NCBI RefSeq assembly: GCF_000657795.2
Contig: NZ_JHEP02000002.1
Coordinates: 62,001-126,000, forward strand
Direction: 5' to 3'
Length of the DNA stretch: 64,000 nucleotides
Source: Bordetella pseudohinzii
GTDB taxonomy: Bacteria; Pseudomonadota; Gammaproteobacteria; Burkholderiales; Burkholderiaceae_B
Part shown: positions 1-64,000 of the stretch, piece after piece
Layout: every line of letters starts with the position of its first letter
How positions within the stretch are numbered: position 1 is the stretch's first letter
Position numbers and translations under genes: made by a program
The notes under the pieces: generated by a model
Database searches by the model: none
What the model was told of the DNA's origin: nothing
What the model saw: the letters and a program-made list of their open reading frames with translations, nothing else

Positions 1-306
1 GGCCGGCGCCATCACCTCCAGGTCCTGCCCGGGCTGCAGCTGGCGGTTGGCCCAGCTGGAGAACACGCCTTCGTCGACCTGCTTGATGGCCACCCGCAGG
101 ATGCCGTCCTGGGGCGCCGAGCAGATCGAATAGGAGCGGCGCACTTCTTCGCCATTGAGTTCGGTGCGCAGGGTCAGGTATTGGCCGGGGCGGAAGGCAA
201 ACGTCTCGCGCAAGGCTGCGGGCAGATCAAAGGTGACCACCACGGCATCGCGCGTGTTGCGCGCCACCGAGGCCACCTTGAGCGTATGGAATTGGGGCTG
301 GCTCAT
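1..306 (-). CDS. paaE: Phenylacetyl-CoA epoxidase reductase subunit PaaE, N-terminal part (cut by window edge)
   Basis: The first 102 codons of a flavin/ferredoxin oxidoreductase are visible; the gene runs off the left end. PaaE passes electrons from NADPH through FAD and a 2Fe-2S cluster to the di-iron subunit PaaA of the ring-1,2-phenylacetyl-CoA epoxidase. Visible parts are the ferredoxin-reductase-like beta-barrel with PGQYLTL (about residues 40-46) and the FAD-binding RSYS (57-60) followed by ICSAP. The C-terminal NAD and 2Fe-2S domains lie outside the window. The ATG sits 11 bases after the paaD stop, so it is the last visible gene of the paaABCDE operon. Confidence is high because of position and motifs. 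Confidence 0.93.
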   Translation of the reverse strand, partial: MSQPQFHTLKVASVARNTRDAVVVTFDLPAALRETFAFRPGQYLTLRTELNGEEVRRSYSICSAPQDGILRVAIKQVDEGVFSSWANRQLQPGQDLEVMAPA

Positions 307-317
307 GGAATAAGCGC

Positions 318-818
318 TCAATGCGTCTTGAAGTAATCAAAGGGCTCGCGGCAATCCGCGCAACGGTACAGGGCCTTGCAGGAGGTAGAGCCGAAATGGC
401 TGACCAGGCGCGTATTGGCCGAGCCGCAGCGCGGACAGGGGATGGCCGGCATGGCCTGCCGGCGGCTGATGCCGGAGATGTCCACGGAGCGCTCGGCGGG
501 GGCGGCAATGCCATAACCCTTGAGCGCGGCGCGGCCGCGCGCCGTCATCCAATCCGTCGTCCACGCCGGCGACAAACGGGTCTGCACGCGGACCTGCGGC
601 AGGCCATGGCTGGCGAGCACGCGGACGATGTCCTCGGTGATCTCGCGCATGGCCGGGCAGCCCGAGTACGTGGGCGTGATGGTGACCACGCAGGTCTCGC
701 CCTCCCAGTCCACGTCGCGCACCACGCCGAGGTCGACCACGGACAGGACCGGGATCTCGGGGTCGGGAACGCCCCCGAGCCAGTCCATCACCTGATCGCG
801 GCCGATGCGGCTGTTCAC
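318..818 (-). CDS. paaD: Phenylacetyl-CoA epoxidase accessory protein PaaD
   Basis: This 166-residue protein has a MIP18/DUF59-type N-terminal domain with DPEIP (residues 19-23) and the conserved SGCPA (52-56). A C-terminal cysteine module follows (C128-x2-C131 and C153-x2-C156), which probably binds zinc or iron-sulfur. PaaD is needed for a working epoxidase and is thought to help assemble the iron-sulfur cluster of PaaE; it is not catalytic. Its start overlaps the end of paaC by four bases, indicating translational coupling. Length and Cys pattern fit the family. Confidence 0.94.
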   Translation of the reverse strand: MNSRIGRDQVMDWLGGVPDPEIPVLSVVDLGVVRDVDWEGETCVVTITPTYSGCPAMREITEDIVRVLASHGLPQVRVQTRLSPAWTTDWMTARGRAALKGYGIAAPAERSVDISGISRRQAMPAIPCPRCGSANTRLVSHFGSTSCKALYRCADCREPFDYFKTH

Positions 819-1579
819 CAGCGGGCTCCGGGATAGGCGCGCTGCAGATACTGCATCTCGGCCAGCACATAGCCCAGGGCCTCGGTATGGCGGCCCTGCC
901 AGCCGCCCTGGCGCAGGAGGTGGAAGGCCTCGCGCTCGTCGGGCACGGCGAGCGTGGCCTCTTCGAGCACCTCGCGCACATGGGCCAGCCAGGGTTCGCG
1001 CAGCGTGGCGCGCTCGACGGCGATGCCGCGCGCGGCCAGGTCACGGTCGACCTCGTCGTCGGCAAAGAGCTCGCCGGCGAAGGTCCAGGCCGCGTCGATG
1101 GCGGCCTGCATGCGGCGATGGCTTTCTTCGGTGCCATCGCCCAGGCGCACCACCAGGTCGGAGGAGCGGCGCACATGGTAGGTGACTTCCTTGAGGGCCT
1201 TGGCGGCGATGGCCGCCACCCGCTCATCCTTGGACTGCGTCAGCTGCTGGAGCAGGAAATAGTGCCAGACATCGAACAAAAACTGGCGCGCCATGGTGTC
1301 GCCATAGTTGCCATTGGGCTGCTCGACCAGCAGGCAGTTGCGGAACTGGTGGGCGTCGCGCAGATAGGCGAGCTGGTCCTCGTCGCGGCCGCCGCCTTCG
1401 ACCTCGCCGGCCAGGGTCAGCCACATGCGGGCCTGGCCCAGCAGGTCGAGCGCGGTATTGGTCAGCGCGAGATCTTCTTCGAGCACGGGCCCGTGGCCGC
1501 ACCACTCCCCCAAGCGCTGCGACAGGATGAGGCTGGTGTCGCCCAGGCGCAGCAGGTATTCAAACAGTTGCTTGTCCAT
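815..1579 (-). CDS. paaC: Phenylacetyl-CoA epoxidase structural subunit PaaC
   Basis: At 254 residues this matches the usual PaaC length. PaaC has the same ferritin-like four-helix fold as PaaA but lacks the full di-iron ligand set; it holds PaaA and the CoA substrate in the PaaAC core of the epoxidase. Family-typical stretches include LGEWCGHGP near the N-terminus, LDLLGQARMW (about 45-55) and the helical segment around FLFDVWHYFLLQQL. It lies ten bases after paaB and overlaps paaD, inside the paa operon. Confidence 0.94.
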   Translation of the reverse strand: MDKQLFEYLLRLGDTSLILSQRLGEWCGHGPVLEEDLALTNTALDLLGQARMWLTLAGEVEGGGRDEDQLAYLRDAHQFRNCLLVEQPNGNYGDTMARQFLFDVWHYFLLQQLTQSKDERVAAIAAKALKEVTYHVRRSSDLVVRLGDGTEESHRRMQAAIDAAWTFAGELFADDEVDRDLAARGIAVERATLREPWLAHVREVLEEATLAVPDEREAFHLLRQGGWQGRHTEALGYVLAEMQYLQRAYPGARW

Positions 1580-1588
1580 GCCGCCGCC

Positions 1589-1873
1589 TTACATGTGCTT
1601 GATTTCTTCGGGCATCGGGAAAAAGGTCGGATGGCGATAGACCTTGTTATTGGCCGGCTCGAACAGCGGCTCCTTGTCGCCGGGGCTGCTGGCCGTGATG
1701 TCGCTGGCGCGCACCACCCAGATGCTCAGGCCCTCGTTGCGGCGCGTGTAGACATCGCGCGCATGGTTGATGGCCATTTCGGCGTCGGGCGCGTGCAGGC
1801 TGCCCACATGCTTGTGCGCCAGACCGTGCTGGCTGCGGATGAAGACTTCCCAGAGGGGCCATTCTTTGCTCAT
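1589..1873 (-). CDS. paaB: Phenylacetyl-CoA epoxidase subunit PaaB
   Basis: A 94-residue protein with the family hallmark start MSKEWPLWEVFIR and the segment LHAPDAEMAINHARDVYTRR. PaaB is a small bridging subunit that links PaaAC heterodimers into the larger epoxidase assembly and contacts the PaaE reductase. It lies between paaA (68 bases upstream) and paaC (about 15 bases downstream). Size and sequence are typical. Confidence 0.95.
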   Translation of the reverse strand: MSKEWPLWEVFIRSQHGLAHKHVGSLHAPDAEMAINHARDVYTRRNEGLSIWVVRASDITASSPGDKEPLFEPANNKVYRHPTFFPMPEEIKHM

Positions 1874-1941
1874 GATGCGTATCCCCGGCGCGCGCGGCGC
1901 GCCTTGTTCGTGCAGAAGTGGAAAAGGTCGGTCCGGCGCGC

Positions 1942-2931
<990 letters not shown>

Positions 2932-2993
2932 AGTTGTCTCCTTCGGCGAAGGGCGGGCGCCAAGCCCCGCCTGATCTGTTTCTTGATGGCTTG

Positions 2994-3022
2994 ATTATTT
3001 AATACAAAAATTCCATTGTCAA
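2994..3022 (-). promoter_or_regulatory. Sigma70-type promoter of the paaABCDE operon
   Basis: On the minus strand a perfect -35 TTGACA (3,022-3,017) is followed after 17 bases by AATAAT (2,999-2,994). This would start transcription near 2,987 and give a leader of roughly 55 bases before the paaA ATG. The surrounding DNA is AT-rich compared with its neighbours. The assignment rests on the consensus match and position only. Confidence 0.75.
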
Positions 3023-3031
3023 ACTTATTTC

Positions 3032-3063
3032 TGTATCACGTCAGGTTTATGTATCATGTCGGG
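3032..3063. promoter_or_regulatory. Direct-repeat operator candidate between paaA and paaX
   Basis: Two 14-base copies of TGTATCAYGTCRGG occur at 3,032-3,045 and 3,050-3,063, 18 bases apart from start to start, differing at two positions. They lie just upstream of the paaA -35 box, and the second copy covers the first possible paaX start codon at 3,056. Their position suits binding of PaaX or another paa regulator and would allow autoregulation. Confidence 0.5.
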
Positions 3064-4063
3064 CAGACCGATAACATCGCGGCTGACAACCGTCCCTTTT
3101 ATGGCTAGTTCCGCAACGCCGCCCCTGGACCGCTTTCTGGCCCGCCTGCTCGAACAGGATCCGCCGCGCGCCAAATCGCTGTGCGTCAGCCTGCTGGGCG
3201 ATGCCTTGGGGCCGCATGGCGGCGCCATCTGGCTGGGCGACCTGATCGAGCTGCTGGCCCCCGTGGGCATCAATGAGCGCCTGCTGCGCACCAGCGTCTT
3301 CCGCCTGGTCGCCCAGGATTGGCTGCGGTCCGAGCGCCATGGCCGCCGCAGCCTCTATCTGATGTCCGACACCGGGCGGCGCCTGACGGCGCTGGCCTCG
3401 CAACGCATCTATGAGGGGCCGCCGCAGCAGTGGCACGGCGAATGGACGCTGGTGGCGCTGCCGCGCACCGGCGGCAACGGCCTGGCCGAGCGCGCCGAAC
3501 TGCGCCGCGCGCTGGAATGGGAAGGTTTCGCCCTGGTGGCCCCGGGCCTGTTCGCCCATCCCGCCACCGAGGCGCGCGCCGCGCACGACATCCTCGAACA
3601 GCTGGGCATCCCCGACAAGGCGCTGGTGCTGGCCGCGCGCGACCTGGCCGGCGCCGGCGGCCTGCCCATCGCCAGCCTGGTGCCGCAATGCTGGAACCTG
3701 GATGCGGTGGCCGAACAATACCGGCTCTTTACCCGCAGCTTCGCGCCCCTGGCGCCGCTGGTGGCCGACGGGCCGCCCCCGCCGCCGCAGGCTTTCGCGC
3801 TGCGCGTGCTGCTCTTGCACCACTGGCGCCGCATCGTGCTGCACGACCCGCAGCTGCCCGTGCCCATGCTGCCGGCCGACTGGCCCGGCGGTCCGGCCCG
3901 CGAGCTCTGCGGCCAGCTGTATTGGCGGCTTTTCGACGCTTCGGAGCGGCACCTGGACGCCGTGGCCGGCCGCGAGAACGACCGCTACCGCCCCCTGACG
4001 GCGGATGTCCTGAGCCGCTTCGGCGGCCGGCCTCAGGCCGCCAGCACGGCCGAGAGCCACTGA
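3056..4063 (+). CDS. paaX: Phenylacetic acid degradation repressor PaaX
   Basis: A PaaX-family transcriptional repressor that responds to phenylacetyl-CoA. An N-terminal winged-helix region (about residues 35-105, with AKSLCVSLLGD and RLLRTSVFRLVAQDWL) is followed by the PaaX central and C-terminal domains containing WHGEWTLVALP. It is divergent from the paa operon, so it probably controls it through the shared 124-base spacer. The first ATG (3,056) gives 335 residues. A second ATG at 3,101 begins MASSATPPLDRFLARLL and gives 320; neither has a strong Shine-Dalgarno sequence, and the later start is plausible. The 3' end overlaps the convergent nnrE gene by 31 bases. Confidence 0.9.
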   Translation: MSGRPITSRLTTVPFMASSATPPLDRFLARLLEQDPPRAKSLCVSLLGDALGPHGGAIWLGDLIELLAPVGINERLLRTSVFRLVAQDWLRSERHGRRSLYLMSDTGRRLTALASQRIYEGPPQQWHGEWTLVALPRTGGNGLAERAELRRALEWEGFALVAPGLFAHPATEARAAHDILEQLGIPDKALVLAARDLAGAGGLPIASLVPQCWNLDAVAEQYRLFTRSFAPLAPLVADGPPPPPQAFALRVLLLHHWRRIVLHDPQLPVPMLPADWPGGPARELCGQLYWRLFDASERHLDAVAGRENDRYRPLTADVLSRFGGRPQAASTAESH

Positions 4064-4659
4064 GGCTCCAGGCCCAGGCCATCCTCGAAGCATGCCCCCA
4101 TGGCGGGCGCCCCGCCGGCCAGCCCCGCGGGCGTGCCAATGAAGGACAGGGTCCAGGTCGCCTGGACCGGACGGCCCAGGGGCTGTCCCGTGCGCGCCGA
4201 CAGGCCGCTGGGCACATCCAGCGCCAATACCGGCACCCGCCAGCGGTTGATGGCGTCGACCAGGCCTTGCCAGGGCTCGCCCAAGGGGCGCGCCAGGCCG
4301 ATGCCGAACAGGCCATCGATGACCACATCGGGCGCGGACGTGGGCAGGGCGGGATCCTCGACGCCGCCGGCGGCGCGCCAGCGCGCATAGGCCTGGACCG
4401 CATCGGCCGGCAGGCGCGCGGGATCGCCCGGCATCACGACCTGCACCGCATAGCCCTGGCGCAGCAGATGCGTGGCCGCGACCAGGGCGTCGCCGCCATT
4501 GTTGCCGGGGCCGGCCAGCGCCAGGACATGGCTGGCCGGCTCGTGGCGTTCGGAGATGAATTCGGCCGCCGCGCGGCCGGCACGCGCCATCAGATCCATG
4601 CCCGCGCTGCGGGCGTTTGCCTCGATGCGACGCAACTGCTCCAGTGTGTAGACCGCCAT
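4033..4659 (-). CDS. nnrE: NAD(P)H-hydrate epimerase, stand-alone NnrE (YjeF N-terminal domain)
   Basis: A 208-residue Rossmann-like YjeF_N domain that interconverts the R and S forms of damaged hydrated NAD(P)H so that a dehydratase can repair them. Conserved segments are PGNNGGDAL (51-59), VIDGLFGIGL (113-122) with the catalytic Asp, and ALDVPSGL (146-153). Many bacteria fuse this domain to the NnrD dehydratase in a protein of about 500 residues; here only the epimerase is encoded and no NnrD gene is in the window. The 3' end overlaps paaX tail to tail. Confidence 0.88.
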   Translation of the reverse strand: MAVYTLEQLRRIEANARSAGMDLMARAGRAAAEFISERHEPASHVLALAGPGNNGGDALVAATHLLRQGYAVQVVMPGDPARLPADAVQAYARWRAAGGVEDPALPTSAPDVVIDGLFGIGLARPLGEPWQGLVDAINRWRVPVLALDVPSGLSARTGQPLGRPVQATWTLSFIGTPAGLAGGAPAMGACFEDGLGLEPQWLSAVLAA

Positions 4660-4909
4660 GTCAGCGCCTCCCTACTAGCCGGAACCAGTATCGCATAGCC
4701 CGGAGATGGGCAAACCGCCCTGACGCCGTCCAGGCTGTCCGGCGCGGCGGGGCCGGCGCCGCCCATGATGAGGGGCTGCCCCCGTAGATCGTCCTATTTT
4801 CAGAACGATGCAGGACCTGATTGTGGGCTAGCGGCCTGGCGGACCCCGGCCTAAGATGGGTTCCATGGTCTTCACCCGCGGCAGACGCCGCCAAACCCAG
4901 GAGTGCATG

Positions 4910-5542
4910 ATGAGCAAACCCTACGCCAAACTCGACAAGAGCAATGCCGCCGTCCTGATGGTGGACCACCAGGCCGGTCTGCTGTCGCTGGTGCGCGATT
5001 TCCAGCCGGATCAATTCAAGAACAATGTGCTCGCGCTGGCCGCCCTGGCCAAGTATTTCAAGCTGCCGACCATTCTGACGACCAGTTTCGAGCTGGGCCC
5101 CAACGGCCCGCTGGTGCAGGAGCTCAAGGATAGTTTTCCCGATGCGCCCTATATCGCGCGCCCCGGCCAGATCAACGCCTGGGACAACGAGGATTTCGTC
5201 AAGGCGGTCAAGGCCACGGGCAAGAAGCAGCTCATCATCGCCGGCGTGGTCACCGAGGTGTGTGTCGCCTTCCCGGCGCTGTCGGCCCTGGCGGAAGGCT
5301 ATGAAGTATTTGTCGTGACCGACGCTTCGGGCACTTTCAATCAAATCACCCGCGACGCCGCCTGGGAGCGCATGTCGGCCGCCGGCGCCCAGATGATGAG
5401 CTGGTTCGGTGTGGCCTGTGAGCTGCACCGCGACTGGCGCAACGATATCGAAGGCCTGGGCGCGCTGTTCGCCAACTACATCCCCGACTACCGCAACCTC
5501 ATGGCCAGTTTCAGCGCCGTGCAGGCCGCGGGCAAGAAGTAA
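4910..5542 (+). CDS. ycaC: YcaC-like cysteine hydrolase of the isochorismatase family
   Basis: A 210-residue isochorismatase-like hydrolase. The nucleophile is Cys118 in VVTEVCVAF, with Asp19 in VDHQAGLL as its partner; Arg84 stands where many relatives have Lys. From memory, long blocks such as YIARPGQINAWDNEDFVKAV match E. coli YcaC almost residue for residue, so the name is well supported. The physiological substrate of YcaC is not known. The ATG at 4,910 is preferred because AGGAG (4,899-4,903) lies at good spacing; the adjacent ATG at 4,907 and one at 4,856 are less likely. The gene stands alone between nnrE and orn. Confidence 0.9.
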   Translation: MSKPYAKLDKSNAAVLMVDHQAGLLSLVRDFQPDQFKNNVLALAALAKYFKLPTILTTSFELGPNGPLVQELKDSFPDAPYIARPGQINAWDNEDFVKAVKATGKKQLIIAGVVTEVCVAFPALSALAEGYEVFVVTDASGTFNQITRDAAWERMSAAGAQMMSWFGVACELHRDWRNDIEGLGALFANYIPDYRNLMASFSAVQAAGKK

Positions 5543-5578
5543 GCATGACGGCGGGCGGCCAGGCCGCCCGCCCCGCCG

Positions 5579-6124
5579 CTAGACCTTCAGGAAGTGCTCG
5601 CGGTAGTACTTGAGTTCGTCGATGGACTCGTAGATGTCGGCCAGCGCCTCGTGGCGGCTCTTCTTCTCGAAGCCCTTGTAGACGGCGGGCGCCCAGCGCC
5701 GCGCCAATTCCTTCAGGGTGCTGACATCCAGGTTGCGGTAATGGAAAAAACGCTCCAGGTTCGGCATATAGGCGAACATGAAGCGGCGGTCCTGGCTGAT
5801 GGTATTGCCGCACAGCGGCGACTTGCCGGCCGGCACATGCTGGGCCAGGAAATCGATGAGCTGCTGCTCGGCCTGGGCTTCGGTCAGCGTCGAGGCGCGC
5901 ACCTTGTCGATCAGGCCGCTTTTGCCATGGGTGGATTTGTTCCAGTTGTCCATGGCGTCCAGCACGCTGTCATCCTGGTGCACGACCAGGACGGGCCCTT
6001 CGGCCACGACCGTCAGATCCGGCTCGGTCACCACGACGGCGACTTCGATGATGCGTTCTTTCTCAGGATCCAGCCCCGTCATTTCCATGTCGAGCCAGAC
6101 CAGGCGATTTTCGTTGGCAGCCAT
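5579..6124 (-). CDS. orn: Oligoribonuclease
   Basis: A 181-residue DEDDh 3'-5' exoribonuclease that degrades very short RNAs to mononucleotides, including the pGpG made when c-di-GMP is hydrolysed. The acidic residues D12 and E14 ([10 protein letters not shown]), the [10 protein letters not shown] block and the C-terminal SRHEALADI are all present. Length equals the E. coli enzyme. The ATG at 6,124 begins [13 protein letters not shown]. It is divergent from the M48 protease gene. Confidence 0.96.
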
Positions 6125-6184
6125 ATAATTTGCCTTTAAAACACGCGATTTTCGCACACCCCTGCCCGAGGCGCCCGCCAGTCC

Positions 6185-7438
6185 ATGTTCACCTTGCTGT
6201 TCGTTGCCCTGCTGATTGCCGATACCGGCGTGCGCCTGTGGCTGGCCAGCCGCCAGATCCGCCACGTCGCCCAACACCGCGACATGGTGCCCGGCGAGTT
6301 TTCCGCCCGCATCGGCCTGACCAGCCACCAGCGCGCCGCGGACTATACCGTCGCCCGCGTGCGCCTGGGCATGTTCGAACGCCTCTACGACGCCATGATA
6401 CTGGTCGGCCTGACCTTGTTTGGCGGTTTGCAATGGCTGGATACCACCCTGGCCCAGCTGACCCAGGCGGATTTTCTCAGGCAGTTGCTGCTGCTGGTCT
6501 GCGTCGCCCTCCTGCTGGGGCTGGCCGGCCTGCCTTTCACGCTATGGCGCCAATTCAAGCTGGAGAGCCGTTTCGGCTTCAACCGCATGACGCCGGGGCT
6601 TTTCGTTTCGGACACGCTCAAGGGCCTGGCGCTGGCCTTCTGTCTCGGCCTGCCCCTGGCCTCGGCCATCCTGTGGCTCATGGCGAGCGCCGGTTCGCTG
6701 TGGTGGCTGTGGGCCTGGGGCCTGTGGACGGCTTTCAACCTGCTGCTCATTTTCATCGCGCCGACCTATATCGCGCCGCTGTTCAATAAGTTCACGCCCC
6801 TGGACGACCCCGAACTCACCGCCCGCATCCGCGGCCTGGCCCAGCGCTGCGGCTTCACGCTCAAGGGCTTGTTCGTGATGGACGGCTCCAAGCGCTCGGC
6901 CCACGGCAACGCCTATTTCACGGGCTTTGGCAAAAGCCGGCGCATCGTCTTTTTCGACACCCTGCTGTCGCGCCTGAACGCCGACGAAATCGAAGCCGTG
7001 CTGGCCCATGAACTGGGACATTTCAAGCGCCACCACATCCTCAAGCGCATCGGCCTGAGCCTGTTCATGGCCCTGGTCTTCTTCGCCGCGCTGGGATGGC
7101 TGGCGCAACAGCCCTGGTTCTACGTGGGCCTGGGCGTGCTGCCGCAGCTGGGCGGGCGCAATGACGCCATGGCGCTCATCCTCTTTTTCCTGGTCATCCC
7201 GGTGTTCACCTTCATGTTCACGCCACTGGCCAGTTGGTATTCGCGCCGCGACGAATTCGAGGCCGACCGCTACGCGGCCGCGCAAAGCTCCTCGGGCAAC
7301 CTGGTCTCCGCGCTGGTCAAGCTCTACGACGACAACGCCGCCACGCTGACGCCGGACCCCGTGCACTCGGCCTTCTACGACAGCCATCCGCCGGCTGCCG
7401 TGCGCATCCGTCACCTCCTGACGGGCGCCGCCGCATGA
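6185..7438 (+). CDS. M48-family membrane zinc metalloprotease (Ste24/CAAX-protease-like)
   Basis: A 417-residue integral membrane protease. The zinc-binding HELGH is at residues 275-279 and the third-ligand motif EFEAD at 357-361. Several hydrophobic helices lie in the N-terminal half (for example [18 protein letters not shown]) and further ones follow HELGH. The architecture fits the Ste24/CAAX protease 1 branch of M48 rather than the shorter HtpX. Its stop overlaps the rsgA start (ATGA), so the two are co-translated. Substrates are unknown; membrane protein quality control is an inference. Confidence 0.88.
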
Positions 7439-8337
7439 GCGCCGATAACGAAGGCCGCATCATCGCCGCCCATGGGCGCCACTACAGTGTGGAGCTGGCC
7501 GACGGCAGCCTGCGCAAATGCTTTCCCCGCGGCAAGAAAACCGGGCCGGCCGTCGGCGACTGGGTACGCATCACGCCGCAAGGCGCCGATGAAGGCGCCA
7601 TCGACGCCGTGCTGCCGCGGCGCAACCTGCTGTTCCGCTCCGACGAAATGCGGTCCAAGCAATTCGCCGCCAACGTGGACCAGCTGCTCATCGTGGTGGC
7701 CGTCGAACCCACCTTTTCCGAAGACCTGCTCGGACGCGCCCTGACCGGCGCCTGGAGCGCGGGCATCGAACCGCTCATCATCCTGAACAAGATCGACATC
7801 GCCGCCGGCCTGCCCGCGGCGCGCGAACGCCTCGCCCCGGTCCGCGCGCTGGGCGTGCCGGTCATCGAACTGAGCGCCCCGGACGCCCAGGCCGTGCATC
7901 GCGAACTGGCGCCGCGGCTGGCCGGCCGCGTCAACCTGCTGCTGGGGCAAAGCGGCATGGGCAAGTCCACCCTGCTCAACACCCTGGTGCCGGACGCCCA
8001 GGCGGCCACGCGCGAGCACTCCACCGCGCTGGACATGGGGCGCCACACCACCACCAGCACCCGCCTCTACCACCTGCCGGCGCCGGGCGGCGATCTGATC
8101 GACTCCCCGGGCTTCCAGGCCTTCGGCCTGCAGCACCTGAGCGGCGAAGACATCCTGCGCGGCTTTCCCGAATTCAAACCCTATATCGAGCACTGCCGCT
8201 TCTACAACTGCACCCACCGGCATGAGCCGGGTTGCGGCGTGGTGGCCGCGCTGAAACAGGGATTGATCGATCCCGGCCGCTATGCGCTGTACGAACGCAT
8301 CCTGGCCGAAACCGAGGCCGCGCGCCAGCGCTACTAG
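7435..8337 (+). CDS. rsgA: Small ribosomal subunit biogenesis GTPase RsgA
   Basis: A 300-residue circularly permuted GTPase that acts late in 30S subunit maturation. An N-terminal OB-like domain is followed by a G domain in permuted order: G4 LNKIDI comes before the P-loop GQSGMGKST, and DSPGF follows. The C-terminal zinc knuckle uses HCRFYNCTH and GCGV. The start at 7,435 is chosen for the ATGA overlap with the protease gene and the family-typical N-terminus. Confidence 0.96.
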
Positions 8338-8341
8338 GGCC

Positions 8342-8361
8342 TGCCCGCGGTGACGCGGGCA
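8342..8361. other. Perfect inverted repeat after rsgA
   Basis: TGCCCGCG and CGCGGGCA flank a GTGA loop immediately after the rsgA stop. No T-run follows, so it is at best a weak or factor-dependent terminator, or an mRNA-stabilising hairpin. Confidence 0.45.
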
Positions 8362-8467
8362 CCGGGCGGCCGGCCTCGGACAGACCCTGGCGCGTAGCGG
8401 GCCCTCGCCCCTCACAGCGGCCCGCGAGCACGATACACTGCGGCTTTCAGGGACATGGGAAGCAGAC

Positions 8468-9265
8468 ATGCCGCGTTTCGCCGCGAATCTTTCAACGCTC
8501 TATCAAGACATTGAAATGCTGGACCGTTGCGCCGCCGCCGCGCGCGATGGGTTCAGGGGGGTCGAAATGCAATTCCCCTACAGCCACCCTACCGCGCAAT
8601 GGCGCGAGCGGCTGCAACGCCACGATCTCGAACTGATACTGATCAACGCCCCGGCCGGCGATGCCCGCCAGGGCGAGCGCGGCCTGGCCTGCCTGCCCGG
8701 CCGCCAGGAGGATTTCCGCGCCGGGCTGGAGCAGGCCCTGGAATACGCCGTCTCGCTGATGTGCCCGCGCGTGCACGTCATGGCGGGCTGCCCGGCCAGC
8801 GGCAGCGAGCCGCAGGCCCTGCGCGAGACGTATATCGACAACCTGGCCTATGCCGCCCGCCTGGCCGCCGCCGTCGACGTCGAAATCCTCATCGAACCCA
8901 TCAATCCGCGCGACATGCCGGGCTATTACCTCAATCACCAGGCCGAGGCCCATGCGGTGGCCCAGGCCACGGGCGCGGCCAATGTCAAAGTGCAGATGGA
9001 TCTCTATCACTGCCAGATCGTCGAGGGCGACGTCAGCATGCGCCTGCGCCACTACATCCCGCAGGGCCGCGTGGGCCACGTCCAGATCGCCGGCGTGCCC
9101 CTGCGCCAGGAACCCGATCAGGGCGAACTCAACTACCCCTATCTGTTCCAGCTGCTCGATGAGCTGGGCTACGCCGGCTGGGTAGGCTGCGAGTACCGTC
9201 CGGCGGGCGACACCCGCGCCGGCCTGGGCTGGCTGCACGCCGCGCGGCGCGCCTCCACCCACTGA
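8468..9265 (+). CDS. hyi: Hydroxypyruvate isomerase family protein (Hyi/OtnI-like TIM barrel)
   Basis: A 265-residue AP-endonuclease-2-type TIM barrel of the Hyi family, which isomerises hydroxypyruvate and tartronate semialdehyde or related 2-oxo-tetronates. Family signatures are MPRFAANLSTLY at the N-terminus, GVEMQFPY, LIEPINPRDMPGY with a metal-binding Glu, MDLYHCQI, and the second metal Glu in GCEYRP. A purine-rich GGAAG precedes the ATG. No glyoxylate carboligase or tartronate semialdehyde reductase gene is nearby, so Hyi versus OtnI specificity cannot be settled. Confidence 0.85.
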   Translation: MPRFAANLSTLYQDIEMLDRCAAAARDGFRGVEMQFPYSHPTAQWRERLQRHDLELILINAPAGDARQGERGLACLPGRQEDFRAGLEQALEYAVSLMCPRVHVMAGCPASGSEPQALRETYIDNLAYAARLAAAVDVEILIEPINPRDMPGYYLNHQAEAHAVAQATGAANVKVQMDLYHCQIVEGDVSMRLRHYIPQGRVGHVQIAGVPLRQEPDQGELNYPYLFQLLDELGYAGWVGCEYRPAGDTRAGLGWLHAARRASTH

Positions 9266-9278
9266 GCAAGCCGCGTGT

Positions 9279-9992
9279 TCAGCGCGGCGCGAGGCTCTTG
9301 TAGAGGTTGCGCAGCATCCCGGCGGTCGCGCCCCAGATAAAACGCTCCCCCCAGGGGATGGCGTAATAGCGGCGCACCCGGCCGTCGGGCAATCGCGCCT
9401 CGTACAGCCGGTGGTTGGATGGGTCCATCAGGAAGTCCAGCGGCACCTCGAAAATATCCGCCACCTCGAAGACATCGGGCGCCGGCGCAAAATCCGGACG
9501 CACCAGCGAGACCACCGGCGTGATGGAAAAACCCGTCGACGTCAGGTACTCGGGCATGCTGTTGAGCACTTCCACCCGGTCTTGCGGCAGGCCGGTTTCT
9601 TCCTGGGCCTCGCGCAGGGCGGTATCCACCGGCGTCGGGTCGACCAACTCGACCCGCCCTCCCGGGAAGCTGATCTGGCCGGCATGGTCGTGCAAATGGG
9701 CGGCGCGCTGCGTCAGCATCACACGGACCCCTTCGGGGCGCATCACCATGGGAATCAGCACGGCGGCCAGCACCGGCGGGCCTTCACGGCCCGGATAGCG
9801 GTCTTTTTCCATGCCCAGGGGATCCAGCGTCCACTCGCGGGCGGGCCGCAGCGCGCCGCGCAGGGCATCGGGCGTCAGCAGCTCCGGATTGACCCGCAGC
9901 AGCCCGCCATCGGCGACCTGCCAGGGCTGATCCTTGGGATCGAAATTGGGCCGGATGATGGACCGGCGGCGTGCGGGCGTTGAGTCAGACAT
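9279..9992 (-). CDS. CoA pyrophosphatase-type Nudix hydrolase (NudL/YeaB-like)
   Basis: A 237-residue Nudix protein. FPGGRVELVD leads into the Nudix box ending REAQEETGL, and the family-specific LTQRAAHLHDHAGQISFPGG precedes it; this is typical of the UPF0035 CoA-diphosphatase group that cleaves CoA to phosphopantetheine and 3',5'-ADP. The ATG at 9,992 gives MSDSTPARR and normal length; upstream in-frame starts give an unsupported extension. It is downstream of rplS on the same strand but separated by a terminator. Confidence 0.85.
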   Translation of the reverse strand: MSDSTPARRRSIIRPNFDPKDQPWQVADGGLLRVNPELLTPDALRGALRPAREWTLDPLGMEKDRYPGREGPPVLAAVLIPMVMRPEGVRVMLTQRAAHLHDHAGQISFPGGRVELVDPTPVDTALREAQEETGLPQDRVEVLNSMPEYLTSTGFSITPVVSLVRPDFAPAPDVFEVADIFEVPLDFLMDPSNHRLYEARLPDGRVRRYYAIPWGERFIWGATAGMLRNLYKSLAPR

Positions 9993-10130
9993 GAGCCAGG
10001 AAACAAGAAAAGTCCCCCCGGCCGCGCACGTCATGCGTGCTTGCTGCTCCCGAAGGAGCGCTGCCTGCCTTGGGGCGGTCCGGCGGCGCAAAGGCCGCGC
10101 TGCGCGCGCTACTGCGAAAAACCAAAAAAA

Positions 10131-10155
10131 AGCACCCTTGCAGGTGCCTTTTTAA
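10131..10155 (-). terminator. Rho-independent terminator of rplS (works in both directions)
   Basis: GCACC and GGTGC stems enclose a short loop. On the minus strand the hairpin is followed by a run of eight T (10,131-10,124), and on the plus strand by TTTTT. It closes rplS transcription before the Nudix gene. Confidence 0.8.
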
Positions 10156-10232
10156 CTCGGAATGCCGTCCAGGCAACGCCGGCAAGGATGCCGGCGCGGG
10201 CTGGACGGTCCGGACAGCTTTCAAGCCGGGGA

Positions 10233-10613
10233 TCAACCCTGGGCGGCTTGCTTGCTGACCAGCTTTTCCTTGATGCGAGCCGACTTGCCCGAGCGGTTGC
10301 GCAGGTAGTACAGCTTGGCACGGCGCACGTCGCCGCGGCGCTTGACTTCGATGCTGGCGATCTGCGGCGAGTACAGCTGGAACGTGCGTTCCACGGCTTC
10401 ACCCGAGGAGATCTTGCGGACGATGAAGGAGGAATTCAGGCCACGGTTGCGCTTGGCAATGACCACGCCCTCGAAGGCCTGGACACGCTTGCGGGTGCCT
10501 TCGACCACGTTCACGCTCACGATCACGGTGTCGCCAGGGGCGAACTCCGTCACGGGCTTGTCGCCGGTCAGGCGCTTGATTTCTTCCTGTTCAAGGATAG
10601 CGATAAGGTTCAT
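10233..10613 (-). CDS. rplS: 50S ribosomal protein L19
   Basis: A 126-residue L19 with the typical [12 protein letters not shown] start, the [11 protein letters not shown] beta-strand region and the basic C-terminal segment [22 protein letters not shown]19 sits at the 30S-50S interface. In many proteobacteria it is the last gene of rpsP-rimM-trmD-rplS, but here the upstream 320 bases hold none of those genes and a transporter gene then runs the other way, so it appears to be transcribed alone. Confidence 0.97.
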
Positions 10614-10933
10614 AAGAACTCCAGAGTCATCTTGTCTTTGCAGGCGTTTTTTGCCGGGATAAATTTCAATGCGCCTGGCCTGGCCTGGTTGGCGTGCATC
10701 GGGGGTCAGTCATAGACCTGAAGTAAACCCTTCAGGCCATGAACCTTCGGCCATGGACCTCACCCGCCCGCACCCAGCCCGCCTTGCCCCGCGCATATTT
10801 GGTATGCCGCAAGCAGAGGATGAGTTGGCAAACCAGCAATTCTACCTCAGTGCCCTTTTTTTAACCAGTCTGGCGCTATGGGCTCCGCCCCCGATTCAGG
10901 TACGCTTGCGCCTTTCCCAGGCGCTGCGACTCC
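10614..10933. other. Divergent rplS / EamA-transporter intergenic region
   Basis: This 320-base stretch must hold the promoters of rplS (minus) and the EamA gene (plus). I see no convincing -35/-10 pair. It contains a perfect 7-base inverted repeat CCTGAAG...CTTCAGG (10,717-10,736) without a T-run, and no coding sequence resembling TrmD, RimM or RpsP. The repeat may be an operator or a leader hairpin of the rplS mRNA. Confidence 0.5.
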
Positions 10934-11806
10934 ATGACTTATACGTCCCTTATTCTTGTCATCCTGGCCGCCATGGCCCATGCGACATGGAACCTGCTGG
11001 CCAAGCGCGCCGCCATGGTGGGGCCGGTCTTTGTGTTTGCCTATGGGCTGGCGGCCAGCCTGCTCTACGCCCCCTGGGTGATCTGGGTGCTGGCGCATGA
11101 GGGCATGACATGGAGCTGGCCGGTGGTGCTGTGCATCCTGGCCTCGTCGCTGTTGCACCTGGGCTACAGCCTGTGCCTGCAACGCGGCTACCAGGTCGCC
11201 GACCTGTCCGTGGTGTATCCGATCGCCCGGGGCACCGGGCCGCTGCTATCGACCGTGGGCGCCTTCACGCTCCTGAACGAACCCGCGACGACAAGCGGCA
11301 TCCTGGGCATGCTGTGCGTGGTGGGCGGGGTGTTGCTGATCGCCACCCAGGGCCGGCTGGCCATGTTCCGCTCGCCGCAGGCCTGGATAGGCGTGCGCTG
11401 GGGGGTGCTGATTGGCCTGTTTATCGCGGCCTATACCGTGGTGGACGCCTATGGCGTGAAGAGCCTGCTCATCATGCCCGTGCTGTTTGACTGGTTTACC
11501 TGTGTCACGCGCACCGTCATGATGACGCCCCATGTGATACAGCGACGCGCGCAGTATTTTCCGGCCATGCGCGGATATTGGCACCTGGCCATCGCGGTCG
11601 GCCTGCTCTCGCCGCTGGGCTATATCCTGGTGCTTTACGCCCTGCGCATGGGCGCTCCGCTCAGCCTGGTGGCGCCCGCAAGAGAAATGTCCATGATGCT
11701 GGGCACGCTGGCAGGCATGTTTTTGCTGCGCGAAAAAGTCGGCCCCGGGCGTCTGGCCGGCTGCGGCGCCATCCTGCTGGGCGTGGTGTTGTTGGGTTCA
11801 AGCTGA
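10934..11806 (+). CDS. EamA/DMT-superfamily transporter
   Basis: A 290-residue inner-membrane protein with about ten hydrophobic helices in two EamA-like repeats. It begins MTYTSLILVILAAMAHATWNLLAKRA, which is characteristic of drug/metabolite transporters, and has the mid-repeat segment VYPIARGTGPLLSTVGAF. The substrate cannot be told from sequence; family members export amino acids, metabolites or drugs. It appears monocistronic. Confidence 0.85.
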   Translation: MTYTSLILVILAAMAHATWNLLAKRAAMVGPVFVFAYGLAASLLYAPWVIWVLAHEGMTWSWPVVLCILASSLLHLGYSLCLQRGYQVADLSVVYPIARGTGPLLSTVGAFTLLNEPATTSGILGMLCVVGGVLLIATQGRLAMFRSPQAWIGVRWGVLIGLFIAAYTVVDAYGVKSLLIMPVLFDWFTCVTRTVMMTPHVIQRRAQYFPAMRGYWHLAIAVGLLSPLGYILVLYALRMGAPLSLVAPAREMSMMLGTLAGMFLLREKVGPGRLAGCGAILLGVVLLGSS

Positions 11807-11823
11807 ACCCTCCCCGCCCCTGC

Positions 11824-12090
11824 TCAGAAACCCGCCGCCGCGCCCAGCCACATCAGCCCGGGGATAAGCGCCCCCCAGGACAGCACCATGACGACGTCCC
11901 AGATCATGCGGCGGCGCATTTCCCTGGCCTGGACATCGTCGGCGCTGGGCTCGGCATGCACGGGGACGGGCGCGGCCGGCGCCTGGAAAGGCCAGGCCGG
12001 CTTGCGGCTTGCACGCGGCGGCGTGCGCGGACGCTGCGACACCGGGGCCTGGGCAAGCAATACGTCAGCAGGAAGCGAAACCGTCGTCAT
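11824..12090 (-). CDS. Small single-span membrane protein of unknown function
   Basis: An 88-residue protein beginning MTTVSLPADVLL. The ATG at 12,090 is chosen because AAGGAGAG lies just upstream. The N-terminal two thirds are Pro/Ala/Arg-rich and probably disordered, then REMRRRMIWD leads into one C-terminal membrane helix (about residues 63-85). The basic residues before the helix suggest the N-terminus stays in the cytoplasm. I do not recognise the family. It lies downstream of the radical SAM gene on the same strand. Confidence 0.6.
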   Translation of the reverse strand: MTTVSLPADVLLAQAPVSQRPRTPPRASRKPAWPFQAPAAPVPVHAEPSADDVQAREMRRRMIWDVVMVLSWGALIPGLMWLGAAAGF

Positions 12091-12170
12091 GATGACTCTC
12101 CTTGTAGCGCCTGCCGGGCCAGGCCCGGCAAGACTGTCCACTGGCGGACATTCTGGGAAACCGTGGTGAT

Positions 12171-13514
12171 TCAATCTTCAAACAGGGCCATCTGGCCGGC
12201 CTGGCGCGCGGCCTCGCTGGCGCTTGCCCGCGCACGGCGGGCAGCAGGCGCCGGAGGCACGAAGCGATCGATCGCCAACGCCGGCCGCCATCCGGTCAGC
12301 CCCAGGTTGCGGGCGGCCACCTGAAAACGCTGCCTCAACAGATCGGCCCAGATGCCCGTGCCGCGCATGCGGGTGTCAAAGCTGCTGTCGTTGCGCTTGC
12401 CGCCTCGCATATCCTCGATACGATGCAGCACGCGCTGCGCCCGGTCAGGGAAATGCGTCTGCAGCCAGGTTTCAAAGACGTCTTTGACTTCCCAGGGCAG
12501 ACGCACGACCGTGTAGCTGGCCGAACAGGCGCCCGCGGCGGCGGCGGCCTCGAGGATCTGCTCCATGGATTCGTCATTGATGAAGGGGATGACGGGCGCC
12601 ACCAGCACGCCCACGGGCACGCCGGCCTGGGCCAGCTTGCGCACCGTCTCGACCCGGCGCCACGGCGCCGAGGCCCGCGGCTCCAGGGTGCGCGCCATGT
12701 CGGCGTCCAGCGTGGTGATGCTGATGAAGACCGTGACCAGGCGCTCTCGCGCCAGCGTGGTCAGCAGGTCCAGGTCGCGCTCGACCAGGGAATTCTTGGT
12801 GACCAGGGTCAGGGGATGGCCGGTCTCGACCATGAGCTCAAGCAGGCCGCGCGTCAGCCGCCAGGTACGCTCGATGGGCTGGTAGACATCGGTGGCCGAC
12901 CCGATATTGATGGGCGACACCTTGTAGCCCGGCCGCGACAGCTCGGCCCGCAGCGCCTGGACGGCATTGGCCTTGGCGACCAGCCGCGTTTCGAAATCCA
13001 GGCCGGGTGAATAGCCCAGGTAGGCATGGGTGGGCCGGGCATAGCAATAGACGCAGCCGTGCTCGCAGCCCCGATAGGGATTGACGGCGACATCGAAGGG
13101 GATGTCGGGAGAATCGTTGCGCGACAGCAGCTTGCGCGCCTGCTCGGGCTTGACCGTCGTGCGGGGAGCGGCCACCACCGGGATGTAGCGCTGGGTGGCC
13201 GCCGCGGGCAGGCCCACCGCCTCGGGCAAGGCGCCGGGCAAGGAAGCGGAATCGGCCGGCGGGACAGCCTCCGCGCCCGCCGGATCTTCCGAGGCGGGCA
13301 GGCGCCGGGGCACGTCCTGGATGTCATCAAGGGACAGATCGAACGGGGAAGGCGCGTCGTGGTCGCCGCCAAACCAGCCGTCGTCGAAAGCCTCACGCTC
13401 GGTTTGCTCGAAGCGGTGGCGAACATTAGTAACCGCACCCCGACCGCGCGAGGCGGCGGGGGCGGCAGCCGGGGACCCAAAACCGGCGGAAAGCGAATGT
13501 TCGGTGCTCATCAT
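12171..13514 (-). CDS. PA0069/Rv2578c-family radical SAM protein
   Basis: A 447-residue radical SAM enzyme related to spore photoproduct lyase. The 4Fe-4S cluster motif is CEHGCVYCY, preceded by NPYRGCEHG and followed by ARPTHAYLGYSPGLDFETRL, a typical block of the PA0069/Rv2578c family. An N-terminal acidic and Pro/Ala-rich extension of about 110 residues precedes the core. The reaction is not known. ATG codons at 13,514 and 13,511 are adjacent and equally possible. Confidence 0.85.
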   Translation of the reverse strand: MMSTEHSLSAGFGSPAAAPAASRGRGAVTNVRHRFEQTEREAFDDGWFGGDHDAPSPFDLSLDDIQDVPRRLPASEDPAGAEAVPPADSASLPGALPEAVGLPAAATQRYIPVVAAPRTTVKPEQARKLLSRNDSPDIPFDVAVNPYRGCEHGCVYCYARPTHAYLGYSPGLDFETRLVAKANAVQALRAELSRPGYKVSPINIGSATDVYQPIERTWRLTRGLLELMVETGHPLTLVTKNSLVERDLDLLTTLARERLVTVFISITTLDADMARTLEPRASAPWRRVETVRKLAQAGVPVGVLVAPVIPFINDESMEQILEAAAAAGACSASYTVVRLPWEVKDVFETWLQTHFPDRAQRVLHRIEDMRGGKRNDSSFDTRMRGTGIWADLLRQRFQVAARNLGLTGWRPALAIDRFVPPAPAARRARASASEAARQAGQMALFED

Positions 13515-13698
13515 GGAAGCACTGTACAAAAACACAGTACTTTTGACAAGCCCCTATGCCCTCGAAAGGACCACGATCCGACTGTACCGCAACTCCCGCC
13601 AGGCGTGCGGGGAATTCATTCCACGACTTGGAAAACGCCTGGAAACCCGCGCCAGACAAGGGTTTGGACGAAAAACAACAAGGTTTCCAGGGCTCGGA

Positions 13699-15003
13699 TC
13701 AGCGCAGGATGAGCATGCCGGCCGCGGCGGTTTGATGGGTGGCGGCATCGATCAGGATGAAGGCGCCCGTGGCCGGCACATCGCGATAATCGTCGACCGC
13801 CAGCGACTCGCGCGTGATGAAGGACACGCGCCCGATGTCGTTCATCTCCAGCCTGTCGCGCGCCTCGCTCACCTCCTGCAGTTCGTGGATATCGCGCCGC
13901 GTATGCACGCCGCGTATCTTGGCCGAGGTCAGCCGCGTGCCCTGCTTGAGCAGATACTTGCGCGCCGGATTCAGCGGCTGGTTGTCCAGCCAGCAGACTT
14001 CGGCCTCGAACTCGCGCGCCACGGCGGCCGGCGCGGCCGCGTGCGTGATGATGTCGCCGCGCGAGACATCGACATCGCGGTCCAGGACCACGGTGACGGA
14101 CTCGCCGCTGGCCGCGCGAGGCACGCTGCGGTCGAACACCCGCAGCCCGGCCACGCGCGCCGTCACGCCCGACGGCTGCACCAGGACCTCGTCGCCCACC
14201 GACAAGGCGCCGCTGGCCACGCGGCCGGCGTAGCCGCGGAAATCCTCGGCGCGGTCGCCGTCATGGCGCATCACCCACTGCACCGGGAAGCGCAAGGGCA
14301 GCGCCGAACCGTCATCGCCCTGCTCCAGGTCTTCCAGCAGCCCAAGCAGCGGCTGGCCCGCATACCAGGGCGTGCGCGGCGAAGCGTGCACGACGTTGTC
14401 GCCATTGAGCGCCGACAGCGGCAGGATGTGAAAGTCCGGCAGGCCCAGCTTGCCGGCCAGTTCGCGATACGAGGCGGCGATGCGCTCGAACACGGCGCGA
14501 TCCCAGTCCACCAGGTCCATTTTGTTGACGGCCACCACGATGTGGCGGATGCCCAGCAGCCGGGCGATGGTGCTGTGCCGCTTGGTCTGCGGCAGCAGCT
14601 GGCCGTCGGCCGCCCGCGTGGCGTCGATCAGGATGATGGCCGCGTCGGCCGTGGATGCGCCCGTCACCATGTTGCGGGTGTACTGCTCATGGCCAGGCGC
14701 ATCGGCCACGATGAACTTGCGCGAGGGGGTGGCGAAGTAGCGGTAGGCCACATCGATCGTGATGCCCTGCTCGCGCTCGGCCTCCAGCCCGTCGGTCAGG
14801 AGGGAAAGATCGATGCCGTCGCCGGCCACGCGCTTGTGCTTGGCGCGCGCGATGGCGTCGAGCTGGTCGGCGAACACGCCCTTGCTGTCATACAGCAGGC
14901 GGCCGATGAGGGTGGACTTGCCGTCGTCCACCGAACCGGCGGTGATCAGGCGCAGCACGCCGCGGTCGGCGCCGGACAGGAAAGAATCGTTCAGTGCATT
15001 CAT
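13699..15003 (-). CDS. cysN: Sulfate adenylyltransferase GTPase subunit CysN
   Basis: A 434-residue EF-Tu-like GTPase that drives APS formation by CysD. The P-loop is GSVDDGKST (residues 23-31), with DAPGHEQY and NKMDL as G3 and G4. There is no fused CysC APS-kinase domain (CysNC proteins are over 600 residues), which agrees with the APS-type reductase encoded by cysH upstream. The ATG at 15,003 gives MNALNDSF. It is the last gene of the sulfate operon. Confidence 0.95.
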   Translation of the reverse strand: MNALNDSFLSGADRGVLRLITAGSVDDGKSTLIGRLLYDSKGVFADQLDAIARAKHKRVAGDGIDLSLLTDGLEAEREQGITIDVAYRYFATPSRKFIVADAPGHEQYTRNMVTGASTADAAIILIDATRAADGQLLPQTKRHSTIARLLGIRHIVVAVNKMDLVDWDRAVFERIAASYRELAGKLGLPDFHILPLSALNGDNVVHASPRTPWYAGQPLLGLLEDLEQGDDGSALPLRFPVQWVMRHDGDRAEDFRGYAGRVASGALSVGDEVLVQPSGVTARVAGLRVFDRSVPRAASGESVTVVLDRDVDVSRGDIITHAAAPAAVAREFEAEVCWLDNQPLNPARKYLLKQGTRLTSAKIRGVHTRRDIHELQEVSEARDRLEMNDIGRVSFITRESLAVDDYRDVPATGAFILIDAATHQTAAAGMLILR

Positions 15004-15016
15004 GATGTCATCCGGT

Positions 15017-15925
15017 TCAGAAATAGCCTTCGCGCTTGCGCCGCTCCATCGACGCCTCCGAGGTCTGGTCATCCATGCGGGTGGCGCCGCGCTCGGTGAT
15101 GTCGGTCACCGCGGTCTCGGCGATGATGGCCAGCGGGTCCGCGGCTTCGGAGGCGACCGGGCAGGTGCAGGAGATGTCGCCCACGGTGCGGAAACGCACG
15201 GCCAGTGTCTCGACCGTCTCGTCCTCGGCCGGCGGCGTCAGGCGCGTGACCGGCACCAGCAGGCCGCGGCGGCGCACGACCTCGCGCGGGTGGCTGTAAT
15301 AGATCGACGGCAGGGCCAGGTTCTCGCGGTGGATGTATTGCCAGACGTCCAGCTCGGTCCAGTTCGAGATCGGAAAGACCCGGATGTTCTCGCCCGGATG
15401 CACGCGCGTATTGAACAGGTTCCAGAGTTCGGGCCGCTGGGCCTTGGGATCCCATTGGCCGAATTCGTCCCGGAACGAAAAAATGCGCTCCTTGGCGCGC
15501 GCCTTTTCCTCATCGCGGCGCGCGCCGCCGATGCAGGCGTCGAAGCCGAACTCTTCGATGGCCTCCAGCAAGGTGACGGCCTGGGCCGCATTGCGCGAAT
15601 CCGTGGCGCGGCGCAGCACCACGCTGCCGCGCGCGATGGAGTCCTCCACGCCGCGCACGATCAACTGCTCTCCCAGCTGGGCGGCGCGGGCATCGCGAAA
15701 GGCAATGACTTCATCGAAGTTATGCCCGGTGTCGATATGCATCAGGGGAAAGGGAAAACGCCCCGGCCGGAAGGCCTTCTCCGCCAGCCGCAGCAGCACC
15801 ACCGAATCCTTGCCGCCGGAAAACAGCAGCACCGGCCTGGCGCACTCGGCGGCCACCTCGCGCAGAATGAAAATCGCCTCGGATTCCAGCCAATCCAGAT
15901 GGCTGCGTTGGGCAACTAAAGACAT
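15017..15925 (-). CDS. cysD: Sulfate adenylyltransferase catalytic subunit CysD
   Basis: A 302-residue PP-loop ATP pyrophosphatase-type enzyme that makes adenosine 5'-phosphosulfate from ATP and sulfate. The pyrophosphate-binding SGGKDSVVLL is near residue 35, and MHIDTGHNF follows. The C-terminal CTCPV and RRKREGYF are typical. It lies 13 bases upstream of cysN, its partner in the heterodimer. Confidence 0.96.
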   Translation of the reverse strand: MSLVAQRSHLDWLESEAIFILREVAAECARPVLLFSGGKDSVVLLRLAEKAFRPGRFPFPLMHIDTGHNFDEVIAFRDARAAQLGEQLIVRGVEDSIARGSVVLRRATDSRNAAQAVTLLEAIEEFGFDACIGGARRDEEKARAKERIFSFRDEFGQWDPKAQRPELWNLFNTRVHPGENIRVFPISNWTELDVWQYIHRENLALPSIYYSHPREVVRRRGLLVPVTRLTPPAEDETVETLAVRFRTVGDISCTCPVASEAADPLAIIAETAVTDITERGATRMDDQTSEASMERRKREGYF

Positions 15926-15938
15926 GGTCGTTCCTTTC

Positions 15939-16663
15939 TCAATTCACGGCTATCGGGATAGGGCGGCGGTTGCCTTCATGCAGACCGCATTCCTTGGAGT
16001 CCGAGCTTTCCCACCACCAGCGGCCGGCGCGCAGGTCTTCGCCGGGCCGGATGGCGCGCGTGCAGGGGTCGCAGCCGATGGAGGGATAGCCCTGGTCGTG
16101 CAAGGGGTTGTAGGGAATGGCCAAGGCCCGGATCGCATTCCAGACCTCGGCCTCGCTCCAGGCGGCCAAGGGGTTGAACTTGTACAGGCCAAAAACCGCA
16201 TCGTGCTCCTCGGCCGGCAGCTCGCCGCGCGTGACGGCCTGGGCCCGGCGCTGGCCGGTGATCCAGGCGCTGCGCCCGGCCAGGGCGCGCGACAGCGGTT
16301 CGACCTTGCGGATCTGGCAACAGGCTTTGCGCAGCGCCACGCTCTCATAGAAGGCAAACGCGCCGTGCGCGGCCACATGCTCGCGCACGGCCTGTTCCTG
16401 CGGCCGCATGACGGTGATCTCGCGCCCATAGCGCTCGCGCACCGTGTCCAGCATGCCCAGCGTCTGCGCATGCAGGCGCCCCGTATCAAGCGTGAAGATC
16501 TCCAGCGGCAGTCCGCCGTCATAGATGGCGTGGGTCAGCAGCATGTCCTCGGCGGCCAGCGACGAGGCCAGGGCGGCGTCGGGGTGCCGCCGGGCAATGT
16601 CGGCCAGCGTGGCCCGCAGCGCCCGCCAGCGCCCGGCCGTCTCGGGAGTCAGGATGGTATCGC

Positions 16664-16667
<4 letters not shown>
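15939..16667 (-). CDS. cysH: Assimilatory adenylyl-sulfate (APS) reductase
   Basis: A 242-residue PP-loop reductase. KACCQIRKV and GCDPCTRAI provide the CC and CxxC cysteines that hold a 4Fe-4S cluster; this set marks reductases that use APS directly rather than PAPS. The catalytic C-terminal KECGLH is present. It reduces APS to sulfite with thioredoxin as electron donor. The start overlaps the cysA stop by four bases. No APS kinase gene is in the operon, which fits APS specificity. Confidence 0.93.
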
Positions 16668-17728
<1,061 letters not shown>

Positions 17729-17741
17729 GCGTTTCCCCCGG

Positions 17742-18626
17742 TCAGGCCGCCTGCGGCTGGCGCGCGGACAGCGGCGGCGCCTCCAGCGGCTGCTCGCTTT
17801 GCGCCAACAGCCGGTGATTGCGCCACTCGATGAAGTTCTTGGCCACCAGCGTCACCAGGGCCAGCAATGCCAGCAGCGAAGCCACCGCGAAGGAGGCCGC
17901 GAACTGGTACTCGTTATAGAGAATCTCCACGTGCAAGGTCATGGTGTTGGTCAGTCCGCGCACCTGCCCGGACACCACCGACACCGCGCCGAACTCGCCC
18001 ATTGCGCGCGCATTGGCCAGGATGGCGCCATACAGCAGACCCCATTTGATATTGGGCAGGGTGATGCGCCAGAAGATCTGCCAGCCGCTGGCGCCCAGCG
18101 TCAGCGCGGCCTGCTCCTCCTCGCTGCCCTGGGCCTGCATGAGCGGTATCAGCTCGCGCGCCACGAAGGGAAAGGTGACGAACAGCGTGGCCAGGATGAC
18201 GCCCGGCACGGCGTAGACGATCTTCAGGTCATGCGCCTGCAGCCAAGGCCCGAACCAGCCCTGGGAGCCGAACAGCAGGACGAAGATCAACCCCGCCACC
18301 ACGGGCGAGACCGAGAACGGCAAATCGATCAACGTGATCAGGAACTGCTTGCCGCGGAACTGGAACTTGGTGATCGCCCAGGCGGCCGCCACGCCGAACA
18401 CCAGGTTGACCGGCAGGGACACCGCCGCCACCAGCAGCGTCAGCCGGATGGCCGACAGGGCATCCGGCTCGGTGATCGCCGCCAGATAGGTCTCCCAGCC
18501 CTTGCGCAAGGCTTCGGTGAATACCGCGGCCAGGGGCACGAACAGGAACAAGGTCAGGAAGGCCAGCCCCAGGAACAGCAACAGACCGCGCACCCAGCGG
18601 GGTTCGGTGAGATGGTCGGGTCTCAT
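17742..18626 (-). CDS. cysW: Sulfate ABC transporter permease CysW
   Basis: A 294-residue inner-membrane permease with about six helices. The EAA-type loop that contacts CysA is visible in [20 protein letters not shown], followed by [14 protein letters not shown]. The ATG at 18,626 overlaps the cysT stop by four bases and gives normal length; the frame stays open upstream to 19,070, but that part is antisense-like noise within cysT. Confidence 0.95.
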
Positions 18627-19501
18627 GCCAGTTTGCCTCCGCGGCGCGCCTGCCAGCCCTGCAGGAGGTTGATGATGAACAGGAGCACGAAGGACACGGC
18701 CAGCAGGACGGTGGCGATGGCCGCGGCCCCGGCGTAGTCGAACTGCTCCAGCTTGACGATGATGAGCAGCGGCGTGATCTCCGACACCATGGGCATATTG
18801 CCCGCGATGAAGACCACCGAGCCGTACTCGCCCACCGCCCGCGCAAACGCCAGCGCAAAGCCGGTCAGCAGCGCCGGCGTCAAGGCCGGCAGCAGCACCC
18901 GCCGCAGGGTCTGCCAGCGGCCGGCGCCCAGGCTGGCCGCCGCTTCCTCGATTTCGCGCTCGATGTCCTCCAGCACGGGCTGCACGGTCCGCACCACGAA
19001 GGGCACGCCGATGAAGATCAACGCCACCACGATGCCCAGCGGCGTGAACGCCACCTTCAGGCCCAGCCATTGTTCCAGCGGCGCGCCGAGCCAGCCGTTC
19101 TTGGAATAAAGCGCGGTCAAGGCGATGCCCGCCACCGCGGTCGGCAGCGCGAAAGGCAGGTCCACCAGGGCATCGACGATTTTCTTGCCCGGAAAGCGAT
19201 AGCGCACCAGCACCCAGGCCACGATGCTCCCGAACACCAGATTGACCAGGGCCGCCAGCAGCGCCGCGCCAAAGGTCAGTTGGTAGGAAGCCAGCACGCG
19301 CGGCGCGGTCACCGCCTCCCAGAAACCGGTCCAGCCCAGTTGCGCGCTCTTGATCGGCAGCGCCGCCAGCGGAATCAGCACCAGCACGCTCAGGTAGAAC
19401 ACGGCATAACCCATGGAAATGCCGAAACCCGGCAGCACGCCGGGCCTTTTGCGGGCGGGGCGGGCCGCCGGGCCCGCCGCCGGATGAAGAATGGCGCTCA
19501 T
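18623..19501 (-). CDS. cysT: Sulfate ABC transporter permease CysT (CysU)
   Basis: A 292-residue permease that pairs with CysW. About six membrane helices are visible, the first being [21 protein letters not shown], with the EAA loop [20 protein letters not shown] and [15 protein letters not shown]. It begins 15 bases after sbp and overlaps cysW by four bases. Confidence 0.95.
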
Positions 19502-19516
19502 CGCGTGCCCGCCTCC

Positions 19517-20542
19517 TTATTTGGGTTGATAGACCTGATCAAAGGTCCCGCCGTCGCTGAAGTGGTCTTTCTGGGCCTTGCGCCAGCCCCCGAAGATGGG
19601 GTCGTCGATGGTCACCAGATTGAGCTTGGGAAAGCGGCTCGCGTACTTGGCGGCCACGGCCTTGTCGATCGGGCGGTAGTAGTTCTTGGCGATGATCTCC
19701 TGCGCTTGGGGCGTATAGAGAAACTCCAGATAGGCCTGGGCGGCCGGGCGCGTGCCCTTCTTGTCCACCACTTTGTCCACGATGGCCACCGGCGGTTCGG
19801 CCAGGATGGACAGCGAAGGCACGACGATGTCGAACTTGTCCGGACCGAGTTCTTCGAGCGCCAGAAAGGCTTCGTTTTCCCAGGCCAGCAGCACATCGCC
19901 CACGCCGCGCTCGACGAAAGTGGTGGTCGAGCCGCGCGCGCCCGTATCCAGGACCGGCACATGCTTGAGCAGGTCGCCCACGAATTGGCGCGCGGAGGCT
20001 TCGCTGCCGCCCGGCTGCTTCAGGGCATAGGCCCAGGCGGCCAGGTAGTTCCAGCGCGCGCCGCCCGACGTCTTGGGATTGGGCGTGATCACTTGCAGGC
20101 CCGGCTTGATCAGGTCGTCCCAATCCTTGATCTGCTTGGGATTGCCCTTGCGCACCAGAAAGACGATGGTGGAGGTGTAGGGCGAGCTATTCTGCGGCAG
20201 GCGCTTTTGCCATTCCTGCGGCAGCAGGCCGCGGTCCGCGATGGCGTCGATGTCGTAGGCCAGGGCCAGCGTCACCACATCGGCATCCAGGCCGTCGATG
20301 ACGGAGCGGGCCTGGCGGCCGGAACCGCCGTGCGACTGGCGGATCGTCAGTTCGACGCCCGCCTTGTCCTTGTAATGCTTGACGAAGGCATCGTCGACGG
20401 CGCGATAGAGTTCGCGCGTCGGGTCATAGGAGACGTTGAGCAGCGTCTGCTTGGTCTGCGCCTGGGCTAGCGGCAGACCGAGAATGAAAGTGGCTGCCAG
20501 GGCGATGGCGGCGGTCCAGGATCCTGCGGCACGGGAGGGCAT
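19517..20542 (-). CDS. sbp: Periplasmic sulfate-binding protein Sbp
   Basis: A 341-residue solute-binding protein. A signal peptide ends about LAQAQ (residues 25-29). Typical Sbp/CysP segments follow: [44 protein letters not shown] and YRPIDKAVA. It delivers sulfate to CysTWA. AAAGGAAG lies seven bases before the ATG. It is the first gene of the operon, so the controlling promoter should lie between 20,543 and 20,660. Sbp versus thiosulfate-preferring CysP cannot be separated with certainty. Confidence 0.92.
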
Positions 20543-20610
20543 ACTCGCTTCCTTTCTTGTTGGAGTGGCAATGGCTGCCAGTGTGCAAGCCCGCCAAACT
20601 GAAAGGAACG

Positions 20611-20625
20611 AATCATTTTTTGATT
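20611..20625. promoter_or_regulatory. AT-rich inverted repeat upstream of sbp
   Basis: AATCA and TGATT flank a five-T spacer, about 70 bases upstream of the sbp start. In a GC-rich genome this dyad, set between the peroxiredoxin terminator and the sulfate operon, is a candidate binding site for a CysB/Cbl-type regulator. That assignment is inference; CysB sites are poorly conserved. Confidence 0.35.
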
Positions 20626-20660
20626 ACTCATCGCCTGAAGACATATAGCCTGCCCCGGCC

Positions 20661-20693
20661 CCATAAAACAGACGGGCCGCCCGAAGGCGGCCC
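20661..20693 (-). terminator. Terminator of the peroxiredoxin gene
   Basis: An 8-base perfect stem GGGCCGCC/GGCGGCCC (20,674-20,693) with a CGAA (TTCG on the minus strand) tetraloop, followed on the minus strand by GTCTGTTTTATGG. The stable tetraloop and T-rich tail fit a Rho-independent terminator. Confidence 0.8.
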
Positions 20694-20714
20694 GCGGCGC
20701 GCATGCTGCCCGCT

Positions 20715-21356
20715 TTACTTGTTGGGCTGGGGCGTGATGCGCAGATAGGGACGCACGGCCTTGTAGCCCTTGGGGAATTTTTCCTTGATGACGGCCTCGT
20801 CTTTCAGGGACGGGACGATGATCACGTCGTCGCCATCCTGCCAATTGACCGGCGTGGCCACGCTGTAATTGTCGGTCAGCTGCAGCGAATCGATCACGCG
20901 CAAGATTTCATTGAAATTGCGCCCCGTGCTGGCCGGGTAGGTGATGATCAGGCGGATTTTCTTGGCCGGGTCGATGATGAACACCGAACGCACGGTCAGC
21001 GTGGCGTTGGCGTTCGGGTGGATCATGTCATAGAGCTCGGAGACCTTGCGGTCCTCGTCGGCCAGGATGGGAAAATTGACGCGGGTCGACTGGGTATCGT
21101 TGATGTCGCCGATCCACTTGTTGTGCGATTCTTCGCCATCGACCGACAGGGCCAGCACTTTCACGTTGCGCTTGGCGAACTCGTCGGCCAGCTTGGCGGT
21201 GTAGCCCAGTTCGGTCGTGCAGACCGGCGTGAAGTCGGCGGGATGCGAAAACAGCACGCCCCATTTGTCGCCAAGGTAGTCATACAGACGCAGCGTACCG
21301 ATGGACGATTTCTGTTCAAAGTCGGGCGCGGTGTCGCCGAGACGGAGGTGAGCCAT
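20715..21356 (-). CDS. 1-Cys peroxiredoxin (Prx6-like)
   Basis: A 213-residue peroxidase. The peroxidatic Cys46 is in DFTPVCTTEL and there is no second cysteine anywhere in the protein, so it belongs to the 1-Cys Prx6 group and needs an external thiol reductant. Other hallmarks are LFSHPADFTPVC and PASTGRNFNEILRVIDSLQ. AGGAG six bases upstream supports the ATG at 21,356 rather than one ten codons earlier. It stands alone between the acyl-CoA dehydrogenase gene and the sulfate operon. Confidence 0.92.
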   Translation of the reverse strand: MAHLRLGDTAPDFEQKSSIGTLRLYDYLGDKWGVLFSHPADFTPVCTTELGYTAKLADEFAKRNVKVLALSVDGEESHNKWIGDINDTQSTRVNFPILADEDRKVSELYDMIHPNANATLTVRSVFIIDPAKKIRLIITYPASTGRNFNEILRVIDSLQLTDNYSVATPVNWQDGDDVIIVPSLKDEAVIKEKFPKGYKAVRPYLRITPQPNK

Positions 21357-21462
21357 GAATATCTCCTGCTTTAGGTTGGCGGCCATATGATTCTTGCATC
21401 AAACCCATATCGGGGGAAATAAGCAAGCCATATAACCTTATGTTGTATTGCAAGGATGGCGC

Positions 21463-23289
21463 TCAGGCCACCCCGGCCCAATCGGCGGCGGTGTCCGCCA
21501 CCTGCCCCGCCCTCACCGCCGCCGACAGCGACAGGGCGCGCGGCAGGATGTGGGCGCCGTAAAACAGGGCCGTGCCCAGCTTGTTGCGATAAAAGCTGTC
21601 ATCGCTGCCTTCGGCCAGCCGGCGGCGGCTGACCAGCGCCGCGCGCACCATCTGCCAGCCGCCATGCGTCACGCCGGCCAGCATCAGATAGGGCACGCTG
21701 CCCGCGAACACCGCCCGCACATGGTCGGCGGCATGCTGGAGAATGAAGTCGACCGCATCCTGATAGGCCTGGATGGCCTGGTCGAAGTGGTCGCGCAGCA
21801 GGCATAACCCTTCGCGGCTTTCGGCGTCGGCGCGGCTGGCCTCGACCTGAAGCGCCTTGAGGGTGTCGCGCATGGCGGCAATCGAGGCATAGGCGGCGGC
21901 GCCGCCGTCACGCAAGGTCTTGCGGCCGACCAGGTCATTGGCCTGGATGGCCGTGGTGCCCTCATAGATGGGCAGGATGCGGGCGTCGCGGTAGTACTGC
22001 GCCGCCCCGGTCTCCTCGATAAAGCCCATGCCGCCATGCACCTGCACGCCCAGCGAGGCGACCTCCACGGCCAACTCGGTCGAGAAGCCCTTGACGATGG
22101 GCACCAGGTACTCATAGAAGGCGCGGTTGCGGCTGCGCACCTCGGCATCCGGATGGTGGTCGGCCTTGTCATGGGCGGCGGCCGCCACATAGGACACGGC
22201 CCGGGACGCCTCGGTCAAGGCGCGCATGGTCAGCAACATGCGCTGCACATCCGGGTGATGCGAAATCGTGACCGGGCCGGCCGAACCCTCGATGGCGCGG
22301 CCCTGGACGCGCTCGCGCGCATAGGCCTGGGCATGCTGGTAGGCGCGCTCGGCCAGCGCGATGCCCTGCTGGCCGACCGAATAGCGCGCCGCGTTCATCA
22401 TGATGAACATATACTCCAGGCCGCGATTGGCCTCGCCCACCAGATAGCCGATGGCGCCCTCGCCCACCTCGCCCTTGCCCGCGCCGTAGAGCAGCACCGC
22501 CGTGGGGCTGCCGTGTATGCCCAGCTTGTGCTCCAGCGAGGCGCACCAGACATCATTGCGCTTGCCCAGCGAGCCGTCTTCATTGACCAGGATCTTGGGC
22601 ACGATGAACAGCGAAATCCCCTTCACGCCCGCGGGCGCGTCCGGCAGGCGGGCCAGCACCAGGTGGATGATGTTCTCGGCCAGGTCATGCTCGCCATAGG
22701 TGATGAAAATCTTCTGGCCCGAAAGCCGATAACTGCCATCCGGCTGGGGCACGGCCCGGGTCTTGACCAGGGCCAGATCAGACCCGGCCTGCGGTTCGGT
22801 CAGATTCATCGTGCCTGTCCAGCGCCCGCCGATCAGGTTGGGCACATAGGCGCGCCGCTGCGCTTCGGAACCGACCGACAACAACGCCTCGATCACGCCA
22901 TCGGTCAGCATGGGACAGAGCGAAAACGCCAGACTGGCGGCTTGGATGTTCTCGGCCGCCGGCGCCGCCACCAATTGCGGCAAGCCCTGGCCGCCCCATT
23001 GCGCCGGATGCTGCAGGCCCTGCCAGCCGCCGGCCGAGTAATCGGCGAACGCCTGGGCGAAACCGGGCGTCGCCGTGACCACGCCGTCTTTCCAGACCGG
23101 GGGCTGGCGATCGCCGGTCACGTTCAAGGGAGCCACCACCTCCTGCACAAAGCGCGCATTCTCATCAAGAATGGCATCGACCAGATCCGGCTCGGCCTCC
23201 TCGAAACCGGGCAGCTTGAGGATTTCATCAAGGCCGGCCAGCTCCTTCATGGCAAAGCGGATGTCGCGCAACGGCGTGGTGTAGCTCAT
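21463..23289 (-). CDS. Acyl-CoA dehydrogenase, long form
   Basis: A 608-residue flavoprotein of the long acyl-CoA dehydrogenase group. NLTEPQAGSDLALVKT and GQKIFITYGEHDL are the FAD and substrate-binding beta-domain motifs, and LPIYEGTTAIQANDLVGRK carries the probable catalytic Glu. A C-terminal extension of about 120 residues is typical of this subfamily. It oxidises an acyl-CoA and passes electrons to ETF, whose genes lie 2-4 kb upstream on the same strand. Chain-length preference cannot be inferred. Confidence 0.9.
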   Translation of the reverse strand: MSYTTPLRDIRFAMKELAGLDEILKLPGFEEAEPDLVDAILDENARFVQEVVAPLNVTGDRQPPVWKDGVVTATPGFAQAFADYSAGGWQGLQHPAQWGGQGLPQLVAAPAAENIQAASLAFSLCPMLTDGVIEALLSVGSEAQRRAYVPNLIGGRWTGTMNLTEPQAGSDLALVKTRAVPQPDGSYRLSGQKIFITYGEHDLAENIIHLVLARLPDAPAGVKGISLFIVPKILVNEDGSLGKRNDVWCASLEHKLGIHGSPTAVLLYGAGKGEVGEGAIGYLVGEANRGLEYMFIMMNAARYSVGQQGIALAERAYQHAQAYARERVQGRAIEGSAGPVTISHHPDVQRMLLTMRALTEASRAVSYVAAAAHDKADHHPDAEVRSRNRAFYEYLVPIVKGFSTELAVEVASLGVQVHGGMGFIEETGAAQYYRDARILPIYEGTTAIQANDLVGRKTLRDGGAAAYASIAAMRDTLKALQVEASRADAESREGLCLLRDHFDQAIQAYQDAVDFILQHAADHVRAVFAGSVPYLMLAGVTHGGWQMVRAALVSRRRLAEGSDDSFYRNKLGTALFYGAHILPRALSLSAAVRAGQVADTAADWAGVA

Positions 23290-23304
23290 GGTGTCTCCGT
23301 TCTA

Positions 23305-23332
23305 TAAACAAGCGGGCGGCTTGCGCCGCCCG
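23305..23332 (-). terminator. Hairpin after the AspT-like gene
   Basis: CGGGCGGC/GCCGCCCG with a TTGC loop (23,313-23,332), followed on the minus strand by CTTGTTTATAG. This is a probable weak Rho-independent terminator between the transporter gene and the acyl-CoA dehydrogenase gene. Confidence 0.6.
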
Positions 23333-23352
23333 GTTTTCCCGCTTGGGGCGTC

Positions 23353-25050
23353 TCAGCCCAGGCGATAGGCCAGCGCCACGATGAGCGGGCCCAGCACGGG
23401 CAACAGCACGTTGGCGATGGCATAGGTGACGGTATAGCCCAGGATGGGCACTGAACTTCCTGCCTGGGCGATCACGGCGCTGACCGTGGGCGTGCTCACG
23501 TGCTGACCCGCGATCGCGCCCAGCAGCAGCGGCCCCTCGATCTTGAGAAACTTATGCCCGACCCAGAGCGATGCGCAGGCCGGCCCCAGCGATACCGCCA
23601 GGCCGATCACGGGTATGACGAGTCCGTGCTCTTTCAAAAGGGTAATCGCCTCCGGGCCCGCCGACAAGCCGACGCAGGCAATAAATATCGCCAGCCCCAG
23701 CTCCTTGAGCAGATTCAAGGCCGGGGCCGGTATATGGCCCAGCGACGGGCGCTTGGCGGAAATCCAGCCGCAGACCAGGCCGCTCACCAGCGCCCCGCCG
23801 CCGCTGCCCAGCGACAGCGGCAAGCGCGCCACGGTGACGATGAGGCTGCCGATCAACAGGCCCACCAGGATGCCGGCGCACATGAACACCAGATCGGTCG
23901 TGCCGTCGCGGCGCAATTCGCTGCCCAGATGGCCGGCCGCCTTGCTCAGATTGGGATCGGTTCCGACCAGCTTGACCACATCGCCATACTGCAGCACGGT
24001 CGCGGGCGTCATGGGGATGGTGTGCCCGCTGCGCTCGATGCCTTGCAGGAACACGCCCCGCGCCGCGCGCGCATTCGGCGTCTGGGCCAGTTCGGCCAGG
24101 GTGCGGCCATTGACGCCCTTGCGATTGATGACGACCTGCATTTCCTGCAGATTGAGCGCGTCGGCATGCGCGGGCGGCACCTGGATTTCCGGGCCGATCA
24201 CATCGTCGCCGCGCAAGGCATAAAAGCGCAGGCCCACGATCACGAGGATGTCGCCGGCCTGCAGGACCTCGTCCGGCGTGGGCGCGAGCGACTCGCCGTC
24301 GCGCAGCAGGCTGGTCACCACGGTGCGGCCCGCGAGCTTCTGCTCGACCTCCAGCACGCTCATGCCCTGGGCCTCGCGCACGATATGGGCGCGGCCCACC
24401 AGGCGCGGCAGCGCGGGCAGGCTGCTGTCGCCCTCCTCGGGGATGCCGCCCAGCTTGGCCTCCAGGTCCTTGGAGGCCTGGCGCAGATTGATGCCCAGCA
24501 GCAAGGGCGCCACCTGGCTGGTGAACAGCACGATGCTGAGCGTGCCCACCAGATAGGTCAGCGTATAGGCCGTGGCGATATTGGCCTCCTGGACCCTCAC
24601 CTCTTCGGCCGACAGGCCCAGGTGGCGCAAGGCTTCGGAAGCCGTGCCCACCACGGCCGACTCGGTGGCCGAGCCCGCGGCCAGGCCGGCCGTGGTCCCC
24701 GCGTCAAAGCCGAAAAAGCTGGCGGCCACCAGGGCGATGGTCAGCACCAGCACCACCTCGATGAGAGGCAGCAGCATGAAGCGCAGGCTGGAGCGGTTGA
24801 GATTGGCGAAAAAGCCCGGGCCGCCGGAATAACCCATGGCGAAGATGAAGAGCACGAAGGCGATTTCGCGCAGCGGGCCTTCGACCTTGCAACCCGTCTG
24901 ACCCAACAGCATGGCCACGATCAGGGTGCCGCACACGCCGCCCAAGGCGACGGGCCCGAGGCGGAACTTGCCTATGAAATGGCCCAGGCCCACCGCGATA
25001 AAGACGATGGCGATAGGCACCGACTGAAAAAATCCGACAGAGCAAGTCAT
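23353..25050 (-). CDS. AspT/YidE-family putative transporter with two TrkA_C-like domains
   Basis: A 565-residue membrane protein with two duplicated hydrophobic halves (about residues 10-190 and 395-565) separated by a soluble region with two RCK/TrkA_C-like domains (SLLRDGESLAPTPDEVLQAGD and TPATVLQYGDVVKLVG). This is the aspartate:alanine exchanger (AAEx) layout shared by AspT, YidE and YbjL. GLAAGSATESAVVGTASEAL near residue 125 is typical. The substrate is unknown. It lies between etfBA and the acyl-CoA dehydrogenase gene with its own flanking terminators. Confidence 0.85.
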   Translation of the reverse strand: MTCSVGFFQSVPIAIVFIAVGLGHFIGKFRLGPVALGGVCGTLIVAMLLGQTGCKVEGPLREIAFVLFIFAMGYSGGPGFFANLNRSSLRFMLLPLIEVVLVLTIALVAASFFGFDAGTTAGLAAGSATESAVVGTASEALRHLGLSAEEVRVQEANIATAYTLTYLVGTLSIVLFTSQVAPLLLGINLRQASKDLEAKLGGIPEEGDSSLPALPRLVGRAHIVREAQGMSVLEVEQKLAGRTVVTSLLRDGESLAPTPDEVLQAGDILVIVGLRFYALRGDDVIGPEIQVPPAHADALNLQEMQVVINRKGVNGRTLAELAQTPNARAARGVFLQGIERSGHTIPMTPATVLQYGDVVKLVGTDPNLSKAAGHLGSELRRDGTTDLVFMCAGILVGLLIGSLIVTVARLPLSLGSGGGALVSGLVCGWISAKRPSLGHIPAPALNLLKELGLAIFIACVGLSAGPEAITLLKEHGLVIPVIGLAVSLGPACASLWVGHKFLKIEGPLLLGAIAGQHVSTPTVSAVIAQAGSSVPILGYTVTYAIANVLLPVLGPLIVALAYRLG

Positions 25051-25212
25051 ACCTGCCCCCTCGTTGGTTCAACCGCCCATTTTCTTGCCGAGCCTGCACT
25101 TCCCATCAGGAATCTCCGTCGCGGTGTATCGGGCCTACCGTGCGCCAAAGACATTATCAGAATTGGCAGGAAAAACCAAAGCCCGTCACGGCCGCCCCCC
25201 CGGCCCGGGCCG

Positions 25213-25252
25213 GGCAAAAAAAAGCCGCGGCAGTGACGCCGCGGCTTTTTCC
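25213..25252 (-). terminator. Terminator after etfA (bidirectional)
   Basis: A 10-base perfect stem AAGCCGCGGC/GCCGCGGCTT (25,222-25,247) with T-runs on both sides: eight on the minus strand and five on the plus strand. It ends the etfBA operon. Confidence 0.9.
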
Positions 25253-25271
25253 GAGACCCTGGGTCAGCGCA

Positions 25272-26201
25272 TCAGAGCGCGCCGGCCAGCTCGGGCACCA
25301 CCTGGAACAGGTCGCCGACCAGGCCGTAATCGGCCACGCCGAAGATGGGCGCCTCGGGATCCTTGTTGATGGCCACGATGACCTTGGAGTCCTTCATGCC
25401 CGCCAGATGCTGGATGGCGCCGGAGATGCCCACGGCCACATAGAGCTGCGGCGCAACAATCTTGCCGGTCTGACCGACCTGCCAATCGTTGGGGGCATAG
25501 CCCGCGTCCACCGCCGCGCGCGAGGCGCCCAGCGCCGCGCCCAGCTTGTCGGCCAGCGGATCCAGGATCTTGAAGTTCTCGGCGCTGCCCAGGCCCCGGC
25601 CGCCCGAGACCACCACGCGCGCGCCCGCCAGTTCCGGGCGGTCGCTCTTGGCCACTTCGCGGCCCACGAAGCTCGACAGACCCGAATCGGCCACCGCGTC
25701 CACCGCCTCGATGGCCGCCGAACCGCCCGTGGCCGCCACGGCGTCAAAGCCCGTGGTGCGCACCGTGATCACCTTGACCGCATCGCCCGACTGCACCGTG
25801 GCAATGGCATTGCCCGCGTAGATGGGACGCTGGAAGGTATCGGCCGACTCCACGCCGATAATGTCCGAGATCTGCGCCACGTCCAGCTTGGCGGCCACGC
25901 GCGGGGCCACGTTCTTGCCCGAGGCCGTGGCCGGGAACAGAATGTGGCTGTAGGCCGAGGCCACCGCCAGCACCTGCGCGGCCAGGTTCTCGGCCAGCCC
26001 TTCGGCCAGCTGCGGCGCATCGGCCAGCAGCACCTTGGCCACGCCGGCCGCGGCGGCGGCCTGCTCGGCCACGGCGCGGGCATTGCTGCCCGCCACCAGC
26101 ACATGCACCTCGCCGCCCAGCTTGGCGGCCGCGGCGATCGTGTTCAGGGTCGCGCCCTTGAGCTGGGCGTTGTCGTGTTCGGCAATAACAAGCGTCGTCA
26201 T
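25272..26201 (-). CDS. etfA: Electron transfer flavoprotein alpha subunit
   Basis: A 309-residue EtfA. It binds the FAD of the ETF heterodimer that carries electrons from acyl-CoA dehydrogenases to the ETF-ubiquinone oxidoreductase. Visible marks are [12 protein letters not shown] at the N-terminus, [14 protein letters not shown] in the FAD domain and [17 protein letters not shown] near the C-terminus. It starts two bases after etfB. Confidence 0.96.
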
Positions 26202-26203
26202 TG

Positions 26204-26953
26204 TTAGATCACCTTCGCTTCATTCTTCAGTTTGTCCACCAGCGCGGCCACGTCGGCCACCTTGATGCCAGCCTTGCGCGCGGGGGGTTCGGTGACCTTC
26301 AGGGTCTTCAGGCGCGGCGCCGGGTCCACGCCCAGGTCTTGCGGCGTGACGGTTTCCAGCGGCTTTTTCTTGGCCTTCATGATGTTGGGCAGCGTCACAT
26401 AGCGCGGCTCGTTCAGGCGCAGGTCCGTCGTCACGATCGCCGGCAGCTTCAGCTTCAGCGTCTCCAGGCCGCCGTCGACCTCGCGCGTGACCGTCACCTG
26501 ACCCTCGCCCAGCTCCACCTTGCTGGCAAACGTGGCCTGCGGCCAGCCCAGCAGCGCGGCCAGCATCTGGCCCGTCTGGTTGGCGTCATCGTCGATCGCC
26601 TGCTTGCCCAGGATCACCAGCTGCGGCTGCTCCTTGTCCACCAGCGCCTTGAGCATCTTGGCCACCGCCAGCGGCTGCAGCTCCGCATCGGTCTGCACCA
26701 GCACGCCACGGTCCGCGCCGATGGCCATGGCCGTGCGCAGCGTCTCCTGGCATTGCGCCACCCCGCAGGACACGGCGATGACCTCGGCCACGCTGCCCTT
26801 CTCCTTCAGGCGCGTTGCCTCCTCGACGGCGATTTCGTCAAAAGGGTTCATCGACATCTTCACGTTGGCGATGTCCACCCCGGTTTGATCAGATTTCACG
26901 CGCACCTTGACGTTGTAGTCAACGACGCGCTTGACGGGTACCAATACCTTCAT
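26204..26953 (-). CDS. etfB: Electron transfer flavoprotein beta subunit
   Basis: A 249-residue EtfB starting [20 protein letters not shown]. It shows [18 protein letters not shown], the AMP-binding region around [22 protein letters not shown], and the recognition loop [18 protein letters not shown] that docks onto dehydrogenases. GGAGG upstream supports the ATG at 26,953. It is first in the etfBA pair. Confidence 0.96.
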
Positions 26954-26977
26954 CCAGCAGCCTCCAAACAATAATTT

Positions 26978-26994
26978 CCCGGCGGAGTGCCGGG
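26978..26994 (-). other. Hairpin between the deacetylase-like gene and etfB
   Basis: CCCGGC/GCCGGG with a five-base loop, followed on the minus strand by AAATTATTGTTTGG. It may be a weak terminator of the upstream deacetylase-like gene or a leader hairpin of etfB. Confidence 0.45.
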
Positions 26995-27022
26995 AGTTGC
27001 ATTGCACAATTTTTTCTTGATT

Positions 27023-27946
27023 CTACAACTTCGACAGCGATCTGATGTGAGCGACCACGCTGCGGCCCAATGCCGACAGGTTGTAACCGCCCTCCAGCGT
27101 GCTGACGATGCGCCCCTGCGCATGGCGGTCGGCCACCTCCACGAGCTGGTCGGTGATCCAGGCGTAATCCGCCTCCACCAGGCCCATCTGGGCCATGTCA
27201 TCCTCTCTGTGCGCATCGAAACCGGCCGAGATCAGCAATAGCTGCGGCGCGTGCGCCTGCAGGCGCGGCAGCCATTGCTGGCGCACGATGTCACGCACCG
27301 CCGCGCCGGTCGAATAGGCCGCCACCGGGACGTTCAGCATATTGTCCGCGGGGTGGTCGAAACCGCTGTTGGGAAAAAAGGGATGCTGGAAAAAACTGCA
27401 CATCAGCACTCTTTCGTCGCCCGCGAAGGCCTCTTCGGTGCCATTGCCGTGATGCACGTCGAAATCGACGATGGCGATGCGCGTCAGGCCATGCTTGTGC
27501 AGGGCATATTGCGCCGCAATAGCCACATTGTTGAAAAAGCAGAAACCCATGGCGCGGCTGTGCTCGGCATGATGGCCGGGCGGGCGCACCGCGCAGAAGG
27601 CCGTGGTGGCTTCGCCCGCCATCACCGCGTCGACCGCCGCGATGCCCGCGCCGGCCGCATGATAGGCCGCCTCCAGAGTGTGGGGATTCATCAGGGTGTC
27701 GGGATCGATCTCCGCATAGCCGTGCTCGGGCGACAGGCCGCGCAGACGGTCCAGATGATAGGCGCTGTGCACGCGCAGGATGTCTTCGCGCGTGGCGGCC
27801 GGCGCCTGTCTTTCGCCCAGGAAGGGCATGAGGCCGTTGGCCAGCAGCTGATCGGAAATGGCGTCCAGCCTCTGCGGGCTTTCGGGATGCCAACTGCCCA
27901 TTTCATGCAGCTTGCACGACGGGTGGGTAAGATACATGGTCTCCAT
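27023..27946 (-). CDS. Histone deacetylase-like zinc amidohydrolase
   Basis: A 307-residue arginase/deacetylase-fold enzyme of the class II HDAC/acetylpolyamine amidohydrolase group. Active-site motifs are RPPGHHAEHSRAMGFCFFNN (the tandem His) and DFDVHHGNGTEEAF (zinc Asp and His); SAGFDAHREDD and LEGGYNL complete the set. The bacterial substrate is unknown; acetylated polyamines or proteins are possible. The start may be 27,946 (METMYLTHPSC), 27,937 or 27,964. The divergent mltB start is only about ten bases away. Confidence 0.85.
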   Translation of the reverse strand: METMYLTHPSCKLHEMGSWHPESPQRLDAISDQLLANGLMPFLGERQAPAATREDILRVHSAYHLDRLRGLSPEHGYAEIDPDTLMNPHTLEAAYHAAGAGIAAVDAVMAGEATTAFCAVRPPGHHAEHSRAMGFCFFNNVAIAAQYALHKHGLTRIAIVDFDVHHGNGTEEAFAGDERVLMCSFFQHPFFPNSGFDHPADNMLNVPVAAYSTGAAVRDIVRQQWLPRLQAHAPQLLLISAGFDAHREDDMAQMGLVEADYAWITDQLVEVADRHAQGRIVSTLEGGYNLSALGRSVVAHIRSLSKL

Positions 27947-27956
27947 AGGGAAGATT

Positions 27957-29096
27957 ATGTTCATCACCCGGCGTTTCCTGCAAATCGGCCTTGCCGCGTC
28001 CCTGCTGGGAGGCTGTGCCTCCCCCGCCCCCAAACCCGAAGCTTCCGCCGCCCCGCCCGCCACGACCGAGGGTAAACCCCAGGTCATCCGCATCGGTTCC
28101 GACACGCCCGCGGCCGAACCCTCCGCCACGCTGACGCCTGGCGGCAAGATGCGGCCCGAAGTGCGCAGCTTCGCCGAAGCCCTGGCCAGCGAGCGGGCCC
28201 TGCCCCTGGAATCCGTGCTCGGCATGCTGACAGACTCCCGCTACAGCAGCACCGTGGCGCGCCTGATCGCCCCCTCCGTGCCCGGCCGCAAGGTCTGGCG
28301 CAGCTGGCTCACCTATCGCTCGCGTTTCGTGGAACCCAAGCGCATCGCCTGGGGAGTGAGCTTCTGGAACGAGCACCGCGCCGTCATCGAGCGCGCCGCC
28401 CAGCAATACGGCGTCCCCGCTTCCATCATCGTGTCCATCATCGGGGTCGAAACCCTGTATGGCCGCAACATGGGCAATTTCCGCGTGATCGATGCGCTGG
28501 CCACCCTGGCTTTCGATTACCCCGAACCGGTCAAGCCCGAACGGGTGGAGATGTTCCGCACGCAGCTGGCCGACTTCATCACGCTGACGCTGCAAGGCAA
28601 GCTCGAACCCGGCGCCCTGGGCTCCTTCGCGGGCGCCGTCGGCATGCCGCAGTTCATGCCCACCAGCATCGCCCATTACGCCGTGGACGGCGATGACGAC
28701 GGGCATATCGATCTGGCCAACAGCGTGCCCGATGCCGTGATGTCGGTCGGCAACTTTCTGCAAAAACACGGCTGGCAGCGCGGCCTGCCGGTATTCGCGC
28801 CAGTCACCCTGCCAGCCGATCCCTCGGCCCTGGTCGATGGCGGCCTGACGCCGCGCCTGGATTGGGCCCGCCTGCAACAGGCCGGCGCCCGGCTGCCTGC
28901 CGAGGGCGGCGCGGGCAGCTGGCAGTCCAGCCCGCTGGGCATCGTGGACCTGGCCGAAGAAGCGCGCGGCACGGTCCAGTACCGCACCGGCACCGCCAAC
29001 TTCTTCGTCATCACCCAATACAACCGCAGCTATTTCTACGCGACCGCGGTGGCCGACCTGGCCGCCGAACTGCAGGCCCGCGTGGGACGTCCCTGA
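27957..29096 (+). CDS. mltB: Membrane-bound lytic murein transglycosylase B
   Basis: A 379-residue lipoprotein. The lipobox LLGGC follows a short hydrophobic signal (residues about 4-19), then a Pro/Ala-rich linker. The MltB catalytic Glu is in IIGVETLYGRNMGNF, with GSFAGAVGMPQFMPTSI and YAVDGDDDGHIDL further on. It cleaves peptidoglycan strands to 1,6-anhydro ends during wall growth and assembly of envelope complexes. The ATG at 27,957 begins MFITRRFLQIGLA. Confidence 0.92.
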   Translation: MFITRRFLQIGLAASLLGGCASPAPKPEASAAPPATTEGKPQVIRIGSDTPAAEPSATLTPGGKMRPEVRSFAEALASERALPLESVLGMLTDSRYSSTVARLIAPSVPGRKVWRSWLTYRSRFVEPKRIAWGVSFWNEHRAVIERAAQQYGVPASIIVSIIGVETLYGRNMGNFRVIDALATLAFDYPEPVKPERVEMFRTQLADFITLTLQGKLEPGALGSFAGAVGMPQFMPTSIAHYAVDGDDDGHIDLANSVPDAVMSVGNFLQKHGWQRGLPVFAPVTLPADPSALVDGGLTPRLDWARLQQAGARLPAEGGAGSWQSSPLGIVDLAEEARGTVQYRTGTANFFVITQYNRSYFYATAVADLAAELQARVGRP

Positions 29097-29102
29097 CCCT
29101 CC

Positions 29103-29133
29103 AAAAAGAAAAAGCCCGCCGGCCGGCGGGCTT
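29103..29133 (-). terminator. Terminator of cysM
   Basis: A perfect 22-base palindrome AAGCCCGCCGG/CCGGCGGGCTT (29,112-29,133), followed on the minus strand by TTTTTCTTTTTGG. It separates the convergent cysM and mltB genes. Confidence 0.85.
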
Positions 29134-29148
29134 GCAGGGGCGGCGCGC

Positions 29149-30060
29149 TCAGTTGAACACGCCCGTGGACAGGTAGCGATCGCCCCGGTCGCAGACAATG
29201 AAGACGATGGTGGCGTTTTCGACCCTGGCCGCCACCCGCAGGGCGGCCACCAGCGCGCCGGCCGACGAAATACCGCCGAAGATGCCTTCTTCGGCGGCCA
29301 GGCGGCGAGCCATGGTCTCGGCCTCGGCCTGGCCGATGGACTCATAGGCGTCGACCAGGGAGCGGTCGAAAATCTTGGGCAGATAGGCCTCGGGCCATTT
29401 GCGGATGCCGGGGATCTGCGAGCCCTCGGCCGGCTGCGCCCCCACCACCTGGACGGCCGGATTGCGCGACTTGAGATAGGTGGACACGCCCATGATGGTG
29501 CCGGTCGTGCCCATGGCGCTGACAAAATGCGTCACCTGGCCCTGGGTCTGGGTCCAGATTTCCGGGCCCGTGCCCTCGACGTGGGCGCGCGGATTGTCCG
29601 GATTGGCGAACTGGTCCAGCACCTTGCCCTTGCCCTCGGCCTGCATGGCCATGGCCAGGTCGCGGGCGTATTCCATGCCGCCCTTGTCGGCCGGCGTCAG
29701 GATGAGTTCGGCCCCATAGGCCGTCATGGCCGCGCGCCGCTCCACCGAGAGGTTGTCCGGCATGATGAGGATCATGCGGTAACCGCGCATGGCGGCCGTC
29801 ATCGCCAGGGCGATGCCGGTATTGCCGCTGGTGGCCTCGATCAGCGTGTCGCCGGGCGCAATCTCGCCGCGCTGCTCGGCGCGCAGAATCATGGAAAGCG
29901 CGGGGCGGTCCTTCACGGAGCCGGCCGGGTTATTGCCCTCCAGCTTGGCCAGAATGACATTGCCGCGGGCCTGGCCGAGCTCGCCAGGAATACGTTGCAG
30001 GCGCACCAGCGGCGTATTGCCGACGGTTTGCTCGACGGTGGGGTAGGTAATGGCGTTCAT
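29149..30060 (-). CDS. cysM: Cysteine synthase B (O-acetylserine sulfhydrylase)
   Basis: A 303-residue PLP enzyme. The PLP lysine is in NNPAGSVKDRPALSMI, the substrate loop is EATSGNTGIALAM, and MGTTGTIMG binds the cofactor phosphate. CysM makes cysteine from O-acetylserine and sulfide or thiosulfate. The length and the KWPEAYLPKIFD segment favour CysM over CysK. It ends the long minus-strand block that starts at gyrA, though it has a 61-base gap to comEA. Confidence 0.93.
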   Translation of the reverse strand: MNAITYPTVEQTVGNTPLVRLQRIPGELGQARGNVILAKLEGNNPAGSVKDRPALSMILRAEQRGEIAPGDTLIEATSGNTGIALAMTAAMRGYRMILIMPDNLSVERRAAMTAYGAELILTPADKGGMEYARDLAMAMQAEGKGKVLDQFANPDNPRAHVEGTGPEIWTQTQGQVTHFVSAMGTTGTIMGVSTYLKSRNPAVQVVGAQPAEGSQIPGIRKWPEAYLPKIFDRSLVDAYESIGQAEAETMARRLAAEEGIFGGISSAGALVAALRVAARVENATIVFIVCDRGDRYLSTGVFN

Positions 30061-30121
30061 GCCGGGATAATAACCGCCCTGCCTGCCCGCGGCGGCCCAA
30101 ACCCGCGCTCGGGGCAGGGAC

Positions 30122-30475
30122 TCAGGGACGGCGGACGGCCGCGGGCCGCTTGGCGGGCGCCGGGGCTGGCCTGGCGGCGGCGGGCTCGCCCGCCGCCGGT
30201 TTGCCCACCGTCAGGCCGGCCTCGGCCAGGCGGGCCGCCTTGCGCGCGCCAATGCCGCGCACGCGATCGCTCAGGTCCTCCAGCGAACGATAGGGGCCGC
30301 CTCTTTCGCGCTCATGCACGATGAGCTCGGCGCTGCGGGGCCCCAGCCCTTTCAGTTCGCGCAGCTGCGCCGCCGTGGCGCTATTGAGGTCCAGGGCCGC
30401 GGCCGGCGCCGCGGGGCTGAGCAGCAGGGCCGCGGCCAGCAGCCGGCCCGGCAAGCAAACGGGGAAAAAACGCAT
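30122..30475 (-). CDS. ComEA-like helix-hairpin-helix DNA-binding protein
   Basis: A 117-residue secreted or periplasmic protein. A signal peptide ends near PAAALD. The HhH motif LDLNSATAAQLRELKGLG with IGARKAARLAEAGL follows, as in ComEA, the periplasmic DNA receptor of natural transformation. The last 30 residues are Ala/Pro-rich. No other competence genes are nearby, so DNA uptake is possible but not shown. Confidence 0.8.
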   Translation of the reverse strand: MRFFPVCLPGRLLAAALLLSPAAPAAALDLNSATAAQLRELKGLGPRSAELIVHERERGGPYRSLEDLSDRVRGIGARKAARLAEAGLTVGKPAAGEPAAARPAPAPAKRPAAVRRP

Positions 30476-30590
30476 ATGACACTCCGGAAGAAAAGACGGC
30501 CAGCGCCGCCAGGGCCTCCAGAATGCGCCGACGGACCCGCGAAGGGCCCGTCAGTGCAGCGTGATGACACAGCGTACAAGCCCGCGGGCT

Positions 30591-31580
30591 TTATTTGCGC
30601 GCGCGCCAATAGCTCACGTATTCGCTCACGCCGGTCTGCACATCGCGCATGGGCGCGGTAAAGCCGGCTGCGCGCAGATTGTCCACATTGGCCTGGGTGA
30701 AGCTCTGGTAGCGTCCCTTCAGGTCATCGGGGAAGGGAATGTAGCGGATCAGGCCTTCGCTCACGAGCTTGTCCAGCGGCAGCGCGGCCTCGCCCCGCTC
30801 GGCGCGCAGGCTGTTCACCACGGCGGCGGCCACATCATTGAAGGGCTGCGCGCGTCCGGTGCCGCAATTGAAGATGCCCGAGATCTGCGGGTGATCCAGA
30901 AAATGCAGATTGACGTCCACCACGTCCTGGACCGAAATGAAATCCCGGCTCTGGCCGCCATCGGGATAGCCGTCCCAGCCCGCGAACAGGCGCACATGCC
31001 CTTCGGCCAGGAACTGGTTCATGTTGTGAAAGGCCACCGAGGCCATGCGGCCCTTGTGCTGCTCGTGCGGGCCATAGACGTTGAAATACCGCAGCCCGAC
31101 GACCTGGGCCGTGAGCTTGTCCAGGCGCGTGCGCAGGACCTGGTCGAACAAGAGCTTGGAATAGCCGTAGACATTGAGCGGACCCTCGTTGGCCGGGTCT
31201 TCGACATAGACCGTCGAGGCGCCGTAGACGGCGGCCGAGGAGGCGTACAAAAAAGGCACGCGCTGCGCCTGGCAATACTCGAACCACTCCAGCGTGACGC
31301 GGTAGTTGTTGTCCATCATGTAGCGGCCATTGCGCTCGGTGGTGTCCGAACAGGCGCCTTGATGCAGCACGGCCCGCAGGCGCGGCAGCTTGCCGGCGCG
31401 CAGCAATTCGCGCACATCCTCGTGATGCATGTAGTCGGCGATCTTGCAGTCGACGAGATTGAGGAATTTATCGCCCTGGGTCAGGTCGTCGACGGCGATG
31501 ATGTCGTAGATGCCGCGGCGATTGAGCCCGCGCACCAGGTTGCTGCCGATGAAACCGGCCGCGCCAGTGACAATGATCAT
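30591..31580 (-). CDS. hldD: ADP-L-glycero-D-manno-heptose 6-epimerase
   Basis: A 329-residue extended SDR epimerase that makes ADP-L-glycero-D-manno-heptose for the LPS inner core. The NAD-binding [10 protein letters not shown] is at the N-terminus and the catalytic YGYSK near residue 140. AGGAGAAG precedes the ATG. It overlaps the end of hldA by four bases, so the two heptose genes are coupled. Confidence 0.95.
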
Positions 31581-32518
31581 ATTGCTTCTCCTGCGAGTTC
31601 AGCGCCAGTCACCACGGAAGTGCCCAGCTTGCCGACGACGATGCCGCCGGCGCGGTTGGCCCAGCGCATGGCATCCATCCAGGACAGGCCGGCGGCGCGC
31701 ATGACGGCCAGGGTCGCCAGCACGGTATCGCCGGCGCCCGACACATCAAACACCTCGTGGGCCTGGGCATCGACATGTTCGCGGCCCGCCTGGGTGAACA
31801 GCGTCATGCCCTGTTCCGAACGGGTCACGAGCAAGGCCTCCAGGTCCAAGTCCTGGCGCAAGGCCTGGGCCCGGTCGGTGAGCTGCGATTCATTGGACCA
31901 CCGGCCCACGGCCTGCTGCATCTCGGAACGGTTGGGCGTGACCAGGGTCGCGCCCCGATAGCGGGTGTAGTCGTCCCCCTTGGGGTCGACCAGCACCGGA
32001 ATGTTGCGCGCGCGCGCCTGGGCGATCAGGTCCTGCACGCGGGCCAGCGCCCCCTTGGCGTAATCGGACAGCACCAGCACATCGCAGGCCGCCAGTTCAC
32101 GCGCCAGGGCCATATCCACGCTGTCCAGCATGGCCGGGCCGGGTTCTTCCTCGAAGTCCACGCGCAGCAGCTGCTGCTGGCGGCCCAGCACGCGCATCTT
32201 CAGCGTGGTGTGGCGCTCGGGGTCGGCCACCAGATCGGTGCGCACCCCGGCTTCGGCGGCCAGCGCGGCGATGCGCTCGCCCGCCTCGTCGGCGCCCACC
32301 ACGCCGATCAGCGTCGCCTGAGCGCCCAGCGCGGCGATATTGCGCGCGACGTTGGCCGCGCCGCCCAGGCGGTCCTCGCGGCGGGCCACACGGACCACGG
32401 GCACCGGGGCCTCGGGCGAAATACGCTCGACCTCACCGAACCAATAACGGTCCAGCATGACATCGCCAACCACGAGCACGCGGGCGCGCGCGACGGCTTG
32501 GGCGGGAAAAGACATCAT
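31577..32518 (-). CDS. hldA: D-glycero-beta-D-manno-heptose-7-phosphate kinase (HldA/RfaE domain I)
   Basis: A 313-residue PfkB-family kinase. The PfkB signature [14 protein letters not shown] lies near the C-terminus and [13 protein letters not shown] at the N-terminus. In E. coli this domain is fused to an adenylyltransferase (HldE); here only the kinase is present, so the adenylyltransferase (HldC) must be encoded elsewhere. It overlaps lapB by four bases and hldD by four bases. Confidence 0.94.
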
Positions 32519-33744
32519 TCAAGTTCTTCCAGACGACGCGGGGTATAGGTTTCCCAGGCATTACAGCCCGGGCACTGCCAGTAGAACCGGCGCGCCTGGA
32601 ATCCGCAACTGCGGCAGGCGTAGCGGTCCAGGCGCTGCGTATGCTTGTGTATCAGGCTGCGCAACAGCGTCATGTCGGCGCCCGGCACGGGGCTGTTCTG
32701 CGCCTCCCCGGCCGGCTGCGCGGCCAGTTCGGCCTCCAGCAGGCGGTCCAGGCCCAGCAGCGAGGGATGATGGCGCAGCGCCGCGCGCGCGAAGGCCCAG
32801 GCCGGCTCGCTGCCTTGCTGGGCGCGCAATTCGCGGAACACCACATTGAACAGGTCCAGCGAGGCGTGGCGCTCATACTGCGCGCGCAGGCGCTCCAGGC
32901 CCTGCACGACCTCGCCGGCCTGGCGATAGTTGGCCAGCAGCTGCTCGGCCACCAGGCCCGCGTATTCGGGGGCATCGGCCAGGATGCCTTCCAGGTACAT
33001 GCGCTCGCGCTTGCTGTCATTTTCGAGCGCGGCCAGGCGGGCGCGCAGCAAGGACGTCCGCACCTTGGAACCGTGGCTCATGCCTTCGCCGCGACCGGCG
33101 CCCTCGACGGCATGATCGGCCGCATCCAGGGCCGCCAGCGCGGCCTCGATATCGGGCGGCTTGGCCGACAGCGCGCTCTGGGCCTGTTCGCAGTAGTAAT
33201 GGACCAATTGCGGCGCGGGTTCGTCGACCAGCCCGTGCAGGGTCTTGACCGCCTCGATGGCGCGCGGCCAATCGTGCTCGGATTCGTAAATGCGGATCAG
33301 CGAGCGCAGCGCGGGCAGCGCATAGCGCGTGTCGGTGTCCTTGAGTTGTTCGAAAGCGGCTTCGGCGCGATCGAGCATGCCGGCCTTCAGGAAGTCCTGG
33401 GCCAACTCGTGCTGGGCATGTTCGCGCTCGGCCTGCGGCAGATCGGAGCGGTTCAGCAGGCTCTGGTGCACGCGGATGGCGCGCTCCATTTCGCCGCGGC
33501 GCCGAAACAGGCTGCCCAGGGCGAAGTGCAGCTCCGTGGTTTCCGGATCCAGTTTGGCGACCTCGACAAAAGCGTCGATCGCCCGGTCGGGCTGCTCGTT
33601 CAGCAGAAAATTCAAGCCACGGAAATAGGAGTCCGGCAGGGTGCGCGTCTCGCGCAGCATTTGCCGGAAATCAAAACGCGCCGCCAACCAGCCCAGTGCA
33701 AACAGCACGGGGACAAAAATCAGCCACCAAGGTTCAAAGTCCAC
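32515..33744 (-). CDS. lapB: LPS assembly protein LapB (YciM)
   Basis: A 409-residue protein with an N-terminal membrane anchor (WWLIFVPVLFALGWLAARF), about nine TPR repeats and a C-terminal rubredoxin-like metal site (CRSCG and CPGC). LapB presents LpxC to the FtsH protease and so balances LPS against phospholipid synthesis. It lies 36 bases downstream of lapA and overlaps hldA, linking LPS quality control to heptose supply. Confidence 0.94.
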   Translation of the reverse strand: MDFEPWWLIFVPVLFALGWLAARFDFRQMLRETRTLPDSYFRGLNFLLNEQPDRAIDAFVEVAKLDPETTELHFALGSLFRRRGEMERAIRVHQSLLNRSDLPQAEREHAQHELAQDFLKAGMLDRAEAAFEQLKDTDTRYALPALRSLIRIYESEHDWPRAIEAVKTLHGLVDEPAPQLVHYYCEQAQSALSAKPPDIEAALAALDAADHAVEGAGRGEGMSHGSKVRTSLLRARLAALENDSKRERMYLEGILADAPEYAGLVAEQLLANYRQAGEVVQGLERLRAQYERHASLDLFNVVFRELRAQQGSEPAWAFARAALRHHPSLLGLDRLLEAELAAQPAGEAQNSPVPGADMTLLRSLIHKHTQRLDRYACRSCGFQARRFYWQCPGCNAWETYTPRRLEELE

Positions 33745-33780
33745 GGTCCAGACTCTTGCAGTGCAATCAAAAAAGCCGCG

Positions 33781-34095
33781 TTACAGCGGCGACATCGGCG
33801 CGACCGCTTCGGGCGCGACAGGCGGTTGGGTGCCGTTGGCGGCGGCTTGCAGGCGTTCGACCTCGCGGCGCAGGCGCTGCGCCTCGCGGCGGCGGCGCAT
33901 CGACGCCGGCACGGTCAGCAGCAGGCCGAACACCGCGCCCAGCACAAAGGTCGCCAGCATGACCACGATCAGCGGCACATCCTGCACCACGTAATCAGCA
34001 TAGAACTTGACGGCCACCGGGTCGGTATTCTTCAGCGCGAACATCAACACGGCGATAAAGACGAGCAATCGCAGGGCCCAGACAAGGTAGCGCAT
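33781..34095 (-). CDS. lapA: LPS assembly protein LapA domain protein
   Basis: A 104-residue protein with two membrane helices (LLVFIAVLMFALKN and IVVMLATFVLGAVFGLLLTV) followed by an arginine-rich coiled coil, the LapA/DUF1049 layout. LapA works with LapB. The ATG at 34,095 begins MRYLVWALR; an ATG nine codons upstream is possible. It is the gene before lapB, as in E. coli. Confidence 0.9.
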   Translation of the reverse strand: MRYLVWALRLLVFIAVLMFALKNTDPVAVKFYADYVVQDVPLIVVMLATFVLGAVFGLLLTVPASMRRRREAQRLRREVERLQAAANGTQPPVAPEAVAPMSPL

Positions 34096-34202
34096 GGCGC
34101 ATGCTCCAGAGGGATAAGACATTTAATTGTAAGCGCAAGCCGGACCGAAGCAGTACGGGACGGCAGGCTTTTGTCGTGATCGCGCACGAGGGCGCGGGCA
34201 GG

Positions 34203-34240
34203 CAAAAAAACAAAGCCCCTTGAAACCTCAAGGGGCTTTG
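34203..34240 (-). terminator. Terminator downstream of ihfB
   Basis: A perfect 13-base stem CAAAGCCCCTTGA/TCAAGGGGCTTTG with an AACC loop (34,211-34,240), followed on the minus strand by TTTTTTTG. It should end the gyrA/rpsA/ihfB transcripts before lapA. Confidence 0.9.
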
Positions 34241-34264
34241 CGTCGCGACGACCGCGCGGTGACG

Positions 34265-34624
34265 TCAGTGCATGGCATGCATGTCCATCACGGACTGCAG
34301 GGGGTCGGACGATTCATGGGAGGAATCGCCACCCGGTTCGTTGCCAGCCAGATCCACGCGCTCTCGCAACTCCTTGCCCGCCTTGAAGTGCGGCACCTGT
34401 TTGCCAGGCACCAGCACTTGTTCGCCGGACTTGGGGTTGCGCCCCACGCGCGGAGACCGCTGCGACAAGGAAAAGCTGCCAAAACCACGGATTTCGATGC
34501 GCTGACCCGAGGACAGGGCCTGGGTCATGGCGTCAAGCATGGTCTTGACCGCGTAATCGGTGTCGCGGGCGGCCAGCTGGGGATAGCGGGCCGCCAGAGC
34601 GGCGATCAGCTCCGACTTGGTCAC
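34265..34624 (-). CDS. ihfB: Integration host factor beta subunit
   Basis: A 119-residue HU/IHF DNA-bending protein. [15 protein letters not shown], the arm region [21 protein letters not shown] and [17 protein letters not shown] are typical. A C-terminal extension of about 25 acidic/His-containing residues goes beyond the usual 94-residue core. It starts one base after the rpsA stop, the common rpsA-ihfB pairing. Confidence 0.95.
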
Positions 34625-34625
34625 G

Positions 34626-36338
34626 TCAACCGTCGTTGCGCTGTTGGTCCAGCTTGGCCTTGAGCAGCGCGCCCAGGTTGGTCGTACCCGACGAGGCGCT
34701 GGCTTCGGACATGCGCTGGATGGTTTCAGCGGTCTCGGCGTTATCGCGAGCCTTGATCGACAGCTGGATCGAACGCGCCTTGCGGTCGATGTTGATGATC
34801 ATGGCTTCGATGTTGTCGCCGGCGTTCAGCACGGTGGTGGCGTCTTCGACACGGCCCGAGGAGATCTCGGAAGCGCGCAGATAGCCTTCGACGTCGACCG
34901 ACAGGGTCACGACGGCGCCCTTGGGCTCGACCGACTTGATCGTGCCGGGGACGACGGCGCCCTTGTCATGCGTGGCGACGAAGTTGTTGAACGGATCGCC
35001 TTCGAGCTGCTTGATGCCCAGCGAGATGCGTTCCTTCTCGGTGTCGATGCCCAGGACCACGGCTTCGATCTCGTCGCCCTTCTTGAAGTTGCGCACGGCT
35101 TCTTCGCCGGTTTCCGTCCACGACAGGTCGGACAGGTGAACCAGGCCATCGATACCGCCGGGCAGGCCAACGAACACGCCGAAGTCGGTGATCGACTTGA
35201 TGGCGCCGCGCACCTTGTCGCCGCGCTTGAAGTTCGTGGCGAACTCTTCCCAGGGATTCTGGCGGCACTGCTTCATGCCCAGCGAGATACGGCGGCGGTC
35301 TTCGTCGATTTCCAGGACCATGACTTCGACTTCTTCGCCCAGGGTCACGACCTTGCGCGGATCGACGTTCTTGTTGGTCCAGTCCATTTCGGAGACGTGC
35401 ACCAGGCCTTCGATGCCGGCTTCGACTTCCACGAAGGCGCCGTAGTCGGTCAGGTTGGTGACCTTGCCGAACAGACGGGTGCCTTGCGGGTAGCGGCGAG
35501 CCAGGCCCACCCACGGGTCTTCGCCCAGCTGCTTGACGCCCAGCGACACGCGGCTCTTTTCCTGGTCGAACTTGAGGACCTTGGCTTCGACTTCCTGACC
35601 CACTTGCAGGACTTCGGAGGGGTGACGCACACGGCGCCAGGCCATGTCGGTGATGTGCAGCAGGCCGTCGATGCCGCCCAGGTCCACGAACGCGCCGTAA
35701 TCGGTGATGTTCTTGACCACGCCCTTGACCACGGCACCTTCGTGCAGCGTCTCGAGCAGCTTCTGGCGCTCTTCGCCCATGCTGGCTTCCAGCACCTGGC
35801 GGCGCGACAGCACGACGTTGTTGCGCTTGCGGTCGAGCTTGATGACCTTGAATTCGAGGGTCTTGCCCTCGTAGGGGGTGGTGTCCTTGACCGGACGCAG
35901 GTCGACCAGCGAACCCGGCAGGAAGGCGCGGATGCCGTTGGTCATGACGGTCAGGCCGCCCTTGACCTTGCCCGTGATGGTGCCGGTGACCAGCTCGCCA
36001 TTTTCCAGGGCCTTTTCGAGTTGCAGCCAGGCCGACAGGCGCTTGGCGCGGTCACGCGACAGGATGGTGTCGCCGTAGCCGTTTTCCAGCGAATCGATCG
36101 CCACGGAGACGAAATCGCCGGGTTGTACTTCGAGCTCGCCCTGGTCGTTCAGGAACTCTTCCAGGGGGATCAGCGCCTCGGACTTCAGGCCGGCGTTCAC
36201 GACCACGAAGTTGTGATCGACACGAACGACTTCAGCGCTGATGACCTCGCCGGACTTCATGTCCTGGCTCTTGAGGCTCTCGGCAAACAGGTCGGCAAAG
36301 CTTTCGCCGCCGATGGCGGGAGTGGAAACGGAAGACAT
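34626..36338 (-). CDS. rpsA: 30S ribosomal protein S1
   Basis: A 570-residue S1 with six S1 RNA-binding repeats; repeats 3-6 are recognisable as blocks of the type [20 protein letters not shown] and [21 protein letters not shown]1 unfolds mRNA leaders on the 30S subunit. The ATG has no recognisable Shine-Dalgarno sequence, as is known for rpsA in E. coli, where S1 regulates its own translation. It sits between cmk and ihfB. Confidence 0.97.
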
Positions 36339-36520
36339 TAGGTTAATAATCCATTAGGCCAAAATCGGCCGTTGATACACACCGCAACGGCTTGCCCGCC
36401 GCAGTGGAGTCAAAAAACCTGCCGGTTGCGCCGCTCTTGCGGGGTGCCCCGTGGGAACGTACACATGGCCGTCAGGGCCAAAAAACGGCGTCCCGAAAGA
36501 CACCGCGAACTGCATTCATC
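36339..36520 (-). promoter_or_regulatory. rpsA leader region
   Basis: This 182-base cmk-rpsA spacer should hold the rpsA leader and probably a promoter. The sequence just before the start repeats CATTAGG (36,336-36,342 and 36,352-36,358; CCTAATG on the mRNA strand) and is AT-rich, with no GGAG-type ribosome-binding site. T-runs occur within the leader on the minus strand. The arrangement is compatible with S1 autoregulation. Confidence 0.5.
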
Positions 36521-37207
36521 TCATGAGGCCGGGCCTTGCCTGTCGCGCCAGCGCTCAAGCACGGCCTGCACCGTCTGCTCTATCGTCAGTTTGGACGAGT
36601 CCAGCACCTGCGCGTCGGGCGCCGGCGCCAAAGGCGCCACGGCCCGCTGCGTATCGCGCGCATCGCGCTCGCGCATATCACGCAATAGGTCGGCTAGATT
36701 AGCAGAAATTCCCTTATCGATCAACTGCTTATAGCGTCTCTGCGCCCGGGCTTGGACATCGGCGATCAGGAAAATTTTAAGGGACGCATCTGGGAAGACC
36801 ACCGTGCCCATATCGCGACCGTCCGCCACCAGCCCCGGCGGCTGACGGAAGGCCCGCTGCCGCTCAAGCAGGGCCTGGCGCACGGCCGGGTAGGCCGCCA
36901 CGCGCGAAGCATAATTGCCGACATGCTCCTGGCGGATTTCGTGGCCCACGTCCACGCCCTTGAGATACATATGGGGGCCGTCGAAGCGAACATCAAGCGC
37001 CTGGGCCACGCCGGCCACGGCGGCCTCGTCCTCGGGCCGCACGCCGCCGTCCAGCGCCGCCAGGGCGGTGAGGCGATACAGCGCGCCGCTGTCGAGGACG
37101 GAGAACCCCAGGGCCTTGCCCACCCGGTGGGCGATGGTGCCCTTGCCCGAGGCGGTCGGGCCGTCGATGGTGATGACCGGCACCGGGCCGGCAGAATCGG
37201 AACACAT
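36521..37207 (-). CDS. cmk: Cytidylate kinase
   Basis: A 228-residue P-loop kinase that phosphorylates CMP and dCMP. The P-loop is GPTASGKGT (residues 16-24); LDSGALYRL and [15 protein letters not shown] are CMP-binding segments. It lies 18 bases after aroA and upstream of rpsA, the usual proteobacterial aroA-cmk-rpsA order. Confidence 0.96.
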
Positions 37208-37225
37208 GGGATGATCCCTTGGACG

Positions 37226-38545
37226 TCAGGCGCCGACCAGGCTGGCGTAGACGTCGAAATAATTGGGGAAGGTCTTGCTCACGCAGCCCGGATCCAGGAT
37301 GCGCACCGCGGCCGGCCCGAACGCCGCCAGCGAAAAACACATGGCCATGCGGTGGTCGTCCCAGGTGCCGATATGGGCGTCACGCCACTGGCCTGCCGCC
37401 GGCGGCGTGACCGCCAGCCAATCGGGGCCGCTTTCGACCGTGGCTCCGAGTTTAGCCAGTTCGGTCTGCATCGCGTGGATACGATCGGTTTCCTTGACGC
37501 GCCAGCTGCCGATATTGCGCAGGCGGCAAGGCCCGTCGGCAAACAGCGCCATGGCCGCGGCAGTCATGGCCGCGTCGGGAATCAGGTTGAAATCGGCGTC
37601 GAACGCCTTGATCCGCCCGCCCTCGGCCACCGCCGGGCCGCGGGCTTCGATCCAATCGGCGCCCCGGGTGATCGTGGCCCCCATGTCGGCCAGGGTGTCG
37701 GCGAAGGCGACGTCGCCCTGGATGCTGTTCTCGCCCACGCCCGTGACCCGGACCGGCCCGCCGCCCAGCACGCCCAGGGCCAGGAAATACGACGCCGTCG
37801 AGGCATCGCCCTCGACCGCGATGCGGCCCGGGCTGCGGTAGCGCGCGCCGCCCTCGATGGTGAACGCCCGCCAGCCGTCGCGCCGCACCGTCACGCCGTA
37901 GCGCGCCATCAGATTGAGCGTGATCTCGATATAGGGCTTGGAAATGAGCTCGCCGATCACCTCAATGGTGACCGGCCGGCCGCTGGCGCCCGCCTCGATA
38001 GGCGCGGCCATCAGCAGCGCCGTCAGGAACTGGCTGGACACCGCCCCCTGGACCCGCACCGTGTCGGCCTGGACGCGGCCTCGCCCCAGCCGCAGCGGCG
38101 GATAGCCTTCCTGGCCGAGGTAATCGATCCGCGCGCCCCAGCCCCGCAGGGCGTCGACCAGGTCGCCGATGGGCCGCTCGTGCATGCGCGGCACGCCCGA
38201 GAGCTGGTAGTCGCCGCCCATCAGGGCCAGCGCCGCGGTCAGCGGCCGGAAGGCGGTGCCCGCATTGCCGAGGAACAGATCGGCCTGCCCGACCGGAAAG
38301 CGGCCGGCGCCGTCCACGGCCACCCTGCCCTCGCCCAGATCCGTCACCGGGACGCCCAGCTGGCGCAAGGCCGCCAGCATGACGCGCGTATCGTCGGAAT
38401 CGAGCAGGCCGGAGATCTCGGTGCGGCCCTCGGCCAGCGCGGCGATCAGCAGCACGCGGTTGGAAATACTCTTGGAGCCGGGCAAGGCCACCACGCCGCG
38501 GGCGTGGCGTGCCCGGGGCAGGTCCAGATAGGCCTGGGCATTCAT
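37226..38545 (-). CDS. aroA: 3-phosphoshikimate 1-carboxyvinyltransferase (EPSP synthase)
   Basis: A 439-residue shikimate-pathway enzyme. [18 protein letters not shown] near residue 20 and [18 protein letters not shown] near residue 90 are the substrate-binding blocks. The LFLGNAGTA(F)RPLTA loop places Gly, not Ala, in the NAGTA site, so it looks like a class I, glyphosate-sensitive enzyme. The ATG at 38,545 forms an ATGA overlap with the tyrA stop. Confidence 0.95.
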
Positions 38546-39444
38546 CAGGAAGACTCCTTGCGCCAGGCGCGCCGGGCCAGCGCGGCCTCCTGCAGCCATT
38601 GCTGCAGGCTCGCGCCGTCACCGGCCGCCAGGGCGGCTTCGGTTCGGTCCAGCACGGCGCGCAGCGCCGCCAGCTCGGCCAGCATGGCCGAGCGGTTGGA
38701 CAGGAAGATGTCGCGCCACATTTCGGGCGAGCCGGCGGCGATGCGGGTGAAATCGCGGAAGCCCGAACCGGCCAGCGCCAGCCGCGTCTGGGCGTCCCCG
38801 GCCTCGCAGACCTGGGCCATATAGGCGGCCGCCAGGAAATGAGGCATATGGCTGACCGAGGCCAGCACGCTGTCATGCGCTTCGGGCGTCATGTCCAGCA
38901 CCTGCGCGCCGCAGGCCTGCCAGGCGGCGCGCACGCGCGCCACGGCCTGGGGCGGATTCTCCGCCAGCGGCGTCAGGATGACCTTGCGCCCCTCGTACAG
39001 CGCGGCGTCGGCGGCCTGCGGCCCCGTGCGCTCGGCGCCGGCGATGGGATGGCCCGGCACGAAGGCGGCGATGCGTTCGCCCAGCGCCTGGCGCGCGGCC
39101 TGGACGACCTCGGCCTTGGTGCTGCCGGCATCGGTGATCAGGGCGTCCGGGCGCAGATGGTCGCGCATGCGCGCCAGCATGGGGCCCAGGCCGCCAACCG
39201 GCGTGGCCAGCAGGATGAGATCAGCCTGCGCCGCGGCGGACTCGGGGCTCACGGCCTCGTCGATAAGGCCCAGCGCCTGGGCCTGGGCCAGCGACGCCGG
39301 ATTGCGCCCCACGCCCAGCACGCGCCCGACCTGCCCGGCCTGGCGCAGCGCCGCGGCAAAGGAACCGCCTATCAAGCCCACGCCGACCACCGCGAGCACC
39401 GGAATCATGACCGGGCTTGCATCCGGGGCTTGCCGCCTGCTCAT
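38545..39444 (-). CDS. tyrA: Prephenate dehydrogenase
   Basis: A 299-residue NAD(P)-dependent dehydrogenase that turns prephenate into 4-hydroxyphenylpyruvate on the tyrosine branch. [15 protein letters not shown] is the nucleotide-binding motif and [12 protein letters not shown] the active-site His segment. No ACT domain is present. The start at 39,444 overlaps the hisC stop by four bases, and the stop overlaps aroA. Confidence 0.93.
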
Positions 39445-40562
39445 GCCGCCAGAATCTCGGTGAGCGCCGCGATGAAGCGTTCGTTCTCGGAGGGCAGCCC
39501 GATCGAGACGCGCAGCCATTCGGGCAGGCCGTCGCCGGCCACCGGGCGCACGATGACGCCGCGCTTGAGCAGTTCGAGATTGATGCGGGGCGCATCGCCC
39601 ACATGCACCAGCACGAAATTGCCGTAGCTGGGCACATAGCGCAGCTTCAAGGCCTCGAAGGCCTGCACGAGCTGCGCCTTGCCGGCCTTGTTGGCTTCGT
39701 AGGCGCGCTCGAGGTAGGCCGTGTCGGCCAGGGCCGCGACGGCGGCCGCCTGGGCCAGCGTGTTGACGTTAAAGGGCTGGCGGACGCGGTTCAGCAGGTC
39801 GGTGAGCGCCGGCTGGGCCACGGCGAAGCCCACGCGCAGGCCGGCCAGGCCATAGGCCTTGGAGAAGGTGCGCGAGACGATGAGATTGGGAAAGCGGCGC
39901 ACCAGCGCGACGCTGTCGAAACGGTGTTCGGGGTCGAGATACTCGTTGTAGGCCTCGTCCAGCACCACGGTCACGCGCTCGCCGTGCGCCTCGGTAAGCC
40001 GGACCAGGAAGCGCTCGATCGCCTCGCCCGGCACGAACGTGCCCGTCGGGTTGTTCGGATTGGCGATGAAGACCACGCGCGTATCGCCGTCGATGGCCGC
40101 CAGCATGGCGTCCAGGTCATGGCCGTAATCCTTGGCGGGCACCACGATATGACGGGCGCCCCGGGCCTGGGTGGCCAGGCGGTAGACGGCGAAGGAATGC
40201 TGGGCATAGACGGCCGAGACGCCCGGCTCCAGCAGGGCCAGGGCGACGATCTCGAGGATGTCGTTCGAACCATTGCCCAGGGTGATCCAGTTGGCGGGCA
40301 CGCCATAGCGCGCGGCCAGGGCCGCCTTCAGGTCAAAGCCATTGGGATCGGGATAGCGGGCCAGCGCATTGGCCGCGGCCAGCATGGCCTGGCGCGCCGA
40401 TTCCGGCATGCCCAGCGGGTTTTCGTTGGAGGCCAGCTTGATGATGCCGGCCGGATCCAGCCCGAACTCGCGGGCCAGCTCTTCGATGGGCTTGCCCGCC
40501 TGGTATGGGGCGATGGCGCCCACGTGGGCGGGGGCGACGAGGGTCTTGTTTGCTTGGGTCAT
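39441..40562 (-). CDS. hisC: Histidinol-phosphate / aromatic aminotransferase HisC
   Basis: A 373-residue class I/II PLP aminotransferase. ASNENPLGMPESARQAM at the N-terminus and SRTFSKAYGLAGLRVGFAVA with the PLP lysine are HisC marks. Its place between pheA and tyrA suggests it also transaminates aromatic keto acids, as proposed for hisC paralogues in this operon type. The main his operon is not in the window. Confidence 0.92.
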   Translation of the reverse strand: MTQANKTLVAPAHVGAIAPYQAGKPIEELAREFGLDPAGIIKLASNENPLGMPESARQAMLAAANALARYPDPNGFDLKAALAARYGVPANWITLGNGSNDILEIVALALLEPGVSAVYAQHSFAVYRLATQARGARHIVVPAKDYGHDLDAMLAAIDGDTRVVFIANPNNPTGTFVPGEAIERFLVRLTEAHGERVTVVLDEAYNEYLDPEHRFDSVALVRRFPNLIVSRTFSKAYGLAGLRVGFAVAQPALTDLLNRVRQPFNVNTLAQAAAVAALADTAYLERAYEANKAGKAQLVQAFEALKLRYVPSYGNFVLVHVGDAPRINLELLKRGVIVRPVAGDGLPEWLRVSIGLPSENERFIAALTEILAA

Positions 40563-40583
40563 GATGACGACGGAGACCGGGCC

Positions 40584-41669
40584 TTATTGCGCCGGATAGG
40601 AGCCGAGAATCTTGAAAAAGGCGGCCTGCTGCGCCAGCGCGGCGAAAGCCGTGGCCACATTGGTGTCTTTCTGGTGCCCCAGGCAATCGATGTAGAAGTA
40701 GTACTCCCACTGCCCGGTGCGCGCCGGGCGCGACTCGAAACGGGTCATCGACACGCCATTGACGGCCAGAGGCGCCAGCATGTCGTAGACCGCGCCGGCG
40801 CGATTGGGCACGGCCAGGATGAGGCTGGTCTTGTCCTGGCCGCTGGGCAGCGGCTCGATGCGGCCGATGGCCACGAAGCGCGTGCGGTTCTGCGCGTCGT
40901 CCTGGATGCCCGTGGCCACGAGGGAGAGGTTCCAGGCCGGCGCCGCCACTTCGCCGGCGATGGCGGCCACCGTGGCGTCGCCCGCCGCCACGCGCGCGGC
41001 CTCCGAGTTGCTGGCCGCGGCCACCCGTTTCAGGTCGGGGTAGTGGCGGTTCAGCCAGCCCTGGCATTGGGCCAGGGCCTGGGGATGCGCGGAAATCGTG
41101 GTCACGCCGTCCATCGTGCCGGATTGCGTCATCAGGCAATGGCGGATCACGAGCGAACGCTCGCCCATGATCTTCAGGGGCGTGTTCAGCAGCAGGTCCA
41201 GATTGCGGTTGACCGCGCCTTCGGTGGAGTTCTCGACCGGCACGATGCCCACGTCGGCCTGGCCGCTCTCGACGGCGCGGAACACCTCGTCAAAAGAGGC
41301 GCAGGGCATCTGGGTCACGGAATGGCCGAACTGCTCCAGCGCGGCCTGCTCCGAAAACGAACCTTGCGGGCCCAGATAGGCGACCGTCATGCCGCGCTCC
41401 AGCCCCCGGCAGGCCGACATGATTTCGGTCCAGACGCTGGCCACGGCCTCATTGGGAAACGGGCCGGCGTTGCGCTGCTGCAAACCGCGGATGACTTCGG
41501 CTTCGCGCTCCGGGCGCAATACCGGGCCGTCGGCGTGGGCCGCATGCTTGACCTCGCCCACTTCCTGGGCCGTGCGGGCGCGCTGGCCCAGGAGCTCGAG
41601 GATCTGGCGGTCGATGGCGTCGATGCGGTCGCGCAGCGGCCGCAGCTTGGCCTGCAAGGAATCATCCAT
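40584..41669 (-). CDS. pheA: Bifunctional chorismate mutase / prephenate dehydratase
   Basis: A 361-residue fusion. Residues about 1-90 are an AroQ chorismate mutase ([20 protein letters not shown]), about 95-270 the prephenate dehydratase ([33 protein letters not shown]; the NRTRF loop), and the rest an ACT domain with [18 protein letters not shown] that gives feedback inhibition by phenylalanine. The ATG at 41,669 overlaps the serC 3' end by eight bases. Confidence 0.96.
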
Positions 41670-42792
41670 AGCGGCGCTCGAATTCCTTGAGGTAATCGAC
41701 CAGGGCCTGCACGCCGGCCAGCGGCATGGCGTTGTAGATGGAGGCGCGCATGCCGCCCACGCTCTTGTGCCCCTTGAGCGCCAGCAGGCCGGCGGCCTCG
41801 GCGCCTTGCAGGAAGGCATCATTGAGCGATTCGTCGCGCAGCACGAAGGGCACGTTCATGCGCGAACGCACCGAGGGCTCGACCGGATTGCGGTAAAAGC
41901 CGCTGGCGTCCAGATAGCCGTAGAGCAGGTCGGCCTTGGCCTTGTTGGCCGCCTCCAGGGCCTGCACGCCGCCCTGGGCCTTGACCCATTTGTAGACCAG
42001 GCCGGCGACGTAGATCGCGAAGGTCGGCGGGGTGTTGTAGCGCGAATGCTCGGCGGCCACGTTGGCGTAGTCAAAGGCCGACGGACAGATGGACAGCGCC
42101 TTGCCCAGCAGGTCGCGGCGCGCGATGACCACGGTCACGCCGGCCGGGCCGGCGTTCTTCTGCGCGCCGGCGAACAGCAGGCCGGTGCGGGTGGCGTCCA
42201 GCGGACGCGACAGGAAATGCGAAGACGCATCCACCACCAGGGGCACGTCGGGCGCGCCCAGCGCGGCCAGATCGGGCCAGTCGGTGAATTCCACGCCCCC
42301 TATGGTTTCGTTGCTGCACAGATGCAGATAGGCCGCCTCGGGACGGACCTGCCAGCTCGCCGCCGGCGGCACCCAGGTAAAGGGGCGCTGCTCGCGGCCG
42401 CCGATCTCGGCGGCCTGCGCGCTGGAGGCGGCGATGCGGGCGTCGCCATAGCGGCCGGCTTCTTTGTGCGAGCGCGTGGACCAATGCCCGGTCACCACGA
42501 AATCAGCCGCCGGCACGCCGCGCCGGCCGATCAGGTTCATGGGAACGATGGCGTTCTCGCCCAGCCCGCCGCCCTGCATGAACATGACGGCATAGTCGGC
42601 CGGCAGGTTCATGAGTTCGCGCAGGTCGGCTTCGGCCTCGTCGCAGATCTGCACGAACTGGCGGCCGCGGTGACTCATTTCCATCACCGACATGCCGCTG
42701 CCTTGCCAATCCAGCATCTCGGCCGCGGCCTGCTGCAACACCACCTCGGGCAGGACCGAAGGTCCGGCCGAGAAATTCCAGGGGCGCGCCAT
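41662..42792 (-). CDS. serC: Phosphoserine aminotransferase
   Basis: A 376-residue PLP aminotransferase for serine and pyridoxal synthesis. [18 protein letters not shown] is the hallmark N-terminus, and [13 protein letters not shown] holds the PLP lysine. The ATG at 42,792 is seven bases after the gyrA stop. It is the first biosynthetic gene of the serC-pheA-hisC-tyrA-aroA-cmk-rpsA group. Confidence 0.96.
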
Positions 42793-42799
42793 CTCTTGC

Positions 42800-45439
<2,640 letters not shown>

Positions 45440-45830
45440 ATATATAGCGACAGAATCGTGTGTAAGGAGGAACCCGGGCCGGGTAAACGGGAAATTCTAT
45501 CATTCGATTGCAGCCGCCTCCCCCCAGGCCCGGCGGGGCGCGTTCGCCGACAAGTGTGCTACCGGCCCCGGCCGCCGCCCAAGCCCTGTTGCCAAAAACC
45601 AACATGAATTCTGCATCGGGTGCCCAAATGGTCATATCCTGAGTCAATGGACTGGCTTAAAGGGAGCCAAAGGTCCCCAAATGCCTTAAGATTGTTTCCA
45701 GCACGCAGGAGACCCAGTGGCGGCCCTTTGAACCTGTTCGGAGCGTTGCTATACTGGCCCCGTTTTCCTGATATGCGGCGGGGGTTCGCTGCGAGTCACT
45801 TATCCAGCTTCAAGCTCAACGAGGAGAAAC
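45440..45830. other. Divergent gyrA / ompA regulatory region
   Basis: This 391-base spacer holds the promoters of gyrA (minus) and ompA (plus) and no convincing gene. The ompA promoter is clear (separate entry). For gyrA I see only a TAGAAT-like -10 near 45,500 without a good -35, plus an AT stretch ATATAT directly before the ATG. Short open frames through here are not supported by codon pattern. Confidence 0.6.
45728..45755 (+). promoter_or_regulatory. Sigma70-type promoter of ompA
   Basis: TTGAAC (45,728-45,733) and TATACT (45,750-45,755) are separated by 16 bases. The start would be near 45,762, leaving a leader of about 70 bases that ends in GAGGAG before the ompA ATG. Confidence 0.75.
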
Positions 45831-46412
45831 ATGAACAAACCCTCCAAATTCGCTCTGGCGCTTGCCTTCGCCGCTGTCACGGCCTCTGGTGTAGCCTCGG
45901 CTCAGACGGTGGACAACTGGCGCAATCCGTTCGGCGACGTGTGGAAGAACGGCACCAACGAATTGTGCTGGCGCGATGCGTTCTGGACCCCGGCGACCGG
46001 CATCCCCGGCTGCGACGGCGTTCCGGTTGCCCAGAAGGAAAAGCCCGCCCCGATGGCCGCCAAGGTCGTGTTCAACGCTGACACGTTCTTCGACTTCGAC
46101 AAGTCCGTGCTGAAGCCGGAAGGCCGCCAACTGCTGGATCAAGTTGCCCAGCAAGCTGGCACCATCGATCTGGAAACCATCATCGCCGTCGGCCACACCG
46201 ACTCGATCGGTACCGAAGCCTACAACCAGAAGCTGTCCGAGCGCCGTGCCGCTTCGGTCAAGGCCTACCTGGTCAGCAAGGGCATCGACCCGAACCGTAT
46301 CTACACGGAAGGCAAGGGCGAACTGCAGCCCGTCGCGACCAACAAGACCGCCGAAGGCCGCGCCCGCAACCGCCGCGTGGAAGTCGAAATCGTCGGCAGC
46401 CGTCGCAAGTAA
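45831..46412 (+). CDS. ompA: Short OmpA-family outer membrane protein
   Basis: A 193-residue protein with a signal peptide ending GVASA (about residue 24). It goes from a 50-residue linker with two cysteines ([16 protein letters not shown]) straight into an OmpA C-terminal peptidoglycan-binding domain: [36 protein letters not shown] and [13 protein letters not shown]. The eight-strand beta-barrel of E. coli OmpA is missing. This is the form known from Bordetella. It probably ties the envelope to peptidoglycan. A strong promoter, a GAGGAG site and a strong terminator point to high expression. Confidence 0.94.
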
Positions 46413-46439
46413 GCATTGCAGCGCTAGCCGCTACAATGA

Positions 46440-46467
46440 GGGCCTCGCTATGCGAGGCCCTTTTTTT
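46440..46467 (+). terminator. Terminator of ompA
   Basis: A perfect 9-base stem GGGCCTCGC/GCGAGGCCC with a TAT loop (46,440-46,460), followed by seven T. It separates ompA from ubiG. Confidence 0.93.
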
Positions 46468-46485
46468 CGCCATCTACCCTTGCCC

Positions 46486-47211
46486 ATGACCACAGCCGCC
46501 ACGTCTTCCCGCCCCAACGTCAATGTCGACCAGGCCGAATTGGATAAATTCAGCGCCCTGGCCGCGCGCTGGTGGGACCCGGAAAGCGAGTTCAAGCCCC
46601 TGCACGCCATCAACCCGCTGCGGCTGGAATGGATACAGGAGACGGCGGGCAGCCTGGGCGGACGCCGGGTGCTGGACGTGGGCTGCGGCGGCGGCATCCT
46701 GTCGGAAGCCATGGCCCAGGCCGGCGCCGAGGTCACGGGCATCGACCTGGCGGAAAAATCGCTCAAGATCGCGCGCCTGCACGGCCTGGAATCGGGCGTG
46801 AAGGTCGACTACCGCGCCGTGCCCGTCGAAGACCTGGCCGCCGAGCAGCCGGGCCACTACGATGTGGTCACCTGCATGGAAATGCTTGAGCACGTCCCCG
46901 ATCCGGCCTCGATCGTGCGCGCCTGCGCCACCCTGGTCAAGCCGGGCGGCTGGGTGTTCTTCTCCACCCTGAACCGCAACCCCAAGTCCTTTCTGTTCGC
47001 CATCGTGGGCGCCGAATATGTGCTGCGGCTGCTGCCGCGCGGCACCCATAGCTACGAACACTTCATCAAGCCCAGCGAACTGGCCGCCTCCGCGCGCCAG
47101 GCCGGCCTGACCCCCTCGGGCATGCGCGGCATGGAATACAACCCCATTACCCAGATCTACTCCCTGTCGGCCAACACCTCGGTCAATTACCTGATGGCAA
47201 CCCGCAAATGA
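46486..47211 (+). CDS. ubiG: Ubiquinone biosynthesis O-methyltransferase UbiG
   Basis: A 241-residue SAM methyltransferase that carries out both O-methylations in ubiquinone synthesis. The SAM motif is [15 protein letters not shown], preceded by [19 protein letters not shown] and followed by [11 protein letters not shown]. The ATG at 46,486 is preferred; an in-frame ATG at 46,450 lies inside the ompA terminator. It overlaps gph by four bases. Confidence 0.96.
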
Positions 47212-47882
47212 GCGCGCTGATCCTGTTCGACTTCGACGGCACCCTGGCCGATACCGCTCCCGACCTGGCCGCCGCGGCCAATCGCCAGCGCACCCGCCGC
47301 GGCATGCCGCCCCTGCCCTACGAACAGCTGCGTCCGGTGGCCTCCCAGGGCGCGCGCGGCCTGCTGCGCGTGGCGCTGGGCCTGGCGCCCGGCGATGAAG
47401 CCTATGAGCCCACCCGCCTGCAGTTCATCGCCGACTACGCGGAGGGCTCCACGCGCGAAAGCCGGCTGTTCCCGGGTATTGCCGACCTGCTGGCGCACAT
47501 CCGTTCGCAAGGCCTGGCCTGGGGCATCGTCACCAACAAAGTCACCCATCTCACGCTGCCCATCGTCGAGCACCTGGGGCTGGTGCGCGACAGCGCGGTC
47601 TTGGTTTGCGGCGACACCACCGCCCATGCCAAACCGCATCCGCTGCCGCTGCTGCACGCCGCCGAACAGGCCGGTTACGCAACCAGCCGCTGCATTTACG
47701 TGGGCGATGACTTGCGCGACATCCAGGCGGCCCATGCGGCCGGCATGCCCGCCATCGCCGCCGCGTACGGCTATGTCACTGAAAACGAAGACATCGCCCT
47801 GTGGCAAGCGGAAGCCCGGGTAGACTCGCCCCAGGCTCTCTGGGATGCGATCCGGCCCTTGCTGCCGCGCAGCCCGGCCTGA
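47208..47882 (+). CDS. gph: Phosphoglycolate phosphatase-type HAD hydrolase
   Basis: A 224-residue HAD phosphatase. The nucleophile motif is [15 protein letters not shown], with VTNK and [10 protein letters not shown] as motifs II-IV. Its coupling to ubiG by ATGA is the common gph arrangement. Related enzymes in this position act on phosphoglycolate or, in pseudomonads, on MurNAc 6-phosphate (MupP), so the exact substrate is not certain. Confidence 0.88.
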
Positions 47883-48042
47883 ACACCTCCCGCGGGAAGA
47901 AACATGGAAATGGGGCCACCCCCTTTCAAATCTGTCCCGTATATGAGACCTTAAGCCATCTCTTAAACTCGTTCGAGCTCACGATTACATCTTGCAAGGC
48001 TAGGCGTTAAATCCCTATCACCCTATTCCGGGAGGTCTCCCG

Positions 48043-48396
48043 ATGAAGGTGCTTGCGATATTCGGCACGCGGCCGGAAGCCATCAAGAGGACGCCTCCGC
48101 TGCGGGCATGGAAAGCTCAATCCGGCCTGGAATGCATCGCCGCGCTCATCGGCCAGCATTGGCAGATGCTAGACCAGGTGCTGCATCTGCTCGGCATCCA
48201 GGCCGACCATGATCTGGATGTCATGGTCCCCAAGCAGACCCTCGACGGTCTGTATGCGCGCGTGCTCACCCGTGTGGACGCCCTGCTCGAAGGCGAGGCG
48301 CCCGACTGTGTCCTGGTGCGCGGCGACACCACCACCGCCCATGGGGCGGCCCTGATGGGCCGCACGGTGCAGGAATTCAATCCCATTCGATCGTGA
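48043..48396 (+). pseudogene. wecB: Truncated UDP-N-acetylglucosamine 2-epimerase (wecB/nfrC) fragment
   Basis: Only 117 codons of an enzyme that is normally about 370-380 residues. The N-terminal MKVLAIFGTRPEAIK, the QHWQMLDQVLHLLGI segment and VRGDTTTAHGAAL match WecB, which turns UDP-GlcNAc into UDP-ManNAc. Then the frame ends at EFNPIRS. The second Rossmann domain and the active-site residues beyond residue 110 are gone, so it cannot be active alone. Changes such as QHWQ for the usual QHRE and KRTP for KMAP suggest drift. A GGGAGG site precedes it. It ends seven bases before the BcsB-like gene and heads an Nfr-like locus. In E. coli nfrC is wecB, so its position is meaningful. Confidence 0.88.
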
Positions 48397-48403
48397 GTCC
48401 AAC

Positions 48404-50590
48404 ATGCCTGTCTCTTGCACTCGCCTGCCGAACCTGACACGACTCGTCCTGCTGACCGCGTTGGCCCTGCCCGCGGCCGCGCCCGCCTCGCCCGCCGGCG
48501 ACGCGCTGCGCGAGCTGGCGCGCGACACCTGGGTCCAGCGCAGTCTTTCGCTGGAAGACCTGGGCCTCAATGATCCGGCGGTGCTGCGCATGAGCGAGAA
48601 CCAGCAGGACTACTACTTGCCGGTTCCCAAAGGCCTGCGTCTGGCCGATGCCACGCTCACGGTCGACGGACGGTATATCCGAGGCGAGGAAAGCCCCCCG
48701 ACGCTGGGCCTGAGCATAGACGGCCGTCCGGTCATGGCCCAGCGCATGCAGGAGCGCGAGGGCTCAATCACCCGCCCTTATGCGCTTGACGCGCATGCGC
48801 GCGACTCCGGCTTTGTGCATCTGCGGGTCGATTGGGGCTCGCCCATCGGCCGCCGCATCTGCGATCCGGACCGGCCCACGGCCAATGTGCTGACGCTGGC
48901 GCCCACCACCCGCCTGGCCTACCGCTTTGCCTCGAGCGATCTCACCACGCTGGACGATGCCTGGAGCACCCTGCCCGGCAAGCCGGTGTTGCTGATCGCC
49001 AGCGGCAAACTGGAGCAGACCAGCTACGACGCGGCCTGGCGCGCCGGCGTGGCGCTTGGCCGGGCCGGCAAGCGCGCGCGGGTCTCCAGCCTGCCCGCCG
49101 TGGGCGATACGGTTGCGTTGGACGGGCTTGCCATTCCAGCGGGCTTGGCGGACGTCAAGGGCTTCGCGGCCTTGCGTGGCAAGGACGAACACCGTCTGGC
49201 CGACGCGGCCGAGCTCGGCGCCTGGATAGTCGCCGGCGGCGTGCAGGCCGATCTGGTCATTGCCGATGCCGCGTTCTCGGCGCAGCTCAAGGCCGCGCTG
49301 GACGCCCTGCAGGCGCAATTGCAGAACGACAGCGACGCCGTCGCCGGCTTGAAAGCCTGGCGCGACCAGCATGCCGGCCTGGCCGACGCCCCGCCGGCCA
49401 GCCAGCAGGTCAAGCTCGGCCTGCTAGGCAAACAGACCGTGATCGCCATCGCCCCGGACGCCGGGGCCCAGGCCGCTGGCCTCTTCGACAGCCAGTGGCG
49501 CCGCGTGCTGGCCGGTCCGCAAGCCAGCTTGCACAGCGCGGGCCAGAATCCCATGAGCGGCGCCGTGCGCCTGTCCGACCTGGGAGGCTCCACCCAGGCT
49601 TTCGATGTCATCACGCGCGGCGACTGGACCATCAACTTTCCGCTGAGTTCGGTCTCGGCCGACGGCCGCATCCCGGGAGAACTGGTGCTCGATGTGGCGG
49701 CCGCCCCCGGCGCCGCGGCATCGCCGCCGGTGGTCTCGGTCCTCTGGAACGGGGTGCTGCTGGACGCGCGCCGGCTGACCGATGCCGGCCAGCCCGCTCG
49801 GCTGACCTCTCGCGTCCCGGGCTATGCGCTGGGCGTGAACAATGTGCTGCGCGTGAGTTTCCAGCGCCAATCTGCCTCGCCGGACTGCGCCGAGACGCCG
49901 CAGGCCTATCCCGTCAATGTGCTGGCCAGCAGCCATCTGCGGCCGACGCCGGCCGAGCCCGACGGGACATTCGTGGGCCTGCTGCCCCTGCTGGCGGGCA
50001 GCCCGCAACTCATCCTGCCACCGGCATGGCTGGACAAACCGGCCGAGTCGCTGCCCCACGTCATCCCCATGGCCACGGCCAGCGCCCTGTCGCCGGCCCG
50101 CGCCGAGCTCGTGCTGGCGGACAAGGAGGCGCAGCCGACCAAGCCCTTCCTGGCCATGGGCGTGACCGTGGCCGGGGCCGCGCCGCTCATCGAGGTCGTC
50201 GAAGGCAAACGGCTGCGCGTGGGCGGCCGCGAGCGGCCCTGGCTGGATCTTGAAGGCCCCGAGCCGCTGAGCGCGGCCTCGGTCGTCAAGGCCGGCAAGC
50301 AATCCGGCATCGCCTGGTATGCGCTGGGCAAGACGCCGGTCACGCCGTCCGCCGCCTTTGTGCTCTCGCGCGGCGACGGCGTGGTCCTGGGCGCCAAGGG
50401 GCCGCTGGCCTGGGTCGATACGACCGATCCGGGCCTGAGCCGCCCGCCAGGCGCCGCGGGCGGGACATTTTATGAATGGCGCAACTACCTGTCCTGGGGA
50501 CTGCCGGCGCTAGGCATCGTGCTGGTGCTCGGGCTGCTGCTTGCCCTGGCCGTGCGCCGCGCCCGCAAGCGCCGCGAGAACAGCCATTGA
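48404..50590 (+). CDS. BcsB-like periplasmic polysaccharide synthase subunit
   Basis: A 728-residue envelope protein with a signal peptide (residues about 1-28, ending PAAAPAS), a large periplasmic region and one C-terminal membrane helix (about 698-718) followed by a basic tail. The alternating beta-sandwich segments with LRVDWGSPI, RVSFQRQSASPDC and the C-terminal anchor resemble BcsB, the cellulose synthase partner that guides the growing chain into the periplasm. No BcsA, BcsC, BcsZ or BcsD gene lies nearby; instead an NfrB-type synthase follows 38 bases on. It probably serves as co-polymerase for that synthase. BcsB membership is by layout and local similarity, so moderately sure. Confidence 0.72.
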   Translation: MPVSCTRLPNLTRLVLLTALALPAAAPASPAGDALRELARDTWVQRSLSLEDLGLNDPAVLRMSENQQDYYLPVPKGLRLADATLTVDGRYIRGEESPPTLGLSIDGRPVMAQRMQEREGSITRPYALDAHARDSGFVHLRVDWGSPIGRRICDPDRPTANVLTLAPTTRLAYRFASSDLTTLDDAWSTLPGKPVLLIASGKLEQTSYDAAWRAGVALGRAGKRARVSSLPAVGDTVALDGLAIPAGLADVKGFAALRGKDEHRLADAAELGAWIVAGGVQADLVIADAAFSAQLKAALDALQAQLQNDSDAVAGLKAWRDQHAGLADAPPASQQVKLGLLGKQTVIAIAPDAGAQAAGLFDSQWRRVLAGPQASLHSAGQNPMSGAVRLSDLGGSTQAFDVITRGDWTINFPLSSVSADGRIPGELVLDVAAAPGAAASPPVVSVLWNGVLLDARRLTDAGQPARLTSRVPGYALGVNNVLRVSFQRQSASPDCAETPQAYPVNVLASSHLRPTPAEPDGTFVGLLPLLAGSPQLILPPAWLDKPAESLPHVIPMATASALSPARAELVLADKEAQPTKPFLAMGVTVAGAAPLIEVVEGKRLRVGGRERPWLDLEGPEPLSAASVVKAGKQSGIAWYALGKTPVTPSAAFVLSRGDGVVLGAKGPLAWVDTTDPGLSRPPGAAGGTFYEWRNYLSWGLPALGIVLVLGLLLALAVRRARKRRENSH

Positions 50591-50628
50591 GAAGAGGCTT
50601 CGACTTCCCCTGACCCCAGGCTAGGCGC

Positions 50629-52314
50629 ATGTCTTCCCTCTTCTCTTCGCTCTATTGGCCCTATCTGGTCGCCGACTACTATCGCGGACTCGAACTCGTG
50701 ACCGCGATAGTCGCGGTGCTGATCATGCTCTCCAGCATCGATGACTTGTTCATCGACCTCTGGTACTGGACCCGCGAGCTATACCGCAAGCTTTTTATCA
50801 AACCCCTCTTCTCACCGCTGACCGAAGCGCAGTTGCTGGAGAAACCGGAGCAGCCGCTGGCCATCATGGTGCCGGCCTGGCTGGAGTACGACGTGATCGC
50901 CTCGATGCTGGAGACCATGGTCTCCACGCTGAACTACAAGAACTACATGATCTTCGCCGGCACCTACCAGAACGACGCCCGCACCATCGAAGAAGTCGAG
51001 CGCATGCGGCGACGCTACCGGCAACTCATCCGCGTGGAGGTGCCGCACGACGGGCCAACCTGCAAGGCCGATTGCCTGAACTGGATCGTGCAAGCCATCT
51101 TCGCGCAAAACGCCAAGCAGCCCGAACCCTTCGCCGGCGTTATCCTGCACGACAGCGAGGACGTGCTGCACCCGCTGGAGATGAAGTACTTCAACTATCT
51201 GCTGCCGCGCATCGACTTCATCCAATTGCCGGTGACGTCGCTGGAGCGCGAGTGGTATGAACTCGTGGCCGGCACCTATATGGACGAATTCGCCGAATGG
51301 CACACCAAGGATCTGGTGGTGCGCGAAAGCCTGTCGCGCATGGTGCCCTCGGCCGGCGTGGGCACCTGCTTTTCCCGCAAGGCCCTGGAAGAGCTGGCCG
51401 CCGAAACCCACAACCAGCCCTTCAATACGGACACGCTGACAGAGGACTACGACATCGGCGCCCGCCTGGCGCAACGCGGCATGAAACAGATCTTCGGCAA
51501 GTTTCCGGTGCAATACGTCACGCGGCGCAGGCCCTGGTTCGGCCTGGGCCATGAGCGCGTGGGTTCGGTCCGGATGCCCATGGCGGTGCGGGAGTATTTT
51601 CCGGACACGTTCAGGACGGCGTATCGCCAGAAAGCGCGCTGGACGCTGGGCATCGGCCTTCAGGGCTGGCAGCAGGTCGGCTGGACAGGCAGTCTGGCCA
51701 ACCGCTATCTGCTGTTCCGCGACCGCAAAGGCCTGTTCACCTCCTTTATCGCCATCATCGCCTACGTCCTGCTGGCGCAGTTCCTGATCTTCATCGGGCT
51801 GAACAAGCTGGGTTGGTGGACGACGCTGTATCCCTCGCTATTCCGCCCGGGCAGCTGGTATACGGCGCTGCTGTGGGCCAATGGCTTTCTGCTGGCCGCG
51901 CGGCTGGGCCAGCGGGCGCTATTCGTGGGCCGGTACTATGGCTGGGAACATGCCCTGCTCTCGGCGCCGCGCATGGTCATCGGCAACTTCATCAATGCCA
52001 TGGCGGCCGCCCGCGCCTGGAAGCTCTTCCTGGGCCACCTGCTCTTCGGCAAGCGCCTGGTCTGGGACAAGACCATGCATGACTTCCCCTCGACCGAACA
52101 GCTGACGCAGCAACGCCAGCGCCTGGGCGATCTCCTGCTGTCCTGGCGCGCCATCGACCAGCACACCCTGGCCCGGGCGCTGGAAAAACAGAAGAAGGAA
52201 AAAAAGCCCTTGGGACAGATCCTCACCGAGGAAGGCTGGCTGGACCGCCCCACGCTGGAAGAAGCCATTTCCTTTCAGCAGTCCGCATCGGGCGAAGCCG
52301 AGGGCAAATCATGA
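50629..52314 (+). CDS. nfrB: NfrB-like family 2 glycosyltransferase with C-terminal MshEN c-di-GMP-binding tail
   Basis: A 561-residue inner-membrane synthase. One hydrophobic segment is near residues 22-45 and further helices lie at about 362-385 and 403-425. The cytoplasmic GT2 core has DSED (175-178), TEDYDIG (271-277) and QKARW (334-338), the D, DxD, TED and QxxRW pattern of processive synthases. Residues about 496-550 contain two repeats of the RLGxxL...L...AL..Q type: RLGDLLLSWRAIDQHTL and PLGQILTEEGWLDRPTL. This is the MshEN pattern that binds c-di-GMP, also found at the C-terminus of E. coli NfrB. It overlaps the nfrA-like gene by ATGA. It should polymerise a sugar across the membrane when c-di-GMP is high. 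Confidence 0.87.
   Translation: MSSLFSSLYWPYLVADYYRGLELVTAIVAVLIMLSSIDDLFIDLWYWTRELYRKLFIKPLFSPLTEAQLLEKPEQPLAIMVPAWLEYDVIASMLETMVSTLNYKNYMIFAGTYQNDARTIEEVERMRRRYRQLIRVEVPHDGPTCKADCLNWIVQAIFAQNAKQPEPFAGVILHDSEDVLHPLEMKYFNYLLPRIDFIQLPVTSLEREWYELVAGTYMDEFAEWHTKDLVVRESLSRMVPSAGVGTCFSRKALEELAAETHNQPFNTDTLTEDYDIGARLAQRGMKQIFGKFPVQYVTRRRPWFGLGHERVGSVRMPMAVREYFPDTFRTAYRQKARWTLGIGLQGWQQVGWTGSLANRYLLFRDRKGLFTSFIAIIAYVLLAQFLIFIGLNKLGWWTTLYPSLFRPGSWYTALLWANGFLLAARLGQRALFVGRYYGWEHALLSAPRMVIGNFINAMAAARAWKLFLGHLLFGKRLVWDKTMHDFPSTEQLTQQRQRLGDLLLSWRAIDQHTLARALEKQKKEKKPLGQILTEEGWLDRPTLEEAISFQQSASGEAEGKS
52120..52275 (+). other. MshEN c-di-GMP-binding module within nfrB
   Basis: Two tandem motifs of about 24 residues encoded at the 3' end of the glycosyltransferase gene, starting at R498 and P528. 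Consensus positions (R/P)LG, hydrophobic pairs, L and the closing Q are kept in both; Trp replaces the usual Gly in the first. In MshE and NfrB such motifs wrap around c-di-GMP. Binding here is inferred from the pattern. Confidence 0.75.
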
Positions 52315-54539
52315 TCCCGCGCGCGCTGATCCTGGCCCTCGCCCTGTGCGGCGGCCTGGCGCTGGCGCAGGAAGCGCCGTTGACGGGAGCCGCCTGGCAG
52401 TATGCCGACCAGGCCTATAAAAGCTATGACGCCGGCAACTACGCCGATGCGCTCACGCAGGTCAACCATGCGCTGAACGCCCGGCCCGACGTGGCGCGCC
52501 TGCAATTGCTCAAGGTCTATACGCTGCAAAAACTGGGCCGCGACCAGGAGGCGCTGGCGGCCGCGCAAGCCGCGGTCGAGCAGGGGCTGGACGACCCCGG
52601 CCTGAAGGCGGCCATCGCCAACCTGAAACCCTCCCCTCCGAAACCCGCCAGCGCGCCCGTGGCCCGCCCCGCGCCCCGCCGCGCCAGTGCCTATGAACGC
52701 GGCTATCCCATCGCCACCAAGGCCTATGCCGACTACAAGCGCGGCGACATGCCCGCGGCCGAGAAAGGCGCTGAACGCGCCTTTCGCACCGATCCCCGGC
52801 AGGGCAATTGGGCCCTGCTATGGCTGGATGCGCTCGTGGCCCAGAACAAGCTGGCCCAGGCCGAAAGCGCCGCAGGCACGGCTCTCGCGCTGGGCGCGCC
52901 CAACCAGGCCGAACTGAAGGCCCGGCGCGACGCCCTGCGGCGCCAGCTCGCGCCGCCGCCTGCGCCGCCCGCCCCGGCCGTCGACGACAGCGCGGCGGCC
53001 TTGGCCTACGCGGCCTATGCGCGCCAGGATTACCCGGAAGCCATCCGCCAGGCCAGACTGGCCCTGGATGCCGATCCGGACAATCCCGAGCGCCAGCGCC
53101 TCTACACCACCGCCCTGGCCTCGGGCGACCGCCAACAGGCCGCCGAGGCCGAGATTCGGCTGAACGATGCCCTGGCCAAGACCCCTGGCGAGGCCACGCT
53201 GCTGCTGCAACGCGCCTATCTGCGCCAGCGCCTGGGCGAGCCCGAACTGGCGCTGGCCGATTTCCGCGCCGCGCAGGCCACCGGCCAGGCGCCGCCCAGC
53301 GTCACCCTGGACCAGGCCTATGCGCTATCGGCGCTGGGCCGCAATCCCGAGGCGGTGGAACAACTCAAGCAGGGCATCGACATGGCCGATGCCGGACAGC
53401 TGCCACTGGACCCGCAACAGCGCTACAACACGCGCAGCGCCATCGCCAATTTGTCGCGCGAATGGGGCGCCTCGCTGTCGGCGGGCTATCGCGGCGCGCG
53501 CCCGGCCAATAGCAGCCTGGGCGGCGCGGCCATCAGCACCCCGGGCGATGCCGTTTTCAGCACCGCCGAGGTCTTCTGGCGCCCGCCACAGACCAACAAC
53601 CGCTACGGCATGCTCGAAGCCTATGCGCGGCTGTCCAATACCCTATACGACGAGGGCAGCACCTTTGAATCCGTGAAATTCGTCGATCCCTGCACCGGCG
53701 AAGTCACCGACGATTCGCGCGCGCGCAGCGAGCGCGTACAGAACACGCGCACCGTCACCGGTTGGCCCAGCACCATAGGGGCGCTCGGCCTGCGCTATCT
53801 GCTGGCCGACACCGGCCTGACCTTCGGCCTGGAGCGGCGGTTTTTCCTGGGCTCGGCCACCCGCCAGGGCACGCTCTACCCTCAGTCGTCGCTGGTGCAA
53901 TGCGGCATCCAGCGCGGCTTTGACCAGCCGCGCGGCATCAACACCGTGACCCGCTACCGGCTCGACAGCGACGCCGGCGGCTGGATGGGTTATATGACCT
54001 ATGGCTACTACCATGGCCGCGACCTGCGCACCGACGTGCCAAGCTGGCTCACCGTGGAAGGCTATTCGCAGCTGGGCTATACCTGGGACAGCAACGACGC
54101 CCGCTTTGACGTCAAGAGCGTGGACCGCAAGGGCAACACCACCGGCACGGTGGCCAGCTCCGATGGCAAGCTCACGCGCGACCAGGCCTTCGCCACCGCC
54201 GAATTGCGCGTCGGGCGCAGTTTCCGCCTGGACCAGATCAGCAACAACCTGGTGATCTTTCCCCATGTGGTGGTGGGCGCGGACTGGCTATGGCAGAAAA
54301 ACCGCGCAAGCGGCGTGAGCTACCCGCCCGCCACCATCGACTATGCGCTTTCGGACAACGGCCGCAGCTGGTCGCTCGGCGTTGGCCCGGGCTTGAATCT
54401 TCGCTATTGGTTTCGCGAAGACCACTACAACGCGCCGCGCTCGTATTTCGACTGGTCGGTGCAATACCGCACGCCGCTGGGCGGCGGCGCGACCGAGCGC
54501 GCCAAGGGCCTGTTCATGAGCATGACGCTCTACTACTGA
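52311..54539 (+). CDS. nfrA: NfrA-like TPR and outer-membrane export protein
   Basis: A 742-residue protein with a signal peptide (to about LALAQ, residue 20) and TPR-like helical repeats up to about residue 390 (for example YKSYDAGNYADALTQVNHAL). The C-terminal half (about 400-742) resembles the NfrA_C domain, with alternating aromatic strands and a last residue pattern SMTLYY typical of outer-membrane beta-barrels. E. coli NfrA is the outer-membrane part of the N4 phage receptor and exports the NfrB-made polymer. It is translationally coupled to the synthase. The 3' end is four bases from a convergent DUF4434-type gene. Confidence 0.82.
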   Translation: MIPRALILALALCGGLALAQEAPLTGAAWQYADQAYKSYDAGNYADALTQVNHALNARPDVARLQLLKVYTLQKLGRDQEALAAAQAAVEQGLDDPGLKAAIANLKPSPPKPASAPVARPAPRRASAYERGYPIATKAYADYKRGDMPAAEKGAERAFRTDPRQGNWALLWLDALVAQNKLAQAESAAGTALALGAPNQAELKARRDALRRQLAPPPAPPAPAVDDSAAALAYAAYARQDYPEAIRQARLALDADPDNPERQRLYTTALASGDRQQAAEAEIRLNDALAKTPGEATLLLQRAYLRQRLGEPELALADFRAAQATGQAPPSVTLDQAYALSALGRNPEAVEQLKQGIDMADAGQLPLDPQQRYNTRSAIANLSREWGASLSAGYRGARPANSSLGGAAISTPGDAVFSTAEVFWRPPQTNNRYGMLEAYARLSNTLYDEGSTFESVKFVDPCTGEVTDDSRARSERVQNTRTVTGWPSTIGALGLRYLLADTGLTFGLERRFFLGSATRQGTLYPQSSLVQCGIQRGFDQPRGINTVTRYRLDSDAGGWMGYMTYGYYHGRDLRTDVPSWLTVEGYSQLGYTWDSNDARFDVKSVDRKGNTTGTVASSDGKLTRDQAFATAELRVGRSFRLDQISNNLVIFPHVVVGADWLWQKNRASGVSYPPATIDYALSDNGRSWSLGVGPGLNLRYWFREDHYNAPRSYFDWSVQYRTPLGGGATERAKGLFMSMTLYY

Positions 54540-54543
54540 GGGC

Positions 54544-55545
54544 TCAGAACCGCGCCTGGCGCCAGGCGCGCCGCAAGGCCCGGGCCCGCTCCTCGGCGCC
54601 TGTGAGCCAGGGCTCGACCGCGAAGGCCAGCGTATGCGCCGCGCCGGTCTGCCCGGCCCATTCCAGTTGACGGCGCACACGCTCCCAATCGGCCGGCTGG
54701 GCCCGGAACTCCGAACCGTCATTCTTGGCCGTGGGCAGCTGCTCGAAGAGCTCGACAATCACATCGAAGACGGCCTCGCGCTGGCGCAAGCCGGCCAGCA
54801 GCGGCGCTATCCTGGCGAGATTCTGCATCCCGGCCACCCCCACGCCATCCTGCACCATGGGCCGCAGCGCCGCTCGCGACAAAAGCGTCTCCCATACGGC
54901 CAGCAAGGTCGTGGCGCTAGGCAGCTGGCTGAAATAGGTCGAAATCGCCGGCACCTGGCCGGTGACGCCCTGCGCCGCCTCCGAGATCGCCCCCAGCCAG
55001 TCGGCCAGCATGGCGCGGCGCGCCGGATCGGCCCAGGAATACTGCTCGATCTCGTAAGGGATGTACCAGCCGCCGAAGCGGCGGCGCAAAGGCCAGGGCG
55101 CGCTGTTCAGATAGCCGATGGCCGCCTCCCGGCTGCGCTGGAAAAACGCCGCCAGCGCGGCAGGATCGGGGGTCTTGATGGCCTCCCACCAGCCATGATC
55201 GAAGGGCAGGCCCACGCGCACATTCAGGCCGCGCGCCGACGCGGTATCGAAGATAGTCTCCATCACCGCGTCGGGCACCTGCCAGGCGGGCGCCGTGCCG
55301 CCGGACACCCCCGTCCATTGCAGCACCACCTCGCGGCAGCCGAGCGCGCGCATCTCGCCCATCAGGCGGCGCCACCGCGTGCGCGACCACGCCAGATGGC
55401 TGTGCCAGATCTGCACGAAACTGCCATCGAGCGCGGGCGGACGCGGCGCGCATCCGGCCAAGGCCAGCGCCAGCGGCGCGGCCAGCCCCCAACGCAGCAT
55501 GCGCCGGCGCAAGGGAGAATCGGCTACTATCGCATCCGGCTTCAT
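54544..55545 (-). CDS. DUF4434-type lipoprotein of the Nfr-like locus
   Basis: A 333-residue protein. The N-terminus RRRMLRWGLAAPLALALAGC carries a lipobox (LAGC) and a twin-arginine-like stretch. FVQIWHSHLAWSRTRWRRLM, LPFDHGWWEAI, WYIPYEIEQYSW and the STYFSQLPS region look like a TIM-barrel glycoside-hydrolase-like DUF4434 domain. From memory, E. coli YbcH, encoded beside nfrAB, is of this type. A role in trimming or modifying the polymer is inference. It runs convergently to nfrA, unlike a simple operon member. Confidence 0.7.
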   Translation of the reverse strand: MKPDAIVADSPLRRRMLRWGLAAPLALALAGCAPRPPALDGSFVQIWHSHLAWSRTRWRRLMGEMRALGCREVVLQWTGVSGGTAPAWQVPDAVMETIFDTASARGLNVRVGLPFDHGWWEAIKTPDPAALAAFFQRSREAAIGYLNSAPWPLRRRFGGWYIPYEIEQYSWADPARRAMLADWLGAISEAAQGVTGQVPAISTYFSQLPSATTLLAVWETLLSRAALRPMVQDGVGVAGMQNLARIAPLLAGLRQREAVFDVIVELFEQLPTAKNDGSEFRAQPADWERVRRQLEWAGQTGAAHTLAFAVEPWLTGAEERARALRRAWRQARF

Positions 55546-55820
55546 GGCCTCTCCATCGGCCTGCCCGAATGGCCGATTTGACGATTATGCCCGCCCCGGC
55601 GCCCGCCGGCATCCCTGGCCCCCCGGTCCGCATTGTTCGATCCGGCCAACCAGTGCTGGCGGCCACGGCGTCTTTATCCTGGCATCTTTCCCCCGCACAA
55701 TATCCCTAACCCCAAGGGCCCCCCGCGCTGTGCGCAGCTGCTGCGCTTCCTGGCCCACCCCCCGGTTTTCATCTCATCCATCCGTTCCGCGCCGCCTTGG
55801 CCGCGGGAATCGAGAGACTC

Positions 55821-57002
55821 ATGCTATTACCCATCGTGCTGCTGTCGGCGGCCGGATTCACGATTCTGACCACCGAATTCCTCATCATCGGCCTGCTGCC
55901 GCCCATGGCGCGAGAGCTGCAGGTCAGCGTCTCGCAGGCGGGCCTGCTGGTGTCGCTGTTTGCCTTCACGGTGGCCAGCACCGGCCCCTTCCTGACCGCG
56001 CTGGCGGCCAATATCGAGCGCAAGCGCCTGTTCATCGGCGTGCTCATCCTGTTTGGCCTGTCCAATGTGCTTGCCGCCCTGGCGCCCAATATCTGGATCA
56101 TGGCCATCGCGCGCTTCGTCCCCGCCCTGGCCTTGCCGGTGTTCTGGTCGCTGGCCAGCGCCACGGCGGTCGAACTGGTCGGTCCCGCCCATGCCGGACG
56201 CGCCATCTCCATGGTGGCCTTCGGCATCGTCGCGGCCACGGTGTTCGGCATCCCCATCGGCGTGCTGATCTCCGATGCCTTCGGCTGGCGCGCCGCCTTC
56301 GGCGCGCTGGCGGCGGTGTCCTTCGCCAAGGCCGTTCTGCTGGCCCTGTGCTTTCCGGCCATCCGCGTGGCCGGCGAAGGCCTGCGTTTCAGCTCCCAGC
56401 TGCGCATCGTGCGCGACCCCATGGTGATCGGCCACGTCCTGCTCTCGCTGCTGATCTTCACCGGCATGTTCACCGCCTACACCTATCTGGCCGACATGCT
56501 GGAGCGCCTGGGCGGCTTTGACGGGCGCATCGTGGGCTGGAGCATGATGGGCTTTGGCGCCATCGGCATCATCGGCAATAGCCTGGGCGGCCGCCTGGTC
56601 GACAAAAGCCCGCTGGGCGCGACGACCCTGTTCACCACGCTGATGGCGGCCAGTCTGTCGGTCGTCACCCTCGTCATGCAGGTCCCCCTCACGCTGGCCC
56701 TGACGCTGGGCGCCTGGGGCATCGCCCAATCCGCGCTCTTCATCGTCTGCCATGTGCGCGTCATGAAGTCCGCGCCGCAGGCCCCGGCCTTTGCGGCCTC
56801 GCTGAACATCTCGGGCGCCAACATCGGCATCGGCCTGGGCGCCGTGGTGGGCGGCGACGTCATTGACCAGCTGGGCCTGCGCGCCCTGGGCTGGTCCTCG
56901 GCGCTGATCCTGGTGGCGGCCCTGGCGCTGGCCATCGGCCTGATGGCGCGCACGCGCCGCCGCCGGCAGACGGCCGCCGTCTGCGACGGCGTGGCCGGCT
57001 AG
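55821..57002 (+). CDS. MFS transporter (DHA1/AraJ-like)
   Basis: A 393-residue permease with twelve predicted helices. It begins MLLPIVLLSAAGFTILTTEF; the motif A-like loop is AANIERKRLF, and AISMVAFGIVAATVFGIPIG is the helix-5 motif of drug:H+ antiporters. The ATG at 55,821 is chosen over an in-frame TTG at 55,797. It probably exports small compounds; the substrate is unknown. It stands alone upstream of ssrA. Confidence 0.86.
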   Translation: MLLPIVLLSAAGFTILTTEFLIIGLLPPMARELQVSVSQAGLLVSLFAFTVASTGPFLTALAANIERKRLFIGVLILFGLSNVLAALAPNIWIMAIARFVPALALPVFWSLASATAVELVGPAHAGRAISMVAFGIVAATVFGIPIGVLISDAFGWRAAFGALAAVSFAKAVLLALCFPAIRVAGEGLRFSSQLRIVRDPMVIGHVLLSLLIFTGMFTAYTYLADMLERLGGFDGRIVGWSMMGFGAIGIIGNSLGGRLVDKSPLGATTLFTTLMAASLSVVTLVMQVPLTLALTLGAWGIAQSALFIVCHVRVMKSAPQAPAFAASLNISGANIGIGLGAVVGGDVIDQLGLRALGWSSALILVAALALAIGLMARTRRRRQTAAVCDGVAG

Positions 57003-57073
57003 GCGCCCCGGATCGCGGCCCTCCAGTCCCGTCCCTCCCCCCTTGAAATCCGGCACCCAGCCCCTATTTGACG

Positions 57074-57079
57074 TACAAT
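57074..57079 (+). promoter_or_regulatory. Candidate -10 box of ssrA
   Basis: TACAAT lies 13 bases before the mature tmRNA 5' end. The only nearby -35-like sequences are TTGACG directly adjacent (57,068-57,073) and TTGAAA (57,043-57,048) at 25 bases, so the -35 is not canonical. Confidence 0.45.
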
Positions 57080-57092
57080 ACGAAGTTCCCTA

Positions 57093-57481
57093 GGGGCCGA
57101 TCCGGATTCGACGTGGGTCATGAAACAGCTCAGGGCATGCCGAGCACCAGTAAGCTCGTAAATCCACTGGAAACAAACAAACGCCAACGACGAGCGTTTC
57201 GCTCTCGCCGCTTAAGCGGTGAGCCGTTGCACTGATCTGTCCTTGGGTCAGGTGGAGGAAGGCAACTTCCTAGGGGGGCAACCCTCGAACCACAGCAACG
57301 TTATTCACAAGGAATCGGTCTGCGCTGGGGTCACACGGCTCAGATTTAAATTACGTGAATCGCCTCGGTCCGGCCCGTTGATCGGCTAAGTCCGGGGTTA
57401 AATCCAAATAGATCGACTAAGCATGTAGAACTGACTGCGGAGGGCTTGCGGACGGGGGTTCAATTCCCCCCGGCTCCACCA
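57093..57481 (+). ncRNA. ssrA: Transfer-messenger RNA
   Basis: A one-piece tmRNA of about 389 bases. The mature 5' end GGGGCCGATCCGGATTCGACG pairs through its acceptor stem with the 3' end CGGCTCCACCA, and GGGGTTCAATTCCCCC forms the T-arm. The internal frame (57,183-57,215) encodes the tag ANDERFALAA followed by TAA, as in Bordetella relatives. tmRNA rescues stalled ribosomes and marks the unfinished protein for proteolysis. Confidence 0.97.
57183..57215 (+). other. tmRNA tag reading frame (ANDERFALAA)
   Basis: Ten codons from GCC to GCT followed by TAA inside ssrA. The ALAA end is the ClpXP/ClpAP degradation signal. Confidence 0.95.
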
Positions 57482-57513
57482 AATTCTCTAGCAATATCAA
57501 GTACTTAATAATA

Positions 57514-57541
57514 AGCCAGCTTAAAAAGCTGGCTTTTTTTT
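57514..57541 (+). terminator. Terminator of ssrA
   Basis: AGCCAGCT/AGCTGGCT stem with a TAAAA loop (57,514-57,534), followed by a run of T to 57,541. Confidence 0.92.
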
Positions 57542-57732
57542 GGCGCCCCGGAAAGTTGACCATCCCAGAGCGCCCATCAGCCGCACAGACCTTCATACCC
57601 TGCTCTCCAATTGCCAGGCAATGCCGGCGACGCCCAAACCAATGGACGCCAGCCTGCCGTCTTGTTCGATTCAAAACAATTTATTATTAAGTTATTTTGT
57701 GTTACAACAATGACTGATCAATTGGACTCAAA

Positions 57733-58263
57733 ATGGCAACAAAGCGCTCGCTGAATAAGTGCGGAAAATGCAAGAGCACGTGGTATCCAAAGGGGAAAAA
57801 TCTCTCTACACGATGTCCCACATGCGGTGATCCCGACGTCAAGTATGCTGGGATGGGTTTGCTCGGAAAAATACTGACCACAGCAGTGGTTTTATCGGCC
57901 CTAGCCGCTTTTTCCGGTGGAAAACAATCCTCGCCGCCCTCTTCGCACCTGGAGCCACAGGGGCGGCCCACGGCGCCTACCGCTGCCCCGGGCGCTCCAG
58001 CTCAATATGCTCCCAATCTTATTCCGGGCCCGGTCGAGTATCGGACACCCCAGGTAAATACCTCCGGACAAGGCGGCATGAGGCTATCTCAGACCTTAGC
58101 GCCGGTTCCCACTCCGGCCCTCAAGACAACGGAGGGAGACAGAACCTATTCTCGGGAAGAAATAGAACGACTAGAGCAGGCCAAACAATACTCTGGGGAC
58201 GACCCGATTATTCGTAGACGCCTTGGCCTGCCCTCCAAGGACACGGGAAAACTTATCCCTTAA
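57733..58263 (+). CDS. Unknown zinc-ribbon / single-span membrane protein
   Basis: A 176-residue protein I do not recognise. It starts with a small zinc ribbon (C10-x2-C13 and C28-x2-C31, in NKCGKCKSTW and TRCPTCGDPD), then one membrane helix (about 40-60). A Pro/Ala-rich low-complexity stretch and a charged tail (YSREEIERLEQAKQYSGDDP) follow. With a cytosolic ribbon the tail would be outside the membrane. It is the first of three same-strand genes downstream of ssrA that share lower GC and use A/T-ending codons such as AAA, TTA and ATA far more than the neighbours, which suggests transfer. Confidence 0.68.
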   Translation: MATKRSLNKCGKCKSTWYPKGKNLSTRCPTCGDPDVKYAGMGLLGKILTTAVVLSALAAFSGGKQSSPPSSHLEPQGRPTAPTAAPGAPAQYAPNLIPGPVEYRTPQVNTSGQGGMRLSQTLAPVPTPALKTTEGDRTYSREEIERLEQAKQYSGDDPIIRRRLGLPSKDTGKLIP

Positions 58264-58302
58264 GAAGGAAAAAGGACTCGCGTCACGGAGCTATGGATTC
58301 TC

Positions 58303-58716
58303 ATGGTTAATGCCATTTCGTGGATTTTCACCCTTTCTCTGTGCCTGATCGTAATCAGCCGTGCAGGCAATCTTCCAGGCATGCTAGTCGCAGGTTACTG
58401 CGTCTTGGCGTTGCTTCTCCGCTGGTGGATCATGCGGCGAATCACTGCGGTGAACCTACAGAACCAACATAACGCCAGAGTGTTCTCTCTCACGCAAAAA
58501 TATGGTGATGCACGCATCGTCGAAGCCATCATTCAAGGAAAAATATGGAAGGGTGCTACTTCCGAGATGCTCCGGGACTCCTGGGGTCCTCCCGACGACC
58601 TTAAACGCGGGGGAGACGAGGACACATGGTGCTACGGCCGTGTCGGCACGAACCGGTATCGACACCGTGTCATCGTCAAAGCCCAAGCGGTTAAAACGTG
58701 GACAAACAAGAACTGA
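58303..58716 (+). CDS. Unknown two-helix membrane protein with a WGxP tail domain
   Basis: A 137-residue protein with two N-terminal hydrophobic helices (about 5-20 and 26-44) and a basic turn WWIMRRIT. A soluble C-terminal part contains KIWKGATSEMLRDSWGPPDD and DTWCYGR. The G-x-T...W/G-x-P...W-x-YG arrangement is like the SmpA/BamE-type fold seen in many small envelope proteins, but I cannot assign a family. It lies 39 bases after the zinc-ribbon gene and 28 bases before the J-domain gene, so it is likely in one operon with them. Confidence 0.65.
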   Translation: MVNAISWIFTLSLCLIVISRAGNLPGMLVAGYCVLALLLRWWIMRRITAVNLQNQHNARVFSLTQKYGDARIVEAIIQGKIWKGATSEMLRDSWGPPDDLKRGGDEDTWCYGRVGTNRYRHRVIVKAQAVKTWTNKN

Positions 58717-58744
58717 GCAGTTCCGAACCGGCCTTGTCTAACCG

Positions 58745-59761
58745 ATGGACCATTACACGACACTGGGCGTCACCCAAGATGCCATCCCGGAAGTCATTAA
58801 GGCTGCGTACAGAGCAATGTCGCAGAAGTACCATCCGGATCGTAACCAAGGCGATGCCCTGGCGAAGGCCCGGATGCAAGCCATCAACGCTGCCTATGCG
58901 GTACTCAGTTGCCCCGATGAACGTGCCCGCTACGACCGGACATTGAGCGCGGCGGAGTCGCACAATAAATCGTCCCGGCAGACATATGCAGACGGCGAGC
59001 CAACGCGCGACTTCAGTAGTAATTCGTCAGAGGGCGAGGAATACGAACAGACTCCTTATAAGTCGGATAATCCCATGGGCTCCGGGCCAATGCCAGTGGC
59101 CCCTGAGCCCATTCGCTTGCTGCGCTCAGGAGAATACGCTGCACTGATCGTATTCACGCTCATCACAGTCCTCATCTTCGCCAAGGGGCAAGCAGGGCAG
59201 ACCCGAGGCCAGCCCCCGGCTACGCCCGCAACGGCTGCCGCCCTTATCCCTGTGCCCCCCGCCCCTCCGCGCAGAGACAATCAGCCTGCCCCTCTCTCAA
59301 TCCCGGCAGCCAAGAATTCAGCGGTTTCGTCAATTAAAGTGCTCAAAGCGCCAAATGGAGCGCCATGGCCCACAACCTCAGGATATCTCGAGGGGTACGA
59401 TTCCTCCGATTACGGTGGGTCCATCATCGATCTAGTCAATACCAATACAAAAAGCGCCTTCTTTGTAAAGCTCGTCAACACCGCCCGCAACGCGAAACAC
59501 GCCAGCCGCCACCTCTTCCTGGGCTCCCGCCAAGGCTTTTCTATTGTGAATATTGCACCGGGCAGCTACTTTCTGGCGTATCAGGATCTGATGAGCGGTG
59601 GTTACTATCGAACGGACGCTTTTAATTTGAGTCAGAAGCCGTCCCCCCAGGATCCGACGCGCCTGCAATTTACAACTGTGCGTTTTGAGTTCTCGGCCCG
59701 CTCAGGCGGCTATCTTGACTCCCATGCCATATCCGCCGCAGAGTTTCATGGAGCGCCATAA
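58745..59761 (+). CDS. J-domain membrane protein with beta-rich C-terminal domain
   Basis: A 338-residue protein. Residues 1-67 form a J-domain (HYTTLGVTQDA, the HPD at 30-32, AYAVLSCPDERARYD). An acidic/Ser-rich linker leads to one membrane helix (about 130-147), then a Pro-rich segment. The C-terminal domain (about 205-338) has WPTTSGYLEGYDSSDYGG, FFVKLVN and GSYFLAYQDLMSGGYYRTD, a beta-sandwich-like pattern I have seen attached to J-domains but cannot name. It should dock DnaK at the membrane for a local client, perhaps the two proteins encoded just upstream. Its 3' end touches an IS3-family remnant on the other strand. Confidence 0.75.
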   Translation: MDHYTTLGVTQDAIPEVIKAAYRAMSQKYHPDRNQGDALAKARMQAINAAYAVLSCPDERARYDRTLSAAESHNKSSRQTYADGEPTRDFSSNSSEGEEYEQTPYKSDNPMGSGPMPVAPEPIRLLRSGEYAALIVFTLITVLIFAKGQAGQTRGQPPATPATAAALIPVPPAPPRRDNQPAPLSIPAAKNSAVSSIKVLKAPNGAPWPTTSGYLEGYDSSDYGGSIIDLVNTNTKSAFFVKLVNTARNAKHASRHLFLGSRQGFSIVNIAPGSYFLAYQDLMSGGYYRTDAFNLSQKPSPQDPTRLQFTTVRFEFSARSGGYLDSHAISAAEFHGAP

Positions 59762-59877
59762 ACTGCGGTACCGTCTGTGGGCATTGACGCGCCCAGTTCC
59801 GCCTGCTTCAGCGCGAAAGCGATTTGTTCCTCTGAGTACTTCGACCTCGTGATGACCTGCCTCCGAGGATCACGCAT
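59746..59877 (-). pseudogene. IS3-family transposase OrfA remnant
   Basis: On the minus strand the codons from about 59,850 to 59,791 read RSKYSEEQIAFALKQAELG, the start of the helix-turn-helix OrfA of IS3-family elements (IS407/IS51-like). After that the similarity stops at ASMPTDG, so most of OrfA and all of OrfB are absent. No clear terminal inverted repeats are seen. It overlaps the last 16 bases of the J-domain gene in antisense. Confidence 0.75.
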
Positions 59878-60246
59878 CGTGGGTGACCTGCCCTGGGCCG
59901 AGCGGATGGTCAGATGCTGCACAGACAGCCCTTGATGCATCTCGACGCATGGATGCCGCCGAGATTCCAAGCGCGCGTGTCTGCCGCCAACGCGAGACAC
60001 CATCGCGGCCGGCTACCTCGTGCATGACCTCGGTTGAGTAGCAAAGCGGCCGCGGCGAGACAGCTCCAGTAATTTCCGCGAGCCGCGGCGCATTGCGCGG
60101 TATGCTGTAGTGCGATGCCGCACCGCGGACCCGGAGCCTCCCGCGCCCCACTTGGCATCGCAGGATGCGCGCCCTGGCTATCGGGCGGCCGCAATCAAGG
60201 CCCCCCTTTTCCCCATGAAGCGCCCACCCCTTTCCATGGAACCCTC
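59762..60246. other. Island edge: remnant DNA without intact genes
   Basis: This 485-base stretch between the J-domain gene and the aldehyde dehydrogenase holds the OrfA remnant and then unrecognised sequence. Several short frames are open on both strands but none resembles a known protein. I found no second copy of the tmRNA 3' end that would serve as an attachment-site repeat. Base composition returns to GC-rich toward 60,200. Confidence 0.55.
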
Positions 60247-61686
60247 ATGAGCGACTATCCCGACACTTTGCTACTCATCGACAACGAATGGCGCGAAGCC
60301 CAGGGCGGCGCGCGCATCGACGTCGTCAATCCCGCCACCGGCCAGAAGATCGGCCAGGTCGCCCGCGCCAGCCTGCAGGACCTCGATCTTGCCCTGGCGG
60401 CCGCCCAGCGCGGCTTCGAGACCTGGCGCGACATGTCCGCCCATGAGCGCTGCGGCATCATGAGCCGCGCCGCGGCCCTGTTGCGCGAGCGCGCCGACTC
60501 GGTCGCGCGCCTGCTCACCCAGGAACAGGGCAAGCCGCTGGCCGAAGCCCGCGGCGAAGTGCTTGCCGGCGCGGAGATCATCGACTGGTTCGGCAACGAG
60601 GCCCTGCGCGTCTACGGCCGCATTGTGCCCGCGCGCAACATGGCCGCGCAGCAACTCGTCATCAAGGAACCCGTGGGGCCGGTCGCGGCCTTCACGCCCT
60701 GGAACTTTCCGGTCAACCAGATCGTGCGCAAGCTCGGCGCCGCGCTGGCCGCGGGCTGCTCCTTCCTGGTGAAGGCGCCCGAGGAAACTCCCGCCTCCCC
60801 GGCTGCCCTGCTCAACTGCTTCGTCGACGCCGGCATCCCCAAAGGCGTGCTGGGGCTGGTCTTTGGCTCTCCGGCCGAAATCTCCAGCTACCTGATTCCG
60901 CACCCGGTGATACGCAAAGTCACGTTCACCGGCTCCACGCCCGTGGGCAAGGAGCTGGCCGCGCTGGCGGGCCGCCATATGAAGCGCGTCACGATGGAAC
61001 TGGGCGGCCACGCCCCCGTGATCGTGGCCGAAGACGCCGATGTCGAGCTGGCCGTGAAGGCCTCCGGCGGCGCCAAGTTCCGCAATGCCGGCCAGGTGTG
61101 CATCTCGCCGACGCGCTTTCTGGTGCACAAGAGCATCAAGGCCGAATTCGAGCGCGCCTTCGTGGCCCATGCCGAGAAACTCAAGCTGGGCGACGGCCTG
61201 GCCGAAGGCACGACGCTGGGCCCGTTGGCCAATGACCGCCGCCTGGCGGCCATGGACAAGATCATCAGGAACGCCAGCGAGAAAGGCGCTCGCCTGGCCA
61301 CCGGCGGCGCGCGGGTGGGCGGCGCCGGCAATTTCTTCGCACCGACCATCCTGACCGATGTGCCGCTCGACGCCGACGTGTTCAACGAAGAGCCCTTCGG
61401 CCCGATTGCGGCGATCCGCGGCTTCGACACCCTGGACGAGGCCATCGACGAAGCCAACCGCCTGCCCTTCGGCCTGGCCGCCTATGGTTTCACGCGGTCC
61501 ATCAAGACCGTGCATGCGCTGTCGCGCCGCCTTGAAGTCGGCATGCTGTGGGTCAACCAGCCCGCCACGCCCTCGGCCGAACTGCCCTTCGGCGGCGTCA
61601 AGGACTCGGGCTATGGTTCCGAAGGCGGCCCGGAGGCGCTGGAGGCCTATCTGGTGACCAAGGCAGTCTCGGTCGTCGGGGTCTGA
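60247..61686 (+). CDS. NAD(P)-dependent aldehyde dehydrogenase, succinate-semialdehyde dehydrogenase family
   Basis: A 479-residue aldehyde dehydrogenase. Cofactor and catalytic parts are [36 protein letters not shown] with the general-base Glu, and [12 protein letters not shown] with the nucleophile Cys. [11 protein letters not shown] and [16 protein letters not shown] follow the GabD/SSADH pattern. It probably oxidises succinate semialdehyde or a similar aldehyde. The ATG at 60,247 gives [11 protein letters not shown]; longer starts enter the remnant region. No gabT is nearby. Confidence 0.85.
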
Positions 61687-61726
61687 GACAAGCCCGCACG
61701 GGGCCGCTACGCGATGCGCCAGGCAG

Positions 61727-62251
61727 CTAGGGCAGCCACTGGCTGCCGAGCCAGCCGGGCGCCAGCAGCGCGGCCGCCCAGAGCAGGGCCGACGACCAAT
61801 TGGCCGCCTGGAAGGCGGCCGCCCGCATGCCGAAGATGCCCGCGGCCAGGGGCACGGTGGCCCTCAGGGGGCCGAAGAAGCGGCACAGCACGATGCTCAA
61901 CACGCCCCAGCGCTGCACAAAGGCCGCCGCGCGCAAGACCAGCTGCGGGCGCTGCTTGAACCAATTCCAGTGCATGACGCGCGGGCCGGCCCAGATCCCC
62001 AGGGCAAAGGACACCCAATCGCCCAGCGCCGCCCCCAGCGAAATCGCCAGCCACACTTCGGCAAAACCGGCCTGGCTCAGGCGGATGGCCGCGCCGATGG
62101 ACAGCAGGAGCGCCGTGCCCGGGATGAACAGGGCCACCAGCGGCAGGGATTTGACGAAAGCGAGCACAAAGGCCAGCGGCGCGAGCCAGGGCCCCAGCGC
62201 CGGCAACTTGGCGGCCAGGGCGGCATAGAGCGCGTGCAGCGATTCAAGCAT
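61727..62251 (-). CDS. DedA-family (VTT domain) membrane protein
   Basis: A 174-residue inner-membrane protein with a DedA/SNARE-associated core: FIPGTALLLSIGAAIRLSQ, ISLGAALGDWVSFALGIW, and RFFGPLRATVPLAAGIFGMRA with the conserved F/G-R-P-R-like segment. DedA proteins affect membrane lipid balance and proton-motive force, probably by moving lipids such as undecaprenyl phosphate. It lies 22 bases downstream of the SDR gene on the same strand. Confidence 0.82.
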   Translation of the reverse strand: MLESLHALYAALAAKLPALGPWLAPLAFVLAFVKSLPLVALFIPGTALLLSIGAAIRLSQAGFAEVWLAISLGAALGDWVSFALGIWAGPRVMHWNWFKQRPQLVLRAAAFVQRWGVLSIVLCRFFGPLRATVPLAAGIFGMRAAAFQAANWSSALLWAAALLAPGWLGSQWLP

Positions 62252-62273
62252 CTGTGCGCACAGGCCGCGGCTC

Positions 62274-63005
62274 CTAGGCCAGGCCGCCGTTGGCGCGCAG
62301 CACCTGGCCATGGACCCAGCGGCCCTCCGGACCGGCCAGGAAACCGACCACATTGGCGATATCGACCGGCTCGCCCAGGCGTTCCAGCGGCGGGGCCTTG
62401 GTGAAGGCGGCGATCTGCTCGGGCGTCTTGCCGGTGAAGAACAGCTCCGTCGCCACGGGGCCCGGCGCCACGGCGTTGACGGTGATGTCGCGGCCGCGCA
62501 TCTCCTTGGCCAGCACGCGGGTAAAGCCTTCGACCGCTGCCTTGGTCGCCACATAAATGCCATAACCCGGCAGATTGGTCGCCACCAGGGTGCTGGAGAC
62601 ATTGACGATGGCCCCGCCGGCGCGCAGCCGCTGGGCGGCCAGTCTGAGCGTATTGAATACGCCGCGCACATTGACCTCCATCATCTGGTCGAACACCGCA
62701 TCGCTGGCATTGGCCAGGGGCACGGTCTGCAGCACGCCGGCATTGTTGACCAGCACATCCAGGCCGCCCCATTCCGCCTCGACGCGCTCGAACAGCGCAG
62801 CCGCGCCGGCGGCGTCGGCCACATCGCCCTGCAAGGCGATGGCGCGGCCGCCCTGCTCGCGCAGGCTGGCCGCCAGCGCCTCGGCCTCGCCGCCGCGCGT
62901 GGCGTAGTTCAGGGCGACGGCATAGCCGTCCTTGGCCAGGCGGGTGGCGATGGCGGCGCCGATGCCGCGTGAGGCGCCGGTAATGAGTGCGCTACGGAAA
63001 GTCAT
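62274..63005 (-). CDS. Short-chain dehydrogenase/reductase
   Basis: A 243-residue classical SDR. The NAD(P)-binding TGASRGIG is at residues 9-16, NNAG near 90, the catalytic Ser in NVSS, and Y-x3-K in YGIYVATKAAVEG. The C-terminal RANGGLA is common in the 3-oxoacyl-ACP reductase-like group. The substrate cannot be predicted. It may be co-transcribed with the DedA gene. Confidence 0.85.
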   Translation of the reverse strand: MTFRSALITGASRGIGAAIATRLAKDGYAVALNYATRGGEAEALAASLREQGGRAIALQGDVADAAGAAALFERVEAEWGGLDVLVNNAGVLQTVPLANASDAVFDQMMEVNVRGVFNTLRLAAQRLRAGGAIVNVSSTLVATNLPGYGIYVATKAAVEGFTRVLAKEMRGRDITVNAVAPGPVATELFFTGKTPEQIAAFTKAPPLERLGEPVDIANVVGFLAGPEGRWVHGQVLRANGGLA

Positions 63006-63154
63006 GATGTCAGCCTCGTATTGGGATAGGCAGATGATGAGGGGCTTGCCCAGAAAGATAATCTTGCCAGTTTTGCCATCAAAGTTCCGTTGGCGTCAAC
63101 AATCCCGGGCCGGGCTTGGCTACACTGGGCCTGTCATCAAGCGCAGGAAGCCCT

Positions 63155-63475
63155 ATGAGCTGGCATGTATATCGGATACCCCCTTTGGACGCGGGCTGGA
63201 ATTTCCTGCTGACCGTGGCCGAGGCCATGGCGCTGGCCGAAACCTCGCCGGACCAGGGGCTGGCGCGCGATGATTGGCGGGCCGCTTTCAATGAGGCCCA
63301 AGCCGCGGCCGAAGACGCCGGCTGGGAAGGCGACTTCCGGGGCGAGCCGCATATCCTCATGCTGCCCCTGGCGGACGGGCTGGCGCCGGGCTTTGTCTGG
63401 AAGCAGGACAACGCCGGGCTGTGCTTCGTGGTGAGCCCCTGCGCCCTGCCCTGGCTGCAAGCCGCCCAGGGCTGA
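63155..63475 (+). CDS. Small protein of unknown function
   Basis: A 106-residue acidic protein starting MSWHVYRIPPLDAGWNFL. AGGAAG lies just upstream of the ATG at 63,155. It has no signal peptide or membrane helix; Trp and Ala are frequent, and EPHILMLPLADG and GFVWKQDNAGLCFVVSP look like beta-strands of a compact cytosolic domain. I do not recognise the family. Codon pattern fits the genome, so it is likely real. Confidence 0.65.
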   Translation: MSWHVYRIPPLDAGWNFLLTVAEAMALAETSPDQGLARDDWRAAFNEAQAAAEDAGWEGDFRGEPHILMLPLADGLAPGFVWKQDNAGLCFVVSPCALPWLQAAQG

Positions 63476-63487
63476 TCCGGCAGGCGC

Positions 63488-64000
63488 CTATTTGGCGCCG
63501 GCAATGATGTCCCGCGCATCGCGCATGCCCTGCGCCGTCATGACGCGCACGCGGTCGCGCCCCATCTCCTTGGCGTCATAGAGCGCCTTGTCGGCGCCCT
63601 TGATGACCGCGTCCAGGTTGGAGCCGTGGTCCGGATAGCGCGCCACGCCGATGGACAGCGTGATGGGGCCGCATTCCTCGACTCGCGCCTGCGCCACCGT
63701 CTGGCGCAGGCGTTCGGCGAAGGCCGCCGCGCCGGCCAGCGAGGTCTGCGGCAACAGCACCAGGAATTCGTCGCCGCCCAGCCGGGCCACGACATCGCCG
63801 CTGCGCACCAAGTCCTCCATCATGTGGCTCACCTGCGTAATCGCCAGGTCGCCGATGTGATGGCCATGCTCGTCGTTGACACGCTTGAAGTAATCGATGT
63901 CAAACGCGATGACGGCCACCGGCGCGCCCTGGGCCTTCAAGCCTTCCAGGGCGACGGCGAGGCCGCGGCGGTTCAGCGTCCCGGTCAGGGGATCGCTGGA
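63488..64000 (-). CDS. GGDEF-domain protein, C-terminal part (cut by window edge)
   Basis: The C-terminal 170 residues of a diguanylate cyclase; the gene runs off the right end. DPLTGTLNRR opens the GGDEF domain, FDIDYFKRVNDEHGHHIGD follows, and the active site reads RLGGDEFLVLLPQ, so the catalytic GGDEF is intact. It should make c-di-GMP from GTP. An RxxD inhibitory site is not obvious in the visible part. The sensory N-terminus is not visible. A c-di-GMP-dependent synthase is encoded about 12 kb upstream, but a link is only possible. Confidence 0.9.
   Translation of the reverse strand, partial: SSDPLTGTLNRRGLAVALEGLKAQGAPVAVIAFDIDYFKRVNDEHGHHIGDLAITQVSHMMEDLVRSGDVVARLGGDEFLVLLPQTSLAGAAAFAERLRQTVAQARVEECGPITLSIGVARYPDHGSNLDAVIKGADKALYDAKEMGRDRVRVMTAQGMRDARDIIAGAK

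Follow-up and report, generated by a model that had tools for sequence, protein, structure and literature searches.

The window analysed here, a stretch of 64,000 nucleotides from Bordetella pseudohinzii, carries the five elements of an Nfr-type exopolysaccharide locus side by side. A remnant of wecB (48043..48396, + strand, 117 codons) precedes genes for a BcsB-like periplasmic co-subunit (48404..50590, + strand, 728 aa), an NfrB-type processive GT2 synthase (50629..52314, + strand, 561 aa) and an NfrA-type outer-membrane exporter with a TPR region and a C-terminal barrel (52311..54539, + strand, 742 aa), with a 4-nt overlap between its start and the nfrB stop. The gene of a DUF4434 (YbcH-related) putative lipoprotein (54544..55545, - strand, 333 aa) is convergent with nfrA. 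The open reading frames of bcsB, nfrB, nfrA and the DUF4434 gene are all intact. The initial annotation had named the same five elements, and profile matches and coordinates agree with it: the GT2 fell into PRK15489, the outer-membrane protein into NfrA_C and the lipoprotein into DUF4434, each above cut-off. Together with the domain match in the synthase and the BcsB fold described below, these family matches bear out an Nfr-type locus with a BcsB-like subunit and a c-di-GMP domain.

The synthase scored 932.9 bits against PRK15489 (cut-off 537) and 574.8 bits against PRK11234/NfrB (NF008411; profile positions 3-537 of 723), which is below the cut-off of 1170; it is therefore referred to as an NfrB-type synthase and not as an NfrB equivalog. 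Across 546 aligned columns it shares 42% identity with E. coli NfrB, and it is shorter, lacking about 190 C-terminal residues. Processive-synthase motifs had been recognized earlier; the NfrB-type GT2 has DxD, TED and QxxRW, and in the residue alignment the catalytic D175, D273 (TED) and W338 (QKARW) align with D169, D267 and W330 of the E. coli protein. Residues 498-550 (52120..52278, + strand) match an MshE-type domain (NF053729, 52.8 bits, cut-off 38) that is predicted to bind c-di-GMP. Here, L499, G500, L528 and G529 are retained, corresponding to E. coli L490, G491, L518 and G519, and an isoleucine occupies the position of E. coli L537. E. coli NfrB mutants of the three catalytic residues and of L490, G491 and G519 are reported to be affected (PMC8669469, PMC8669472). 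The genome contains 14 GGDEF matches.

The BcsB-like assignment was made by fold and through the relatives of the protein, because sequence-only routes gave nothing. Alone, the window protein matched no Pfam family and, in NCBIfam, showed a weak MamN match only. BLAST against E. coli BcsB returned short chance stretches only, phmmer against the PDB one chance match, and a profile of 49 aligned proteins, which exclude the window protein, seven chance-level PDB matches only. However, 33 of these 49 proteins matched PF03170 at E <= 0.01 (best 1.1e-9), which the window protein itself does not. Foldseek with an AF2 model (pLDDT 82.8) returned cellulose synthase entries in all top 22 rows (best E 7.9e-24), with a loose superposition on BcsB (TM ~0.50, rmsd 7.5, 10-11% identity). 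In the VIA comparison with E. coli BcsB, 523 of 728 residues were aligned (Z 15.8, rmsd 6.0), and the model has the BcsB fold along most of its length. A signal-like N-terminal segment was seen by eye, and the protein has a C-terminal helix at residues 688-727.

NfrA matched NfrA_C (PF13283) with 91.2 bits (cut-off 25), over profile positions 78-172 of 173 only, and its TPR region is shorter than in both Bordetella relatives. The DUF4434 protein scored 183.3 bits against PF14488 (cut-off 30) and contains a lipobox-like LAGC (by eye). Identity to E. coli YbcH is 26% across 227 columns, and with 87.7 bits against PRK09936 (YbcH; cut-off 344) the protein falls outside YbcH in the strict sense.

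A neighbourhood survey seeded on the BcsB-like protein covered 71 named loci, with NfrB in 71, NfrA in 70 and WecB in 66 of them. The order wecB-bcsB-nfrB-nfrA recurs in 66 of the 71, far beyond chance. The conserved co-occurrence that had been suggested as a check is thereby confirmed, and it marks out the BcsB-type Nfr machine as a coherent branch with a wide distribution. To call this branch poorly described, as the initial annotation did, was an overstatement. An nfrA-nfrB-wecB cluster with a BcsB homologue and O-acetyltransferases is published for Achromobacter xylosoxidans (Sellner et al., 2021; PMC8669472), and the PGR locus of Acinetobacter baumannii is described with the BcsB homologue PgrD, the NfrB-like PgrC, the WecB homologue PgrF and an outer-membrane porin (PMC12507263). 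The A. xylosoxidans cluster agrees with the window in its core set, the BcsB-like subunit included, and the gene order recurs in Achromobacter in our survey; the window locus differs from this cluster in that its wecB is a deletion remnant and acylation genes are absent at the locus. By its description, PGR shares the BcsB, NfrB-like and WecB homologues and the porin with the window, and is set apart by PgrA (diguanylate-cyclase-like, without a GGDEF motif) and PgrE (PgaB-like) (PMC12507263).

E. coli nfrBA-ybcH is described with an NfrB-type GT2 bearing an MshEN domain, NfrA and DUF4434/YbcH, and its WecB is likewise encoded elsewhere in the genome (PMC8669469). It differs from the window in that none of the six features listed around nfrB is BcsB-like. 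Cellulose synthase BcsA-BcsB-BcsC resembles the window locus in the BcsB fold, the processive GT2 and the TPR/barrel exporter. The window GT2 is, however, NfrB-type, with a weak BLAST match to BcsA over 52 residues only, and its c-di-GMP domain is MshE-type, whereas that of BcsA is PilZ. No published Bordetella Nfr locus was found among the matches listed in the literature searched, which lacked most subscription papers. The window locus represents a Bordetella-type version of a machine known from earlier work, and its erosion is its particular feature.

The wecB remnant scored 98.7 bits against TIGR00236 (model positions 1-105 of 366), short of the 210 bits set for the complete enzyme, and 50.8 bits against PF02350 over positions 2-88 of 347 (cut-off 30.6). 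It consists of roughly 100 codons from the start of a UDP-GlcNAc 2-epimerase gene, fused in frame to that gene's own last dozen or so, as its tail ...LMGRTVQEFNP matches the C-terminus ...LLGRAVQEFDP... of its relatives. The wecB fragment recognized in the initial annotation is therefore real, but it is not a simple 5' stub: an internal in-frame deletion took about two thirds of the local epimerase, with a scar at approximately 48337..48363 (+ strand) according to a by-eye comparison with the intact wecB of loci L028 and L029. The retained part, moreover, shows excess change. Within 104 codons it carries 23 window-unique changes, versus 5 (p 0.0007) and 6 (p 0.0016) in two Bordetella relatives, whereas nfrB shows no excess on the window lineage (37 versus 43 and 32 versus 40, n.s.); the local wecB evolves faster than nfrB. 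We rejected the remnant as a working mini-epimerase, since about two thirds of the enzyme are missing and the rest is accelerated. We read the local wecB as a deletion remnant in decay. Of 25 positions that do not vary across 57 intact homologues, 4 are changed in the remnant, which is not significantly more than in the paralogous WecB on contig C44 (8 of 106; p 0.24), so that the invariant sites alone are no proof of decay.

Elsewhere, on contigs C44 and C34, the genome holds two further full-length genes predicted to encode UDP-GlcNAc 2-epimerases, both above the TIGR00236 cut-off, one of which adjoins a gene for WecC (706 bits, cut-off 459), the UDP-ManNAc dehydrogenase. The local copy was probably reduced to a remnant because another genomic copy does its job, and we propose the WecB encoded beside WecC as the source of the sugar in trans; it is a good candidate and makes such a supply likely. 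The earlier claim that the same functional set is found as in E. coli therefore holds only if UDP-ManNAc is made elsewhere in the genome, but not for the local wecB, which is no working part. In the survey, the local wecB was lost or broken in 9 genomes, and all 9 had another full epimerase; where the local gene was intact, 34 of 62 did (two-sided p 0.0095). These counts come from related, non-independent genomes. Counting only absent or deleted wecB as lost (5 genomes) gave p 0.07, and a 350-bit threshold for the other epimerase, applied to the wider set that includes broken genes, gave 6 of 9 versus 23 of 62 (p 0.15); three genomes with a frame-broken local wecB have elsewhere only a lower-scoring epimerase of 303-309 bits.

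The window locus lacks the acylation module that both Bordetella relatives carry, and the polymer is therefore probably undecorated. The ligase of the relatives' module is nearest to DltA/NRPS adenylation domains, below cut-off, and a pyrrole-type acyl group made with a prolyl-carrier dehydrogenase is unsupported (dehydrogenase 215/650 bits, with better matches to other families). A DNA search for the module elsewhere in the genome gave 13 matches, the best being a DltA-like ligase on contig C45 (52.8% protein identity) with carrier and MBOAT matches nearby. This ligase scored 381.7 bits against DltA (cut-off 559.85), and over the 19.5 kb inspected around it neither AlgX nor AlgF gave a match above 60 bits. 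We rejected a move of the module to this region, which looks like a separate Dlt-type locus. The second-best match was an acyl-CoA-dehydrogenase-like stretch on contig C48.

We consider it probable that the window encodes a synthase-dependent, c-di-GMP-activated locus of the type termed NGR in E. coli and PGR in Acinetobacter that bears a BcsB-like subunit and draws on UDP-ManNAc supplied in trans. The inner-membrane NfrB-type GT2 would polymerize a nucleotide sugar, most likely UDP-ManNAc from the full-length WecB whose gene adjoins that of WecC on another contig, and c-di-GMP binding to the C-terminal MshE-type domain would switch polymerization on. The BcsB-like subunit may take over the chain in the periplasm and NfrA may conduct it across the outer membrane, with the DUF4434 protein as a putative accessory.

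It is unlikely, though the best of the alternatives, that the locus is dying, the loss of wecB having removed the substrate, the acylation module being lost as well and too little time having passed for the other genes to break. Both Bordetella relatives do have two pieces that are gone here, the TPR region of NfrA is short, just 3 of the 15 genomes from the genus have NfrB, and bcsB shows a slight excess of change on the window lineage (92 versus 67, p 0.047; 85 versus 58, p 0.024), which could mean early relaxation. However, the remnant had time for its 23 changes while nfrB gained no excess and all four large frames stayed open, a substrate supply is encoded elsewhere, and loci without the module in which nfrA faces DUF4434 account for 7 of the 71 (L067, L081, L087, L099, L103, L108, L112).

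Less probable again is a changed, unmodified polymer (of another sugar, or of ManNAc diverted from a competing ManNAcA pathway) that alters or evades the glycan recognized by N4-like phages while a c-di-GMP-controlled polymer is kept. The function of the NGR/PGR polymer is termed unclear or unexplored in the literature, though several phages use it. In Acinetobacter, the BcsB and WecB homologues of PGR are described as required for phage StAb3 in a genetically shown receptor pathway (2025), with the BcsB subunit needed for adsorption (PMC12507263). N4 gp64 homologues occur in 17 Achromobacter-named phage records, with no Bordetella among the ten names listed, and the literature searched held no Bordetella N4-like/Schitoviridae phage among the matches listed. 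For phiAxp-3, an N4-like phage of Achromobacter, the use of LPS is reported (PMC5862860), so that the receptor role suggested in the initial annotation is not safe to infer for the window polymer.

A synthase that switched to another sugar such as UDP-GlcNAc after the loss of the epimerase, which would make the distant WecB irrelevant, appears quite improbable. No dedicated epimerase is left at the locus, and sequence does not reveal sugar specificity; yet the window NfrB is 78-82% identical to that of ten Bordetella/Achromobacter-type loci (L028-L036, L038), all with an intact local wecB (60-74% to more distant loci), has no excess change, and the genomes in which the local wecB was lost or broken all have another epimerase. 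That the deletion arose during assembly or in culture, the locus of the species being intact, is hardly credible, for although only one genome of the species is available and the invariant positions by themselves do not prove decay, a fresh artefact would not show the acceleration of the retained part.

A working ManNAc-polymer system fed in trans is thus the likely state of the locus. Nfr-linked wecB is described as occurring where no other wecB exists (Junkermeier and Hengge, 2021; PMC8669469), an observation that our survey extends. The window lineage, which has the synthase, its BcsB partner and the exporter but no dedicated epimerase, offers a natural experiment in which export is uncoupled from the supply of sugar; the expectation is that a second pathway would also draw on the UDP-ManNAc, as happens in E. 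coli.

All five features that the initial annotation had assigned to the locus are present at their positions in the feature listing. A wecB remnant of 117 codons (48043-48396, + strand) is followed on the same strand by genes for a BcsB-like protein of 728 aa (48404-50590), a GT2 of 561 aa (50629-52314) and an NfrA-type TPR/barrel protein of 742 aa (52311-54539), whose start overlaps the GT2 stop. The gene for a DUF4434 protein of 333 aa (54544-55545, - strand) is convergent, and its product carries an LAGC motif, spotted by eye, that we take to be lipobox-like. Upstream lie gyrA-, ompA-, ubiG- and gph-like genes and downstream an MFS-type gene (names assigned by eye), the gph-like gene having been checked as a HAD hydrolase by profile search. 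Very long open frames antisense to likely real genes, for example 42692-45607 (+, 971 aa) opposite the gyrA-like gene, probably arise mechanically from the high G+C content.

Profile searches supported the assignment of the NfrB-type GT2, NfrA and the DUF4434 protein to their families. The GT2 matched PRK15489 with 932.9 bits (cut-off 537) and the NfrB equivalog with 574.8 bits, below the cut-off of 1170, and an MshE-type c-di-GMP domain is predicted at its C-terminus (52.8 bits, cut-off 38); NfrA_C and DUF4434 scored above their respective cut-offs. Escherichia coli NfrB is 42% identical over 546 columns and continues for about 190 residues beyond the end of the GT2. In the alignment, counterparts of D169, D267, W330, L490, G491 and G519 of E. 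coli NfrB, where mutation stopped or reduced N4 infection, are all conserved, and that of L537, which the excerpts of the same two papers describe as mutated only in combination with L490, is isoleucine (Junkermeier and Hengge, PMC8669469; Sellner, 2021, PMC8669472). The MshE-type domain also gave a second, weak alignment to E. coli NfrB residues 663-715 (L056, E 0.007), hinting at a second, degenerate copy in the C-terminal extension. The distance between the stop codons of nfrB and nfrA, a rough proxy for NfrA size, ranged from 413 to 1217 codons in 70 loci, and the TPR region of NfrA is longer in the Bordetella relatives than in the 742-aa protein.

The BcsB-like protein, searched alone, had no Pfam match. 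Its AlphaFold2 model, built on an alignment with 48 relatives, reached a mean pLDDT of 82.8, and Foldseek listed nothing but entries of bacterial cellulose synthase in its first 22 rows (E 7.9e-24 for the best), with a loose superposition (TM 0.50, rmsd 7.5, 11% identity). VIA-align matched the model to E. coli BcsB with Z 15.8 across 523 residues, where the highest-scoring unrelated single-domain row reached about 10, and PF03170 was matched by 33 of the 49 aligned proteins at E <= 0.01. Despite the missing Pfam match, the predicted fold and the PF03170 matches of its relatives bear out the BcsB-like call and identify the protein as a divergent BcsB.

NfrA_C was present in 20 of 200 genomes of the family, including the one studied here. 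Of the other 19 loci, 17 were analysed: 14 with wecB, BcsB-like gene, nfrB and nfrA, the local WecB being full length (383-408 aa) in all 14, and three with NfrB and no BcsB-like match. Within the genus, NfrB occurred in three of 15 genomes, again including this one (two of the 15 are <80% complete). Named genomes were also scanned with the BcsB-like alignment as seed, a design that is silent on the share of NfrB loci without BcsB-like protein; this returned 71 loci from Achromobacter, Bordetella, Pandoraea, Pseudomonas, Acidovorax relatives, Paraburkholderia, Trinickia, Xanthomonas and others. NfrB was found in all 71, NfrA in 70 (the exception is a short contig) and WecB in 66, and the order wecB-bcsB-nfrB-nfrA was kept in 66 of the 71, confirming a conserved co-occurrence. 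The locus is real, well conserved and correctly read in outline, and is no new kind of system. The initial annotation had suggested a poorly described branch; the BcsB-type Nfr branch is, however, already in print, since in A. xylosoxidans nfrA, nfrB and wecB share a cluster with O-acetyltransferases and a BcsB homologue (PMC8669472), and a 2025 study in Acinetobacter found resistance to phage StAb3 when the BcsB homologue was deleted or hit by an insertion, or when the WecB homologue carried a SNP, with adsorption abolished by the deletion (PMC12507263). A receptor role for N4-like phages had also been raised. Of the phage records with N4 gp64 homologues, 17 are Achromobacter-named; yet LPS is the reported receptor of phiAxp-3 (PMC5862860), and phage DEV is reported to use O-antigen and LptD (PMC12892993). 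Another 21 records with gp64 homologues are Campylobacter-named (e.g., H24, H28, H29, H39) and match the query over the span and with the identity seen for rV5-like E. coli phages; these host labels may be wrong.

In the nfr loci of B. genomosp. 1 and 5 (L028, L029), seven genes follow nfrA, with DUF4434 past them (L059, L060). This module (L028, 10113-17511) combines alginate-type genes (two AlgX-like, MBOAT, AlgF) with a carrier protein, a DltA/NRPS-like ligase and an acyl-CoA dehydrogenase, and also occurs in L029-L031, L033-L036 and L038. None of the seven lies between nfrA and DUF4434 in the window. The same direct arrangement, nfrA facing DUF4434, was seen in seven of 71 loci (L067, L081, L087, L099, L103, L108, L112), a count made with 10 kb flanks that often leave a DUF4434 gene past a module out of view; within 10 kb, a carrier match occurred in 36 and a first AlgX match in 53 of the 71. 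The excerpts of PMC8669469 and PMC8669472 mention acetyltransferase-type genes alone, so that the acyl group activated by this module may be other than acetyl. Contig C45 of the window's genome carries a Dlt-like set of its own (L058, ~6798-10880), made up of a carrier, an MBOAT and a DltA-like ligase that is 53% identical to the ligase of the module.

The remnant tail LMGRTVQEFNP matches the WecB C-terminus of the relatives, LLGRAVQEFDP, and the middle of the gene was therefore lost in frame. Taking A. mucicolens as the outgroup, we counted lineage-specific changes against each of the two Bordetella relatives. The remnant had 23 window-unique changes vs 5 (p 0.0007) and 23 vs 6 (p 0.0016), and nfrB 37 vs 43 and 32 vs 40 (not significant); given this excess in the remnant and none in nfrB, we conclude that the remnant is decaying and the synthase is not. 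Neither the C-terminal part of nfrA (39 vs 26, 33 vs 29) nor the DUF4434 gene (30 vs 25, 32 vs 22) differed significantly. The slight acceleration of bcsB (92 vs 67, p 0.047; 85 vs 58, p 0.024) counts against a working locus. Where 57 intact homologues show no variation, the remnant departs from them at 4 of 25 sites and the paralogous WecB on contig C44 at 8 of 106 (p 0.24), which is neutral. Elsewhere, the local wecB is split into two frames or carries a stop in L112 (A. xylosoxidans B_1), L108 (A. anxifer), L064 (Pseudomonas helleri) and L082 (A. marplatensis), through either sequencing error or further independent losses. In L065, L077, L081 and L111 (three Pseudomonas, one Achromobacter) no adjacent wecB was found, the upstream sequence of L077 being only 3.7 kb; each of these genomes has two full epimerases.

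Profile searches of the window's genome (48 contigs, 4.54 Mb) recovered two further full epimerases. That on C44 (524.5 bits to TIGR00236) adjoins a UDP-ManNAc dehydrogenase (706.3 bits, cut-off 459). The one on C34 (324.8 bits) adjoins an aminotransferase-like gene (257 bits to PseC, under the 423.5-bit cut-off) and the gene for a 417-aa protein that no NCBIfam model matched at 1e-30; this neighbourhood resembles the wlb LPS genes of Bordetella. The sole PF02350 match in B. genomosp. 1 and 5 is the intact local wecB. When the window's genome was pooled with 70 of the 71 from the survey (L100, at a contig edge, omitted), another full epimerase was present in all nine with local wecB absent, deleted or frame-broken and in 34 of 62 with it intact (two-sided p 0.0095); for absent or deleted wecB only, the figures were 5/5 vs 34/62 (p 0.07). 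At a 350-bit threshold they became 5/5 vs 23/62 (p 0.010) and, with frame-broken genes included, 6/9 vs 23/62 (p 0.15). As the thresholds were picked after the data had been seen and the genomes are related, we regard the association as support, short of proof. It agrees with the statement that nfr-linked wecB occurs where the genome has no other wecB (Junkermeier and Hengge, PMC8669469).

We posit that an inner-membrane NfrB-type synthase would be switched on by c-di-GMP, with the BcsB-like protein as its periplasmic partner, NfrA as outer-membrane component, the DUF4434 protein as accessory and UDP-ManNAc coming from the distant WecB on C44. What the analysis itself shows is homology, residues, predicted fold and evolution; the chemistry and regulation of the scheme are inferred from studies of E. 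coli and Acinetobacter. With 14 GGDEF matches, the genome plausibly has a source of c-di-GMP. Two of them lie ~8-10 kb downstream of the locus, at 63551-63997 (-) and past the window end at C12:127201-127650, and are a possible local source. What makes this locus of interest is its eroded wecB, together with the predicted reliance on a shared UDP-ManNAc pool.
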